Shown here piece after piece: positions 1 through 64,000 of a DNA stretch of 64,000 nucleotides (its first letter is position 1; every line of letters begins with the position of its first letter). The position numbers were made by a program, and so were the translations under genes. Below the pieces are notes generated by a model. That model ran no database searches and had not been told where the DNA came from. It saw only the letters and a program-made list of their open reading frames with translations. Origin of the DNA: an uncultured Ruminococcus sp. (GTDB lineage Bacteria > Bacillota > Clostridia > Oscillospirales > Ruminococcaceae); contig NZ_CAMYUE010000002.1 in assembly GCF_947301925.1 (NCBI RefSeq), forward strand, positions 468,104 to 532,103, given 5' to 3'.

Positions 1-238
1 GTTGTCAATATAAAATGCCGATTTCGGAATACACCTCTTAAATCCCTATAAAATTCATTCTAAACCGGAATTTTTTAATAATCTTATTTATACCACATTC
101 CATATTTCCTGCAAAGGATTATTTTAGAAAGCAACAAAAAAAACTCACGGTTTCGATGAACTGTGAGTTATTGATAGATAATGTTCATAAGAATAATGAA
201 AAATCATTTTTTCTTGTTTTGAGTAATCAGTGTATTCT

Positions 239-370
239 TTATTTCTTTAAGATAAAATATGGTTTAGCGCTCCATTCCTCTTTTCCGACAGTTCCTTTGT
301 CGAAGAATCCTCGAATATATATCAATTCAAAATACCATTTAGGTGTTTTATTCTTAGCCATATCTATCAC
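239..370 (-). CDS. small hypothetical ORF (43 aa, MIDMAKNKTPKWYFELIYIRGFFDKGTVGKEEWSAKPYFILKK)
   Basis: GTG start preceded by GAGGAGA; below the ORF-track cutoff; opposite to the 156..395 ORF, whose translation looks spurious. Confidence 0.35.
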   Translation of the reverse strand: MIDMAKNKTPKWYFELIYIRGFFDKGTVGKEEWSAKPYFILKK

Positions 371-655
371 GCTTCTCCTCAAAAAAATAATATAAAATAT
401 AAAATTGTATAATATTTGATTTTTGATATCATAAGAATTAAGGACAAAAAGTCCGGAGCATTCAAATATGTTTTATCATTATTTGATGCTGCTTGTGGCC
501 ACGAGCAAGAAATACAATTATATGGAGGAATATCATATGAAAGAATTCATCCCACGCGTTAAAGAAAGCCTTTTACTTTCTCCTGACGGAACCATTAACG
601 CACATATTGATATCGATGAAGACAGTATAGGGGTATGCAGTAACTCAGTTGAAGT

Positions 656-1582
656 TTGTCTGTACTAGAATCAGCAAAGAAGATAGCAACTGCATTTGAT
701 AGGCAGGTTGAAAAGCTCTTTGAGATTCACTCAGAGACCACAGGCCTGTCATCAAAAACTATTCTTCATTATCACAGGCTCATAAGTTCAATACTTGCAC
801 AAGCTACACGCGACAGGCTCGTTCCTTTCAATATAGCAGATCACAACTACATGAAAGCTCCGAAACTTGAGCATTCAGAAGCTGCGTTCCTTGATGAAGA
901 ACAGGCAAGACATGTTTTAGAACTGCTCAATGACGAACCGCTCAAATGGAAAGTAGCTATGTACCTGCTTATATTCAGCGGTATGCGTCGTGATGAGCTT
1001 CTTGGTCTTGAATGGAAAGATATCGACTTCGAGAAACGAATCATACATATCAAGAGAACCAGTCAATACGTTCAGCACATGGGCATTATTACCAAATCAC
1101 CTAAGAACGCCACTTCATACCGTACCGTTAAGCTTCCGGAGTTTGTATTTGATCTTCTTCGTGAGTATCAGGCTTACTGGAACAAGCTCCGTAATGATAT
1201 GCTTGATCGCTGGGAACACTTCATCACAATTACGCTTGCAGACGAAAGTACACAGACCATCAGGAATGACAGACTATTCATAAAGGATGATACTACACCT
1301 ATGAACCCCGACAGTCTGACTGACTGGACAAGTAATTTTGTAAAACGTAATAAGCTGCCCCATTTTACTCCTCATTCGCTCAGACACACACACGCTACTC
1401 TTCTCATTGCTGAAGGAGTATCTATACCCACTGTTTCAAAACGTCTTGGACATTCTTCTATAACTACAACGAGCAAGATATATGTCCATGCAATACAGTC
1501 AGCTGATGAAGTAGCCTCAGATGTGATAGACGGGAAGCTTAATCCCATTCATCACGGCGATGATAAGGAAGAGGCAAAGTAA
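656..1582 (+). pseudogene. tyrosine recombinase/phage integrase, 5'-truncated
   Basis: Catalytic-domain motifs SGMRRDELLGLEW, HSLRHTHATLL, LGHSSITTTSKIYVH; ORF opens right after an in-frame TGA and lacks the N-terminal arm and part of the core-binding domain. Confidence 0.8.
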
Positions 1583-1586
1583 CAAG

Positions 1587-1622
1587 AAGATCCTTCTCCA
1601 CAATGGGGAAGGATCTTTTTTC
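1587..1622 (+). terminator. intrinsic terminator after integrase
   Basis: aagatccttctcc-acaat-ggggaaggatctttttt stem-loop followed by T run. Confidence 0.85.
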
Positions 1623-1688
1623 GAGAATTAGGAAGTATATCTAATTTATAATACGGAGCTTCCATTATCTTTTCAATATCCATAAATT

Positions 1689-2141
1689 CTATTCCTTCTT
1701 CAATGCAAGGTAAGACTCAAGTTCTTCATCGGTGAGTCTTAGGTATTGTGTTATCGTTTCTCCGTCATTGACAACAAGTCTTCCGCCAATATACGTATAC
1801 GGGAATCCACTGGCCTTTTCTGTATCATTAATCAGATAAAAATTCTGTTTGTCAAAAGTATACTCTGTTATCTCTCCATCGAGCTCAAAGAAAGCTGTGC
1901 CATCATCTTTCAAAACAAGGTAGCCCTTTTTCATTATATCGAGTGATTCTTTCATTTCTTCAAATGTCTCGCCGGTTTTAGAGATCCCGATCCGTTTATA
2001 ATATCCGACAGATTCCTTATCCTGTGAGATATATTCAGTCTGACTAGTCGTTTCGGAGTTGCTATTGTCTGACTTATCATTGTTATTGCATCCGGATAAT
2101 AAACAGGAGAGAAGCGCCATTATTATGGCAGCGTATATCAT
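1689..2141 (-). CDS. putative lipoprotein
   Basis: Signal peptide and lipobox MIYAAIIMALLSCLLSGC then Ser/Asn-rich linker; the ORF track extends to 2222 but the internal Met (2141) gives a proper signal peptide. Confidence 0.55.
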   Translation of the reverse strand: MIYAAIIMALLSCLLSGCNNNDKSDNSNSETTSQTEYISQDKESVGYYKRIGISKTGETFEEMKESLDIMKKGYLVLKDDGTAFFELDGEITEYTFDKQNFYLINDTEKASGFPYTYIGGRLVVNDGETITQYLRLTDEELESYLALKKE

Positions 2142-2149
2142 CGGTTTTG

Positions 2150-2308
2150 CTAGGAATAAGAAATAATGCCGTAAAGGAATATGTAAATGATTGGATTGTG
2201 CAAATTGAAGATATAACCCCATATGTCAAAGAACTTAATCTATCAAGAAGAAAGGGAATTGATATAACACCTTTTCTTCCAAATGAACAGGTTTATCCTT
2301 TGCTATAA
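2150..2308 (+). pseudogene. C-terminal fragment of an unidentified protein (LLGIRNNAVKEYVNDWIVQIEDITPYVKELNLSRRKGIDITPFLPNEQVYPLL)
   Basis: Good coding-like translation with no start, directly followed by a strong terminator; abuts the lipoprotein 5' end. Confidence 0.45.
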
Positions 2309-2325
2309 CTTTTAAGAAACCGCAT

Positions 2326-2358
2326 ATAAGAAAAGCCCCTTCGTGGGGCTTTTCTTAT
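2326..2358 (+). terminator. bidirectional intrinsic terminator
   Basis: ataagaaaagcccc-ttcgt-ggggcttttcttat perfect 14-bp stem. Confidence 0.85.
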
Positions 2359-2677
2359 AGCTATCTATTTTCATAACAACAAACCTCGTTTTCGTTAACC
2401 TCGGTTAACAAAATCCGCAATATTCTTCAAAAACTCTAAAAAACACTCAGTGATTCTCAGCGATATTTCGAGGTAAAATAAACGCGTTGCTGCACGGTTG
2501 CTGCAATCGGATAAAAAAGGGCATAAAAATAAGCACTTCCGAATACTCGAAAGTGCCGATATTACGTTGTAAGTTCATCTCTTAAAAGATGACACCTGAA
2601 AAACAGCTATTTTTCGGACTTTGTCAAAACAATCATATCATAAAAATATATGTAACTGTTTTTTACTTTGTAGATTC

Positions 2678-2710
2678 AGCTCCATGTGTATGGCACATGG
2701 AGCTTTTTTT
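2678..2710 (+). terminator. intrinsic terminator (plus-strand polarity)
   Basis: agctccatgtg-tatgg-cacatggagct followed by tttttt. Confidence 0.7.
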
Positions 2711-5700
2711 ATTTTTCCAATGACGTATTCTCTATTTGATCATCTATAGTAATATCACCATCACCAATCTGCTTGGATACAAAATCTCGGAATGTTGTAA
2801 TATTTGGATCAAGGATTATTGTCCTTTTAGAAATAGTAAAATTGCCAGCTGCAGAAATGATTGAATAATGCATTCTGCAAAGATCAGAATATATTAATTC
2901 AATTTTGCTTGGATTGAATTGATAATTGTAATATAGAGATATATATTCCAAATCATCATATATACTGTAAAAATTATCAATATCCCAAATATCAGCGGAA
3001 AATCTATTAGAAACATCCATAAAAATAGAAAACCAGTCATCTAAAGTTAAATCTGGATACAGGGCACTAATAATGGCTGTGTTGCCATTAAATCTAAAAC
3101 CATACTTATTTCGACTATGAAGATAAGGAAGCACAATATTATCTTTAAATATGATTTTTTCTTTATCACAAAGAATGTCGATAATATTAAGAATAAGCCT
3201 ACACGAGCTCGAACCTAAATCATTTAAAATTGAATTGATCTCCATTTCGATTTCATGATTATAACCAGATTGCTTTATTCTCTCTAGTAGATCACCATAG
3301 TTCTCATCATTATTAGTAGTTATTGTATATTCCGAAGATGTAGTATCATTTGGCGAACAGTTTCCATATGATATAAGTGTTTCCTTGAGGGAAGGATTTT
3401 TTATCATAGATATTATTGTATTATTATAGCTATATAAAGCCTCGGCATCACTTCTGTATCGAATGCTGCTACTTTCTATCATGTAGTTTATCCAAGCATT
3501 TACTAATCTATATAATTGTATCAATTCTTCATCTGTGTGGAACAATGATTCTGCATGGCGAAACAAAGCTGAAATGAGTGTTTTACGCCAGAATAAAAAT
3601 TCTTCAGGATAGTTTTTAATTTCGAATAAAGCGTCTACGTACTTATATCCAAGTTTTATTGCAACATCAAATAATTCATCTTCTATATGAATACGGTTGT
3701 CACCCATTTTATTTGCATAATCTGAAATTGTAAGTAGTTCCATTCCATGTAAACTTAGTTTTGAATCGTTTAATGGCAAGAACTGATAGCAATCTAGTAG
3801 ACCATGAAGTGAATAATCCTTATGACCAACATACCCTAATATCCTAGACTGTATTCTTGTAGATATTACTTGAGAAAGCGTTAATTCGCCGAACTGATTT
3901 AGTATGTTAATAATATTGTTTCCTACACTTTCTATGACGTCGTATTCCATTTTCCAAAGAATACCATTGATACCACACCAATGTTCTTCAATTTGAAGAA
4001 ATAAATCTTTTCTTTTAGAAATGTAATACAAATATGCTAATTCTTTATAATAGTGCGGTTTTGATCCTATAAAAATCTCTATAACGTCTTCACATAGTCT
4101 AGAAGTTAAAGAAAACTCAGTATTATCAATGAAAAATTGTAAAAACACTTTTTTGATATAAGGAAGAACTTCAAACGCACCAAAATCATTGCATGAGCCG
4201 GTACCATGATGGCTTAAAAATCCAAACAGATTATATGTCATCGCAACCATTTCGTCATAAGAAAGTTTTTTGCCATAAAACATAGAGAAAATCTTCATAG
4301 TCAGATCTTTAAAAATATGTGCAGGTTCAAATCCACGCTTCCCTTTTGAAACATGTTTATCATTTAAAGTCGCATCATATAATGCATCCCAGTCTATGTC
4401 ATTCTCAATATTAAATAGGCAGAACATAGCTTCAAAATAAAAGATTACACCGTGTGCTTTATAATCTAATGAAGGAATAGAAGGTAAGCTGAGTATTAAT
4501 TCGCTAATCTTATTTTGTAATCGTTTATCTATGATTCCTTGTAAAATCATATGAAAGCACAATTCAGTCAATAATTGAACTGATATTTCCGATGAATCGC
4601 ACAGTTTTTCTGAGAGCAATTCTATCGAATCTTTATTTATATCTCTTTCAACTATTGTTTTAGAAATATAATTATACAGATCCAAATCATAGTAAGTTTT
4701 GAAAGATAGTGTAACTGTTATATCTTCTTTTTTAGTAAAACCAACGCTTGCTTCTAACCAGCCTGTAATAAATGAAGCGTAGAATTTATAATCCGAAATT
4801 TTATCCACAAGATTAGGTGCATAACATCTGATGATATATCCCATTTTCTGGCTATTGCTTTCATCTAATTCATTGATTAAGGCGATTAAATCTTGCTCAT
4901 CATAATCTCCAAAATACTCCTTATATAACCTTGAACTACGTACTGATTCCTTTGCCAACAATAGTAAGTATACATCATTGATTATTAATTCCACATGATT
5001 TTTAAAGTCAAGTGTATATTTCTCAGACTGAGTTAAATGGCAAGGCATTTTATTCTCAATAAATTGTTCTTCTTTTTCATAGTATTGAACACACGAAATT
5101 AGCTGTGAAATTGAAGTTGCTACCATGTTGAGAGGATGTATATAATCTAGTTTATGTGGAGAATTTATTAAATCCGTAACAGAGCTAAACTGTTCTAATA
5201 ATTTATCTATTGAAATACTGTAATAGACAGATTTAATGATATAATCCGGATTGAAAAACTCAAAAAGTTTGTCAATCGATTGTGTATCAATCATCAGATT
5301 AAAAACCAAGTCGTATTTATACTCATCTAACGAGCTGTTTTTTAAAACTGCATTGACGATTGAATCGACGATTATTGAATAATTACGGTTTTCTCGTATT
5401 TTGTCTCTTAAATACAGCCTAAAGTCATTGTGTAATGGCGCATATCCGTAATTATCTTTATTAATTAGTGGATATAACTCGTTCAAAATAAATTCGACAT
5501 TAAGTTTAGGAATTTCCAAAATGGTGGCAAGACAATCTGCTTGATGTTTAATTGATGAAAATGCGAATATTGTTTCGATGCGCAATAAATTTAGTTCATC
5601 TATCGATTTGATTGAGCTGATAATCCATTCATAGTACTTCGTAATATATTCATTTAAGCCGCAGAGTGTTAATCTTGAAATAATACTATCGAAGTCAATA

Positions 5701-7181
5701 GGGGGAGTCATTTTTTTAATTTCATATATAGCAAAAATTACATTTAATGCATTATTTCCTACAACTGAGATTATTGATGATGATAATGTGTCCAGATCAA
5801 CATTTTCAATTTCTATATTCTCATATTCTATCAATTGACGAATATCTTGTTCTTTAAGTCCGGGTAGACTTTTACAAACTGCATTCTCGTCACTGACAAG
5901 TCGATTGATATCTTCATTATCTATAGATTGGCCGACTAGTACAAACTTAACATCACCATGAATAGTATCAGGCTGTGGAATTTGTGATAGGAATGTTTCT
6001 TTTTTATCAGATGCCCTTGCAGCATGATCAATTCCATCGATAAAAATATAACACGTCCTTCCAAGTTTTTCCGAATAGATTGGTAAATAATCCAGAACAA
6101 TTGAACGAAGATCTTTAACCTGTAGATGATCATATATTAACGGGAATTTTAATTCAGAAAGGATATTTAGCTCTTCAAATTTCTTTTTAATTTGACTGAG
6201 TATACTAATCCACAAAACTCTACCACTATAATACCCATCATCATCAGTAAAGCATGGAGAGTCTTTGTCCACTGGTAAATAGGTGTAATACCTAAAATCA
6301 ACAATTGAATCTTGCTCTTGAGCAAGGTAACTAACAAAATTCGTCTTTCCAGTTCCTGGATCACCTTTAAGATATATTATTTTTTTATCAGTATTCTGCA
6401 AATACGCTCTAAAGCTATTAGCAAAATCTATTCTCGATGAAAATATAGGCTTCTCTGGACATAGCTCGTGTTTAGGAATCGTACAACTTGGATTACCTAA
6501 CAAACTATATATATCTTCTCTATATATTTCTTCTTTTTCTCTTCGAGAGGTTGCCCATGTTTCTAATCTAGAAAACAGTCTTTCTCTTCCAACCCGAATA
6601 ATATCCTCTCTATCAGTTCCTAAAATAGTCATCAGAATATCATTAATAATAATATCCAATCCAGCTAAATCACTTTCATTTTTAAATTCAAGTATTTTTA
6701 TAAACTCTTGTGTGTCTTTTTCAGATAATGCAATAGTATCCTTGAACCATTTTATGGTGGTCGCTTCTTTTTTGTTTCCTTTGTATAAATGATCCTTTTT
6801 TAGAGCAGGAAGAGTTGTTGTTATAAATGTTAATATCGAACATTTTCCACCTTTTTCCATTGTTCCTAATTCTTTGTTAGTCATGACACATATTTCATCT
6901 ATTCTGTACTTAGTCTTCGTGTCATGCCATTCCTTTGCCCATTTCTTAATTTCAGGCTCTAAAAATGAAAATGTCAGGTTATTATCCTTATCAGTGTGCT
7001 TTACTTGAATGTTTTTCATTCGACCATCAGTATATTTGACAACAACATCATCAAGCGATTGAAATGCAGATGACTGAAGTGTTACGCTTTCAACTGAATA
7101 ATCGCTCATCATTTTCAGGCATTCTATTAATCCAATTTTCCATTCATACCAATATGGGGTTCCTATTCCATAATCTGGCAT
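2709..7181 (-). CDS. STAND/AVAST-like P-loop NTPase with N-terminal Cap4/DUF4297-like PD-(D/E)xK nuclease domain
   Basis: N-terminal SLDDVVVKYTDGRMKNIQVKH (D...QxK nuclease motif), Walker A GDPGTGKT (6342-6365), Walker B CYIFIDGIDHAAR, long helical C-terminus; 1490 aa. Confidence 0.7.
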   Translation of the reverse strand: MPDYGIGTPYWYEWKIGLIECLKMMSDYSVESVTLQSSAFQSLDDVVVKYTDGRMKNIQVKHTDKDNNLTFSFLEPEIKKWAKEWHDTKTKYRIDEICVMTNKELGTMEKGGKCSILTFITTTLPALKKDHLYKGNKKEATTIKWFKDTIALSEKDTQEFIKILEFKNESDLAGLDIIINDILMTILGTDREDIIRVGRERLFSRLETWATSRREKEEIYREDIYSLLGNPSCTIPKHELCPEKPIFSSRIDFANSFRAYLQNTDKKIIYLKGDPGTGKTNFVSYLAQEQDSIVDFRYYTYLPVDKDSPCFTDDDGYYSGRVLWISILSQIKKKFEELNILSELKFPLIYDHLQVKDLRSIVLDYLPIYSEKLGRTCYIFIDGIDHAARASDKKETFLSQIPQPDTIHGDVKFVLVGQSIDNEDINRLVSDENAVCKSLPGLKEQDIRQLIEYENIEIENVDLDTLSSSIISVVGNNALNVIFAIYEIKKMTPPIDFDSIISRLTLCGLNEYITKYYEWIISSIKSIDELNLLRIETIFAFSSIKHQADCLATILEIPKLNVEFILNELYPLINKDNYGYAPLHNDFRLYLRDKIRENRNYSIIVDSIVNAVLKNSSLDEYKYDLVFNLMIDTQSIDKLFEFFNPDYIIKSVYYSISIDKLLEQFSSVTDLINSPHKLDYIHPLNMVATSISQLISCVQYYEKEEQFIENKMPCHLTQSEKYTLDFKNHVELIINDVYLLLLAKESVRSSRLYKEYFGDYDEQDLIALINELDESNSQKMGYIIRCYAPNLVDKISDYKFYASFITGWLEASVGFTKKEDITVTLSFKTYYDLDLYNYISKTIVERDINKDSIELLSEKLCDSSEISVQLLTELCFHMILQGIIDKRLQNKISELILSLPSIPSLDYKAHGVIFYFEAMFCLFNIENDIDWDALYDATLNDKHVSKGKRGFEPAHIFKDLTMKIFSMFYGKKLSYDEMVAMTYNLFGFLSHHGTGSCNDFGAFEVLPYIKKVFLQFFIDNTEFSLTSRLCEDVIEIFIGSKPHYYKELAYLYYISKRKDLFLQIEEHWCGINGILWKMEYDVIESVGNNIINILNQFGELTLSQVISTRIQSRILGYVGHKDYSLHGLLDCYQFLPLNDSKLSLHGMELLTISDYANKMGDNRIHIEDELFDVAIKLGYKYVDALFEIKNYPEEFLFWRKTLISALFRHAESLFHTDEELIQLYRLVNAWINYMIESSSIRYRSDAEALYSYNNTIISMIKNPSLKETLISYGNCSPNDTTSSEYTITTNNDENYGDLLERIKQSGYNHEIEMEINSILNDLGSSSCRLILNIIDILCDKEKIIFKDNIVLPYLHSRNKYGFRFNGNTAIISALYPDLTLDDWFSIFMDVSNRFSADIWDIDNFYSIYDDLEYISLYYNYQFNPSKIELIYSDLCRMHYSIISAAGNFTISKRTIILDPNITTFRDFVSKQIGDGDITIDDQIENTSLEK

Positions 7182-7822
7182 ACTACTTCCTCCATCTTTT
7201 CATATGTTAGTTGGCTGATGTTAAATGCATACTTTCTAATATCAAATTCATTAAAATTAAGATGATATCCCTTTATTAATGCATTGATAACATATTTGAA
7301 TTCAATCACATAGTCTTTAGAGATATAATCATACGGAAATAATCCATTTAGTCTTTGGGCGAAGATATAGAGCTCGGGAACGGTGATAGGATAATATATA
7401 CTCTTTCTATTTATTATAAATCTGTTCAGCAGTACTGTATTAGATATAATTTGTTTGCATACAAGAGCAAATGGCTCTACCTCATCTATTGTTTTATTTT
7501 CATCATTAAACCACAGATAGATAAAGGAATAGGATAGAGTAACTTTTGGTAAATCGGTAATATTGTATTCTTCCATCTCCTGTATGAAAGTTGGCAATAA
7601 TCCTAATAATACAATTTCTGGAATGATGACTATATCGAATTGAATATCAATTTGAAGAATCCGAAAGCGGTGTGTGTCTATACAATAGTAACCACATATT
7701 AAATAGTATTTCTCGATTATAGGTATTGAATCGCGCGAAAAGCATACTAATCCATTACATTCTTCTTGATTATCTAGTATATCTCTATACGTTTTGGTTT
7801 GGGTATCGAATACTTTTATCAT
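7163..7822 (-). CDS. hypothetical protein, putative partner of the STAND NTPase
   Basis: 219-aa ORF overlapping the NTPase start by 19 nt (translational coupling). Confidence 0.6.
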   Translation of the reverse strand: MIKVFDTQTKTYRDILDNQEECNGLVCFSRDSIPIIEKYYLICGYYCIDTHRFRILQIDIQFDIVIIPEIVLLGLLPTFIQEMEEYNITDLPKVTLSYSFIYLWFNDENKTIDEVEPFALVCKQIISNTVLLNRFIINRKSIYYPITVPELYIFAQRLNGLFPYDYISKDYVIEFKYVINALIKGYHLNFNEFDIRKYAFNISQLTYEKMEEVVCQIME

Positions 7823-7969
7823 AAACTGACTCCATATTTATAGCAAATACTCTATTTATTTATCAAGCATCTCATTCACACAGGTTTCGGGTGCACATTG
7901 AGACGGTGCAGAACCATCAGGATAGTTCTGAAGCAATCTCTTCGCATTCTGATACTATAATCATCTTAT

Positions 7970-8881
7970 TCAGAACAGATCCAACATGCTGTTGAGATAG
8001 ATTTCTTCACGAACAGTAAGCTGGTATTCCGGCTTTGTGAGATAATATATCAGAAATTCGAAATTGACAGCACTTCCGAGTCCTCTGCCTTCTATTTTAA
8101 AATTAGAAAAACCGAGCGGCAGATATGTATTGATGATGTCATCTGTACTGATAAATCCGGGATTCTTCATTGCCTTTGAAAAACGGTATCCGTCTTTGGC
8201 ATCAGGTGCAGTACAGATATGCTCGGGACAGTTTTCTCCCAGATTTTTCCGGCTTACATTTTCATAGCAGGCTTTTCTGTCTTTACAGTAAAACGAGCAA
8301 CATTCATTGCACAGAAATTCGACTTTATCTTTCTGGACCTGTGAGAGTGTATCAAGTTTATCGTATAGCTTATTCAGCCTGAAATCAGGAATAACATATT
8401 TAAAATCACTCCGGTCTATTTCCTTTAAAAACTGATTGAAATCAGTCTGAACCTTTGTAGTCGATGAAACGAAATAAAGATCAGGATAATTATTTTTAAT
8501 ATGTTCAAGCAGAAGATCCGAGTGGATTATCACACCGTTCTGCACACCTTTGCTTTCTGCGAAAAGCTCACACAATGCATTACATTTCCTGTCGGTGAGA
8601 TGTTCAGGTTTTAAAAGCGAATTGCTGAAAGTGAGCCTTGAAGAAATACCGAATTCATTCATAAGTGCGAGTACATCTTCAGCTTTACATTCGCCGAATC
8701 CGGCACGTCCGCCACCCCAGATACAGTCGGCCGGAGCACCATATACAGATGCTATTTCGCACCAGTTGTAGAAATATTCCCGATGCTCACGGTACAGCGG
8801 CAGAAACATACTATACAGGTCATAGAACTCAAACAGACCAGGAAGATGAAAATAAGCTTTATTTTTTGCAGTGTTTTCCAT
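7970..8881 (-). CDS. peptidase U32-like/TIM-barrel protein with Cys cluster
   Basis: GFSNFKIEGRGL resembles the U32 'KIEGR' motif; CNECCSFYCKDRKAC...CPEHIC cysteine set. Confidence 0.5.
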   Translation of the reverse strand: MENTAKNKAYFHLPGLFEFYDLYSMFLPLYREHREYFYNWCEIASVYGAPADCIWGGGRAGFGECKAEDVLALMNEFGISSRLTFSNSLLKPEHLTDRKCNALCELFAESKGVQNGVIIHSDLLLEHIKNNYPDLYFVSSTTKVQTDFNQFLKEIDRSDFKYVIPDFRLNKLYDKLDTLSQVQKDKVEFLCNECCSFYCKDRKACYENVSRKNLGENCPEHICTAPDAKDGYRFSKAMKNPGFISTDDIINTYLPLGFSNFKIEGRGLGSAVNFEFLIYYLTKPEYQLTVREEIYLNSMLDLF

Positions 8882-8907
8882 ATGTGATCATACCATTTTC
8901 TTTAATT

Positions 8908-9447
8908 TTACAGTATAGATTTGCGTTTTATGTCGATTACGTCAACTTCTTTTCCCTCTAATAAATCCTCAAATTGCTCGCTTCCATACTTCTTTATGTA
9001 TTCTGATTCTTCTTTAGAAACGAAGAATCCCATATAGATATGACATTTATTATCAACGAATGCAAATTCTTCAGGCAAAACATAAACGTCCGTGAAATAC
9101 AAAGCTGTTTTACCACATTTCTCAGAAAATCCTTCAATAATGCTATCAGCTCCTTCTATAAGAAGCCCTCTGCCAATACTCATATTATTTGATAAAGCAT
9201 AGAATAAGGAATTTGCAAATATTTCTGCACATTCATCGTAGAGATCATCTACGGGAAGTATCACTTCACAACAGTTTCCTTGACCATATTTTGATAATCC
9301 AAAAGATGCAAAAACCAAACTGTCTTTAATCGCATTTGGAAAGCCAAGAATCTGGATTTCATAATCGTTATCGGTATAAACGTCAGCTCCTATGTAATCG
9401 CCTAAAAATTGATTGTAATGATCAAGAATGTTTTCTCCTAAGCTCAT
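8908..9447 (-). CDS. suppressor-of-fused (SUFU) domain-like protein
   Basis: Overall sequence pattern (NILDHYNQFLG...EIQILGFPNAI...VFASFGLSKYGQGNCCEVILPVDD); 179 aa. Confidence 0.5.
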   Translation of the reverse strand: MSLGENILDHYNQFLGDYIGADVYTDNDYEIQILGFPNAIKDSLVFASFGLSKYGQGNCCEVILPVDDLYDECAEIFANSLFYALSNNMSIGRGLLIEGADSIIEGFSEKCGKTALYFTDVYVLPEEFAFVDNKCHIYMGFFVSKEESEYIKKYGSEQFEDLLEGKEVDVIDIKRKSIL

Positions 9448-9506
9448 TTATATTACCTCTCTTGACAACCAACAAACAATTAAGTTTCATCTGGTTCTTT
9501 TTGAAA

Positions 9507-12083
9507 TCACATATCATTTATGTCAAATTCAAGCATTGTACCATCTAAGAAGTGTTCACATTCCTCATAATTAGGATATTCATGCTCCAGTCTTCTGAAA
9601 TCAGCATTATGAAAAGGATTGTCACGATGCAGCATTTCATGGTATATCACGAATTTTACTACTTCTCTTGGAACATCCTTGCTGTTCAGTATAGAATTGA
9701 TCATAATGGAATGATCTTTCCTGTAGTGAACACCGTAATAAGTTTTATATGGCTTGTCTGTCCAGCTTATCGATGAAATACCATTAAACTCCCCTTGAAA
9801 ACGTTCATTTTTAACCTCATTAAACAACTCATTTATATCATAAAACCGAGTCATATCGAAAGGAATCAATTCAAGAGGCATTTCTTCAACTCTAGTTCGA
9901 AGCACACTGCTGTTGCCGTATTTTTGAAAATTGCATACTTCTTGAAGAAAACCAACACATCCTTCATAGATATCACGAATTATCTCATGCTCATAATACA
10001 TGTCAATTGCCGTTGCATATACATCCCTGTTTTCTTTTCTTGCACGCTCAATCACATAACGTGGATCAGCGAACGCTCTATTCTTCAAAGGATGAAATTT
10101 TGGAGTTTCTTCAAGTGTCCTTAGATTATCTATAAGTAATTCAAGTTCATGAATATCTGGTTTATAACAGAAGCCTGAAAAATAGCTGTCAATAGCGTTT
10201 TGAGCATTGAAGTCTGGATTATTGAGCCATTGCTTTTTATCCTTCATCATTCTGTTCAGACCGACTAATTGATCTTCAAAAATAAGCATTCTTGTTGATT
10301 CGCCATACTCGTCCATTAGTGTATACCATCCCGAAGGAACAGCAACAGTACAGTTAGATTCAGCTGCATTGATTCTTAAAGCGCGATATAAAGCTTTGCA
10401 TGCTTTCCATTCATAAGAAACCATTTCACGTTTTTTCTTCTCATAGACCTTCTCGTCAGGTTCTTCGAGTTCTTCTTCTATAAGCCACTGTGGATCCAAC
10501 CATTTATTAAATACATCCCATTGGTCATGGAAATCAACTATATTGACAGTTTTGGTTCCTTTAGCCTCGGGACCTCGCATTCCTCGTCCTATCATTTGCA
10601 TTAGAAAGCCTTCGCTTGTAGTCGGACGAGTAAGGAATACAGTCTGAATATTAGGAACGTCGGTTCCTTCTGTAAGAATATTAACATTAACAAGTACATC
10701 AAGCTTGTTATCTTTGAAATCATTGATAACTTTAGAATTATCTTCCTTTCCAGAATATACAAGCCCGCATCGAACTTTCTTCTTGGAGAGTTCCTCATAC
10801 AAGAAACGACAATGAACCACATTTAATGCAAAAATCAAAGTTTTTCCATATTTCTCAGTGTTATCAAGGTATTGTTTCAGTATAATAGCATTTCTTTCTT
10901 TAGATACTGCAATTTTATGAATGAGAGTATCTGGTAATTCACCATATTTGTTTATAAACTTTGCTTCATCATAAGAAATGTCAGGCTCAAAGTTTTCGGA
11001 AGTTTCTACACGTTCATACTGTGGATCAGCAAGTATCTTCTTAGCTATTAGGTCTGACATTGCTACCTCAAATATTCTTTTGTTATCAAATATTTTTAGC
11101 AGATGAGCAGTTTCCTTATCATTGGAGCGAATTGGTGTTGCAGTTAATCCTAGCAATTTAACTTTGCTTCTGCATTCTCTTATGAATTTTAGTGTATTAC
11201 GATATGATTTTGCTTCGGTGTGATGGCATTCATCGATAACCACCATTACTTTGCCACGCTTAAGGATTCTGCGAAGATGGTCAAGGCTACGACAGATAGA
11301 TTGTATACTTGCTACAATTACTTCAACCTTATCTACTTGTCTGATACTCAAATGCTCACCGGAAATACAGCTTATCCGATAATCTTTGATATCGGGCTTA
11401 TTGATTTTACAAAGACCTGCAAACTGATAAAAGCAATCGGCTGCCTGATCAATAAGCATATGGCGATGAGCTATCCAAAGTATCTGGTAGCCTCTGGATA
11501 TCATCTCTTTTATGAGAAAATATGTAGCAGTACGACTTTTTCCGCTACCTGTTGGCATAACAAGTATACCTGAATCCATATCATCCGTGATATAGTGCTT
11601 AGTAAGCTCTTTAACAGCTTCTTTCTGAAAATCATATAGCGGTACTTCTTCTGCATATGTTTCAGACATTCGGAGAGACACTGTTGTTTTGAATTTACTG
11701 TATTCATTGAGCTGTACTTCGATATCGCTGATGTTATACATTGCTCGTATATATGCATCTATAAGACTCGATGAAGTAGCCTTTTTCATAAGAGCAAGCC
11801 ATCTATCATTATATGAATGACCTGTTATGTATAATGCTTTGAAGATTTTTTCAACTTCATCTTTGAAATTCTTAAGAAGTGAGTTTTCGACTATTTTTCT
11901 ATGTTTACGAATAAGTGAAGTATTTGGTTCAGCATACACTGAACACATTACACTTATTAGACTATCGATATCATCGTATTTTATTGCATAATCCATCTGC
12001 TCTATCTGACCTTTGTCAAGATCAGATGCCTCAAGGATCTCTTTTATAAAAGATGGATAAAAGTTTACCCATGTAAAGCCCAT
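9507..12083 (-). CDS. SF2 DEAD/DEAH helicase with C-terminal SprT/M78-like metalloprotease domain
   Basis: MPTGSGKSRT Walker A, VVIDECHH, GLTATPIR, QMIGRGMRGPEAKGT; C-terminal YHEMLHRDNPFH (HExxH codons 9627-9641). Confidence 0.85.
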   Translation of the reverse strand: MGFTWVNFYPSFIKEILEASDLDKGQIEQMDYAIKYDDIDSLISVMCSVYAEPNTSLIRKHRKIVENSLLKNFKDEVEKIFKALYITGHSYNDRWLALMKKATSSSLIDAYIRAMYNISDIEVQLNEYSKFKTTVSLRMSETYAEEVPLYDFQKEAVKELTKHYITDDMDSGILVMPTGSGKSRTATYFLIKEMISRGYQILWIAHRHMLIDQAADCFYQFAGLCKINKPDIKDYRISCISGEHLSIRQVDKVEVIVASIQSICRSLDHLRRILKRGKVMVVIDECHHTEAKSYRNTLKFIRECRSKVKLLGLTATPIRSNDKETAHLLKIFDNKRIFEVAMSDLIAKKILADPQYERVETSENFEPDISYDEAKFINKYGELPDTLIHKIAVSKERNAIILKQYLDNTEKYGKTLIFALNVVHCRFLYEELSKKKVRCGLVYSGKEDNSKVINDFKDNKLDVLVNVNILTEGTDVPNIQTVFLTRPTTSEGFLMQMIGRGMRGPEAKGTKTVNIVDFHDQWDVFNKWLDPQWLIEEELEEPDEKVYEKKKREMVSYEWKACKALYRALRINAAESNCTVAVPSGWYTLMDEYGESTRMLIFEDQLVGLNRMMKDKKQWLNNPDFNAQNAIDSYFSGFCYKPDIHELELLIDNLRTLEETPKFHPLKNRAFADPRYVIERARKENRDVYATAIDMYYEHEIIRDIYEGCVGFLQEVCNFQKYGNSSVLRTRVEEMPLELIPFDMTRFYDINELFNEVKNERFQGEFNGISSISWTDKPYKTYYGVHYRKDHSIMINSILNSKDVPREVVKFVIYHEMLHRDNPFHNADFRRLEHEYPNYEECEHFLDGTMLEFDINDM

Positions 12084-12096
12084 ACCCCCACTCCTT

Positions 12097-12726
12097 TCAA
12101 ATTACATTCTCACCGTTGTAGTTCTCTATGCTTTCAATCATTTTATTGACATAGTTGATCTCGTCCATATTGTACGTATTGCTGCCTGCGAACCAAATAT
12201 TGTTGTGACCATACCCAAATGAATATCCCATTTTTCCACTGGTCGGCACAAACCAATCTCCTGTTCTGAAACGCTCTTGATACGGAAGCAGTACGCAATC
12301 CTTCTTTTCAGCTAAAAATGAATAAGATTGAACGTAATCGTTTCCGTCTTCACTTGGGAACACGCATTCCTGATAGTCTCGAAAAACCGTACCATTTTTA
12401 TAAAAACCAACAACTCTCATAGTCTTGCTGTTATGTGCTTTGGAACAAAAGACTACAATAACATTATCAACAGACAAAGCATCTTTCATTCCTTTGCATC
12501 CTACAATATGCTCAATGTGAAGTTGAGGATCCTTACCGCCAAGAAGCTGTGTAAATCCAAGGCAATACTCCTTTTCGTCTTCCAGTATTACTGAATCAAA
12601 GTTATAGCATTCATGGGCATAGTTTGTATCTTTGACATATGATCCGCCATTGACTGGTTTGTCGGTATCGGTGATACCTTTGTAGAATTTCATATCGGCT
12701 ATTCTTGCAAAAATAATAGGTTTCAT
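12097..12726 (-). CDS. hypothetical protein, partner of helicase
   Basis: 209-aa ORF 13 bp upstream of the helicase, same strand. Confidence 0.6.
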   Translation of the reverse strand: MKPIIFARIADMKFYKGITDTDKPVNGGSYVKDTNYAHECYNFDSVILEDEKEYCLGFTQLLGGKDPQLHIEHIVGCKGMKDALSVDNVIVVFCSKAHNSKTMRVVGFYKNGTVFRDYQECVFPSEDGNDYVQSYSFLAEKKDCVLLPYQERFRTGDWFVPTSGKMGYSFGYGHNNIWFAGSNTYNMDEINYVNKMIESIENYNGENVI

Positions 12727-12808
12727 AATGATTACCTCCTGTGTATTTTCTATGCTTTTATCATACCACAGGAAAATAAGAATTGCCAGGTAAAACTTTT
12801 CACCTTTG

Positions 12809-13270
12809 TTATCTGGTTAGATTTTTACCTATGTATTCTTTGTATTGTTCGCAGAACTTATGTATATCATCTTTGGTATTAAGGTAGTTTATGCATATAT
12901 AATCAGCTGGATCTGTTTCCCTTAATGGTCCACCGCATAGATTAAATAGGTCGTTAGCTTCATCAATAGACATATGTAAACCAATAGTAAACTTATAAAG
13001 GAATGTACGTGTTACTCTAATTGATCGATTTATCGTTTTCTTAAGAGTAGCTTCACTAATGAGGCATTGTTCTTCTATCAAGCCATAACCTGGTGTTGCT
13101 GTAACTCCATGTTTTTTGTCGTTTTCCATCTTCTTTGTAGATATGAGTGTAGGAAGTTTATCATTAATCTTAAAGCGTTGCATTTCCTCAGGAGTTACAC
13201 TATAAGAAGCTTGATTTCTTTCCTTCTCGGCATTTTCCATAACTATTCTCATCTCTTCGTAAGTTACCAT
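12809..13270 (-). CDS. hypothetical protein, helical/regulator-like
   Basis: 153-aa ORF with coding-like composition; antisense ORFs are weaker. Confidence 0.5.
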   Translation of the reverse strand: MVTYEEMRIVMENAEKERNQASYSVTPEEMQRFKINDKLPTLISTKKMENDKKHGVTATPGYGLIEEQCLISEATLKKTINRSIRVTRTFLYKFTIGLHMSIDEANDLFNLCGGPLRETDPADYICINYLNTKDDIHKFCEQYKEYIGKNLTR

Positions 13271-13327
13271 CTAATTAACCTCCAAATCTATAGAATCAGA
13301 ATTTTAGAATAATAATGAGTTTAGTCA

Positions 13328-14110
13328 TTATCTAGTTAATAATTCTTTTAAAACTGTATCAGAGCAAGCGTAAATACGTTCGACAATACGATTTTTATAA
13401 TAAAGATTTGTAAAACGCAAGTATTCTTCGTCAGTTATTCGTTTTATCATTTTATCCTCATATTTACTAGACGCTGAAAAACGTGCAACTATATATGGAC
13501 AAATAGGAAAGTAATACTCTTTCCGATAGCTAACCTGATGTATCATTTTATCACAAAAGATTATATTTGGCTTTTCAGAAAAGAGTAACTGCATATTACT
13601 TAAGAGAAGAGTCTCTTCAAATTCGCCGAGTATTTCTTCCTCTCCTCCAAATATCTCGTACATTCCACCTTCGGAAAAAGCGAGTAGATTTTGAATCGAA
13701 CGTCTATCAATGCTTTTGTTTTTGATTCCCAAAGTGAATCTTTCCGCCCAAGCATTGTTCATTGGATTCCTATAGATGTTTATAGGATGCCTTGCAGAAA
13801 AATTAGCAGCAATTCTACAAATCAACCTTTTTTCTTCATTTGAAATCTTATATAAATACGCTCGTTTTCTAACCAATTCCTTATATGGAACGGAATACTT
13901 GGTTTCAAAACGCGAATACCAATTCTCTATAGCATCATCAGGATTATCAATATCTGGCTCATAGACATGAAACTCACTATTCCTTGATACTATAGCCTGT
14001 TTACGTATACTATTATAGTTTTTATTTAGTTCCCATATGTGTCCATTTGCTTCAGTACACTCCCAATACCTTTGATAAAACTGAGGTATGTAATGTTGAT
14101 TCTTTCCCAT
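13328..14110 (-). CDS. DUF4238 family protein
   Basis: MGKNQHYIPQFYQRYW N-terminus typical of DUF4238; internal Met at 14110 preferred, so it begins just after the upstream gene stops at 14121. Confidence 0.75.
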   Translation of the reverse strand: MGKNQHYIPQFYQRYWECTEANGHIWELNKNYNSIRKQAIVSRNSEFHVYEPDIDNPDDAIENWYSRFETKYSVPYKELVRKRAYLYKISNEEKRLICRIAANFSARHPINIYRNPMNNAWAERFTLGIKNKSIDRRSIQNLLAFSEGGMYEIFGGEEEILGEFEETLLLSNMQLLFSEKPNIIFCDKMIHQVSYRKEYYFPICPYIVARFSASSKYEDKMIKRITDEEYLRFTNLYYKNRIVERIYACSDTVLKELLTR

Positions 14111-14120
14111 TTTTCTATTC

Positions 14121-14954
14121 CTATTCTTTTTTATCTGGATCAAATACATTAAACGTTAAATTATCAAAGCACTCTTGTGAACCATCATATTTTTTCTTTT
14201 GCATCGCCATAGAGAGCTGTGTATGCATAGTTCTCGGATCAAGGGCACACATAGGCCTTTTATCATAGATCTTCAAGAATTCAACTTTTTGATTATCTAT
14301 TATTTTACTCATATTTATAATTTGCTTTCCAGTTGGATTAGTTTGTTTATATATGTATTCATAATCCATTTTCATATTCTCTAGTATTACTTTATACATA
14401 TCCATTCTTTTTTGAGTATGTAACCATAGACTTTGCACGTGTTCAAGCTTATAATATACAATTATTGTTGTTACAACTGGATTAGGCATAAAAGAAGGCG
14501 TTAATATTTTCTCCAATTTTGAGGGAATACCTTTTTTATTTACCTCGTCAACAGCTGATAATATAGAATGAGTATTATGAAATATCGTATTTCTTAATAA
14601 CAGTAACGAATTGAGTATTTCTCCAACGTCCTCTTCCAATTCATAGTCAATCCATTTCTTCTCTTTCAATACTTTTCTTAAATTCTTATATGAGAAAGAG
14701 TTTTTTTGTTCATCAGCTATGTATTTTAAAAGCATCATTTGACGGTATTTAATCTTATCATCAAAATTCTCAAATTGCTTAGCTCCAACTATATCTTTTT
14801 TATTTGATAAGCAATCACAAATAAAATCTTCCAATTCCTTAGAATACTCTTCATATTTTATCAGATGGGATGTAACATTAATTATCAAGTCGTAAAAAAC
14901 TCTCAAAGCATCTTCTAAAGTCTTTATAGAATATTCTTTATACTTATCCGCCAT
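14121..14954 (-). CDS. putative HEPN-like protein
   Basis: 277-aa helical protein with LLLLRNTIFHNTHS (RX4H; codons 14577-14594). Confidence 0.5.
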   Translation of the reverse strand: MADKYKEYSIKTLEDALRVFYDLIINVTSHLIKYEEYSKELEDFICDCLSNKKDIVGAKQFENFDDKIKYRQMMLLKYIADEQKNSFSYKNLRKVLKEKKWIDYELEEDVGEILNSLLLLRNTIFHNTHSILSAVDEVNKKGIPSKLEKILTPSFMPNPVVTTIIVYYKLEHVQSLWLHTQKRMDMYKVILENMKMDYEYIYKQTNPTGKQIINMSKIIDNQKVEFLKIYDKRPMCALDPRTMHTQLSMAMQKKKYDGSQECFDNLTFNVFDPDKKE

Positions 14955-14975
14955 TAGTTTCTCCTTAATACTTAT

Positions 14976-15530
14976 TCATTTTCTGTATATCCTGTCACAG
15001 ATATACTTCACAGGCACTTCCTCGGTACACCAGACCTCATTCTCGGTTACTCCAAATCTGTATCCGTCCTTATTCATCTCTGATGTTGCTATTTTCAGCA
15101 CTACCGGAGTCTTGTGCCAACGCTCGGCTGACTGCCATGCTTTGCTTATATCGGCTTGCATATGTACAGCGTGTCGCTTCATCTTCTTTATAACTCCGCT
15201 CTCCTCAATGGCTTCAAGAGCCTTTGTAGTGGTTCCGTGGTACAGGAACTCAGGCGGTTCACAATACTTCAACTCAGGTTCAACCCACGGAACCGAGTGT
15301 CCCTGACAGCACTTGATCTTTTCATGTTTATCATCAAATCTGTAACGTCCCTTGTTGTCTTCGGCTACTATCTGTTCCAGTAGTTCACGGTCCAGCTTAT
15401 AGCTGCTGTGGCGATTAACGCCCTCAATAAGCTGTTCTACTGATACCCAGCCATGCTTGTCCATGTCAAGCTCTGCTTTCTCAGGCTGATGTCGAAGGAG
15501 CAAACACAGATATTTCGATAATTCGTTCAT
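14976..15530 (-). CDS. kptA: RNA 2'-phosphotransferase (Tpt1/KptA family)
   Basis: MNELSKYLCLLLRHQPEKAELDMDKHGWVSVEQLI, LYHGTTTKALEAI, HAVHMQADI. Confidence 0.9.
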   Translation of the reverse strand: MNELSKYLCLLLRHQPEKAELDMDKHGWVSVEQLIEGVNRHSSYKLDRELLEQIVAEDNKGRYRFDDKHEKIKCCQGHSVPWVEPELKYCEPPEFLYHGTTTKALEAIEESGVIKKMKRHAVHMQADISKAWQSAERWHKTPVVLKIATSEMNKDGYRFGVTENEVWCTEEVPVKYICDRIYRK

Positions 15531-15675
15531 TATATCACCTCATAAATGGTCCATGAATATAATAGTCTGCAATTAAGTGAATTACGAGTTAGTAACTTAC
15601 GAGTATGTTATTAATTCGATATTTTCAAGCGCTTCACATATAACACACATTTTGTGTCTATAGGTGATTGTAGGT

Positions 15676-16965
15676 TTAGCAATTATTATGCATCTCCAGT
15701 AAAGACTCGAACAGATCAGGCTCAGGAAGAGCACCAAATACTCCTCGCTTGTATTTTTCTACAAGATTGCTCGTATCTCTTACTCCGTTCTTTTCAGCTG
15801 TGAACTCAGATAATGAATACAAATACGCATCATCCAAGTTTCTATGAGCAAACCATATCTGTTCTTTTCTGAACAGCTTCTGGCAATCAAGCAGATTAGT
15901 ATCGTGAACAGTGCAGATAAGCTGTGCCTTTGTGTTGAGTTCGTTATTAAACATAGCTATTATTGCTCTAACAAGCTTGAAATGCAGGCTATTGTCAAGT
16001 TCATCCACCACAAGTATACGCCCGTTTTCAAGAGCATCTATCACATAACTTGCAAGACAGACCATCTTCTTTGTACCGGTAGAGTCAAAAGCCATGCTTG
16101 GAACCGTCACTCCCTTGTAAGTCGAGAACAAGCGAAGCTGCTCAATAAATGTCTCTGATCCTTCTATAGCCTTTTCCTGTATATGAATTTCATCATCGCA
16201 ATTCAATACCTTGCCAATATCGTTATTGGAGTTAGCTTCTTTATGATATTGATAGTTTTCAAGGTATAGTCCTGCGTTAAGGATGAAGTTTACTATCTTT
16301 TGCTTCTTCTCATCGGACTGCTTTAGCATTTCGATAGTCTTTTTCATCGGGATATTATTCATATCCACGATATCTATCTTCCTGGCAAATGAAGTGATGA
16401 TATTCTTTATATCAAACATAACAGAGAACTGCGATGTATCAAGGAGGTAGATCAACAGATTATTCTTTGCAATTACTTTCATTGCCGAAATTACAGCGCT
16501 CTTTTCATCTTCGTCCGCTGTATTGCAGACGTAATCCTTGTTTTTTATATCTCTGAGAAGAATTATTGTTTCCTTCTTGTTCTTATGTATATCATAGGTA
16601 ATTTTTGAGAACTTCTCAAAAAAGTATTCATTTTTAGAATAATCATATTTCAGCTCAAAGCAATACTCAAAGCTGTTATCACAAAAAGATATTACGAATT
16701 CGCACTTCTTATCATCATTGAATATATTTGGGACCATCCGCTTGCCTTCATTGAGCATGATACTCCTTACAGTATCAAGACATCTGACAAAAAGGGTTTT
16801 TCCTACGTTATTAGGTCCCACAATTATTGCAGACTTCAATACATTTGTAGAGTTTACTGATATTACATTGCACGGAAAATGCTTGTTTCTCATATCAGAG
16901 CGCATAGTAAACTCTGTTTCCGCATTATAAATAAAGCAGTTATTTACCTTTAACGAAATTAGCAT
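15676..16965 (-). CDS. AAA family ATPase (AAA_15/AAA_21, abortive-infection type)
   Basis: IIVGPNNVGKTLFVRCL Walker A; ILVVDELDNSLHFKLVRAII Walker B; LICTVHDTNLLD. Confidence 0.8.
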   Translation of the reverse strand: MLISLKVNNCFIYNAETEFTMRSDMRNKHFPCNVISVNSTNVLKSAIIVGPNNVGKTLFVRCLDTVRSIMLNEGKRMVPNIFNDDKKCEFVISFCDNSFEYCFELKYDYSKNEYFFEKFSKITYDIHKNKKETIILLRDIKNKDYVCNTADEDEKSAVISAMKVIAKNNLLIYLLDTSQFSVMFDIKNIITSFARKIDIVDMNNIPMKKTIEMLKQSDEKKQKIVNFILNAGLYLENYQYHKEANSNNDIGKVLNCDDEIHIQEKAIEGSETFIEQLRLFSTYKGVTVPSMAFDSTGTKKMVCLASYVIDALENGRILVVDELDNSLHFKLVRAIIAMFNNELNTKAQLICTVHDTNLLDCQKLFRKEQIWFAHRNLDDAYLYSLSEFTAEKNGVRDTSNLVEKYKRGVFGALPEPDLFESLLEMHNNC

Positions 16966-17048
16966 TATATCAACTCCTAATGCATCATTTCTTATATTAT
17001 ACCGTCAAAGCAGATTTTATGCAAGTATTTTCCACAAAAAATAACAAC

Positions 17049-17092
17049 AGTCTCCAGACATCTGCTTAATTTATGTCAAATGCCTGGAGACT
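17049..17092 (-). terminator. hairpin downstream of the Fic locus
   Basis: agtctccag...ctggagact inverted repeat, T-rich on the minus-strand side. Confidence 0.5.
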
Positions 17093-17115
17093 ACTTTCAT
17101 TTGGTCGACGTATTG

Positions 17116-18189
17116 TTATATCTCAACAAGTACTTCCCACAGGCCGTTTCTCTTACCGTTCTTGCGGCGCAGGAAGCCGTTATTCTGAAGCTCAACCGTT
17201 CTGGTCTTAACAGTTCGCTCGGATTTACCGATTGCCTCTGCTAGCTCCTTCTGGGTTATAGATGGATTCTTTGAGATTTCCCTAAGTATAGCAAGTTCTT
17301 CCAAAGTGCAATTTTTGCACTTTGAAACATTATCATTTGCACTTTGGGCTGACTCCGTATATTCGATATGCATATATCGGTTCTTCAGTTCATGATCGGT
17401 CCCTGTCAGCAGGTTTTCGATGAACTTCTCTAAGAACTCAGTTGTTGCATGAACATCGTTCTGGAGATCGTTATAGTTCGCTCTGACAAGAGCATTACGG
17501 AATTACCATGAATTATCGGCAAATACCTGGTTACTTACGTTGAATCCGAAGGTTTGCAGGTACTTTATCATGAATACAGCCGTGGTGCGGGTATTTCCTT
17601 CACAGAACGGATGTATCTGCCAGATACCTGATATGAATTTGGCAATATGCTTTATGGACTGAGCTACATCAAGTTCCGAATAGGAGAAGGCTTTCTCCTG
17701 ACCGAAGTCGTAGTCGAGGGTATCACGGATGCTGTCGAACGCGGCATAGAACACCGTCTTACCGTTAAGCACCCATTCCTTCTTAGAGATGTTATATGTT
17801 CTGTACTGACCAGCTGTCTTGAACACGCCTGTGAAAAGTCGGCGGTGTATGGTTTGAAGCTCTGCCGGTGAGAACTGGAAGGTCTTCTCAGCAAGAAGTT
17901 CGGCTATGTGAGCTGCTACAATGTCCGCCTCCATCGTATCCTGTTCAACAGTCATACGAACATCTCGCTGTTCATAGTAACTGTAGATCCGCTTTTGTGC
18001 GGTGGATATGTCAATCTTTCCCTCAATATGCTCCTTGGCTGTTTCCAGCAGGTATTCCGAGGTCTGGAGGCCGTCAACATCCTGCAAGCCTATTGCAGTC
18101 TGCCACGCAGCACTTTTCTCTGAACGGTCAGGCTCGCCCTGACGTATGTATTCATCTAAGTCATATTGCCAGTCGTGTTCCTGTTCCAT
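17116..18189 (-). pseudogene. Fic-family protein split by one in-frame stop (TAA at 17503-17505), C-terminal winged helix
   Basis: Fic motif IHPFCEGNTRTTAVF; the frame reads ...FADNSW*FRNALVRANYNDLQNDVHATTEFLEKFIENLLTGTDHELKNRYMHI... continuously from 18189 to 17116. Confidence 0.85.
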
Positions 18190-18295
18190 ACCGATCCTCC
18201 CGTATAACTGGATTTAATAATAATATTATACCACAAATCAGCAGAAAAATCAAGATAAATGCAGTTTATGACAGTAGTGGGATACATATTTTGCT

Positions 18296-19903
18296 TTATT
18301 TTTCAACTTCTGCGGTCACTTCATATCCACCCTTGAAAATGATCTGTATTTCAGTCTTGCTCACTACTCTTACGCATTCTATGAGTTTTCTGGTCAGTAT
18401 ATCATTGTATTCAAGTAATTCGCAGCTGTTTTTATCGATTTCCTTTAGCGTCCTGTCAATCCGGTCGCTATCGTCTGAATCGATGCTATTTTTAGCTTTT
18501 ATCTGCTCTAAGCGTTCATTCAGGCTTTGTTCTTCGTCATAGAGCTTCTGGAACTGTTCGTCAAGCGATTCTTCATCGATTGATCCTGAGGATATGAGGG
18601 AAATGTAGTCGTTACGGGTTTCATCTATCTCTTGTAATCTGTACTCTATCTTCCTGATCTCACTTACTTCTATTCCGGATAGAGTCTCTTCCACACTGCC
18701 TTTCAGGATCCTCCTTATTTCATTTCTGCATTCATAGTTTTCATTTATGGCGTTCATTATTGCTTTTTGAAGCTTATCTTCGTGGATCGAAGGTGACTTC
18801 TTGCAATATCGGATTCCATTATCAAGCCTGTTTATGCATCGCCATACAGGACATCTCTTCTTGCCATGTACGTTCCATATCTGTCTTTTATAAGCTGATC
18901 CGCATTCAGCACATACCATTAACTCACTTAATGCATATTTTGAGTATCTTCCTTGCATTAATAATGTTTTTTCGCTCTTTCTTCTCATTGAAGTTCTTCG
19001 AGCCATTTCCTGTTGTACAAGGTTATATGTATCTCTGTCAATTATCGCTTCATGCGCATCAGTTACAAGGTATTTTGCCCGTTCTCCGTTGTTTTTTGCT
19101 TTCTTGTGGGTAATACAGTCTACTGTATAGGTCTTTTGCAGCAATGCATCGCCGACATATTTTTCATTGGCCAGAATACCACTTATACTGTTAATAGACC
19201 ATTCTGTATTACTTCGCTTTTGTATATTCATTTCAGTAAGATGTTTTTTGATCTGTCTTAGTGTTAATCCGTCAAGATACAGTTTGTATATTAGCTTTAT
19301 AACTTTAGCTTCTTCAGGCACTATTTCCGGTTTCCCGTCCGCGCCCTTGCGATAGCCATACAGGCGACTTAAGTTATACTTGACTTTTCCTTCACGAAAG
19401 GCTTTTTCGATACCCCATGATACGTTTTTGCTTATTGATTCCGACTCAGCCTGAGCGAAGCTGCCATATAAGGCTATCATGAATTCGCTCGTCATCGTCA
19501 TAGTGTTTATGTTTTCCTTTTCGAATATAACGGCTATTCCAAGCTCCTTCAGCTGTCGGACGTATTCAAGGGTATCAACAGTATTTCGGGCGAATCGGCT
19601 TATTGATTTGCAGAGTACGAGGTCAATCTTCCGCTTTTTACATAATCGTATCATCTTGTTGAATTCAGTACGCTTTTTTGTCTGCGTTCCAGATATTCCT
19701 TCATCAGCGAATATTCCAGCGAGAACCCATTCCTTGTTTTGATTTATAAGGTCGGTATAGTAATCTATCTGTACCTGATAGCTGTTCTGCTGTTCTTCTT
19801 GTTCAGTACTGACTCTGCAGTAGGCTGCAACTCTGAGCTGATGATATTTGTCGGTATTTTCAGCATTCAGATTCTTAGTCGCAGGTATTATCGTAACACT
19901 CAT
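18296..19903 (-). CDS. large serine recombinase
   Basis: RVAAYCRVSTEQEEQQNSY catalytic Ser motif, GISGTQTKKRTEF, recombinase and zinc-ribbon domains. Confidence 0.93.
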   Translation of the reverse strand: MSVTIIPATKNLNAENTDKYHQLRVAAYCRVSTEQEEQQNSYQVQIDYYTDLINQNKEWVLAGIFADEGISGTQTKKRTEFNKMIRLCKKRKIDLVLCKSISRFARNTVDTLEYVRQLKELGIAVIFEKENINTMTMTSEFMIALYGSFAQAESESISKNVSWGIEKAFREGKVKYNLSRLYGYRKGADGKPEIVPEEAKVIKLIYKLYLDGLTLRQIKKHLTEMNIQKRSNTEWSINSISGILANEKYVGDALLQKTYTVDCITHKKAKNNGERAKYLVTDAHEAIIDRDTYNLVQQEMARRTSMRRKSEKTLLMQGRYSKYALSELMVCAECGSAYKRQIWNVHGKKRCPVWRCINRLDNGIRYCKKSPSIHEDKLQKAIMNAINENYECRNEIRRILKGSVEETLSGIEVSEIRKIEYRLQEIDETRNDYISLISSGSIDEESLDEQFQKLYDEEQSLNERLEQIKAKNSIDSDDSDRIDRTLKEIDKNSCELLEYNDILTRKLIECVRVVSKTEIQIIFKGGYEVTAEVEK

Positions 19904-20792
19904 TATCTCTGCTCCTCTCTGTAATATTATTCAGTTTTACGCCGTTTATAAGTTCAAGACCTATAGTTGCGTTATGACTTACAGTTATATATTCAGTGCA
20001 TTTCAGGAGTAACTCTACATCAAGTGTATCAAGTCTCCTGATATCCATAAGTATTTCCTTTAATAATGCTGTTTTCTGCGGTACATCGTCATATGAACAA
20101 CAATCGTATTTTAGTTCAGCAAGCTCCATTACTGCATTTTTTATCCTGTCATAATCGATATCAGGAATGCTCATAAGTCTCGATATTTCGTTTTTCTGCT
20201 TTATAACCGCTCCGTTTGGCGTATACACGCTCATCTCGGCATCGGCATCCAGAAGACTGGGATTTGCTATGGCAGAATTTAGTATATTAAGCACCGCAGA
20301 TAAGATCATCTGATCGGTTGCTACATACTCAAATTTACCGCATCGGTATGTTTTGCAGTTCCATGTACCGTTTTGATTTCTGTACAGTCTTTTTCTGCAC
20401 TCAGCGCACAGTGTAATATCTCTTATACCTTTCAATTCATCAGGTACTATGCAGATATTAGTGGCTTTTCTGGTCTTCTTATTATTAGCTCGATGGAATA
20501 TGTCGGCAGATATGATCTGCGGATACGCATCGTTGCCAAGGTATTTTTCATTCTCAAGGATACGCTTCACCATATTCTTGTTCCAACTGAGATCCTCACC
20601 TGGATGATATGGAATCTTTTCTTCCTGAATGGATCTGGATATTTCGAGCAGGCTTTTGCCTTTTAGGTAATCAGCAAATATCTTTGATACGGCGTACAGT
20701 TCTCTCGGCTCGGTTACTATCTCGCCGTTTTTCATCTGATAGCCGAACGGTATTTTTCGATTTTTAGCCATTTTCTGACCTCCTTCACACAC
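19875..20792 (-). CDS. recombinase-domain/zinc beta-ribbon protein without the resolvase catalytic domain
   Basis: Starts in the DNA-binding 'recombinase' region (IPFGYQMKNGEIVTEPRELYAV...), CAECRKRLYRNQNGTWNCKTYRC; overlaps the next recombinase by 29 nt. Confidence 0.85.
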   Translation of the reverse strand: MCEGGQKMAKNRKIPFGYQMKNGEIVTEPRELYAVSKIFADYLKGKSLLEISRSIQEEKIPYHPGEDLSWNKNMVKRILENEKYLGNDAYPQIISADIFHRANNKKTRKATNICIVPDELKGIRDITLCAECRKRLYRNQNGTWNCKTYRCGKFEYVATDQMILSAVLNILNSAIANPSLLDADAEMSVYTPNGAVIKQKNEISRLMSIPDIDYDRIKNAVMELAELKYDCCSYDDVPQKTALLKEILMDIRRLDTLDVELLLKCTEYITVSHNATIGLELINGVKLNNITERSRDNECYDNTCD

Positions 20793-20842
20793 AAGAATAC
20801 CACATCTACTTCTTCTTATCTATCATCATACCTGACAAAAAT

Positions 20843-20870
20843 GGTGCTTTGTTTTTGTTCACAAAGCACC
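20843..20870 (-). terminator. stem-loop between recombinase genes
   Basis: ggtgctttgt-ttttgttc-acaaagcacc, followed by ATTTTTG in the minus direction. Confidence 0.65.
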
Positions 20871-22454
20871 ACATTTTTCTTTTATTTCTTCTTTGAAGAC
20901 TATTCCTGATATAAGCGAGAATTCCAGTTTATTGTTCCTTACAATAATTTTCTCGACTATCATTCCGAATAATTTCTCGTTAAATCCTGACATTATAGAG
21001 ATTTGATTCTCAAAGCAGTCTATCAGGATATCCAATTGTTCGATCGTTTCGTCCTCGATATCTATTTTGGTATGTTTTTTCAGTTCGCGATCAAGTCTTG
21101 CCATCTTACTCTCGAGTTCAAATAGTTTCTCGTTATATTTCTTTTCGTCAAGGAACCCTCTTTTACGAAGACGCGCTATGACATGGCGCTGCTCTTTAAG
21201 AGCAGCCATATCCTGACGGATATTAAGCACCTTCGTATTAGTGCTGAATCTTCGGATATTCAGTTCCTGAAGCGTTCTTTGTATTGGTACTAGTATCTCC
21301 TTATAATGCCGTATAAGCTTATTGCACAGTGATACAAACGCCTGCATTATGGATTCTTCAGCTATGGGCTTGGAACTGCAGTTTTGTGAGTTAAGGTCAT
21401 GCTCTATGCAACACCAGTAATATTTACCACTGTTGCATTTCCTCTTATATGTACTTCCGCACACTCCGCATTTTATCATTGAGCCTAATATATGCTTTCC
21501 TTTTGATTCCCTATGGAATTTTGAAGCCGATATTGTAAGTAATTCCTGGACCTTCTGAAAGTCAGCTTTGGATATAATGGCTTCATGGGTATTCTCAACA
21601 TAGAACTGATCATATTCTCCGTGATTCCGTTTCTGGATCATGGGAAGCGTTTCAGTCTTATATGTCTTCTGCATGAGCGAGTCTCCGGTATATTTCTCGT
21701 TTGACAGGATATACTTTACTATTTTGTGATTCCATTTCTTTTGGTACATACCTGTCAATATCCCACGGCTGTTCAGGATCCGAGCTATAGTGTTTGTTCC
21801 TGTGCCTCCAAGATACATTCTGAATATTTCCTTTACGATCTCAGAAGTTTCAGGATCAACAACCAGTTTCTCATTTCTCTTGACATAACCATATGGCGGA
21901 ACGCTTTGAACGAAGGTACCGTTCTCCATACGCTTTCTTACGCTCCATCTCATATTCTGAGATATGGAAGTAGATTCTTCCTGAGCCAGTCCGCCCATGA
22001 TAGTTATCATCAATTCATCTGTATTCTTAGCTGTATCGATGTTTTCTTTCTCGAAGAACAAGGTTATTCCAAGCTCTCTGAGTAATCGTACAGTATTAAG
22101 GCACTCTTTGGTGTTTCGGGCAAATCTACTCAAAGATTTGGTATATATCCTGTCGATTTTTCCACGCTTACAATCCCGTATAAGGCGTTGGAATTCTGTT
22201 CGCTTATCTGCGCTGGTTCCGGTTATTCCTTCGTCAGCGTATATATCGATAAGCTCTTCCGTATCTGAATCATCGAACTTTTCACTGTAGAATTTGACCT
22301 GAGCTGCATAGGAGTGAAGCTGGTCTTCGCTGCTCGATGATACTCGACAATAGGCTGCACATCGTATTTTATGTATCGTACCCTCTGCTTTCACAGGAGG
22401 GATAACTGTTACATTCGCCATACTGAGCCTCCTTTCAGTACACAAGGATACCAC
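20859..22454 (-). CDS. large serine recombinase
   Basis: CAAYCRVSSSSEDQLHSYAAQ, GITGTSADKRTEFQRL, KCGVCGSTYKRK. Confidence 0.93.
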   Translation of the reverse strand: MVSLCTERRLSMANVTVIPPVKAEGTIHKIRCAAYCRVSSSSEDQLHSYAAQVKFYSEKFDDSDTEELIDIYADEGITGTSADKRTEFQRLIRDCKRGKIDRIYTKSLSRFARNTKECLNTVRLLRELGITLFFEKENIDTAKNTDELMITIMGGLAQEESTSISQNMRWSVRKRMENGTFVQSVPPYGYVKRNEKLVVDPETSEIVKEIFRMYLGGTGTNTIARILNSRGILTGMYQKKWNHKIVKYILSNEKYTGDSLMQKTYKTETLPMIQKRNHGEYDQFYVENTHEAIISKADFQKVQELLTISASKFHRESKGKHILGSMIKCGVCGSTYKRKCNSGKYYWCCIEHDLNSQNCSSKPIAEESIMQAFVSLCNKLIRHYKEILVPIQRTLQELNIRRFSTNTKVLNIRQDMAALKEQRHVIARLRKRGFLDEKKYNEKLFELESKMARLDRELKKHTKIDIEDETIEQLDILIDCFENQISIMSGFNEKLFGMIVEKIIVRNNKLEFSLISGIVFKEEIKEKCGAL

Positions 22455-22526
22455 ACAACACTCGGAATTGGTATCACCAAAGCCAACAAATGCGGCGGTT
22501 CACATTTGTGTAAACCGCCGGACACT

Positions 22527-22622
22527 CTATTGTTCTTCGGCTCTGCTTGCCACTATGCAGAGACACATTGCCAAAACGCCCATAGTCCCTCCAAACATAG
22601 CACCTGCGATGAAGTGAATCAT
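22527..22622 (-). CDS. DUF3789-like small membrane protein (31 aa)
   Basis: MIHFIAGAMFGGTMGVLAMCLCIVASRAEEQ; start overlaps upstream stop (ATGA). Confidence 0.65.
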   Translation of the reverse strand: MIHFIAGAMFGGTMGVLAMCLCIVASRAEEQ

Positions 22623-22798
22623 GTGTTTACCTCCCATTCTCGTATAGTCATGTACCTTTCGGTAACAGTCACTTCGTTGATCTCACGAATCCTTATCTTC
22701 TCGGACTCAGATATTTCCTTTTCTATTGCAGCACTCCCAATTATCTGGTCCATTACTGCTATCATATAGTCTGCTATTCCCGGTCTGTTATCATTCAT
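22619..22798 (-). CDS. small hypothetical protein (59 aa)
   Basis: MNDNRPGIADYMIAVMDQIIGSAAIEKEISESEKIRIREINEVTVTERYMTIREWEVNT; overlaps the DinG gene stop and the DUF3789 start. Confidence 0.6.
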   Translation of the reverse strand: MNDNRPGIADYMIAVMDQIIGSAAIEKEISESEKIRIREINEVTVTERYMTIREWEVNT

Positions 22799-24704
22799 TT
22801 TTATCTTCCTCCCTTATACTTTTCCAGAACTTCTTGAGCTCCGTTGTTTTTTCGGTTATACTCTTTTCGGGTAGTGATGACAGTGCCTCCTCCTTATATG
22901 CTGTCTTCAGTCTGCTGCTTGCTCTTGGATCGAGTATCGAAACGATACCCTTGTCATCTGCACTCCTGATGAGACGTCCTGCTCCTTGTTTCAGTTTTAT
23001 TACCATCTCAGGTACTGCTACTTCCATGAGCGGACACTCAACTTTAGACATTTTGTATTCCATTATAGGCTCCGGAACAGGAAAGGGAAGCTTAAACACT
23101 ATCACCTGTGACAAGCTCTCGCCCTCGACGTTGATGCCTTCCCAATAGGTTCCGGTACCAAGGATCACCGAATTAACATTTTTTCGAAAATCACTGAGCC
23201 TATGCTCCTGAGATGAGTCGCCGCTCTGGATCATTATCTTATACGGCAAGCCCATATTTGACAGCTTTCCAAAGACATAATCTCTGTCTTCCTTTGCTGT
23301 AAAGAGTATAAGTGACTTTCCATGAGTTACCTTTAACAGTTTTACTATCTCCTCAACTGCTTCTCTGCGGTATCGTTTTCTGTTAAACCTATTTGGACAC
23401 GGAAGCTTATTTGAAACATACATCATAGAATGCTCATCATAGTTATATGGTGACTTCTTTGGTTCGGAGATGTTTACATCATCAGGACAGCCGAGGCTAT
23501 CCATGAAGTATCCATATCTTTCCTTGAGTGTTCCTGAATTCTGAGATGTTAATGTTGCCGAAGTCAATATTGTTCTTCTTGCATTTGAGAACAGTAGCCT
23601 TCCTATATCCCGGCGAATGTCCTTTTTGCACACGTTTATTCGAACTCCATGTTCATTGGATAGCCATACAAGATTTGAATTGTTTTCAGACTCTCTCAGC
23701 ATTTGAAGGCTATACAGCCTCCGATTTGTCTTCATTTCTATCTCCCTCATATTGGATCGTAGCTTTAGAAGCAGTTGTTTTATCTCATTAGTCGGTCTGT
23801 AATAGAAGGTCCTCATATCTGCAACAGCAGCTGCCTGTTGCTGGGATATGTCGTTTTTAAGGAAATTGAATAAAGTATCGACCATTTTTAAAGTTTCGAT
23901 TATAAGGCGCGACATAGTGTTTTTTCTATTGTGTGTTACTTTCAGGATTTCTCTACTAATTTCCTTCTGGCTGAAAGATGTGGTAAATGCGTCCCTGAAC
24001 TTACTTTCAAGGTTATGAGCTTCATCAACAACTATTGTGCTGAGATTGCCTTTGAATATCCCTCTGCCTGATTCCATGTTGATCAGGTGCGATGCCAACA
24101 TATTCTGATTACAAATAACGATTGAATCATTACAGCGAATACGCTCACGCATCTGAAGATACTCACATCTGTTTCTGTATTTGCAGTCATCGCATTTCTG
24201 ACCTACTGAGTTTATGCAAACCTTATCCCAAGCTTTGTCAGTAACGCTAAGTTCGGATTTACGCTGTACGCCGTGTAATGCAAGTTCATAGAGAGCTGCA
24301 AACTCTTCATCTTCTTTGCGATGTTTTCTTGCTTCCCTTAGACATATGTAATTCTTCATTCCTTTTGCCACCTCGACTTTAGTTTTTACGCCTATCATAT
24401 TTAGAACGTTCTTTACATCGCGCTCGAGCTGTTCCTGCAATGCTATATTTGATGTCGCTATCACAACTTGTCTGCGATCACGAAAAAACTGCTGTACTAT
24501 CGGTACAAGATAGGCAATTGACTTTCCGATACCGACTTCAGCTTCAACCACTAATGATCTCTTATCCATAATAGCTTGTGCTATCTCCTGTGACATCTCG
24601 ACCTGACCTGGACGACGTTCAAGTCCGTTTCTTGCAGCCTCATCAAAAAATCTGTTGACCGCTGTGTCAAGCGGCAATTCCTTTATTTTCATCAATATTT
24701 CCAC
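22791..24704 (-). CDS. DinG-like ATP-dependent DNA helicase
   Basis: VVEAEVGIGKSIAYLVP, IVVDEAHNLES, four-Cys cluster CINSVGQKCDDCKYRNRC, LGTGTYWEGINVEG, QGAGRLIRS. Confidence 0.9.
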   Translation of the reverse strand: MEILMKIKELPLDTAVNRFFDEAARNGLERRPGQVEMSQEIAQAIMDKRSLVVEAEVGIGKSIAYLVPIVQQFFRDRRQVVIATSNIALQEQLERDVKNVLNMIGVKTKVEVAKGMKNYICLREARKHRKEDEEFAALYELALHGVQRKSELSVTDKAWDKVCINSVGQKCDDCKYRNRCEYLQMRERIRCNDSIVICNQNMLASHLINMESGRGIFKGNLSTIVVDEAHNLESKFRDAFTTSFSQKEISREILKVTHNRKNTMSRLIIETLKMVDTLFNFLKNDISQQQAAAVADMRTFYYRPTNEIKQLLLKLRSNMREIEMKTNRRLYSLQMLRESENNSNLVWLSNEHGVRINVCKKDIRRDIGRLLFSNARRTILTSATLTSQNSGTLKERYGYFMDSLGCPDDVNISEPKKSPYNYDEHSMMYVSNKLPCPNRFNRKRYRREAVEEIVKLLKVTHGKSLILFTAKEDRDYVFGKLSNMGLPYKIMIQSGDSSQEHRLSDFRKNVNSVILGTGTYWEGINVEGESLSQVIVFKLPFPVPEPIMEYKMSKVECPLMEVAVPEMVIKLKQGAGRLIRSADDKGIVSILDPRASSRLKTAYKEEALSSLPEKSITEKTTELKKFWKSIREEDKNE

Positions 24705-25051
24705 TCCTTATTATTCAGATCAAGGCTTATCCGCAGAGCTTTTTCTATTCTTCGGATATCCTTTTCACTAAGCCTGCCGATGTACTTTTTCAATCTGTAT
24801 ACTGAAATAGTTCTTATCTGCTCAGTCAGTACACATCCCTTGTACTTCGTAAGGATACCATAATGGATTATTACATGATTTGGTATCTGAGTTTTCATCT
24901 GCGAAGTTATAGGGACTATTATCGTAGTATCGGCGTAGTGATTGCCCTTGTTGTTCTGTATTACTATCACAGGGCGTTCATTTGCCTGTTCTGAGCCAAT
25001 ACCTTGTCCCAGATCGGCAACGTACATTTCTCCACGTTTTGGTATCAGCAT
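24692..25051 (-). CDS. MazF/PemK-type endoribonuclease
   Basis: IPKRGEMYVADLGQGIGSEQANERPVIVIQNN...TTIIVPITSQ. Confidence 0.88.
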   Translation of the reverse strand: MLIPKRGEMYVADLGQGIGSEQANERPVIVIQNNKGNHYADTTIIVPITSQMKTQIPNHVIIHYGILTKYKGCVLTEQIRTISVYRLKKYIGRLSEKDIRRIEKALRISLDLNNKEWKY

Positions 25052-25119
25052 CGTATCTCTCCTTTATGTATGTGGGACTGCCTTGCGACAGTCCCGTTTA
25101 TCGTTGTCCGCATATATCG

Positions 25120-25545
25120 TTTCATACGCAGACGCACCCCCGCAGGGGTACTTTACCGTCACGCTGTGCGACGGCATTTTCCTTTAATCAAAGGCCTCGG
25201 ATAATCTCTCGTCATTTCTGACGCCCTCCGGGGAAGGGAGCGCATAAGCCGAACAGAGTCCTCACTGTTCACGCAGATCCTTGTCTCTCTGCCCTTACGG
25301 AGTCAGAGCCGTTGTTACGGACGGGCGCGCAAATCGGCTGTCATTGCCATAATAGGAGTGGCTTCGCTCCCACCGTCATGCTCATATTTATCGCTCGCTC
25401 GTTTCCGAGGTCGTGGCGTATGGATGTCCGCGGCTCGTAGGGTTGTTGCCCACACCGATCTTGCTGCACACTTATGCGCTGCTATTCAATTGTCAAGTTT
25501 GGCGAAGGGCTTTATTGCCCTTCACTAAGTAGCCGTTGGGAAAGG
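25120..25545. ncRNA. candidate structured non-coding region
   Basis: About 400 bp of GC-richer sequence without plausible ORFs; hairpins acccccgcaggggt, ccgtc-acgctgtgc-gacgg, ggag-tggcttcg-ctcc, gaagggc-tttatt-gcccttc. Confidence 0.4.
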
Positions 25546-25558
25546 CTGTTTTGAACCG

Positions 25559-25981
25559 CTATTTCAAAATTTTGGAGATTTTTACAATCCAGCGAGCTAT
25601 TGAAGACTGCGGTTTGTTTATTATCACAACAGCATCCCGCTGAGACATATTCTTTATTTTGCATAGATAGTAAGCTCGTCGCTGTTCCGGACGCAGCTCG
25701 GACAACTGTCTTCTCTTATCAATGTCCGTTATGTACTCATGCCAGTTTTCTTCAATATTGCACTCGTCAATGTTTGAATCATCACTTTGAAGAGTCTCCT
25801 CATATTCTGAAAGATCCATTTTCTTTTCAAAGTACACTCTGTCTGAACGAAAAGTCTTATAGTCAAACTCCCATATAGCTGTTATCTGCTCATCAGTCAT
25901 GCCAAGTTCTCGATAAAGCTTTTCGTTTTTCTGCCATTCCTCGTCGAACTTCTTCTTTTCAAGCCCATGATTATATCCCAT
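25559..25981 (-). CDS. sigma-70 region-4-like/HTH protein
   Basis: LSELRPEQRRAYYLCKIKNMSQRDAVVIINKPQSSIARWI; Met at 25981 chosen as start (MGYNHGLEKKKFDEEWQ). Confidence 0.65.
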   Translation of the reverse strand: MGYNHGLEKKKFDEEWQKNEKLYRELGMTDEQITAIWEFDYKTFRSDRVYFEKKMDLSEYEETLQSDDSNIDECNIEENWHEYITDIDKRRQLSELRPEQRRAYYLCKIKNMSQRDAVVIINKPQSSIARWIVKISKILK

Positions 25982-26398
25982 TTGTGTCCTTCCTGCGGAC
26001 ACAAAAAATGGAGCCTGCATATATCCTGTACGCAGACTCCGAGTTCACCTGAATATGGCATGACAAGGAAAGGGTACAAAATATATGATTTTCACAAGAA
26101 AAGCCATATTTGTATCCGCGGCCCTTAATGCATATCAGGCTTTGAATATTATATTCAGCCACGGAATCCTGTCCCTTGACTGTGTCTATATATTACCATA
26201 GAATATAATGTGAAAACAGACATAAAAAATAGGAGTTGTTTTTTGTACAACTCCTTGATAAATGTGTATTTAAACCTCGGTTCATAGAGCATTTCTCACA
26301 ATTATTCGAGATTTTATGTGACGATGTGGTGGTAATCAGATAAAAATCGACGATTTTACTCCTATTTTTAATATGGGTATTTCAAAAAAATGAGAACA

Positions 26399-26428
26399 CA
26401 AAAAAGAGGCTCTCGAGCCTCTTTTTTA
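26399..26428. terminator. bidirectional intrinsic terminator
   Basis: aaaaaagaggctc-tcga-gcctctttttt near-perfect palindrome. Confidence 0.85.
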
Positions 26429-26475
26429 GAATGGGGATAAATCTAATATAGCATTTTATATGTCGTTCCATTTTT

Positions 26476-27150
26476 TTACATCATTTCATATGATATGTAT
26501 TCTTCTAAATTGCTATATTCTATAAACTCAACTATTCTTTTCTCTAAATCTACTAAAGTCCAAATGTTCTTTTCAGATGATGGGAGAATAACATAAATCT
26601 TCCTATTTAAAAGAATATTTTCGTTTTTCATTGTTTCATAGATTATATTAAGATAGTTTGAAGCTTGATTTAAGAATTGTGTTCCGTCAGCAAAATAAAT
26701 TACAATAGGAAAAGGAATAAAATATATTATATCTTCATCTGGTTTGTCATTTAAAAGTTGCTCTCTCATTATTTTATAAAGTTTTGTTGAAGTAACACTA
26801 TAATTTGGATCTTCTCGTAGCTTTAACGGACTGAAGTCACTTGTTTCATCACTCAATTGCTTTAGCCATTTGATAATCTGTGGAGATTGTAATTTGCCAT
26901 CTGTCAATAATCTAATTTGCTTTGATTCAAAAGGTATTTTAGCATCATATTTCTTGCCTGAGGCAAGGCCTACATAATCGCATTCTCCTCTAGATTGTTT
27001 CTCGTTGTATTTAAATTTCTCTAGAAACACATCCTTTGATAAATTAATAATATCATTCACTCGCCGTTCATATTCTTTAGATTTATCTTTATTTGTGCTA
27101 AAGAGTTTTATTATATCATTTGAAACGATTATTTTATGCCTAATATTCAT
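26476..27150 (-). CDS. hypothetical protein, possible PD-(D/E)xK nuclease
   Basis: GECDYVGLASGKKYDAKIPF (E/D ... DxK); 224 aa. Confidence 0.5.
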   Translation of the reverse strand: MNIRHKIIVSNDIIKLFSTNKDKSKEYERRVNDIINLSKDVFLEKFKYNEKQSRGECDYVGLASGKKYDAKIPFESKQIRLLTDGKLQSPQIIKWLKQLSDETSDFSPLKLREDPNYSVTSTKLYKIMREQLLNDKPDEDIIYFIPFPIVIYFADGTQFLNQASNYLNIIYETMKNENILLNRKIYVILPSSEKNIWTLVDLEKRIVEFIEYSNLEEYISYEMM

Positions 27151-27283
27151 TAGTGTATCCTCCTATCATTCTATCAATTCAGAAGTTTCCAGTCAATACC
27201 TTTTCCGTCCATGCTAGGTCTTTCGCTGTGAAAAGTGGAATTGAGCAATCCCCCTTCTCTTCTATAAAGGTAATTCCGTTATA

Positions 27284-27928
27284 TTACATTCGTCTATACA
27301 TATATTCGTTGTAAAGATTATTTACTGTTTCGGCAAGTATAGTCCTTGAATGCTTTTCCGGATCATTATTCCGATTTTTATAGATCAGATAACACTCACG
27401 AAGCTCTTCTTTTAAGTGATTGTCTTTTATCCATTGAAGTTTATCACCGATATAATAGTCGTTTCCACGGTACTCCCAGCTATATGAGCAAGCAAATTTA
27501 TTATAGCGAATATATTGCTGTTGCCCATTACTGCAATGGAATACTATAGCAAAATCACAGCTGTGCTCGATCCGACGGTTATCCCTGTCAATTGCTTTTA
27601 TGGTAATTACGCTTGTTGAGTTTTCTATCTTAGCGTATCCGTATTTACCCATATGCTTCTGTATAGCATCAAATATGAACCTTCTGATATTGGATGCAGG
27701 ATATTTCTCTTCCGGATCGTTCGGCTCGATATTCACATCAAAATCATAACCGATATTGCCGTTTCTCTCGCAAGTTATCATATTTCTGCTTGAACTGCCT
27801 ACAAAATCAAATCGGAAGGTGAAGTATTCCTTAACTTCTTTCTGGACTAGTTTTAAAAGGCTGATGATCTCATTCTTATATGGTGCAGCCTCTTTTTTTG
27901 ATACATACGAAAAGTTATGCATATACAA
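27284..27928 (-). CDS. pol-beta superfamily nucleotidyltransferase
   Basis: FVGSSSRNM...GYDFDVNIE (GS + DxD) and third acidic strand HSCDFAIVF. Confidence 0.75.
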   Translation of the reverse strand: MYMHNFSYVSKKEAAPYKNEIISLLKLVQKEVKEYFTFRFDFVGSSSRNMITCERNGNIGYDFDVNIEPNDPEEKYPASNIRRFIFDAIQKHMGKYGYAKIENSTSVITIKAIDRDNRRIEHSCDFAIVFHCSNGQQQYIRYNKFACSYSWEYRGNDYYIGDKLQWIKDNHLKEELRECYLIYKNRNNDPEKHSRTILAETVNNLYNEYMYRRM

Positions 27929-28045
27929 TACTCCTTAAAACGTATTATCCCATACCGTCCATTTGAATTCTTCAAATCATTATATAATATCATAAGTTCA
28001 TTGCATTGTCAAGTAAAAATTTCTCTCGCTGACTAAACACAGCAT

Positions 28046-29962
28046 TCATATTGCTGTTTGTTCTTGTTTGAGCTCTCGTTCCTGAGTCCAGGGAGTGAAT
28101 CCTTCTTCTTTCAGGAATTCATTGATCTGGAATACATTAGCGTCTGGTAAAAGTTCAAGTATTGTGAGATACATATTATGGGCTGGATTTCGTGCATCGA
28201 AGTTGAGATTAGCTTTCTGTACAAGGTCAAGCATAAAAGTCTTTTCAAGTTCCAATGCTACACTAAAAGCGAGAATTGTCTCTAGCTTTACTTTCTTGCC
28301 GTTCCTTAACTTCGTTATAGTGGCTATACCAAGCCCTGAACGATCAGCAAGGATATCTGAAGTTACTTTACATCGCTTCATATGGAACTTTATAGCCTCT
28401 CCGAGAGGATTGGTTGTAGCTTTATTGCCGAGTTTCTGTCCCTCAGACTTACGTTCGTCCATGGCAAGACGAAGTCTTTTCTTCTGTTCGCTATCAAGGG
28501 TATGCTCAACTATGATCCTCAGATCCTCTTTATTAAGCTCGCCGTAAGTATATGAATACTCCTGTTTACCATATATCTGCTTGAAACTAATACAGCATTC
28601 AGACATATGATGCTTTGCGTATTCTGTTAGTCCGAAAGCTACGCCATACTCCTTGATAACGTATTTCTCGTCGTTGCGACACATATGACCGTCAATGTAA
28701 ATATATCTCCTGGAGCTTGCGAGCGTAGCAAACTCTTTGGACTCTCCGAATATCTGAGCTATACACCTCAAGGGAAGTGTATAGGTCTGATCCGCAGGCA
28801 GCCGGCTTTCGATTTCATGATCGTCTACATAACCGGTAGTGCAGTAAGTGTAAACTCCTCGTACCTCAGTCCAACCAAGTTCTATGATACGCTTCTTGGC
28901 TGCATATCTTGATACTCCAAACCTGTTTTTTACCATATCAATCAGTTCACGATAATCATCAAAGCTCAGTTCTTCATCATGTCTGTCGATGAAATCGATT
29001 ATAAAGTCAGTTGTTTCGCCTCGAGGCATCTGGATATGTCTTGCAATGGAGTTCGCTTGCGTTTCCATCCAGCGTATACAGTCCTTCTGCGTTTCTGAAT
29101 AGAAATAGTCAAGAAATTCTGGAACCTCTTTACCAATAACACTACGATAGAGGCTCTGAGCATAATAAAACAGATTATGCAAGTAAATATGCACACACTC
29201 ATGGATTATAACGTTATCGAGCTTAGCGTCTTCTTTAAGTGACTTGTCTACAAGAATCGTCCTTGCAGGTATCAACAGTGTTATCGGATGGCCCTTGCTA
29301 TCGTAGACAACAACGTCTTTTCGATCAATAATAAGCTTTGATTTTAGGTTGCCGTTTACCGATAGACGCCGATACTGGATGGTATACCCCATACCTTCAG
29401 CAAGTGCTTTACCGTTTATTCGATTGTTATAGCCATATTCCTTGTTATAATACTTATCCAGGATTTCTGCTGCAACTATATCAAAACCGCTTTTGGACAT
29501 TACCGGAACAAGAAATTCATCAAGTGGAGCTTGGCAACGAATACGTTTTCTGTTGTAGATTTCAACGCTATTAAAGAAATCGGATGGGCCGAACATTCTG
29601 AAATAGCCACTTACGCAGTATTCCTGATGAATAAGAATACCATCACAATTGAAAAAAACGTCACAAATAACGTATAACAGAAATGACGAGTAGTCCACTC
29701 GATCATATTTTCCCGTAACGATTGTGACGTTTAGTATCTTTGAGTTAGGTTTTATAGTATATGGTATTGGTAAGACGTGTTCTGCGTGTAGTTTCCTTAT
29801 GTGCATTCCATAGTTAAAGGTATAATTCCATCGTAAATAGTCGGTGAACGAGATGATTTCCGGCATTCCCTGCCAATTAAGGTCTTTATATTTCTTATAC
29901 TGTCCTGGGTGCAGTGGATCCTGAATAGTTACTTCAGGGCCTCTATTGATATATCTGATCAT
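28046..29962 (-). CDS. large ImmA/IrrE-like metallopeptidase-HTH protein
   Basis: VIIHECVHIYLHN (HExxH); C-terminal HTH RCKVTSDILADRSGLGIATITKLRNGKKV. Confidence 0.8.
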   Translation of the reverse strand: MIRYINRGPEVTIQDPLHPGQYKKYKDLNWQGMPEIISFTDYLRWNYTFNYGMHIRKLHAEHVLPIPYTIKPNSKILNVTIVTGKYDRVDYSSFLLYVICDVFFNCDGILIHQEYCVSGYFRMFGPSDFFNSVEIYNRKRIRCQAPLDEFLVPVMSKSGFDIVAAEILDKYYNKEYGYNNRINGKALAEGMGYTIQYRRLSVNGNLKSKLIIDRKDVVVYDSKGHPITLLIPARTILVDKSLKEDAKLDNVIIHECVHIYLHNLFYYAQSLYRSVIGKEVPEFLDYFYSETQKDCIRWMETQANSIARHIQMPRGETTDFIIDFIDRHDEELSFDDYRELIDMVKNRFGVSRYAAKKRIIELGWTEVRGVYTYCTTGYVDDHEIESRLPADQTYTLPLRCIAQIFGESKEFATLASSRRYIYIDGHMCRNDEKYVIKEYGVAFGLTEYAKHHMSECCISFKQIYGKQEYSYTYGELNKEDLRIIVEHTLDSEQKKRLRLAMDERKSEGQKLGNKATTNPLGEAIKFHMKRCKVTSDILADRSGLGIATITKLRNGKKVKLETILAFSVALELEKTFMLDLVQKANLNFDARNPAHNMYLTILELLPDANVFQINEFLKEEGFTPWTQERELKQEQTAI

Positions 29963-30158
29963 AAAAATCCCCCTATCATTATGTCAGTTAATATCTCTTT
30001 CCCATTCTACACAACGTTCTTTCGAAAATTCCTTGGCTATATTCTATCACCTAAAATCGACCTTGTCAAGAGAACATTTTTGATTTGTCTATGTTGTTGA
30101 AAAATGTGTACTTCGATTATTGACAATGATGAATTTATGGAAATTCGCTTAAAACCTA

Positions 30159-30187
30159 TTGACAAAACAGATGTTCTGTGATATATT
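30159..30187 (+). promoter_or_regulatory. sigma-A promoter with operator-like dyad in spacer
   Basis: TTGACA-17 nt-TATATT; spacer contains acaga-tgt-tctgt. Confidence 0.75.
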
Positions 30188-30248
30188 ATGGTTACATCAA
30201 AATGTGAACAATATTCGTTCAAATACACTTTAAAAAGAGGAGATCACT

Positions 30249-30644
30249 ATGACATTTGCCGAAAAACTGAAGCAGGTCCGCATAGGATGTCGTTTGACGC
30301 AGGAACAAATCGCTGAAATCATAGGGGTAACAAGAAAGACCATTATTCTCTATGAAGCAGGTGACAGGACTCCGAAACAAGAAAAGGTTTATGAAAGCCT
30401 CGCAAAACATTTCCAGACTTCTGTTGATTTCTGGAAATACGATAATAAGGGAGACTTTGAAAAAACCGCAACTATAGCATACGGAGCAGACGGTAAGCAG
30501 CAGGCTCAAAAACTGTTATCAGATGCTGCAGGTCTTTTTGCCGGCGGAGCTTTATCTGATGAAGACAAAGAGGCTGTATTCAATGCTCTTCAGAAGTTAT
30601 ATTGGGAAATTAAGATGGAGAAGGCAAAGAACAGTAACGAATAA
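30249..30644 (+). CDS. XRE-family HTH transcriptional regulator
   Basis: LKQVRIGCRLTQEQIAEIIGVTRKTIILYEAGDRTPK. Confidence 0.92.
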   Translation: MTFAEKLKQVRIGCRLTQEQIAEIIGVTRKTIILYEAGDRTPKQEKVYESLAKHFQTSVDFWKYDNKGDFEKTATIAYGADGKQQAQKLLSDAAGLFAGGALSDEDKEAVFNALQKLYWEIKMEKAKNSNE

Positions 30645-30659
30645 CGGGGAGGCGTTCGT

Positions 30660-31151
30660 ATGACTATATTTGAAGTAGTTGAAGAACTAAAAGAAAAATA
30701 TGGCACCACAGACCCCTTTGTACTATGCGAATACCTTGGCGTTAAGGTATCCGTTTCACCTTTAGGCTCTCTAAAGGGCTTATATACTTACATTGACAAT
30801 GAACCCGTAATTATAATATCATCTACAATAAAACGGATACCTCAACTTCTGGTTTGCGGTCACGAGCTTGGGCATCATGTCCTTCACGCTAATATCGCTA
30901 TGCAAGGTACATTACGTGAATTCACCTTTTTCAATATGCGCGACAAAACAGAAGCTGAAGCCAACCGCTTCCTGGCTAATCTTAATATTGATGACGATGA
31001 GCTGGACGCCCTTTTCCGTGAAGGACGCAGTGTTGCGGAAGCCGCTCAGATCCTGTGCTTTCCGGAAGAGCTGTTGAATATAAAGATTGCCGATATGGTA
31101 CGAAGAGGATATGAATACGAGAATTACAGCGGTAATATAAGGCTATTTTAA
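30660..31151 (+). CDS. ImmA/IrrE family metallo-endopeptidase
   Basis: LLVCGHELGHHVLH (HExxH), EAEANRFLANL. Confidence 0.9.
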   Translation: MTIFEVVEELKEKYGTTDPFVLCEYLGVKVSVSPLGSLKGLYTYIDNEPVIIISSTIKRIPQLLVCGHELGHHVLHANIAMQGTLREFTFFNMRDKTEAEANRFLANLNIDDDELDALFREGRSVAEAAQILCFPEELLNIKIADMVRRGYEYENYSGNIRLF

Positions 31152-31175
31152 TGATTTACTGAAAGAGACATAGTT

Positions 31176-31451
31176 ATGGGACGAGTCTATATGTGTATCG
31201 ACTTAAAGTCGTTTTATGCAAGCGTAAAATGTGTTGCCCGAGGCTATGATCCCTTTCAAGTCCCTTTAGTCGTAGCCGGTCCTACTCGTGGAGATGGAGC
31301 GATAACACTGGCGATATCTCCGGCACTCAAAGAATTGGGCATTAAGAATCGCTGCCGGATCTTTGAGATTCAAAAACAGATTCAGTATAATATTGCCATG
31401 CCCAGAATGAAGAAGTACATTGAAGTTTCTACTCAGATTTATAGTATATAA
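31176..31451 (+). pseudogene. Y-family DNA polymerase (UmuC/ImpB-like), N-terminal fragment
   Basis: MGRVYMCIDLKSFYASVKCVARGYDP...; ends at 91 aa after MKKYIEVSTQIYSI where the family continues for about 300 aa. Confidence 0.8.
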
Positions 31452-31547
31452 GAAAAACATTAAAGCAGTTGATGATGTGAAAGAGAAAAATTTTGTATTT
31501 AAGAGTATAGGAAAATATTATTAAAGTAATAGTTTAGATGCAATTCT

Positions 31548-34500
31548 TTAGCCCTTAAAATTATTTAATCGACGTAAACATTCTGTTTTCTCTTCAGCTG
31601 TAAGAGCTACAAACATTTCTATAATACCGTTGATTTTTTGAGTCTTAATCTTTTCTGTGATTGCAGAAGAAAGCAGTGTTATAACTTCTAAGTCATTTTC
31701 TGTTAAGAACTCTGGAAGTTCGGTCATTGTTCCTTGCCACTGGACACACTGTGATACCGTCATTGTTTCAATCGAATCACGTATATTCTGAATATTCTTT
31801 CTAAGCCATTCATTTCGTTTTTGAGCCTGAATATCTTTTAGCGAAAGGATATATTCCGTCATGTACCGATCACATACAGTACCTTTCCATTTGTTGTTGT
31901 ATTCTTCTTCAAGACTTTCAATTATTGAATTATCAGCTTGAATTATGCTTTTTTTGACTTTTATGAACTCTTCAATAAGATTCAGCGTACTTGTGAGAGC
32001 AATCACTGTCTTTTCATCAGGGTTAAGACGAATAGCTTTAGAAATATGCTCGGACAGAAGTGCATAACTCTCAGTTGGCTCTTCAATTTCTTTTAGAATC
32101 TGCTGTATCTGTTTGTCAAGCTGAGATTTCTGATTCTTAACCTTCTCCTGAGCTTCGTGGAGGTTGCGAACGAATTCGTCCCTTACTGAACTTACCATAT
32201 CATTTGCAGCATTGAATGTGTCAAGCCAGCCAGAAAGCTGTGCTGATGTTTCCTCACACTTTGGAAAATCGAATGTATGAACGGAATTATCAATAGCAGA
32301 TATGAAACGACGAGCATCTGCTATGGTAGAAGCGTATTTCTGTTCAAGCTCTGCTTCTTGTAAAACCACATCAATACGTGCTTTCAGTATGCTTGCATAC
32401 TCCTTCTTGCCGAGTTCCTGAAGCTTTTTGGCGGTCTGCTGATATTTCTTCTTAAACTCACTTGACTGCGAATAAGAACATTTCAGCTTTGAAACAAACG
32501 GAGAGAAGTTCTCATCAAGCGTCTTTGATGCCTCAGACAGTAATTTTTCTACACGGGCAACATAAGTTGGACTGTACAGGAATTCTGAGTATTCTTCTAT
32601 CTTGCTGTCAACCTCTGGTTTTTCTACATTTGACAGCACAGAAACGATTTGTATCAGACTGAATGTGTTTTTGCACGTCTCAATAGCATTTTCTGCTTTG
32701 GTTAATAATCCATATTTTGTAGTATTGTAATTAACACCTTGCTGTAACTTCATCTCACAGGCGGCAATTTCGCCCTTGATAGAGTCGATGTTCTCTGAAG
32801 CTTCAACAAGTGCCTTTAGCTGTTTTGAGTACTCTGAGCATCTTTCGGTATATACAAGTTGTTGTATGTCTTTTATTAGATCGGTTAGTGCTTCATCGTC
32901 TGTTTGTGTTTTGAGTACAACACGGAGCTTCATCAGATTTTCAAGCATCTTTCTGTCGCTTTGTAGAAAGGTGTCAATGAACTGTTGCTTAGTCATCAGG
33001 ACTGTTCCATCAAATATGCTTATTTTCTTGCTGTTCAGCGAAAGGACATAAATGATAAATAAGAAGAGCGAATAATAGTTCAGACCGTATGGTGCAGAAC
33101 GGTAGTATCCAAACAACTGACCTATGGTATGTTGACTATCAGCGGAGAATTTTTCCATTACTTCCTGATAGATTTTCTTTACTTTGGCGTTTCTCGGTTC
33201 GCAAAGATTATAATTAGCATCAAAAACCTGCCATGAAGTGGATGGTGTCTGAGTATGCAATGCGGTAACAATACGCCGTTTCTCTGTTGGATCAAGCCCC
33301 TGATAAGATTGTTTGTTGCACATCGTACCTGTGAACATACTACGGCACATGGAAAGAAGCGTCTTTTTAGCTGTAGGGGTAGCTTTCTTTTCAAACTCCG
33401 TGAAAGAGAATGGTATTGTATTAGGATAGCATTTTTTGAACTTATCATAGCAATGCTGGTTGATTCTGCCGGTCAGCGTTTCAATGCCATTTTCAGTAAG
33501 TATCTTCTTTTCGCCGGTCATACGAGTAAACTCTGATGAAATCGCTCGTATTATCGCACGACTCTCTTTTCCAAGAAATCGAGCATACATTTCTTTTTCG
33601 GATTCTGTGAATTTGCGATATACCGCACGGCGTTTCAGATGCCCAAACCACTTTTCATCATCATCAAACAGTAGACAGAAAACAATCGGTAACTTATGTA
33701 GCTCCAAAGTCTTGATTAGCTTCGTGACAATAGGAATATCTCTTTCCGATGTTTTGCCGCAGTACAGGTATACAAGAATGCCACGATACATCTCACCGTC
33801 AGTCGCATCCTTAACTTTTGCCATAAGAGAACGGCAGTACATTTCATTTATCTTAGAAATATTGATAAGTATCTGGTTATATTGCCACTCCAGTGAGGAT
33901 ATACTATTTTCTTGACTGAAAGCAGTTGATACAGGAACATTCAGCCTCAATTCGTTTGAGAGTTCCTCGTCCATCTCATCTATCGGATCATAGCCACGGA
34001 GCATAGTCATCTTCTTCATTATGCAAATGGTGTACTCCTGTTTGCCATGAGCTTCTGCGTTAAGGTCAAAACGATTGGCTTCTGTATCATATGTGATAAC
34101 ACAGTATTCATTTTCAAGTCCAGCAACAGCAGTATTTGTATCTTCTTCGTTTAGTCCGGAGCATAGTTTCAAACAGCTGAGAGCGCTGTTACGATCGTAG
34201 AATTTAAACTTCAGGATACTGCATATCAGTATAGCACGAAGCACTTTAACAGCATTTTCTGTTATCTTGCCATCGAGTTTTGTAATAATAGTCTGATATG
34301 TAAGACAATTCTGACTTGCCACGAAGCCTTTTTCCTCAGAACTGAGCATTTCATCAAACAGACTTGTACCGATAATATCTACTGGATAAATATAAGGAAG
34401 CCATCTTCCACTTACTTCATTATTCTGGATAGCCTCAAACATTTCGGCAGTATAGGCAATAGTAGAACGTTGCTGCATCCATGACGAAGTATTTGCCAGA

Positions 34501-35789
34501 AACCATACTGTAATAGGATGAATCGGATAGCAACCCTTAGCGATTACATCAAAATACATCCTCTGATTAACCCAAACGGCTCTTTTGTTGATCTCCGGAG
34601 CTGCCCAATTGCATAGATTCATAAAAGTGTTTTTATGAAAATGAGCATAAACGTCATCTATGTTCCTTGTAACTATCCGTTCAAACGCACTCTCGTCTTT
34701 CTTTTCAATCAGATTGGCAAGTATTGTTTCAAAATTTGATGACAAATAGAATTTTTCGCTATTCTCATATCTTCCGACATATCGGGAGATATTTGAGCCG
34801 GCATTTTCTACTCGTCTTATGTATGAGTTCAGATCGTTCTGAATGAATGCATCAAAAACTATTCTGCCCTCGGCATTCTGAACTGCTTCAAATATCTGCT
34901 GTAATGATGAATCGCCGGCAACACGGGGATTATTGGCTGTGAACTCTATGTATCTTCCAAATTCGTCAAATAGAATGTAGATACGATCAAATACAGGGGT
35001 TTCGATGCAATATTTCTTTACAAGTAGAGTCAGTACATCAGCGGCAGATACATCTGATTCAGCATGAATATATGTACCCATGAATTCTTTGTATACTTCA
35101 TTAACAGCGTTGAATACAGCCTTGTCAGCGTTTTCGAGAGCCTCACATATTGCTTCAGGTGTTACCGAACCACTCAGACTGGTATTGGCGAGATAATACT
35201 CATACCGTTCTTTATGTGTTTCAAAAGTGTTATTGCAGAAACTAATAGCCTGCTTGTACTGTGTAGTAAGCTCATCGAATATATCAGCAGACAGGTTGTG
35301 TTGTGCAAGGGCTTTCTTAGCAGTAGCCAGAACTTCACTATTAAGGTTGAAGTCACGCATACCATTAAGAACAATAACAAGATTCTTACGAAGATCTGTT
35401 ATGATTTCTTCGCCTATTTGTCTGTCAGCAGCGGAGATATTTTTCAGAACCAACTGACGGAGTTCTTCGTCATGACCAGAGAGAAGTGAAGCCAGTGCAA
35501 CGGACAAATGAGATTTACCGGTTCCGTATCCGGCAATCGTCATACAGAAGCGGTTGCTTTCTGTTTCAGAAGCCCTTTTTGCAAGCTTCATCGCATAGGT
35601 TGCCGTATCATTTAATTTGTAACTTGTATTCTGCCATTCCTGCTGGTTGACACCATGATACTTCGGTCCATGAAAAACATAGCTATCTGCTATTGCACTT
35701 ACCTTGTCAGCATCATAAAACCAGTTAGCCTGAACAGCACCGCCGAAATACTTGTCCTTATTAAATTTCAGTATATCTCTTATCTGCAT
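31548..35789 (-). CDS. second SspC-like (BrxC-like) P-loop ATPase, 1413 aa
   Basis: Walker A IAGYGTGKSHLSVALASLL, Walker B IYILFDEFGRYIE, coiled-coil C-terminus; same motif arrangement as 46389..49943. Confidence 0.75.
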   Translation of the reverse strand: MQIRDILKFNKDKYFGGAVQANWFYDADKVSAIADSYVFHGPKYHGVNQQEWQNTSYKLNDTATYAMKLAKRASETESNRFCMTIAGYGTGKSHLSVALASLLSGHDEELRQLVLKNISAADRQIGEEIITDLRKNLVIVLNGMRDFNLNSEVLATAKKALAQHNLSADIFDELTTQYKQAISFCNNTFETHKERYEYYLANTSLSGSVTPEAICEALENADKAVFNAVNEVYKEFMGTYIHAESDVSAADVLTLLVKKYCIETPVFDRIYILFDEFGRYIEFTANNPRVAGDSSLQQIFEAVQNAEGRIVFDAFIQNDLNSYIRRVENAGSNISRYVGRYENSEKFYLSSNFETILANLIEKKDESAFERIVTRNIDDVYAHFHKNTFMNLCNWAAPEINKRAVWVNQRMYFDVIAKGCYPIHPITVWFLANTSSWMQQRSTIAYTAEMFEAIQNNEVSGRWLPYIYPVDIIGTSLFDEMLSSEEKGFVASQNCLTYQTIITKLDGKITENAVKVLRAILICSILKFKFYDRNSALSCLKLCSGLNEEDTNTAVAGLENEYCVITYDTEANRFDLNAEAHGKQEYTICIMKKMTMLRGYDPIDEMDEELSNELRLNVPVSTAFSQENSISSLEWQYNQILINISKINEMYCRSLMAKVKDATDGEMYRGILVYLYCGKTSERDIPIVTKLIKTLELHKLPIVFCLLFDDDEKWFGHLKRRAVYRKFTESEKEMYARFLGKESRAIIRAISSEFTRMTGEKKILTENGIETLTGRINQHCYDKFKKCYPNTIPFSFTEFEKKATPTAKKTLLSMCRSMFTGTMCNKQSYQGLDPTEKRRIVTALHTQTPSTSWQVFDANYNLCEPRNAKVKKIYQEVMEKFSADSQHTIGQLFGYYRSAPYGLNYYSLFLFIIYVLSLNSKKISIFDGTVLMTKQQFIDTFLQSDRKMLENLMKLRVVLKTQTDDEALTDLIKDIQQLVYTERCSEYSKQLKALVEASENIDSIKGEIAACEMKLQQGVNYNTTKYGLLTKAENAIETCKNTFSLIQIVSVLSNVEKPEVDSKIEEYSEFLYSPTYVARVEKLLSEASKTLDENFSPFVSKLKCSYSQSSEFKKKYQQTAKKLQELGKKEYASILKARIDVVLQEAELEQKYASTIADARRFISAIDNSVHTFDFPKCEETSAQLSGWLDTFNAANDMVSSVRDEFVRNLHEAQEKVKNQKSQLDKQIQQILKEIEEPTESYALLSEHISKAIRLNPDEKTVIALTSTLNLIEEFIKVKKSIIQADNSIIESLEEEYNNKWKGTVCDRYMTEYILSLKDIQAQKRNEWLRKNIQNIRDSIETMTVSQCVQWQGTMTELPEFLTENDLEVITLLSSAITEKIKTQKINGIIEMFVALTAEEKTECLRRLNNFKG

Positions 35790-35798
35790 TGTATCACC

Positions 35799-36626
35799 TT
35801 AATTCAATAATTCGTATAGGTGCGGAAGAACATCAGCTGCGTCCGCATTTTTAATAACAGTATACGGAACGAGCTGTTTGTTCAGTCTAATCAACTGTTT
35901 TCCTTCCATTTGTTCAAGAGCAAACAGCATTTCGTCTTCATCAAAGCCGAAGCGCTTGTTCCATTTCATATCTATTATCTGATCTGCTGTGATTTCCTGA
36001 GCTTCAGGATATTTTTTGTCCCATGAACTGAAAAGAGCATAAGCATAAACGTAAAGTCTCTCATCCTTATAATATGAGCTGTTTATGCGGATACCCTCAG
36101 AAAAATCGAGGAGATCAAGTAGAGCGAAAAATCCGTCATCGCTGTATGACTTTCTGAGCGCGCCGAGATCTGCCTTTACCATAAAAAAGTCATTGTACTT
36201 CTTTTTCATAGCTTCTTCGCTCATGGTTTCATCAAGCATTAACGGTAATCCGCTGTATATGAATGACCAGAGATAAGCTCCCGTATCTTCATTGCACATA
36301 TTATAATGACAAATCAATCTTGAAATGTCCTCAAACAGATATTTATCGTTTTCAAGAACGGTTTTGCCGAGTTCGGTCAATTCAAGTGTATACTTTCCCT
36401 TTGAAAGAGAGTGTGTTGTCAGCCCCATATACTGTGCATACAGTATATGGGGAACAACCTTACCACTTGTTTTTCCGGTCGGAATCCCTGTTTCTTCACT
36501 AATTTCTTCCTTTGAGCCTGTATAACAGGACTTTGCAAGTTCCATTATTTTAGTGATATAGGAATCCTGTGGGGAAAAGGTCTTGTGAAAATTTACGCTG
36601 TCATAAGAAAAAGTAGTTTCATTCAT
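35799..36626 (-). CDS. second, divergent DUF4007/SspB-like protein
   Basis: FHKTFSPQDSYITKIMELA...LTELGKTVLENDKYLFEDISRLICHYNMCNEDTGAYLWSFIY aligns by eye with 49947..50852 (PTQYFGEVVKKHDPYFEDIFTLWIIHFYITADIEFNTVWSLFF). Confidence 0.6.
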   Translation of the reverse strand: MNETTFSYDSVNFHKTFSPQDSYITKIMELAKSCYTGSKEEISEETGIPTGKTSGKVVPHILYAQYMGLTTHSLSKGKYTLELTELGKTVLENDKYLFEDISRLICHYNMCNEDTGAYLWSFIYSGLPLMLDETMSEEAMKKKYNDFFMVKADLGALRKSYSDDGFFALLDLLDFSEGIRINSSYYKDERLYVYAYALFSSWDKKYPEAQEITADQIIDMKWNKRFGFDEDEMLFALEQMEGKQLIRLNKQLVPYTVIKNADAADVLPHLYELLN

Positions 36627-39600
36627 TATCCAGTCTCTCCTGCATACTTGGAACTTTGATAACCTTCGGAGGATATACTGTCCATTTTTCGTTCTTAATC
36701 ATACTTCCGGAAGTGACACATTCTCCCTTTCTGAGCTTTTTAAGACGGGCTGCCCAATCTTTCTTGCCCTGTGGTGTTGTATCAAGGTTCTTGGCTACAG
36801 TATCTACTCCGTCATCAGGAGGACAGAAGTACAGCTTCTGACCTGACTGCTGTAATCTCTGTATCTCATCATCGGATAACTGTGGCTTCATGAACTGAGT
36901 TGCATACCAGCCTGAAATACCGAACTTTCTGCCTTCTGTAAGTATCTTTGCACTCGGAGACTTCTCACCGTGATCAAGGTTCTGTGCTTCGTCCATTACA
37001 AGAATGAACGGCTTGGTTTCGTCTCCAGTTTTACTACAAAAACTCCATATATCCCATAACATAAGCTCTGTCAGTAGAACTTGAACGTCTCTGCCGTATC
37101 CGGCAAGCTGCATGACATATACAGTTCCTTTTTCTGAATCTCTTATTGCTTCCCAACCAAAGTTATCATCAGCTGCGAATGGATTCATATCAATAAAGGG
37201 CTGTATTTTGCTTAATACGGTTTTCGAGTAGTTGTTATCGAGGGATTCCAGTTCAGAAGCAAGGTGTTGGAAACTCATATTGTCCCCATAAGTCCTAAGA
37301 CCGTTCAGTACTGCTGAATACACAGCACTCTTCTGCTGATCTCCGAATTTATATACACTTGTCATTATTTCAGCTATTTTACTTGCAACATCAATATCCT
37401 CTTCAGGAACAAAGATATCCTCGTCAATTTGAATATCGCCTTTCTTGAAAGGATTGATAGGTATCTTAACTGCTTTGACAACTCTCTGTTCAATTTTGTC
37501 AGCCAGTTCCTGCTTAAAAACTGGATCGAGTTTACTATTGGTAAATCCGCCTGTATAGTCAAAGACAACCGAGGATATACCCTGACGGGCAGCACTCATA
37601 AGCAACCCTTGAATACAGTAAGTCTTACCGCAACCAGAGTTACCGTTTATAAGCAAATGGCGATTGTTCAGGCTCTTGTTTCCGAACTCCCAGTAAATCT
37701 TTTCGCCATTTTTCATATCGCTTCCGAGCCAAATACGGACATTGGCAATAGTTTTCTTTTCAGAGGCTTCATCAGATACGCTTGGAGTATCACTATCCTC
37801 TGTGGATGTGATTGTAGGTTCAGTTTGGGTTGTACTGTTGCTATCTGGTGTTGTGGGATCAGAGCTTTCTGTAGAAATAGATATATCTGTATTGTCTGAA
37901 ACTTCGGGATTAACCGGTTCTTCTACATCGCCGGAGGAAAAAGTATTCGGGCTTTCGTGAGTGTCGCCGGTGCCTGTGAAGATGATGCCAGTTGAGGTTT
38001 CCGATTCTTCTACGTACTCTTCTTCCTCTTCATCAGAATTAGTGTTTTGGTCAATCTCGATATATTCAACGGTTTCACCATCATCACGAGGAAGAAGCAT
38101 TTTCTGAATGGAGGTCTGACCATAGGTGTGTACGTTTATGTCGAAAGTGCCATCATTATTCTGTTCTGTGTTGTCATCGTCACCCTTGAGGTCAAAGGCA
38201 AACACTTCGCCTTGCCAGTGTATATTGAATTCACCGCTCAAAATATTGTATATTTTGGAATTGATAGCTGTATACTTAGGATCGTTGTCATCAAGGCTGA
38301 GCTTTGAGAAGACAATAGCACGATAAAGCTGCGTAAACCAATATCTTCTGTCAATACCATTATTATGTTCGTTCCAATACTGTGAGAAAGAACTCATTGC
38401 AGCTGATACCTGACCAACAGCTTCATCATAATACCCTTCAACATTCACGCTCATCTTGCATTCGATAATCTTTACCGAAACATCAAGTGGCTTGCCTGTA
38501 TCGGCAATATCATCATTGTTTGGTATTTCAATCAGCATAAAGTCAGGGCGTGTCTCATTGTTCTTGAACCAGTGCTGATAATTGTCAAGGTTTATTAGAC
38601 TTCTCAGTACATACTTGCCGTTATCAGGCTGATCTATACCGAGAATCTTGACTGTTAGTGCATATGCAAGGAAGTTATGTATTTCATAATCATAGGGGTT
38701 GAGAGCTTTCAGTATTCTGCTTCCATCAAAAGACTCAGTAAGATTGACACAGTATTCAGCAGACGTTTCAGCTCTTGCCATACTCCAGTTTGTGAACTTA
38801 CCAATGAGACGCTGCTTGAGCATTGCCTTAATATCTTCAAGCAGGTCATAACGTGCTGACACAGTTACGTTATATTCTCCAAAACAGCCTTCACCAGTTG
38901 TAAAACCGATAATTCTCCTGTTGTCATCAGCATTCAGAAGTTCTTTGTCGATAGCCCTGTCCTCACATACTACCCAGCGACAACAATCATGAGCTATTTT
39001 CAGAAGTGCGTTCTGTTTACTTTGAAGTTCAAGCACCTGCATAACCTTATACTGCGAATCAACAGCATTAGGCTGCATTACTTTATTTGTAAGCTGCGTA
39101 TATGCTTTCGATACAATGAACTGAAGCTGAGAAATGTTTACTTTTCTCTTATAATCGTGAGAAGATGAGATGGTATCAGGTATAAAAGTCATCGGGAATT
39201 GACAATTCACCTGATATTCAAGCTCTTGCTTGTCACTGGAGAGATACTGATCGAACTGAACGTTTTCGGTCTGAAGGATATCATATATAAAGCAGATGTC
39301 CTGGTTATGAAGCAGTCCTGGCAATTCGTTTTCAAACTTGTCACGGGAAATATACTGTAAATAGGTCTTGAGAGTTACAGTACGCTCTTTGTTCATGTAG
39401 TTGTTTAACCAGTATTTCAGATAACCACTGACATTCTTTGATCCGCCGAAGCATATCACTTTCAGATGTATGGTAGCATTGACCTTTTTCTTTTCAAGCT
39501 CATTGGTTACCTTATTGATTCCTTCAACCACATATTGTATCTCGGTCGGAGAAACAAAAGCGACATTCAGACCGTCTATCCTGGACGGGAAAGTACGAAC

Positions 39601-41853
39601 ATAATTCATTATGTGGTGAAGAATGATGTTTGACTGTTCGGAAACATCAGCATTGCTGTCGTTTTCCTCCGGAATCAATTCAATGTTGCTGATATAGTTC
39701 TTTTTGTTTTCCCCGTAATAAATGGCATAGAATCCCCATACATTCTTGCAGATTAGTTTGTCGCTTCCACACGGTATCATATCCACGCCTTGTGTAATAG
39801 CAGCAAGCTTGCCAAATTCTCTAAATTTACTCTCAATTTCGGAGAATTTGAGTTCTTCAAGGTAGTTTATAAGATCACGGAAGCTGAAAATGATATAGTC
39901 ATTCCTCGCAATGATCTTTTCAAGCATTGCCGGATTATACGCAGGCACAATAACTTCCGATGACTTGGCACTATCAAGGAAATCAGAGTCGGAAATGATA
40001 TTGAAGATATTAAGAATATAGCCTATCTTGTTCTGGACAGCACTGGTATACCCTGAATAATTCTTCGTTATGGTTTCAAGTAAGTCTGTATAGTTAGTTA
40101 TCAGTTCATTCATGGATGCAATTGAACTAAAAAATCCATTTTCGAGTACATCCTCAGTCCATTTTGAAAATGACTGATGAAGCAGGGCAAACTCATTAGC
40201 AAAGCATTCCTTAAAGGTCTTATTTACTGCGCTTGAATAGTTTGAAAGAATCTTGCAACGGATACTTTCAAGCTTTATGAAAAATTCATCTTCACATTCG
40301 CTTGCAATAAGCTCGTCCATATTACTACAAGTGGTAAGGAGAGGCGCTTCCGGAGATATACCATTCTGTTCATTAGTACAGAGATGCCTTAGAAGTGAGA
40401 AAGCGTTTTTCCAGTTAGCATAAGGAGAAAAGCTCCACTTCACCTCTGTTTTTTTCTTTTCGTTCTCGGATTCTCCAACATTAAGTATCTCAAACTTGAT
40501 CTCGGAGTCTACGCCCCACTTATTGATAGTTTTTAATTTTGATTTTATATAATCAAGGTTATCAGTAAGAAATGGATCGGTGTCATCACAATAACGGACG
40601 CTAATATTGGAATTTACAAGCCCCTTATCTTTGATATAGTCAAGCATACCGCCCATATAAGTACAGATGTTGTCGAAATGGGTACTGAGTGATGTATCAT
40701 CATCGTCATCATCGGAGGAAGTACAGTTTGATAAGCGGATAGCTGTAACGGTGACCTCGGTTGTAAGCGGATCATGATCGAATCTTTCTCTGAACCGTAG
40801 CCATGAATAAATTAGCATTTCAAGATAAACTGTAAGAGGTTCGCCCTTGACTTTATATACCTTTTCTTTTGGCGGCTTCGGCTCATCATCAATGGCGAGA
40901 TCAAGTATATTTGATACGATACCGAAATCAGTCTCCATAAACTTCTGACGGTTTTCGTTTATTTTCTTATTGTCAATGAACTCTGCCAGCGAAGAACGAA
41001 ACTCTGAAAAAGTGCTAAACCCTTCAAACGGAGCTGTTTCGTCGATTCCGTTATCTTCTGCAAATCGATCAAGTTTTTTGCTTAGACTTGATCTTTTGGC
41101 AGAACTGATGGTCAGAGCATTGTTTATAAACTGGTATGCGCTTGAAATGTATTTCAAAGGCTTCTTGGTAGGCTTTTTGATGTTTGTTCTGATAGATGGA
41201 ATGCCCCAAAACTGCTGTAAAGAACCGTAAATGTGTTCAACAAGCCCATCAAGGGTATCTATATCATGGTTGTTGAGATCATCTACAAACCGGCTGAGTT
41301 GCATTGCATCAATGTTGATATGACGGAAAAGGTCTTTGTAAACATTGTTGATACAGTTGCTACTCTTTTCTGTGTCAGAACTAAAATCACTCAGCAGATC
41401 GGTGAACCATATACTGAAATCCTTTTTAAGGCGTTCAACTATATCATTCATTGAGATATGTGTAAAGTCCTTCAAACTTCCTCTGTCAAGTGCGGTTTCA
41501 GCACCCATTAGCAGGAACAGAGTTGTACCTGTAACAGAAGCGGCAGCTTGATTGCGGAAGAAAGTCAGCGGTTCATTTTTTGCATAGCCGTTATCACGGA
41601 GATACTCAAGAGCAGGTACCCACTCCGGCTTATTCTTTTCCATAAAGAATGTCAATTTACTATATTCAAGATTTGATATGAATCTCAGACCACTTTTGGA
41701 TGAAAAGTGCTTACAAATCTCCATGTATATTACAGGAGTATCGAAGTCCTCCAGTTTGAGCAGATAGGTTCTATCTGGAACTTTCATCTGATTTTCGATC
41801 ATGTTGATGATCTCGTTTATCAGCTTTTTCAACTTAATCTGCCTCACTTTCAT
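36619..41853 (-). CDS. sspH: SspH/DptH-like HerA/FtsK-type ATPase, 1744 aa
   Basis: C-terminal Walker A LLINGNSGCGKTYCIQGLL, Walker B PFILVMDEAQNLDHGEKSPSAKILTEGRKFGISGWYATQ; position after F and G genes. Confidence 0.75.
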   Translation of the reverse strand: MKVRQIKLKKLINEIINMIENQMKVPDRTYLLKLEDFDTPVIYMEICKHFSSKSGLRFISNLEYSKLTFFMEKNKPEWVPALEYLRDNGYAKNEPLTFFRNQAAASVTGTTLFLLMGAETALDRGSLKDFTHISMNDIVERLKKDFSIWFTDLLSDFSSDTEKSSNCINNVYKDLFRHINIDAMQLSRFVDDLNNHDIDTLDGLVEHIYGSLQQFWGIPSIRTNIKKPTKKPLKYISSAYQFINNALTISSAKRSSLSKKLDRFAEDNGIDETAPFEGFSTFSEFRSSLAEFIDNKKINENRQKFMETDFGIVSNILDLAIDDEPKPPKEKVYKVKGEPLTVYLEMLIYSWLRFRERFDHDPLTTEVTVTAIRLSNCTSSDDDDDDTSLSTHFDNICTYMGGMLDYIKDKGLVNSNISVRYCDDTDPFLTDNLDYIKSKLKTINKWGVDSEIKFEILNVGESENEKKKTEVKWSFSPYANWKNAFSLLRHLCTNEQNGISPEAPLLTTCSNMDELIASECEDEFFIKLESIRCKILSNYSSAVNKTFKECFANEFALLHQSFSKWTEDVLENGFFSSIASMNELITNYTDLLETITKNYSGYTSAVQNKIGYILNIFNIISDSDFLDSAKSSEVIVPAYNPAMLEKIIARNDYIIFSFRDLINYLEELKFSEIESKFREFGKLAAITQGVDMIPCGSDKLICKNVWGFYAIYYGENKKNYISNIELIPEENDSNADVSEQSNIILHHIMNYVRTFPSRIDGLNVAFVSPTEIQYVVEGINKVTNELEKKKVNATIHLKVICFGGSKNVSGYLKYWLNNYMNKERTVTLKTYLQYISRDKFENELPGLLHNQDICFIYDILQTENVQFDQYLSSDKQELEYQVNCQFPMTFIPDTISSSHDYKRKVNISQLQFIVSKAYTQLTNKVMQPNAVDSQYKVMQVLELQSKQNALLKIAHDCCRWVVCEDRAIDKELLNADDNRRIIGFTTGEGCFGEYNVTVSARYDLLEDIKAMLKQRLIGKFTNWSMARAETSAEYCVNLTESFDGSRILKALNPYDYEIHNFLAYALTVKILGIDQPDNGKYVLRSLINLDNYQHWFKNNETRPDFMLIEIPNNDDIADTGKPLDVSVKIIECKMSVNVEGYYDEAVGQVSAAMSSFSQYWNEHNNGIDRRYWFTQLYRAIVFSKLSLDDNDPKYTAINSKIYNILSGEFNIHWQGEVFAFDLKGDDDNTEQNNDGTFDINVHTYGQTSIQKMLLPRDDGETVEYIEIDQNTNSDEEEEEYVEESETSTGIIFTGTGDTHESPNTFSSGDVEEPVNPEVSDNTDISISTESSDPTTPDSNSTTQTEPTITSTEDSDTPSVSDEASEKKTIANVRIWLGSDMKNGEKIYWEFGNKSLNNRHLLINGNSGCGKTYCIQGLLMSAARQGISSVVFDYTGGFTNSKLDPVFKQELADKIEQRVVKAVKIPINPFKKGDIQIDEDIFVPEEDIDVASKIAEIMTSVYKFGDQQKSAVYSAVLNGLRTYGDNMSFQHLASELESLDNNYSKTVLSKIQPFIDMNPFAADDNFGWEAIRDSEKGTVYVMQLAGYGRDVQVLLTELMLWDIWSFCSKTGDETKPFILVMDEAQNLDHGEKSPSAKILTEGRKFGISGWYATQFMKPQLSDDEIQRLQQSGQKLYFCPPDDGVDTVAKNLDTTPQGKKDWAARLKKLRKGECVTSGSMIKNEKWTVYPPKVIKVPSMQERLDNE

Positions 41854-43369
41854 ACGGGTTTTCTACGATAGATGTCGCATCAGAAAGGTCACGCAGGAAA
41901 CCACAGTTTTTGAGCTTCTGAGCAAAGTCAGATTTGTTCATTTGCAGGAATGTTACGTTTGACTGATAGGGAGCTTTGTTTTCTGAGACAGCTCTTGCGT
42001 AATGTTCCGGCGAAATCACAATTTCAAAATGCTCATAGAGCATATCAAGGAAATTGTCAAAGGTTACTTTTTTTTCGACAGGTATGAGCGACATTACAAG
42101 GAATTTTAGTATCTCTTCGGGAAGTGTATACCGCATATCCGGTCCGTTCATAGGAATAATCATACCCATATTTTTACCGAGTTTTCTTATAACCTTAATG
42201 GTGTCATCGGAAGCTCCCTTCCTTCTCTTGTTGATTTTATCTTCATCATCATGAGGATAGAAGTATGCTATGCCTTTGTCGATGTATTTGGTAAAGCTTT
42301 CTTCATTCAGAGAGAAACAGTGATGAGCAAGTTTTTTGACTTCTGCGTGTTCTTTTTTGTCCGGCTCACAGGTATCTATTAGCCAGACTGAGCCTGCTGT
42401 TTCACTACCTTTTGCAGCAATAGTTATCATCATTCGGAAAATTTGAATCACAATTCCATAGGAAAGCAAATCAAGTTTCTCCATTGGCTGGATACGGTTG
42501 TCAAGGAAGGTAGTTAGCTCGGACACAGTATACTTGTCCCTGTACTCATAATCAAGAGGGATAGCTTTCATGGTTTTCCGGACTGCTGGTTTATCTGTAT
42601 CACGATCATAGAAATCCATTTCATCTTCCCATTTTTGCTGTATGTACTCACTTATCTTACTAAGCTGAGGAATTCCTGAGAGCATCATCCTTATCTGCTT
42701 TTCAAGAAGTTCCTTTTTATCACATTCTGCGTTATTGAGAGCGTGAAGAAGATGAAGATAGTATATTTCTCCGCCTCTTGCCATATATGTATAACTATTG
42801 AAGTCAAAGGAATTATCGGTAGAAACACTGTCAATCGAAGCTCTTTCCCTGTGACCTTTTCTCGCAAGTGATTCAGGAAACAGAACTTCAGGACATACAG
42901 GAAGCAGATTCTTGTTAAACCATGAACGACCGGCATTTTCAATGCTGAATCCGTATAGAATATTCTGTAATACGAAAATTGCCTCCTTATCTTCCAGCTG
43001 TGTAGATTCCTGTTCAATGTTATCGGTTATTATCTTAACACATTTCTTATATGCTTCATCATCAATGGCAGACTTGGTATCAAGGCGGCTGTTATCAAAG
43101 AAAATAAAACGCTTAAGTCCCATGTTTGAAATAGGAGTGTATTCGATCATGTGGTCGTTTACTTTATCACTAATAATAAACATTTCGTTAGTAGACTGCG
43201 AATTATCATCGACAATACGTTTTTTCGACATGGCAATTTGTAAAAACTCTGCCAAGTATTCATAACGTGTCTGCTGAGGTTTAATTCTGTGTCCGAATAA
43301 TAGACTCTGTATAGAGCAGTCATTTGCATCAGGGGTTAGAGCACCCTGTGGAAACAATTCATAGAGCAT
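41834..43369 (-). CDS. sspG: SspG/DptG-like protein
   Basis: 511-aa protein between DptF-like and DptH-like genes, overlapping the latter by 20 nt; mostly positional. Confidence 0.6.
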   Translation of the reverse strand: MLYELFPQGALTPDANDCSIQSLLFGHRIKPQQTRYEYLAEFLQIAMSKKRIVDDNSQSTNEMFIISDKVNDHMIEYTPISNMGLKRFIFFDNSRLDTKSAIDDEAYKKCVKIITDNIEQESTQLEDKEAIFVLQNILYGFSIENAGRSWFNKNLLPVCPEVLFPESLARKGHRERASIDSVSTDNSFDFNSYTYMARGGEIYYLHLLHALNNAECDKKELLEKQIRMMLSGIPQLSKISEYIQQKWEDEMDFYDRDTDKPAVRKTMKAIPLDYEYRDKYTVSELTTFLDNRIQPMEKLDLLSYGIVIQIFRMMITIAAKGSETAGSVWLIDTCEPDKKEHAEVKKLAHHCFSLNEESFTKYIDKGIAYFYPHDDEDKINKRRKGASDDTIKVIRKLGKNMGMIIPMNGPDMRYTLPEEILKFLVMSLIPVEKKVTFDNFLDMLYEHFEIVISPEHYARAVSENKAPYQSNVTFLQMNKSDFAQKLKNCGFLRDLSDATSIVENPYESEAD

Positions 43370-43383
43370 GAGATCACCTGCTT

Positions 43384-45168
43384 TCAGTTATCTTCTATCA
43401 CAAGATTATCTTCAACGATTATTTTGAGTTCGACAGGTTTGTCAGTATTATTGACAATAACCGAGATTTCGCCTTCATCCGCCTCTTCCTCAGAAAGCTT
43501 TTTCAGCATTGCTTTCAACTTTGACAATCCGTGGGTGAGGGAAGGATTTGAGATAGTTGAGATCATTCCATTAGCAATTTCACCGAAGTAAATGACCATA
43601 GGCAGGGAAAGCTTGAAAGAAATATCCGATCCGAGCTGAAGATCAACTTCCTGTTTTGAACTGCTATCTTCAAAGTCAGCATTAAATGCCGTTCCTTTCA
43701 CCTTGAAGTTCGTCTTTTTGAAACTTCCAGTCGTTATCATAACACTCTGGAAGTAATCATCGTTTCTTTTGATAGTCAAAGGAATATCCCGTGCCATTTT
43801 AGATGATGTGCCTGTCATTTCAAGATACAGTGCATCCGTTATCGTGCTGCGAAGGTCATTGATAAGCTTACTTGACACTTCGCTATTTTGTATCCTAATG
43901 TATGTGTTATATCCGACACCGAACAGTTCATCATATAGGGGGAGATACTTGTTGTCCTGCGGATTATTCTTCGGATCGCCAAAGAAAATGAAAACTCGCC
44001 TTATTGCTCTGCGGTATTCAAAATCATTCGTGTTAAACTCGTTATCCTTATCGTCTATGTTCAAATGACGTTTAGCAAACATTCTATGCTGCTCGCTTAC
44101 AAGTTTTCCAACTTCTGCCGGAATATCTGAAAAATCACCGGTCACAAAGAGCTTATAGTCAACGTCAAGACCTCTGGTATCGAGTTTCAGTTCTTTTGCA
44201 TAAGCGATACCCTGAATCTGATCAGCATTGTCAATCTCTTCAATACCCTTATAACCGAAGAAAAGATTGGAGAAAAGATATTTGAACTTAACAGAATCCT
44301 TATAGCTTGCTTTAATATCATTGCAGGTGAGATTACCTGTAAAGGCAAAACTGAGCTGAGATAGAATCTGACGTATCGTCATACGCTTATCGTTCTCGTA
44401 AAGATAACGATAGAACGCTTCGACTGCTGAAGTTACTCTGTCCTGATACTTTCTTATCTGATTTACATTAAAGTATATCGGACATTTGTTGCATTTGGGG
44501 CAAGCTTCACAATCTTTCCAGAGTTCTGCTGAGAGCAACTTGCTCATGATGTCTCTTGCAAAGCTGACATTATCGACTCTTGCCATGTTTATCATCAGGA
44601 ATTGACAATCACCGACAAAAATCATTTCATTTTTATTCTCATCGAGTTGATCAAGAAGCCGTGTTTGAAGAGCAATCTTCTCACTCTCATCAAAAGCGAT
44701 GCCTTGAGCTTTGCACTGCTCTTCTCTTATAAGTTCAAGACATTTGAGGAGCGGCCCTGTATTGGAGATTATTATAGAAGATTTGTTATTATTAGGTGCA
44801 TCAAGAGCTTTCCAACAAAAAGCGATCTGCTTATCTTCCGGAAGTTCACTCATGTCCTTGACTGCATAGAGATTGATACTGCCGTTATCATACTCCTTTT
44901 CAGGTTCAAGGGAAGAGTTTTCGTCAAGGAAGCCGAGCTCCTGCAGGATCTGAACAAGAATGCTGGTTTTACCGTCACCGGCATGACCTGTAAGAACAAC
45001 AGCAAGATGCTCGCCTGAACTAATACGTTTAGACAAGTATTTACCGAGATTTCTTTCTATCTGTATCTTTCTGAAAAAAGGCGAATTAACCTGTGATTCT
45101 GCAAGAGCAGCTATAGTATCACTGCTTGCATTATTCATCGAGTTCAGATAATCAACAAATGGATTCAT
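43384..45168 (-). CDS. sspF: SspF/DptF-like ATP-binding protein
   Basis: VVLTGHAGDGKTSILVQIL Walker A; CEACPKCNKCPIYFNVNQIR Cys cluster as in DptF-type proteins. Confidence 0.75.
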   Translation of the reverse strand: MNPFVDYLNSMNNASSDTIAALAESQVNSPFFRKIQIERNLGKYLSKRISSGEHLAVVLTGHAGDGKTSILVQILQELGFLDENSSLEPEKEYDNGSINLYAVKDMSELPEDKQIAFCWKALDAPNNNKSSIIISNTGPLLKCLELIREEQCKAQGIAFDESEKIALQTRLLDQLDENKNEMIFVGDCQFLMINMARVDNVSFARDIMSKLLSAELWKDCEACPKCNKCPIYFNVNQIRKYQDRVTSAVEAFYRYLYENDKRMTIRQILSQLSFAFTGNLTCNDIKASYKDSVKFKYLFSNLFFGYKGIEEIDNADQIQGIAYAKELKLDTRGLDVDYKLFVTGDFSDIPAEVGKLVSEQHRMFAKRHLNIDDKDNEFNTNDFEYRRAIRRVFIFFGDPKNNPQDNKYLPLYDELFGVGYNTYIRIQNSEVSSKLINDLRSTITDALYLEMTGTSSKMARDIPLTIKRNDDYFQSVMITTGSFKKTNFKVKGTAFNADFEDSSSKQEVDLQLGSDISFKLSLPMVIYFGEIANGMISTISNPSLTHGLSKLKAMLKKLSEEEADEGEISVIVNNTDKPVELKIIVEDNLVIEDN

Positions 45169-45180
45169 CAGCTATCCCTC

Positions 45181-46329
45181 CTAATCCAATTCTCTTAATG
45201 CATTTATCAGAGAATCTATATCATCTTTCGTATTAAAATAGCCTATACTTATGCGGACAGTACCTCCGTTACCCTCAGTGCCGATAAGACTATGCACATA
45301 CGGAGCACAGTGGTATCCGCTCCTTACAGCTATATCAAAATCATTATCAAGTATTTCTGCAAGTTCTTCTGGACGATAGTCACAGTGCGTAATTGAAATA
45401 ATTGAAATATGGTTTTCTCTGTGTTCCGGCAAGTATAGTGTAACAGAAGAAAGCTCTTCGAGTTTTTCAACAGCATAATCTGTCAGTTCTTTTTTATGTG
45501 CGTATATGGTTTTTACGCCTATATTACTTATCCATGAAAGAGAAGCATTCAGCGCAGAAACAGATACAATATCATGACTTGCCGGTTCATAAAGATCGGG
45601 CATTTGCTCTGGCATATCAAGATTGAGCGAATCTGAACCAGTGCCTCCCGTCAGAAATGTTTTCAGCTTAACACTGCTGTTATATATAAATCCGCCTGTA
45701 CCAAAGCTCCCATAGAGATTCTTGTGTCCGGCAAATACGATAAAATCAGTTCTCTGCAATGAAAGATCAATAGGGACAAGTCCAAGCGACTGTGAAGCGT
45801 CAAGTATGTTTACCGCTCCGTATTCAGCGGAAGCATTGAATATCACATCAATCGGTAAAACATTGCCTGTGACGTTGCTTATATGGTTTACAATAACAAC
45901 ATCTGGATGCTTAACAATGAACTTGTTTTGCATGGTTTCGACATCAAGTTCCTGAGTTTTCTTGTCAAAGGGAATCATCTCAATACTGAATCCGTAAATG
46001 TCTGCAAGTTTTTTAAGAGGACGTGCAACAGCATTATGCTCAAACGGAGTAATATATATAGTGGTATTTGGAGTGTATTCAAGTCCGTTCAGAACAATGT
46101 TCATTGCAATAGTTGCAGACGGAGATAGTATTACATTGTTCTCATTGCTTATGTTCACAAGCTTTGCAAGTGCAACTCTTGTGCTGCGGATAATTTCCGA
46201 AGCCTGCCTTGCAGTCCTGTATGTTCCTCGTCCGGCATTTACAGCATAGTTTCTCTGACATTCATTAACTGCTGTATATACGATTTCCGGCTTCGGATAA
46301 GTTGTAGCTGCATTGTCAAAGTAAATCAT
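45181..46329 (-). CDS. sspA: cysteine desulfurase (SspA/DndA/IscS-like)
   Basis: MIYFDNAATTYPKPEIV, FAGHKNLYGSFGTGGF (PLP Lys), AVRSGYHCAPYVH catalytic Cys; Met at 46329 chosen as start. Confidence 0.92.
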   Translation of the reverse strand: MIYFDNAATTYPKPEIVYTAVNECQRNYAVNAGRGTYRTARQASEIIRSTRVALAKLVNISNENNVILSPSATIAMNIVLNGLEYTPNTTIYITPFEHNAVARPLKKLADIYGFSIEMIPFDKKTQELDVETMQNKFIVKHPDVVIVNHISNVTGNVLPIDVIFNASAEYGAVNILDASQSLGLVPIDLSLQRTDFIVFAGHKNLYGSFGTGGFIYNSSVKLKTFLTGGTGSDSLNLDMPEQMPDLYEPASHDIVSVSALNASLSWISNIGVKTIYAHKKELTDYAVEKLEELSSVTLYLPEHRENHISIISITHCDYRPEELAEILDNDFDIAVRSGYHCAPYVHSLIGTEGNGGTVRISIGYFNTKDDIDSLINALRELD

Positions 46330-46388
46330 TACGCACTTCCTAAATATTATTTTGCGCACCTCTTTATACTTTGATTGTTGCGTGCGCT

Positions 46389-49300
46389 TTACAACTGTTC
46401 CAGTTCTTTTTTCAGAAGTTTCAGAAGAACTGCAACACGCTCTTTGGCGGTGATTGCTTCTCCGTATTCTTCAAGGTGTGACTCAATATTGTTCATAGCT
46501 GTTTCAGCAATTCCTGAGATTTCAGTATTAGTGATGTTGTTTTCGTAAACCTTTCCGCCGTATTCGAGCGAAAGGGTGATCGTGCTGTCTTTATCAGTAT
46601 CGACTTCTTCCATAGTAAAGCTTTCTACGGTATCAATATATGATTTTATATCGGTCAAAAATGTTGTAACGAGCTGATCGTTCCAGTCTTCTATGGCAAG
46701 CATGGTCACACACTTTGCAAGTTCGGAAATAACGTCATTATCATCAAATGATGCATTTTCCTTAATGAAGTGAAGAAATCCGTTGATTTCAGAAGAGAAA
46801 ATATGCGTTCTCGTGGTTTCCTGTAAGGAGTTATACCAGTCCTGCATTATTGAAGACAAACTGCCTTTTATGGTTCTGTCGAATATACGTTTTGCCTTGT
46901 CAACAAGATATGACTTTGTTTTAGTAATAAAAGAATTATATTCCTCGGCAAAAGCACGAATACTATCGAGTGTATGTACATAATCATTCTCACTGTCAAA
47001 ATACTTAGGAATATCTATGAATAAGAAAGCGTGAGGGTTAATATCATACTGCAAGAGCTGTGCTTTGAATTTCAGCATTTTCTGCTGAACAGGTGTCGGT
47101 GCTTCATCATTGTAACTCATCGTATGGTCTCTGGTAAACTTAGACAATCCTCTGAACCATGTCTGAAGAAGTTCGGATGCAAATGCACACTTGTTATTTA
47201 CAGTTGATGGACCGACCTGAGAGAAAATTGAGATGATACCCTCAAGATACGTTTCCTTTTCCTGTGTTCCTTTTTCTACATAAAGGGTATAGTTTTCAGG
47301 AGCGACTTCTATCTGTGACAAGGTATCACCATTTATCGGAATCTCTTTTCCCTTGAATGACAGTACGACAGCATCCTGGTTCTTACGAAAACACCAAGCA
47401 AGATATACTGGAATAGTTCCTTTTTTCATGCCATAAGGTGAATTGCAAAGGGTTCTGTAAATGATTTCAAACGAAGCTGGTTCGTTTTCTGCTTCTTTTA
47501 TTGAAGTGTTTATAGCGTTTATTATTGCATTAAGACATTCATCATCAGAAGAATTGCTATTGCTCAGCTGTTTTACCATTATTGCTGAGCGAAGAATGCT
47601 GACTTCCGGACCATAACCCTCCATTATCGGAATTTCGTCCGTATGTGACAATATCCAGTCAATCGTTTTAGCTCTTGCCTTGCGAATCTGAGCAGAAAGC
47701 CTGTTTTTGTTGATCATCTCGTTGTTGATGTCAGGCGTGGCAGGATATACACGATCGCAGATATTTGAAAGTTCACGATTTAATAGAAGCGGCTTTGTTA
47801 TTTCGTCAAGGCATTGTTCTGAATTATAATAAGCTGCGACCGGATTGGACGGAGAGTAGAGTTGATCTGCAATCTCTCTTATGGTTTTGAACAGATCATA
47901 TTTGTATACAGCGAGTTCTTCTCTGAAATGATCGTCTGTGTCCGTATTCTGTTTTTCAAGGAGACACGCAGCTTGGTATTCGTTTAATAGATCATTATGC
48001 TTCCATACTTCCGTTACGCATACCACTACGCTTTCATCAAGACCGAGTTTGTGTAAGTGATCAGCGATATTATGTGTGTCATCTTCACTATCGGAAATAA
48101 GATAAATCAATAATCCGTCAGCAGTGCCTTTCAACTCATTAAAATCGCCGGTGTATTTCCAGAAATCAGAAGCCTCCATAAATTCTGTTACAAAGTAACG
48201 CTGAATGTGCATCTTTGCGTTGTGCTGCCTCGGAAGTATGAACGGAGTTGAATATGCTTCTTTAAGTGTGTGCGGACGGTCAAGTTTTACAAGACCTTGT
48301 TCGATAAGGTTTTGTATATTCTTCTTTATATCAACACCGTTGGCGGTCAAAAACTCATAGATACCGTCTCTACGCCTTGTTATGATGTGAAGTGAAGCAA
48401 GGGAATCAACGATATTGCGATAAATATCATCACTATAATTCGATGCTGCTTTAAGGTTTATGTCTGTCGCTTCAAATACATCGCTTGAAATGATCTTACA
48501 AACAGCGAGTATTTTGACTAACTTTATCTGCTCTTCATTTTCACATTTTCTAATTGCTGACTGTGTTTTCGCCCAAATACTGTGTATTTTCGGATTAAAC
48601 ACTTCGACACGAAAAAGTTCAGCAAAATAATCGTAAATCCATTCAGGAGTTAGCAGAGCACATTCTTTTTTGATAGGATACTGAGCTAAAAAGCTCTGAA
48701 AAGAGTGCTCTTCTGATTGAGAGAGAAATGTGAACAGGGTTCTTTCGTTTTGTCCGACAAGTTCACTGATATGAATAAGTGCGAATACGCTTAACGGATG
48801 TATAGGAAAGCACTTCTTCTCAAGTATCTCTGTATACATTGTGTCAGATAGTTCACTGAAAATGCCTGTCATCTGACAGAGCTGTGTAACGCTTGAAAGA
48901 TCATCTTTATGCTTGTTGTAAAACTTCTCGAACTGATCACCATGAGTTATTGCATTAGATACAAGCTCGTAGGATTGCTCAGATGAAGCTATAAAGTATA
49001 CTTTTTTGAATCTACCGTCAACCGTTCTGAAACTGTCACTTTGTGAATAATCGAGTATTTCTTTGTGAGTTATGCAACATAGGTGCATTTTATTGCTGCG
49101 TACAGCCATTTCTGCGAAATCCTGAATCAGTTTAAGGTTCTGCATATTTGCCATAGCAGCTGATGATTCAAGGAATTTGCTGAATTCATCGAATATTATA
49201 TATACACCGCCGAAAGATTTCTGCTCTATCAATGCATCACAAACCTGTTCGTACATTTTGACAACGTCAGTATTCTGCAATGGGTTAAAGCTTGCGCCAT

Positions 49301-49943
49301 TGCTTACTACGGGGTAAATCTCGCAAAATGTCTGATAAGCAGAAGCGGAGCATTTATTGAGCTGATCCTTAAAGTCTGAAAGCTTTATTTTTCTGATATG
49401 AAGCTCTTTTTTGAACAGCTTTATCGCATTTTCAAAATCTTTTTCCCAAGTTTTTATCATTCTGAGGGCAGAATCAAAGTATGTTTCCGGGAAAAAATCG
49501 TTCAGATCATTTCTTTCGAGTGCTTCACGCAGTGCAATAATAAATGACTGATTGATGTCAGTGTGATTGCTGTTTATTATTATAGGAATATAAGGCTTGT
49601 TCTTACCATGAAATACATTTAGCAGCTCACCAATCGAGCTGTCAGCAGCAGAGAGTTTATGTGTCAAATCAGCAATTACAGGTCTATCAGCAGAATGAGA
49701 CAGTATAGCAGAAAGAACAAGAAGCAGGTGTGACTTACCACGTCCGTAAGGACCGATCAGCACAGTTGCATTATCTTCATTGTTATTATCACTGCAAACA
49801 GCATTAAGATAACGTTTGAGTATGGAGAGCGATTGTGTAGTCGGAATATATCCTCTTAATTTATCTTCCTTATTCAGGTCATACTGCAAATTTACAGAGG
49901 TCTGGAAATTATTATCAGCGCCAATAAATTTGTTGTACTTCAT
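46389..49943 (-). CDS. sspC: SspC-like (BrxC-like) P-loop ATPase, 1184 aa
   Basis: VLIGPYGRGKSHLLLVLSAIL, VYIIFDEFSKFLES; adjacent to DUF4007 gene. Confidence 0.8.
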   Translation of the reverse strand: MKYNKFIGADNNFQTSVNLQYDLNKEDKLRGYIPTTQSLSILKRYLNAVCSDNNNEDNATVLIGPYGRGKSHLLLVLSAILSHSADRPVIADLTHKLSAADSSIGELLNVFHGKNKPYIPIIINSNHTDINQSFIIALREALERNDLNDFFPETYFDSALRMIKTWEKDFENAIKLFKKELHIRKIKLSDFKDQLNKCSASAYQTFCEIYPVVSNGASFNPLQNTDVVKMYEQVCDALIEQKSFGGVYIIFDEFSKFLESSAAMANMQNLKLIQDFAEMAVRSNKMHLCCITHKEILDYSQSDSFRTVDGRFKKVYFIASSEQSYELVSNAITHGDQFEKFYNKHKDDLSSVTQLCQMTGIFSELSDTMYTEILEKKCFPIHPLSVFALIHISELVGQNERTLFTFLSQSEEHSFQSFLAQYPIKKECALLTPEWIYDYFAELFRVEVFNPKIHSIWAKTQSAIRKCENEEQIKLVKILAVCKIISSDVFEATDINLKAASNYSDDIYRNIVDSLASLHIITRRRDGIYEFLTANGVDIKKNIQNLIEQGLVKLDRPHTLKEAYSTPFILPRQHNAKMHIQRYFVTEFMEASDFWKYTGDFNELKGTADGLLIYLISDSEDDTHNIADHLHKLGLDESVVVCVTEVWKHNDLLNEYQAACLLEKQNTDTDDHFREELAVYKYDLFKTIREIADQLYSPSNPVAAYYNSEQCLDEITKPLLLNRELSNICDRVYPATPDINNEMINKNRLSAQIRKARAKTIDWILSHTDEIPIMEGYGPEVSILRSAIMVKQLSNSNSSDDECLNAIINAINTSIKEAENEPASFEIIYRTLCNSPYGMKKGTIPVYLAWCFRKNQDAVVLSFKGKEIPINGDTLSQIEVAPENYTLYVEKGTQEKETYLEGIISIFSQVGPSTVNNKCAFASELLQTWFRGLSKFTRDHTMSYNDEAPTPVQQKMLKFKAQLLQYDINPHAFLFIDIPKYFDSENDYVHTLDSIRAFAEEYNSFITKTKSYLVDKAKRIFDRTIKGSLSSIMQDWYNSLQETTRTHIFSSEINGFLHFIKENASFDDNDVISELAKCVTMLAIEDWNDQLVTTFLTDIKSYIDTVESFTMEEVDTDKDSTITLSLEYGGKVYENNITNTEISGIAETAMNNIESHLEEYGEAITAKERVAVLLKLLKKELEQL

Positions 49944-49946
49944 TCA

Positions 49947-50852
49947 TCACACCTCTGTTTCGCTTTGCGTATAGTATATTTCGAGTATTTCGGCGGGAGA
50001 AAGTTTTTTACTGATATATACCATATCAAGCCCCGCTGTTCTGTTCAACTCAATGAAACCTTCCTGACGTAATCTGTCAAGGTATTCGTTTATCATGTTT
50101 CTGTCAAGGTTGAATATTTTGCCAACATTATTATCTTGGGTAAGCAGCGTATCAATATCGACACTTATCTTATCATCCGGAAGATTTACCGTCATAACAT
50201 ATAAAACAGCAAGTCTGTCAAGTTTGCTGTAAAGCGGACGAGTTTTCATATAGCTACTTCTTTCTGAACCTCTGGCAATAAGTCCTAACTCGGAAAAAGG
50301 CGATGTAAGGTTTTCTTCCGGATCAGTGATGGTTTCTTCTGACGAAGTATACATTTTTAGTAATACACCACAATCAGAATCTATTGAATTATAAAGGCTA
50401 TTTCCTTTGTCATAGATCTTGTTACACTCATCTACAAGCTTGTCAACCATCGCATTCTTTGTGAAGTCAGTAACATTAAACCGATTGAAGAACAAGCTCC
50501 ACACAGTATTGAACTCAATATCTGCTGTAATGTAAAAATGAATGATCCATAACGTGAAAATATCCTCAAAGTACGGATCATGCTTTTTAACGACTTCACC
50601 GAAATACTGTGTTGGTACAAGACTATGCTTGGCGTTCTTTTCTCTCTTTTCTTCAACAAGATGAGAAGCAAGAAGCCAATATTTTATTGACTTCACCATT
50701 TTGCTGCCGACTCCGAGATTGTCCATGGCTGTTTCCTCGGAAAAGACATACTTGTTTTCTTCAAGCGCAAAAATACCTTTAGCAAGCCAGCCCTCACGTA
50801 TGCTAAAAGACTCATTGCCTTTTATCTTGTATTTCAATTCATTAGTGCTCAT
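49947..50852 (-). CDS. sspB: DUF4007 family protein (SspB-like)
   Basis: YKIKGNESFSIREGWLAKGIFALEE...AMDNLGVGSKMVKSIKYWLLASHLVEE, a canonical DUF4007 pattern. Confidence 0.85.
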   Translation of the reverse strand: MSTNELKYKIKGNESFSIREGWLAKGIFALEENKYVFSEETAMDNLGVGSKMVKSIKYWLLASHLVEEKREKNAKHSLVPTQYFGEVVKKHDPYFEDIFTLWIIHFYITADIEFNTVWSLFFNRFNVTDFTKNAMVDKLVDECNKIYDKGNSLYNSIDSDCGVLLKMYTSSEETITDPEENLTSPFSELGLIARGSERSSYMKTRPLYSKLDRLAVLYVMTVNLPDDKISVDIDTLLTQDNNVGKIFNLDRNMINEYLDRLRQEGFIELNRTAGLDMVYISKKLSPAEILEIYYTQSETEV

Positions 50853-52579
50853 TTTCCTTTATAGTCCTTTCCTCGTGGAAGTAAGACACGACGCATATAA
50901 CAGCCACCTTGATAATGCGTGATACATTCAGTGCATCGAACACATTTGTTGCTGTCGATACGGTAAATATAATCGCTGATAGTATTCGGAACCTTTTCAA
51001 GTGTTATAGCTCCGTGTTTGCAGGCAGTCTCGCAAGCGTGGCAACCAGTGCAAAGCTGGAATTTTGTGATCTGTGATTTGAATTTCAGCTCTATTTCAAC
51101 AGTTTTGGTTCTCTTGGCAATCGGTCTTTTAAGAATTGTGATTCTCAGATTTTTCGAGCCGATTCGTCCTTGTAGTTTCAATAAGGGTTCATTGGTTTTG
51201 AAGTCAAGGACAAACACTTCTCCCAACCGCTTGTTCCCCATATCAAAATTTAGTATTCCGAACGGTTTGAAGAATTCATAAAGCTGTTCGGAAATCGGTT
51301 TATTCAGTTCATAGTTGAAACTGCTTTCATCTGTGGCACATGGTTTGAATTCAATAGCAACATTTTTACTACGGTCAATACCTGCACCGCCTGATCTTGC
51401 TTTCCAACCACCATTAATGACATACTCCATAGGATCAGTCTTACCCATTTTAACAGCGAAATCATAGATTATTTTTGTAAACTTATCATTAAGTTCAGGG
51501 TAGTAAACAGAAAGAAGGAACTGAGACCACCGGCTGTTATTAGGACAACACCAGCAGCCTACTCGTGAATAACCAAGACGGTAAGCGCCGTTAAAATCTA
51601 TTCCGGTAGATAAGATATATAGCCAAATATCATAATCAAGCCAATCTATTATAGGAGAAGTGACTTTTTGTTTACTAATCTTAGGGCTATCCTCCTCACG
51701 GTTGTAATTACTTCTGCTTTTAGACTCATTTCTCCTGATTCCGTAAAAAGTACGAATAGTTTTTTTGTTCTTAAACGTGCTGTCTATTCTCTTACTTATG
51801 AAACCTGTTTTAAAGATTGTACAGCACCAGCGCAGCATTCTGCTTGGTGGCCCAAATTCCTGACAAAGTTCAAAGAAGTCCTGTTGGTCGTTCCTTGATG
51901 TAAGCATCGGCGTTTTACGGTTTTCCTGCTTGAAACGCTTAACATATTCAATGGTATCTGGAAGTTCGAGAGTAGTATCACCAAAAATATGGATAATGCT
52001 CGGATTGCTCAGTGCCGTTCTAACTAAATGACTGGTAACAGTAGAGTCCTTGCCTCCTGAGAAAGAAACAAACATAGAGGTCGAATCATACCCTTCAGAG
52101 GCTTTTTCAATATAGTTCATAGCCTCTGAAGCAATATCATCATACCTGATCTTATTTGCTTCTATATACGATTTTATGTTTTTTTCAAAGAATGAATAGT
52201 TGTTTTCAGTTTTATGTTCAGCTATCATCTTTCTTATTTTTTCTGGATTTTCTTCTGTGAGACTCTCAATACTAAATTTTATTTTTTTACCATTGACATA
52301 ATAGATTCCGTTTGAATTCCATACAGAACAGTTGTAGTATTTCATAGGTTCACCTAAAACGGATTCTATTAGAAGCCGTTCTTCGGGGAACACTGGACGT
52401 GCATCTGTTGCAAAATAAATTCCTTTATTCCCACATTTTGGACATATTTCATGATAAGTCGGCACATTGCACTTCTCACACCAAAAAAGTTTAGAGGTTA
52501 AAGATGTTCTGTTTCCACAAATATCACATTCAGATTTAGCTGTTATGATGTTGCATTTTTTGCACAGGTACGTAATCAT
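50849..52579 (-). CDS. sspD: SspD/DndC-like PAPS-reductase family protein with zinc ribbons and ferredoxin domain
   Basis: VSFSGGKDSTVTSHLV PP-loop; N-terminal CxxC ribbons; C-terminal CTGCHACETACKHG...CVRCTEC. Confidence 0.85.
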   Translation of the reverse strand: MITYLCKKCNIITAKSECDICGNRTSLTSKLFWCEKCNVPTYHEICPKCGNKGIYFATDARPVFPEERLLIESVLGEPMKYYNCSVWNSNGIYYVNGKKIKFSIESLTEENPEKIRKMIAEHKTENNYSFFEKNIKSYIEANKIRYDDIASEAMNYIEKASEGYDSTSMFVSFSGGKDSTVTSHLVRTALSNPSIIHIFGDTTLELPDTIEYVKRFKQENRKTPMLTSRNDQQDFFELCQEFGPPSRMLRWCCTIFKTGFISKRIDSTFKNKKTIRTFYGIRRNESKSRSNYNREEDSPKISKQKVTSPIIDWLDYDIWLYILSTGIDFNGAYRLGYSRVGCWCCPNNSRWSQFLLSVYYPELNDKFTKIIYDFAVKMGKTDPMEYVINGGWKARSGGAGIDRSKNVAIEFKPCATDESSFNYELNKPISEQLYEFFKPFGILNFDMGNKRLGEVFVLDFKTNEPLLKLQGRIGSKNLRITILKRPIAKRTKTVEIELKFKSQITKFQLCTGCHACETACKHGAITLEKVPNTISDYIYRIDSNKCVRCTECITHYQGGCYMRRVLLPRGKDYKGK

Positions 52580-52643
52580 CCCGCCGCTCCTTTATGGTAA
52601 TATTGCACATTTTTTCACTAAAAAAATTCGTTTAGATATATTA

Positions 52644-52672
52644 ATTATACCACTTTTGGGCACAATCGTCAA
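52644..52672 (-). promoter_or_regulatory. sigma-A promoter of the Ssp-like operon
   Basis: Minus strand TTGACG-17 nt-TATAAT, about 65 nt upstream of the sspD start. Confidence 0.8.
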
Positions 52673-52716
52673 TAGAAATTCAAAATATAATTAGCTGTTT
52701 GTCAGGCTTGAATATA

Positions 52717-54699
52717 TTATTCAAACTTCATATCTCCCACCTCAGATTTTATTCCAAGCTCACGTTTCTTACGCTGTATAGCCTGCATGAGTTTTCTATC
52801 GGTGCGAGATATGTTCTTACGGCTGCGGCTGTTATCATCTTCTATTATTCGTCCAAGGTTGGTGAGCAGACTCACTATGCTATTTGCTAATACAGTGCTA
52901 TTGTTATTGTCAGAATGATTCATAAGCTCCTGAGCATAATGATTACCACTTTCGGCAGACATAGTTAGCCACCTTATTGCCTCAGCCTTATTCTTTTCAA
53001 CATCTCCATTCCCAAATAAATACACCTTCCCAAGCAGATATGAGCACAAGCCATTGTTGTCTGCGTTCTCTTTCAGGAGCTGTATTGCATTTTCAGTATC
53101 ATGAAATTCGTTATCATCAAGGAGTATCTTTGCGTAAGCGTAAGCGGCATAAGGTCTGACATCCTTATTTTTACAAGCCTTTCCCAGTAGCCGAATCGCT
53201 GCAGATAGATTCTTTCGCTCATCAGTCATATACAGTTTGGCGAGAGTATACATAGCATACTCGTTGTCAACCGAGGCTTGTCTCAGATATTTCTCGGCTT
53301 TATTAAAATTCCTGTATACGATATCACCTTTGAGATAAATCTTTCCGAGCATATATGCTGACATGGTATCACCATTCTCAGCAAGCTCTGTTAGTGTCTT
53401 TATACCTTTGGATATATCTTGTTCTTCATAAGTGCTATCAATATATTTATGTGCCTGTTTTCGTTTTAGGGTTATTTCTTTAGTTGCAGTATCTGGAAAA
53501 ATAACTGATTCTTTGGACTGTGCAGTTTTCTCAATATGCACATCATCCTGTATCTCAATGAACTCAGGCTCCGCTAATACCGCCTGAGCATTATCCATTC
53601 TCATGACAGTTCTGATGATCATATTCCTGACAGACCTGAACTCTTTGTTATCAATAAGAGCTGGAAATCTTTTATCCTTTTGTGTGAACATTCTATACTT
53701 AGCCTTTTCAAATTCGCACCACTTATCATACAGCTTTTGAATATCTTCATTCTGTGATAGCAGAAAAAAGATATCATCTACTGTCTGCTTGATCTCTTTA
53801 GGGAGATATCCATACACCTTCTTTCCGCCGATGCTTTGCAGTTGAGCATTTAATTCCCTGACCTTTGTAACAAGCCTTTCATCAACAAATCCGCTTCCGA
53901 TCTGAGATAATATTTCACTCATCTGATCTTCGGACAGTGCTTTCAGTTCATCACGGGTAAGAGTTTGCTCCTGATAAATGCTTTTCATATCTTCATGAAA
54001 AATATCGTTTGCAAAAGCTGAACGTATTGCAGCCATACCTTCTTTTGTAAGGTATCCTTGTCTCGGATCCGCAGAATACACTATGAGATGTATATGTGGA
54101 TGATGAGTAGTATCATGGAAAGCCGCATACCACTTCATATTTGCAAGCGGAATATTCTGTGCCTTTGATATATCGTCAATGTGACGCTTCACAAGCTCAC
54201 GCCACATATCAGAATTTGTATAGCCAAGCCGCACTGCGTCCTCACGACGTAGTGAGACTACATGAGTCCATACATATCCGGGATGCTCTGCGACTTCATT
54301 TGCAACCGCATTCAGGTCAATAGGCTCATCACTTCCATTGAATAATCCATGTTCGCCATGTCTTTCTGCTCCTGGTCTCATCGCCATATATCCCACGAAG
54401 TTCCTTCTGTTACCGATAACATCAGCATGACGTTCTATGATAGTTGAAATGAGTTCAGAAGCGTTTTCTGATGAAGGATTCTTAGTGTAATCTGTATATT
54501 CAAGGTACTGCTTCACCATTGGGAACTCTTTAATCAGTTCCGCTATGAGCTGCTTTTGATTTGCAGTTGTTTTACCTGTATTCTGCGGACGCTTTTCCAC
54601 TGACTCACGGGTAGCAATGTACTTTGTAAAATTCCTGCGCTTTGTTTTACCACGCTTGCCGCTTTTTAGATAGCGGCTTGAAACAATTAATTGAGCTAT
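52717..54699 (-). CDS. MobP-type relaxase with C-terminal Sel1-like repeats; probable AUA start
   Basis: FAFHDTTHHPHIHLIVYS-type His motif (YAAFHDTTHHPHIHLIVY); in-frame upstream extension (M/I)AQLIVSSRYLKSGKRGKTKRRNFTKYIATRES after GGAGG; SLR units such as YMLGKIYLKGD and YLLGKVYLFGNGDVEKNKAEAIRWL. Confidence 0.85.
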   Translation of the reverse strand: MAQLIVSSRYLKSGKRGKTKRRNFTKYIATRESVEKRPQNTGKTTANQKQLIAELIKEFPMVKQYLEYTDYTKNPSSENASELISTIIERHADVIGNRRNFVGYMAMRPGAERHGEHGLFNGSDEPIDLNAVANEVAEHPGYVWTHVVSLRREDAVRLGYTNSDMWRELVKRHIDDISKAQNIPLANMKWYAAFHDTTHHPHIHLIVYSADPRQGYLTKEGMAAIRSAFANDIFHEDMKSIYQEQTLTRDELKALSEDQMSEILSQIGSGFVDERLVTKVRELNAQLQSIGGKKVYGYLPKEIKQTVDDIFFLLSQNEDIQKLYDKWCEFEKAKYRMFTQKDKRFPALIDNKEFRSVRNMIIRTVMRMDNAQAVLAEPEFIEIQDDVHIEKTAQSKESVIFPDTATKEITLKRKQAHKYIDSTYEEQDISKGIKTLTELAENGDTMSAYMLGKIYLKGDIVYRNFNKAEKYLRQASVDNEYAMYTLAKLYMTDERKNLSAAIRLLGKACKNKDVRPYAAYAYAKILLDDNEFHDTENAIQLLKENADNNGLCSYLLGKVYLFGNGDVEKNKAEAIRWLTMSAESGNHYAQELMNHSDNNNSTVLANSIVSLLTNLGRIIEDDNSRSRKNISRTDRKLMQAIQRKKRELGIKSEVGDMKFE

Positions 54700-54750
54700 A
54701 CTCTCACCTCCATGATATATGTATAGCGCTGTATCATACAGCGCTTTTAT

Positions 54751-55224
54751 TTATTCCTCACTCCGCTGATATCTCACAGCACTTTCAAAGTTTATTATAC
54801 CGTTTATGCGTCTGACCTCGTCCGTGACCATATCACGAAGTTTGAAAAGAGTTGTGTCATCAATATCATTGATAGCAGCAAGCATATGTGTCTGCACCCC
54901 TACCTCTACAGCCAACTTGAATATGGCACGAGATAATCTCTGCTCTGTTCCTTTTATAATTCCGTCAACTATCGTACCTACCTGCGGTGCAAGATATTCA
55001 ATGAGTTCAGGCTTGTTCTGCATAAGGTGAGCACAATAAAAACGTATAGCCTTTTCCATAAATTCAGTTTTTGTAGGACAACAGTCAGCCTTGTACAGAC
55101 TATTAACTGTTTTCATTGTCTCCGGATAGATGTACAGCGGAAACTTGATTTTAGAGGCGGTGACTCCATCAAAATTTTCCGAATCACTGCCGTTTTTCTT
55201 TCCTTTTGTATTATTTGACTCCAA
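54751..55224 (-). CDS. relaxosome accessory/RHH-like mobilization protein
   Basis: Immediately upstream of relaxase, KFPLYIYPETMKTVNSLYKADCCPTKTEFMEKAIRFY. Confidence 0.6.
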   Translation of the reverse strand: MESNNTKGKKNGSDSENFDGVTASKIKFPLYIYPETMKTVNSLYKADCCPTKTEFMEKAIRFYCAHLMQNKPELIEYLAPQVGTIVDGIIKGTEQRLSRAIFKLAVEVGVQTHMLAAINDIDDTTLFKLRDMVTDEVRRINGIINFESAVRYQRSEE

Positions 55225-55312
55225 GATTTTTCACCAACTTTCATTTTGACTCCAATCGTTAAATTCTGAAAAGCTCGAAAATGCGGTCGGCTTTGCCGGT
55301 CCGCTGTGGAAT

Positions 55313-55334
55313 GGCTGGCGCTTTGACGCCAGCC
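55313..55334. other. candidate oriT hairpin
   Basis: ggctggcg-ctttga-cgccagcc perfect inverted repeat in the 275-bp intergenic gap beside relaxosome genes. Confidence 0.4.
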
Positions 55335-55499
55335 TTTTACCTGCAACCCAGAAACCACCCTCGGAAGCTCTCCAAAACCGCTGTTTCAGACCGCCGCCAA
55401 AACCACCCGAAAACGGCTCGGCACTCCCAAGGTGGTATCCTTTCCCGACCGTGCCGCACAAAATCGCACACAGCGCATTCTCGTGCGACACGGGGCGAG

Positions 55500-55727
55500 T
55501 TACTCTTCGGGCTTTGGTCCGGTTATTATAGACTTGCGAGGTCTGCGTATCTGCTGCTTTGCTGTCAGTTCGATGTACTCTCTGACGTTCTGCGGCACAA
55601 CCTTGGTATATATCTGCTCGACCTGCTTATCGAGCTCCGCCGCAAGTGTCGTGTTCTTCTGCTCGAGATACATCTCTATCGCAGACAGCTTTTCTTCGGG
55701 TATCTGTACTGTTATTGATCTTTTCAT
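55500..55727 (-). CDS. DUF6103-like protein
   Basis: MKRSITVQIPEEKLSAIEMYLEQKNTTLAAELDKQVEQIYTKVVPQNVREYI. Confidence 0.7.
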   Translation of the reverse strand: MKRSITVQIPEEKLSAIEMYLEQKNTTLAAELDKQVEQIYTKVVPQNVREYIELTAKQQIRRPRKSIITGPKPEE

Positions 55728-56920
55728 GTCATACCTCCCATGCTCATTTCCTCAGACTCATCTTCTGTCTCGGACTCGTCCTCGGTTAACTTCTCTGCTT
55801 CTTCCATTGTCTCAGGCTCAGCACTCAGCGTAGTATAGAGCTTCTGACCTTTGCCTGAGAGTACACCGTACTCAGTAAGCTCTCCATGCTTACGACTGAG
55901 CACCTGCTTTCCGAAGTCGTCCATGTCACAGTTCTCCAGAATGAACCAGTCGAAGTTCGTCGGGAAGACTCGGCAGGCATACACCTTTCCGTACTGACTC
56001 TCGTCCTGAACCATCGGATCGAAGTCGTATTCGTTCAGGCAGTCGATAGCTTTTCTTGCTCCAGAGAAGGTCTGGACATTCTCTGCCTCCATGACTGCTT
56101 TCAGCTTCACCATCTGTGCCTTGCTCATACAAGTCATCTGCTCGGAGAGTGCTATCATGTCCTCGACCCAGTATGCTTCGTAGTAGGCTGCATCGGTGAT
56201 GTTCGGAAGTACCGACTCCACCTCTGTGATGTACATCTGCTCCGGAGTTGAGTTGTGTTCGACTGAGTATTCTCTTAGCCTACGTATATCCTCGGGCAAG
56301 TTGAACCACTGTGCCTGGTCAGTAGTAGTTGCTGACGGAGATACCAGAACTCTGAAAAATCTCTTGTCAGGCACCTCTATCGTGAGGGATATATCAGGTT
56401 TCTCATAGCTGTCAGGCATACAATAATAGCCGTCAACGAATATACCGTTATCTCTTTCTGCAAGTAATTTACCGACTTTTTCATAGTCCAATAGTCCTAT
56501 GACGGCATCGGAGCATTCCTCGATCTCAGGCAGGATTTCATTTTCAACAGCTATCTCACCAAGCTCGGCATAGTTCTTCGCCGGATACACAGGGACACAG
56601 TCGATGCCATAGGTCATCGCTATCATATCGTCAATGCTGCTGTCGGGATTTCTCATAAGCACACTCTTGAAGCCTGCTTTCTGATGATCCTCGAGCCGCT
56701 GAAAACGGTCTGCGAATACATTCAGCTTATAAATATCCGCCTTGTGCCACTTATCAAGTACGTTGGCAGGCAGGTCGACCATATCGTAATTTGAGAACTT
56801 GTACTCGATCTCTCTGCCGCTCTGTACGTTCATCCTGTCGAGGATATCCTGCACATGAATCGCAGATACAGGCAGTCCCCAACGGACTTCCATGTCTCCA
56901 TATCTAAGTGTTACTGTCAT
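55724..56920 (-). CDS. ICE-encoded hypothetical protein, possibly antirestriction-like
   Basis: 398-aa acidic protein overlapping the DUF6103 gene start; family uncertain. Confidence 0.5.
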   Translation of the reverse strand: MTVTLRYGDMEVRWGLPVSAIHVQDILDRMNVQSGREIEYKFSNYDMVDLPANVLDKWHKADIYKLNVFADRFQRLEDHQKAGFKSVLMRNPDSSIDDMIAMTYGIDCVPVYPAKNYAELGEIAVENEILPEIEECSDAVIGLLDYEKVGKLLAERDNGIFVDGYYCMPDSYEKPDISLTIEVPDKRFFRVLVSPSATTTDQAQWFNLPEDIRRLREYSVEHNSTPEQMYITEVESVLPNITDAAYYEAYWVEDMIALSEQMTCMSKAQMVKLKAVMEAENVQTFSGARKAIDCLNEYDFDPMVQDESQYGKVYACRVFPTNFDWFILENCDMDDFGKQVLSRKHGELTEYGVLSGKGQKLYTTLSAEPETMEEAEKLTEDESETEDESEEMSMGGMT

Positions 56921-57432
56921 GTGTTCATCTCCATTCCTATTTTTTCTTCTTCAGTTATATCCTCAGATAGAGCCTGTTCCAGCAACTCGCGCTCATAGCA
57001 GAAGCAGTAACAGTCGTAGTCTCCGGGTTGCGGCTTACACCGCAGGTAGTAGGTATGCTCATCCGTCTGAACCTTGTATCCGTTGCCACGACTGCCGAGA
57101 TCCAAGGACGGATTCTCTCGGATAAATTTACCCATTTCTGTCCTGTCCTTGAGCAGTCCCTGTCGGAGCTCCTTCGTTATCTCATTGAACTCTGTTATGA
57201 ATTCATCATCGTTCAGCTCGCTTGTAGTTCCGAACCATGATCCATAGAACTGTCTTCCCGTTCCAAAGTCGAACCGCATATGACCGATCTTAGATGCCTT
57301 TATTTCTTCTTCGTCGCAGGCGTAGAAGAGCTTTTCTTCACTCTTGTCTGCCGCTGTAATTGATATTTTCATATTCTCAACCTCCTGTAGTTGTTTCAGT
57401 AGTCGCTTCTGTCGTTGGCTCCTGAAGCTCAT
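56917..57432 (-). CDS. ICE-encoded hypothetical protein (DUF6329-like)
   Basis: ORF overlaps downstream gene by ATGA; ISITAADKSEEKLFYACDEEEIKASKIGHMRFDFGTGRQFYGSWFG. Confidence 0.55.
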   Translation of the reverse strand: MSFRSQRQKRLLKQLQEVENMKISITAADKSEEKLFYACDEEEIKASKIGHMRFDFGTGRQFYGSWFGTTSELNDDEFITEFNEITKELRQGLLKDRTEMGKFIRENPSLDLGSRGNGYKVQTDEHTYYLRCKPQPGDYDCYCFCYERELLEQALSEDITEEEKIGMEMNT

Positions 57433-58363
57433 TAATCCTGTCCTGTACCTCCTGCGGATATGTCACCGCATCGAACGTACACCATGAAGTCCAGCCTCCC
57501 TCTGTGAGGCTCTGGCGCTGAACGCCGCCCATAGCAGAGGAGAAAACAACCTCACCGCCGCCGACATACACGCCGAACTCGCTGCCGTTAAAAACTCCCA
57601 CACCTTTCACATCAGGCATCGTATCGAGGCTGCCTTGCTCGGTATAGTACAAGTCGATAGTGTCGGAAGTGAACACCTTATTCTCCGTATCATACCTGAC
57701 GTATCCCATGATAAGACCGACATTATCAGCACAGCGCAGTCTGTTCTCTCCGGTCCTTTCACCGAAGCAATTGTCAGCATACTGCCATTCAGACATATAT
57801 GCATTCTCTGCCCAGGCTGCAAGGTCGGCAGCATTTTTGGTGGCACTGTCTGTAAAAATATGAGGATCAATAGTTGCATTCATCACAAAAGTATAGGTCC
57901 TCATGAACTCATTGTAGTCAATGCTCAGTCCGTAATTCTGATTGATGCTGTCGATGAGTATCTCATCATTGGGTGCAGAATAAAAAAGATGAGCGTAGAA
58001 GTTTGCATTGAAACCTTCTACTTCATCGAAGTATGACATATATATGAGCTGCGCCTTTATGGTCTGATTTGGTATGCCAAGTGCTGTCAGCTCTGCTTCA
58101 ATTGCATCACCTGCGGACTGTATTTCAGACATCCGCTCCTGCTGCTCTGGAGATAACTGCTCTATGAATGCACTTTCATTGAAGGTATTTCGGTCTATCT
58201 CCGGTGGTTCTATTTCTACATTACTCAAGGTGTAAATGGCAATTATAGGGGCCGCAAGCAGGAGCAGAAAGCCGACAACTATACTGCCGATAAATATCAG
58301 CACCTTATCTCTGGTCTTTTTATCGGCAAGTATCTTCGCCAGCAATATCAACACTTTTTCCAT
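57377..58363 (-). CDS. membrane-anchored conjugation-module protein with NlpC/P60-like C-terminus
   Basis: N-terminal TM IFIGSIVVGFLLLLAAPIIAIYTL; VGVFNGSEFGVYVGGGEVVFSS. Confidence 0.5.
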   Translation of the reverse strand: MEKVLILLAKILADKKTRDKVLIFIGSIVVGFLLLLAAPIIAIYTLSNVEIEPPEIDRNTFNESAFIEQLSPEQQERMSEIQSAGDAIEAELTALGIPNQTIKAQLIYMSYFDEVEGFNANFYAHLFYSAPNDEILIDSINQNYGLSIDYNEFMRTYTFVMNATIDPHIFTDSATKNAADLAAWAENAYMSEWQYADNCFGERTGENRLRCADNVGLIMGYVRYDTENKVFTSDTIDLYYTEQGSLDTMPDVKGVGVFNGSEFGVYVGGGEVVFSSAMGGVQRQSLTEGGWTSWCTFDAVTYPQEVQDRINELQEPTTEATTETTTGG

Positions 58364-58374
58364 TTGCCGCCTCC

Positions 58375-58728
58375 TTACTGCATCTGCATTCCTGAGTCCT
58401 CGTTAAGTTCATAGTCAGAATACTCATCCTTCTTGTCATACATCTCCGATACCATATCGCTGAACTGCTCCTTAACAGCTATATTGGTCGGATCGTTGAG
58501 AGCGGTTATTCTGTCGACCAGTATCTCCAGCGGAGCCTTGAACTGCAGCAGATATTCCGCTTCATCCTCTGTGAATGAGTCTTGGATATTATCCTTTACG
58601 AATCGGGCAGCAGATATTTCATCGGCTTTCTCTATGAGTTCTTCGTGACTCAGGTTCAGCCATTCGGCATATTTGTTATTGTATTCTTCTTTGATAACAG
58701 ACTCGAGTTTATTGATCACATTCTCCAT
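58375..58728 (-). CDS. hypothetical conjugation-module protein
   Basis: 117-aa ORF in operon context. Confidence 0.5.
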   Translation of the reverse strand: MENVINKLESVIKEEYNNKYAEWLNLSHEELIEKADEISAARFVKDNIQDSFTEDEAEYLLQFKAPLEILVDRITALNDPTNIAVKEQFSDMVSEMYDKKDEYSDYELNEDSGMQMQ

Positions 58729-58785
58729 TTAGATTTTCTCCCTTCTGCAAAAAAAAGGAGACCGCTTTCGCAGTCTCCGCATTGT

Positions 58786-60036
58786 TTATTCCATTTTCAT
58801 TCCGTAGCTCTCAGCTACATCTTCTTCAACATCTCCCTCAGTAGAAGAGATGTCATATTTGTTTGTATGACTCATCGCCATGCTTGCGACAGTTTCTATC
58901 CTGTTTCTGACCTCGGCAGCAATAGTCTTCGCACGTTCAGTATCAATATACCGAGCTGCCTTATCACCGCTGAACACTTCGATTATCTCATCCTCGATGC
59001 CGTCGAGCTTTGAAGCATCGAACCATTCAAGGGAGGATACAAGTTTTAACTGCTCGCCGTGTGTCTTCTTGAACGGCTTACAAATTATGTTATTCCGTGC
59101 TATTTGAGCTGTATTCCGGTTATACCACAGTGACGTTCCACTGTCGAATATAGGAGCTGCTCCCTGCCATTCAAGTGTATTGGCATCACGCAGAAGTCCG
59201 AAGTTATTAAAGTGCCTGTCCTCGTTTGCTATGATGTAATCAAGTACTATCATTTTGTCAAGATCCGGAACAATGTCAATACCAAGCTCCTGACAGATAT
59301 TAACGTAGTAAAGATATTCGTTTTCATGGTTGGCCTTCGGTCTGAGATGCATTACACGCCACGCACTTATCAGTTCGGTGTCCTTTGTGACAAAATCCTC
59401 GCACACGCTGTACGGCTCATCATTTATCCACGTTACTGAATACGGAATATGATCTATTCCGAGCCTATCCATTATCCTTGAGGCGATGACTTCATTGAAT
59501 GGCTGCTGCATAAGTAGGTTGGAGCCTGATTTGAGAAGACAGCGCTTTCCGTCAATTATCTTCCAACGCTTTTTCAGATTACCGTCAGAAGTATTATCTG
59601 GCGACAGAAAATCGAATCCAGCATTCTTATCACTTGTGCCGAAAAGAACATCGCCTATATCATCTGAGAAGTCGTTGTCAAAGAAATTTACATTTTCCCA
59701 GGTCATATCGCTTCCGTAAGGCTTTATCCAGTAATGATCAGATAAACTCAGACCGAGACATTTCGTAAGAAGCAGCTTAGAATTATATACACCGAGCTTT
59801 TCCAAAGCATCCTCAACGCCCATTCTACTTGCTGGAATTGACCTGCCTGCCCACCATTGATTCAATGCATAACGGTCAATACTTTCGCTGTGATGAAGCG
59901 GATGCACAACACCGATTGGTAGATGCTCTTTTGCTGATATATTATCAATTACGCTAATACCGCCAATAGCCTCATCTATTTCAACATCTGCAACAGCTAT
60001 ATTCTTATGCATAAGTGTATATTTCAACGCTCTCAC
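58786..60036 (-). CDS. HipA-like kinase-fold protein
   Basis: IVLDYIIANEDRHFNNFGLLRDA and APIFDSGTSLWYN match HipA-type catalytic/metal-binding motifs. Confidence 0.75.
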   Translation of the reverse strand: MRALKYTLMHKNIAVADVEIDEAIGGISVIDNISAKEHLPIGVVHPLHHSESIDRYALNQWWAGRSIPASRMGVEDALEKLGVYNSKLLLTKCLGLSLSDHYWIKPYGSDMTWENVNFFDNDFSDDIGDVLFGTSDKNAGFDFLSPDNTSDGNLKKRWKIIDGKRCLLKSGSNLLMQQPFNEVIASRIMDRLGIDHIPYSVTWINDEPYSVCEDFVTKDTELISAWRVMHLRPKANHENEYLYYVNICQELGIDIVPDLDKMIVLDYIIANEDRHFNNFGLLRDANTLEWQGAAPIFDSGTSLWYNRNTAQIARNNIICKPFKKTHGEQLKLVSSLEWFDASKLDGIEDEIIEVFSGDKAARYIDTERAKTIAAEVRNRIETVASMAMSHTNKYDISSTEGDVEEDVAESYGMKME

Positions 60037-60082
60037 CTCGCTTTTTTACCATTATACCACACCTCTATATCAAAATCAAGCT

Positions 60083-61909
60083 TTATCTTCCACCAGCCGA
60101 GCCGAAAAGAACCGCCTTGTATTTCGGTGCCTTGACCATGAGCAGATACCTCTCATTGCCACAGCGGTAGAGGCAGGTACCTCTCTCCGGAAACCTGATC
60201 AGCTCATATTCCGCAGGCTCAAGCTGAAGTGTGTCTATGAATTCCTCAGCCTTTATGTTGCCGGGGTTGAACAGGAAGTGGTGAGTCGGGATACTGAACA
60301 GCGGCTTTGTCAGCTCCCTTATCTCAGGCTGCAGGAAGTCCTCGAGGTTCTGCGATGCGAGAATAAATGCCGATTCCTTCTTGCGACAGCGTTTCATACC
60401 GTTTCTGATGTACTCGATAGCTGTCCTGTTGTAGAGGAAAAGGTATGCCTCATCGATAGCCGCTATAGAATTTCCCTTGCCAAGTATCTGGTCGTTCATA
60501 TACGACAGAATATTGAAGAGCAGAGTATCTCTCAGCTTTTTGTTGGTATCCATAATACCCTTGACTCCAAAGCATACGAAATCGCCGCTGCGAATATTTG
60601 TGTGACCGTTGAAGTATTTGGATTCGGCACCCTTGCACATAGAGTAAAGCCCGAGGCAGATATTCTGAAGCGTATCCTCGGTATAGATGTACTTCACCTC
60701 GGGGTCGAAGCTCCTGTACTCCTTTTCGCAGAGCTCATATAAGTCGTCCATAAGAGGATAGTCATCGCCTGTAAGTGTATCAAGGTCTGTGGTATCGTCA
60801 ATACCGAAACGTGCATACAGCCTTATGAGCATAAGCTCAATGGTATCTATCTCCGCATCGGTAAAATCCTTGTATGCCCTGAAAAAATCCTTGAGATATG
60901 AGATGTGCTGACTGAGCTTTGATATCTTTCTGAACGCCTCCGGTTCGTCCTTATTCCCTTTATCACCGTCAGTCCACGACTTTGGTTCAAGCGGATTTAT
61001 CATATATTCACCGCTCATCATATCAATGTAGGTGCCGCCAAGGTTGTCGCAGAGGTCGTGGTACTCCTGTTCTGGATCAAGTACAAGGATATTCTTGCCT
61101 GATTCCCGGAGATTGCAGAGCAGGAGCTTCATCAGGTACGACTTACCCTGACCGCTGTTTCCAAGGATAAGGATATTGCTGTTGGTCTTGTCCTCGGTAC
61201 GCCTATCGAAGTCCACAAGCACATTACTTCCGTACTTATCTCTGCCAAGGTAGAAGCCATGTTCATCAGTTTTGCCGCTGTAATTCAGGGGATAGAGGTT
61301 AGCCACTGCACTGGCAGGAAGTATTCGCTCGTACTGACCTCCGAACATATTCATTCCGCTCGGAAGCACGGACAGGAAGCCTTCTTTCTGTCGGAGGATA
61401 AGTCTGTCTACTGATATCTTCGCTCTTGTGAGCTCCATTCTTGTATCGTTCTGGAGCTCCCTCAGCTTATCATCACTATCTGCTTTCAGCTCAATAAAAA
61501 CGGAGCAGTGAAGGAGAGGTTCCTTGTTTCGGTTCATGTCACTTACGAGCTCAACTATGTCATTGATGTTGTCCTGAGCCTTTATGCTCTCGTTGACGTT
61601 ATTGACAGTAGTCATCATATGATTCTTGCGCATAGCCTGCTGTACTATTTTATCCTGTTCAATGCTGTCTACCAGCCTGTTGTAAATACGCAGTGTCACA
61701 CCATTCTTATCTGCCAGATGTGCCAGTATTGCAAGCTGCTCCGTTGTGGGCGGATACTCCGTTATTACCCATACGGATTTATAATAATTACCGCAGATAT
61801 AGTGGTCAGTGTAGAATTTGACTGCTCCCGGTACTATGCGGTCGAAGTAGCTCTTTACACTCATTTCTTCCTTCTGCTCGGCAGTCAGTTCCTTAGTTCT
61901 TTTCTTCAT
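60083..61909 (-). CDS. VirB4/TraE-like conjugation ATPase
   Basis: ILILGNSGQGKSYLMKLLL, NILVLDPEQEYHDL, IAAIDEAYLF, FILASQNLEDFL. Confidence 0.92.
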   Translation of the reverse strand: MKKRTKELTAEQKEEMSVKSYFDRIVPGAVKFYTDHYICGNYYKSVWVITEYPPTTEQLAILAHLADKNGVTLRIYNRLVDSIEQDKIVQQAMRKNHMMTTVNNVNESIKAQDNINDIVELVSDMNRNKEPLLHCSVFIELKADSDDKLRELQNDTRMELTRAKISVDRLILRQKEGFLSVLPSGMNMFGGQYERILPASAVANLYPLNYSGKTDEHGFYLGRDKYGSNVLVDFDRRTEDKTNSNILILGNSGQGKSYLMKLLLCNLRESGKNILVLDPEQEYHDLCDNLGGTYIDMMSGEYMINPLEPKSWTDGDKGNKDEPEAFRKISKLSQHISYLKDFFRAYKDFTDAEIDTIELMLIRLYARFGIDDTTDLDTLTGDDYPLMDDLYELCEKEYRSFDPEVKYIYTEDTLQNICLGLYSMCKGAESKYFNGHTNIRSGDFVCFGVKGIMDTNKKLRDTLLFNILSYMNDQILGKGNSIAAIDEAYLFLYNRTAIEYIRNGMKRCRKKESAFILASQNLEDFLQPEIRELTKPLFSIPTHHFLFNPGNIKAEEFIDTLQLEPAEYELIRFPERGTCLYRCGNERYLLMVKAPKYKAVLFGSAGGR

Positions 61910-62480
61910 TTCCAGTTACCTCCTTCAGATAGTTTTCACCCTCGATATCGGGTATCTCATCTCCGATAATGCTTGCACCGAAGTACAGTGCCAGCATTCT
62001 CTTGATCTCAGCTTTATCCATACGCTTTACCGAGAATCCATGCTCGGAGATGTTTTTCTGCACCTGTGATATGATACCGAATATCTGCTCAGGTTTCTCA
62101 CGTCTGAATCTTACTGCGAACATGAAGCGTCTCGCTGAAGACATTTCCAGCTGTATCTCGTCAAGAAAGTCATGATCCGCCTGAAGCAGTTCTCTTACCG
62201 CAGGATTTTCTTCTTTCTGTAATCGCTCTTTGACGTACCATTTGTTGCCGTCGAAACGCTCTGCACTGTCCATGGCAATTATTTCAAGGTCAGGTATCAT
62301 CGACAACACTATTGTCAGGTCATGGACCTTTATCTCGATATTTGCCGATGACAATACAGAGATATTTGTCGGCTCGACGGCGAAGAATACTATCTCCGCC
62401 TTATCAGTTTTTATGCCGTAATTAGTAAAGCGTTCAAGGCCGATGAGGTCCTGAACGCCATTTCTTTTATTCTTTGCCAT
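61893..62480 (-). CDS. conserved conjugation-module protein preceding VirB4
   Basis: Overlaps VirB4 start by 17 nt; Met at 62480 (MAKNKRNGVQDLIGLERFTNYGIKT) preferred. Confidence 0.65.
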   Translation of the reverse strand: MAKNKRNGVQDLIGLERFTNYGIKTDKAEIVFFAVEPTNISVLSSANIEIKVHDLTIVLSMIPDLEIIAMDSAERFDGNKWYVKERLQKEENPAVRELLQADHDFLDEIQLEMSSARRFMFAVRFRREKPEQIFGIISQVQKNISEHGFSVKRMDKAEIKRMLALYFGASIIGDEIPDIEGENYLKEVTGNEEKN

Positions 62481-62748
62481 TATTACGCTCCTTCCAGCGG
62501 TACTCCTGCTGACTGAGCAAGAAATATTTAACCGCATTTACTATATAGTCAAGCACCGACATATCGTCTGCTCTGAGGCTTATGAGTGCAAAGCAGACCG
62601 TCACCGCCGCAGGTATCACATTCCAGAAATTAGCGAACACCGCTACTGAAATGATGATGCCTGCACAAATAATGATGAAGTCCCTTACCGACCAGAACCA
62701 CAGTTTTACTGTAGCTCTGAGGTTTTCGGGGTATATATACGTTTTCAT
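62467..62748 (-). CDS. PrgI family protein
   Basis: MKTYIYPENLRATVKLWFWSVRDFIIICAGIIISVAVFANFWNVIPAAVTV. Confidence 0.75.
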   Translation of the reverse strand: MKTYIYPENLRATVKLWFWSVRDFIIICAGIIISVAVFANFWNVIPAAVTVCFALISLRADDMSVLDYIVNAVKYFLLSQQEYRWKERNNGKE

Positions 62749-62759
62749 TTGGCACCTCC

Positions 62760-63698
62760 TTATGTCGCAACCTTGGATGCACTCTTTATGAGACCTACAG
62801 CTCTTGAACCCATATTGACCGCATGACCTACCGCCATTACGTTAACTCTTGTTGAGGTATCAAGTCCGTACATCTGAGCTATACGAGGAACTTCGTTAGC
62901 GGATAAGCATATTCCTGCCGCCAGTATCGGGTGATTGGGACAGGTCAGCAGTCCGAGAAATAATATTGTTGTCTGCAGGAAAGCTGTGAGGCAGGTAGCT
63001 ATGACCTGCTTGCACCAGTTTACAAATCCGTCGGTATATCCTCTCGGTACGCTGAACATATACAGACTGCCTACCGCTATCTGACACAGCAGGATACCGC
63101 CTCTCTTGATATTTGCAAATACCACCTTTATGGTGCAGTATCCGAAAAGTATTATGAAAAACAGACTTGAAAGCGATACGTCAGCTCTTAGAGCTTCCAA
63201 CGCCTCCATTCCCGCACTTGTAAGAGTTGCACTTCTGTTTTGTATCAGTGCTCCAACAAGGTCATTGGCAAAGGTGTGCTGCAGAGATACGCAGAATGAA
63301 TACAGCCGCTGCGGTACTACAGTCAGGAGACTACAAGCAAAGAAACCTTTCAGCACATTAAGACAAGTGTCCTTTATATTCGCATGACCGTTTTCATAGG
63401 CTATAGCCGTATCGAACACAGCAACTACCATTCCTGTGATAAACAGTATCCAACCGATATTATGGAACAGTGTCAGGAATGCCTGTATCCAGCCGAGCTG
63501 AAACAGGTCTGTCGTTGACTCGTTGATAAAGTTAAAAATGTCCGCTATGCCGTCATATACAAGCATAAAAAGCCAGTCGAACATTACATCGAATATCGCT
63601 CGGGCTGCTTCGCTTGTAACAACGCCGACCGTGTTGTCCCATAGCGACGAGATACCGTCACCGATCCAGTCTATGGCATCGCCGATCCAATCAAACAT
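62760..63698 (-). CDS. VirB6/TrbL-like conjugal transfer membrane protein
   Basis: Multi-TM protein MFDWIGDAIDWIGDGISSLWDNTVGVV...; position between PrgI and HTH genes. Confidence 0.7.
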   Translation of the reverse strand: MFDWIGDAIDWIGDGISSLWDNTVGVVTSEAARAIFDVMFDWLFMLVYDGIADIFNFINESTTDLFQLGWIQAFLTLFHNIGWILFITGMVVAVFDTAIAYENGHANIKDTCLNVLKGFFACSLLTVVPQRLYSFCVSLQHTFANDLVGALIQNRSATLTSAGMEALEALRADVSLSSLFFIILFGYCTIKVVFANIKRGGILLCQIAVGSLYMFSVPRGYTDGFVNWCKQVIATCLTAFLQTTILFLGLLTCPNHPILAAGICLSANEVPRIAQMYGLDTSTRVNVMAVGHAVNMGSRAVGLIKSASKVAT

Positions 63699-63975
63699 TA
63701 TCGTCCACCTCCTTCGAAACATCCGTCAGCCTGTAGAGGTTTGAGCTTGAACCTCCGTTGTTGCGAAGTCTCGGCTGCTTCTCTATGAGACCCTTTTCAA
63801 GGAGCTCATGGAGAGCCCTGAATACTGTTCTTCGGCTAAGGCTCAGGTCCTGAGCTATTGTCTTGGCAGACGGAAAGCATTCTCCTTTCTTATTCGACCT
63901 GTCGCAGAGGTAGCAGTATACAGTAACTGCTCTGTGCGGCAGACTTAAGTCATATATTCGTCTTTCAACATTCAA
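63691..63975 (-). CDS. winged-helix/HTH protein
   Basis: RAVTVYCYLCDRSNKKGECFPSAKTIAQDLSLSRRTVFRALHELLEKGLI. Confidence 0.85.
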   Translation of the reverse strand: MNVERRIYDLSLPHRAVTVYCYLCDRSNKKGECFPSAKTIAQDLSLSRRTVFRALHELLEKGLIEKQPRLRNNGGSSSNLYRLTDVSKEVDDNV

Positions 63976-64000
63976 ATGATCAACTCCTCTTTTCTGTCTT

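Follow-up and report, generated by a model that had tools for sequence, protein, structure and literature searches.

In a 64,000-nucleotide stretch of DNA from an uncultured gut Ruminococcus sp. (referred to as the window, always at its full length), two overlapping genes encode a 1490-aa protein, in which a Cap4-type nuclease appears to be joined to a STAND NTPase and a long C-terminal region, and a 219-aa protein of no known family. Judging from sequence comparisons, the pair is in our reading a new form of Cap4-STAND immunity that takes two genes. For the small protein, the likeliest role is that of a co-sensor or adaptor of the large one, or else of its restraint. Tentatively, we favor a mobile two-gene module against phages, similar to bacterial NLRs (Avs-like), with the small protein as co-sensor or adaptor. 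The positions of the two genes and their parts are collected in the table.

Features of the two-gene module and of the adjoining recombinase (positions are those of the window)
Feature	Position	Strand	Basis or remark
Tyrosine recombinase (phage-type integrase), adjoins module	656..1582	+	Pfam Phage_integrase 99.5 bits; PHROG 1
12-pair inverted repeat directly past the stop of the large gene; possible transcript end	2678..2704	.	weak
Large gene, 1490 aa, ATG start	2709..7181	-	ORF; Cap4 nuclease, STAND NTPase, long C-terminal region
C-terminal region, residues 560-1490, presumed sensor	2712..5504	-	sensor role inferred from architecture
Invariant H584-N585-D586 (YAPLHNDFRLYL)	5424..5432	-	six-homolog comparison
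STAND-type NTPase, residues ~250-500	5682..6434	-	NPHP3_N, AAA_22, Avs1b NTPase segment, Foldseek
Walker B-like YIFIDGIDHAAR, residues 378-389	6015-6050	-	
Walker A GDPGTGKT, residues 273-280	6342-6365	-	
Cap4/DUF4297-type PD-(D/E)XK nuclease domain, residues 10-150; E13, D44-D45, Q59-x-K61	6732..7154	-	Pfam PF14130, LmuA, SAVED_PDDEXK matches; invariant residues
Small partner gene, 219 aa, ATG start, no known family	7163..7822	-	ORF; orthologs in L003, L038
19-nt overlap of small and large gene	7163..7181	-	8 nt at both orthologous loci
GGAGG ribosome-binding site of the large gene, within the small gene, 7 nt before ATG	7189..7193	-	
GGAG ribosome-binding site of the small gene, 7 nt before ATG	7830..7833	-	

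The two reading frames and their 19-nt overlap, as given in the earlier note, are confirmed, and its description of the large protein as a Cap4-type nuclease with a P-loop NTPase and a long C-terminus is supported by Pfam, PADLOC, Foldseek and an ortholog of 59% identity (L003). The Cap4_nuclease profile (PF14130) scores 25.9 bits on residues 10–150 of the window protein, just below the cutoff of 26.2, and 31.1 bits on L003, above that curated cutoff; the N-terminus thus matches Cap4/DUF4297 as had been supposed. The D...QVK nuclease signature noticed at codons 6999–7052 is present in the sequence SLDDVVVKYTDGRMKNIQVKHT (D44 codon at 7052–7050, K61 codon at 7001–6999). E13, D44, D45, Q59, K61 and an H-T are invariant across six homologs, down to 23% identity, and so are the Walker A motif, the Walker B-like DGIDHAAR and the HND at 584–586, which we take to lie where STAND proteins have their winged-helix H motif. 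The NPHP3_N P-loop is matched at 28.6 bits (Pfam cutoff 24.8), AAA_22 is matched as well, and PADLOC returns LmuA, the Lamassu Cap4, together with the NTPase part of Avs1b over residues 235–467. Relatives of the large protein add matches to the CBASS SAVED_PDDEXK effector.

Structure prediction gave a model of low confidence for residues 1–560 (AlphaFold, pLDDT 50; NTPase part mostly 60–89), with a helix and then three strands bearing D44 and Q59-K61 in a PD-(D/E)XK-like arrangement. The top Foldseek matches of this model in the PDB, all with low TM-scores, were the plant NLR NRC3, followed by AAA/ORC proteins and CED-4, and a sequence search of the PDB returned mS29/DAP3 and other P-loops only. 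The C-terminal region is most variable at 700–900 (46% identity) and 1250–1490 (49%), and no repeat was found in it by Pfam. With an effector (10–150), an NTPase (250–500) and a C-terminal region (560–1490) in this order, the reading of the protein as a Cap4-type nuclease, a STAND NTPase and a long sensor-like C-terminus, the plan of Avs proteins and bacterial NLRs, is supported.

By analogy, the large protein probably works like an Avs protein or bacterial NLR; membership in any named type is unsupported. We place it in no named type because no model of Avs types 1–5 in PADLOC or NCBIfam matches over the full length, and the NCBIfam Avs1b match is 25.1 bits against a cutoff of 1500 and is confined to the NTPase. 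From the label "Avs/STAND-like" used in the earlier note, the Avs/NLR plan is retained, whereas no modelled Avs type applies and only the NTPase part of Avs1b is matched.

The small gene had been described as belonging to no recognisable family, and the profile libraries indeed match nothing. Searches of Pfam, PADLOC, NCBIfam, PHROGs, the PDB, plasmids, phages and IMG/VR yielded no match, phage and plasmid copies of the gene included, and known small partner families such as the ABC-3C middle component gave no Pfam match to E = 1. AlphaFold, run with two sequences, produced no usable model of the small protein (pLDDT 38). By hydropathy no membrane helix is common to all three orthologs, and no catalytic or binding motif was seen. 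The three orthologs align from end to end, and conservation is better at the ends than in the variable middle: 3 of 35 residues are invariant at 106–140 and 25 of 50 at 161–210. Among the invariant polar residues are D14, R30, D59 and H187. In a permutation test the variable stretch reaches p 0.015; the conserved stretch alone, at p 0.11, is not significant.

The survey of gene neighbourhoods that the earlier note had proposed was run on 125 genomes of the genus, with further samples drawn from the order (295 genomes), the class (391) and the family (359). The large gene is present in three of the 125 same-genus genomes (the window's own, G1420, which holds L003, and G1431), and the small gene is present in exactly those three. 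The two are adjacent at each and overlap by 19, 8 and 8 nt, so the proposed coupling of the upstream gene to the large one holds at 3/3 same-genus loci. In G1431, where the overlap is 8 nt, the large gene is cut by the end of the contig (11,696 bases, frame to 11,683). Identities among the three loci are 50–59% for the large gene and 42–52% for the small gene, whose orthologs directly upstream of the large gene are 52% (L003) and 43% (L038) identical to that of the window. A scan of the genome collection found one relative of the large gene, L003, in a Ruminococcus MAG, with the small ortholog immediately upstream and the 8-nt overlap. The DNA alignment between the window and L003 runs from 7822, at the ATG of the small gene, to 2779, within the large gene, and no further. 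This confinement of homology to the module implies that the pair travels together, as a single unit, into unrelated settings; the flanking genes differ among the three loci.

Both genes are under purifying selection, with dN/dS well below 1 (window against L003: dN about 0.36 for the small gene and about 0.32 for the large; dS saturated, >2.5). No credible orphan small gene was found in the order, class and family samples. The weak matches to the small gene in the class and family samples are judged to be chance since they are short and often interrupted by stops, and the best family match lies antisense to gyrase/topoisomerase-like genes (L045). Genes upstream of the pair (a 303-aa ORF, SUFU and helicase) were considered as further members and rejected, since L003 and L041 do not share them. 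In Ruminococcus, on the strength of three loci all in one genus, the small gene looks like a required partner and not a bystander.

Relatives without the small gene occur at 25–29% identity in three Bacillota genomes (G1059, G1270 and G966) and on Leptospira and Klebsiella plasmids, sharing the nuclease-NTPase part with the large protein. The G1059 relative (L031) is about 1565 aa long and collinear throughout at 25% identity; those of G1270 and G966 have 1984–1989 aa, and the Leptospira protein (L006) has 1963 aa in one plasmid and is shortened or split in others. Like the window protein, these single-gene Cap4-STAND relatives (L031, L035, L036 and L006) are collinear over at least 700 N-terminal residues and keep the same invariant residues; unlike it, they stand without the small gene, and three have about 400 extra C-terminal residues. 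The small protein is no detached piece of that extension as far as profile-profile comparison can tell, since the comparison found nothing. Because the distant relatives lack it, the small gene is not needed by the architecture in general, and the partner is an acquisition by, or a retention in, one clade. At L031 (5417–6004) the partner slot has a different occupant, an HhH-GPD glycosylase-like gene that lies some 44 nt ahead of the likely start. On an IMG/VR prophage contig (IMGVR_UViG_2654587701_000005; L048/L049), a relative of L031 (63%) directly follows two large serine recombinases.

A recombinase lies near all three loci, a tyrosine integrase in the window and in G1431 and an integrase-like recombinase tail in L003, and this was counted in favor of a mobile module. 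The G+C content of the module is 30.7%, compared with 38.9% for the window and 43–47% at its far end. The surroundings include an AbiLi/AriA-like ATPase at 15676–16965 (AbiLi 211 bits, AriA 83 bits), a possible PARIS-type or Abi defence gene, and a cluster at 31548–52579 with SspA/DndA, SspF, two SspC/BrxC-like proteins, DndH/SspH and a BrxP-like protein, apparently a phosphorothioation/BREX-like hybrid. This defence-island setting (15.7–17 kb and 31.5–52.6 kb) was counted in favor of an anti-phage module. The same island holds a RadD/PbeA-like helicase with a C-terminal YgjP/SprT-like metallopeptidase domain (9507–12083), an unusual fusion, and a Tpt1/KptA RNA 2'-phosphotransferase (14976–15530; 141.6 bits). 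A SUFU-domain protein is encoded upstream of the module in the same orientation (8908–9447). On the integrase side, in the chromosome just outside the window, three repeats of about 270–370 bp are 88–93% alike (L043: 116–487, 6454–6823 and 11428–11699). The inverted repeat behind the large gene is weak evidence for a transcript end, because such sites in the region number no more than the shuffle mean.

Avs proteins have a tripartite STAND order, and their nuclease effectors cut phage and host DNA upon recognition of phage proteins (PMC12931631). The large protein has in common with Avs (AVAST) types 1–4 an N-terminal effector nuclease, a central STAND NTPase and a long C-terminal sensor-like region; the window differs by the extra small gene of no known family. 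The earlier note's statement that Avs proteins usually act alone is too strong, because in AVAST type 1 an upstream gene takes part, whose product Avs1a is a pro-nuclease activated by a STAND-borne protease (PMC12799240). That system (Avs1a nuclease and protease-STAND Avs1b) resembles ours in having an upstream partner gene followed by a large STAND gene. In the window, by contrast, nuclease and STAND NTPase sit on one protein, on which no protease is detected, and no profile of Pfam, PADLOC or NCBIfam identifies the partner as an MBL nuclease. CBASS Cap4, Lamassu LmuA and DUF4297-HerA share the N-terminal Cap4/DUF4297-type PD-(D/E)XK domain; the window has no SAVED domain, SMC partner or HerA helicase, and its nuclease is joined to a STAND NTPase. 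Upstream partners of STAND proteins as such are known; what sets the window apart is a partner of no known family on a STAND protein that is itself equipped with a nuclease. No account of such a pair was found by a literature search, the two primary Avs papers being outside the reach of that search.

From these relatives we infer triggering, oligomerisation, DNA cutting and defence by the large protein. It would rest as an inactive ATPase until its C-terminal region and the small protein meet a phage product, whereupon the STAND domain would change state and oligomerise. The N-terminal Cap4-type domains would thereby be gathered to cut double-stranded DNA, stopping both phage and cell. Analogy with Avs (PMC12931631) and with Cap4/DUF4297 domains, which multimerise as the DUF4297 dimer and the Avs3 Cap4 tetramer, leads us to expect that the large protein is a DNase which acts when triggered; DUF4297-HerA cuts dsDNA (PMC11291478). 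The small protein would be made first and in step with the large one via translational coupling. It would belong permanently to the resting complex and take part in recognition, with its conserved N- and C-terminal segments docked onto the large protein and its variable middle exposed. A stoichiometric subunit fits the position of the gene, the tight coupling and the uneven conservation. The co-sensor role itself is a guess, and we put it before restraint by judgement and only tentatively.

A somewhat doubtful role for the small protein is that of a restraint, an antitoxin-like inhibitor or threshold setter which, by binding the large protein, would hold the nuclease inactive until phage interference with the small protein, or its loss, sets the nuclease free. 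The arrangement, with the small gene upstream, overlapping and coupled in translation, is the usual one for an antitoxin that precedes its toxin, and among the 125 Ruminococcus genomes the large gene is never without the small one. Nevertheless, STAND proteins restrain themselves, the distant relatives manage without such a partner, and no antitoxin-like or DNA-binding family of Pfam or NCBIfam is matched. It is improbable that the large protein activates the small one as a second effector or pro-effector, a counterpart of Avs1a: AVAST type 1 does share the gene order, with the effector upstream of the STAND gene (PMC12799240), but the large protein already has a nuclease of its own and no protease was found on it by Pfam, PADLOC or NCBIfam, and the small protein matches no enzyme family and is not recognisable as a metallo-beta-lactamase.

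We give still less credence to a pair that acts mainly on non-phage targets, such as plasmids or competing mobile elements, in defence of its recombinase-bearing carrier element; a recombinase does adjoin all three loci, yet it is for their part in anti-phage systems that Cap4 and STAND domains are best known. Strongly disfavoured, and very unlikely, is an ordinary single-protein Avs-like system with the small gene as a carried-along neighbour, since, even if the relatives elsewhere are single genes, the pair and its overlap are kept under purifying selection at 42–52% identity in three contexts with different flanks.

Most descriptions of bacterial NLR-like proteins present them as one-protein sensors. 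It is possible, at rather less than even confidence, that the small protein is the first member of a new family dedicated to partnering NLR-like nucleases, in which recognition is split in trans, as in a helper/sensor pair, and not lodged in one C-terminal domain. Defence annotation gains a nameless partner family at a locus where the libraries match the large gene only weakly, to Lamassu and Avs1, and leave the small one without a match. Were an extra protein always linked to a Cap4-STAND nuclease throughout a clade, this would point to split recognition or to a dedicated off-switch.
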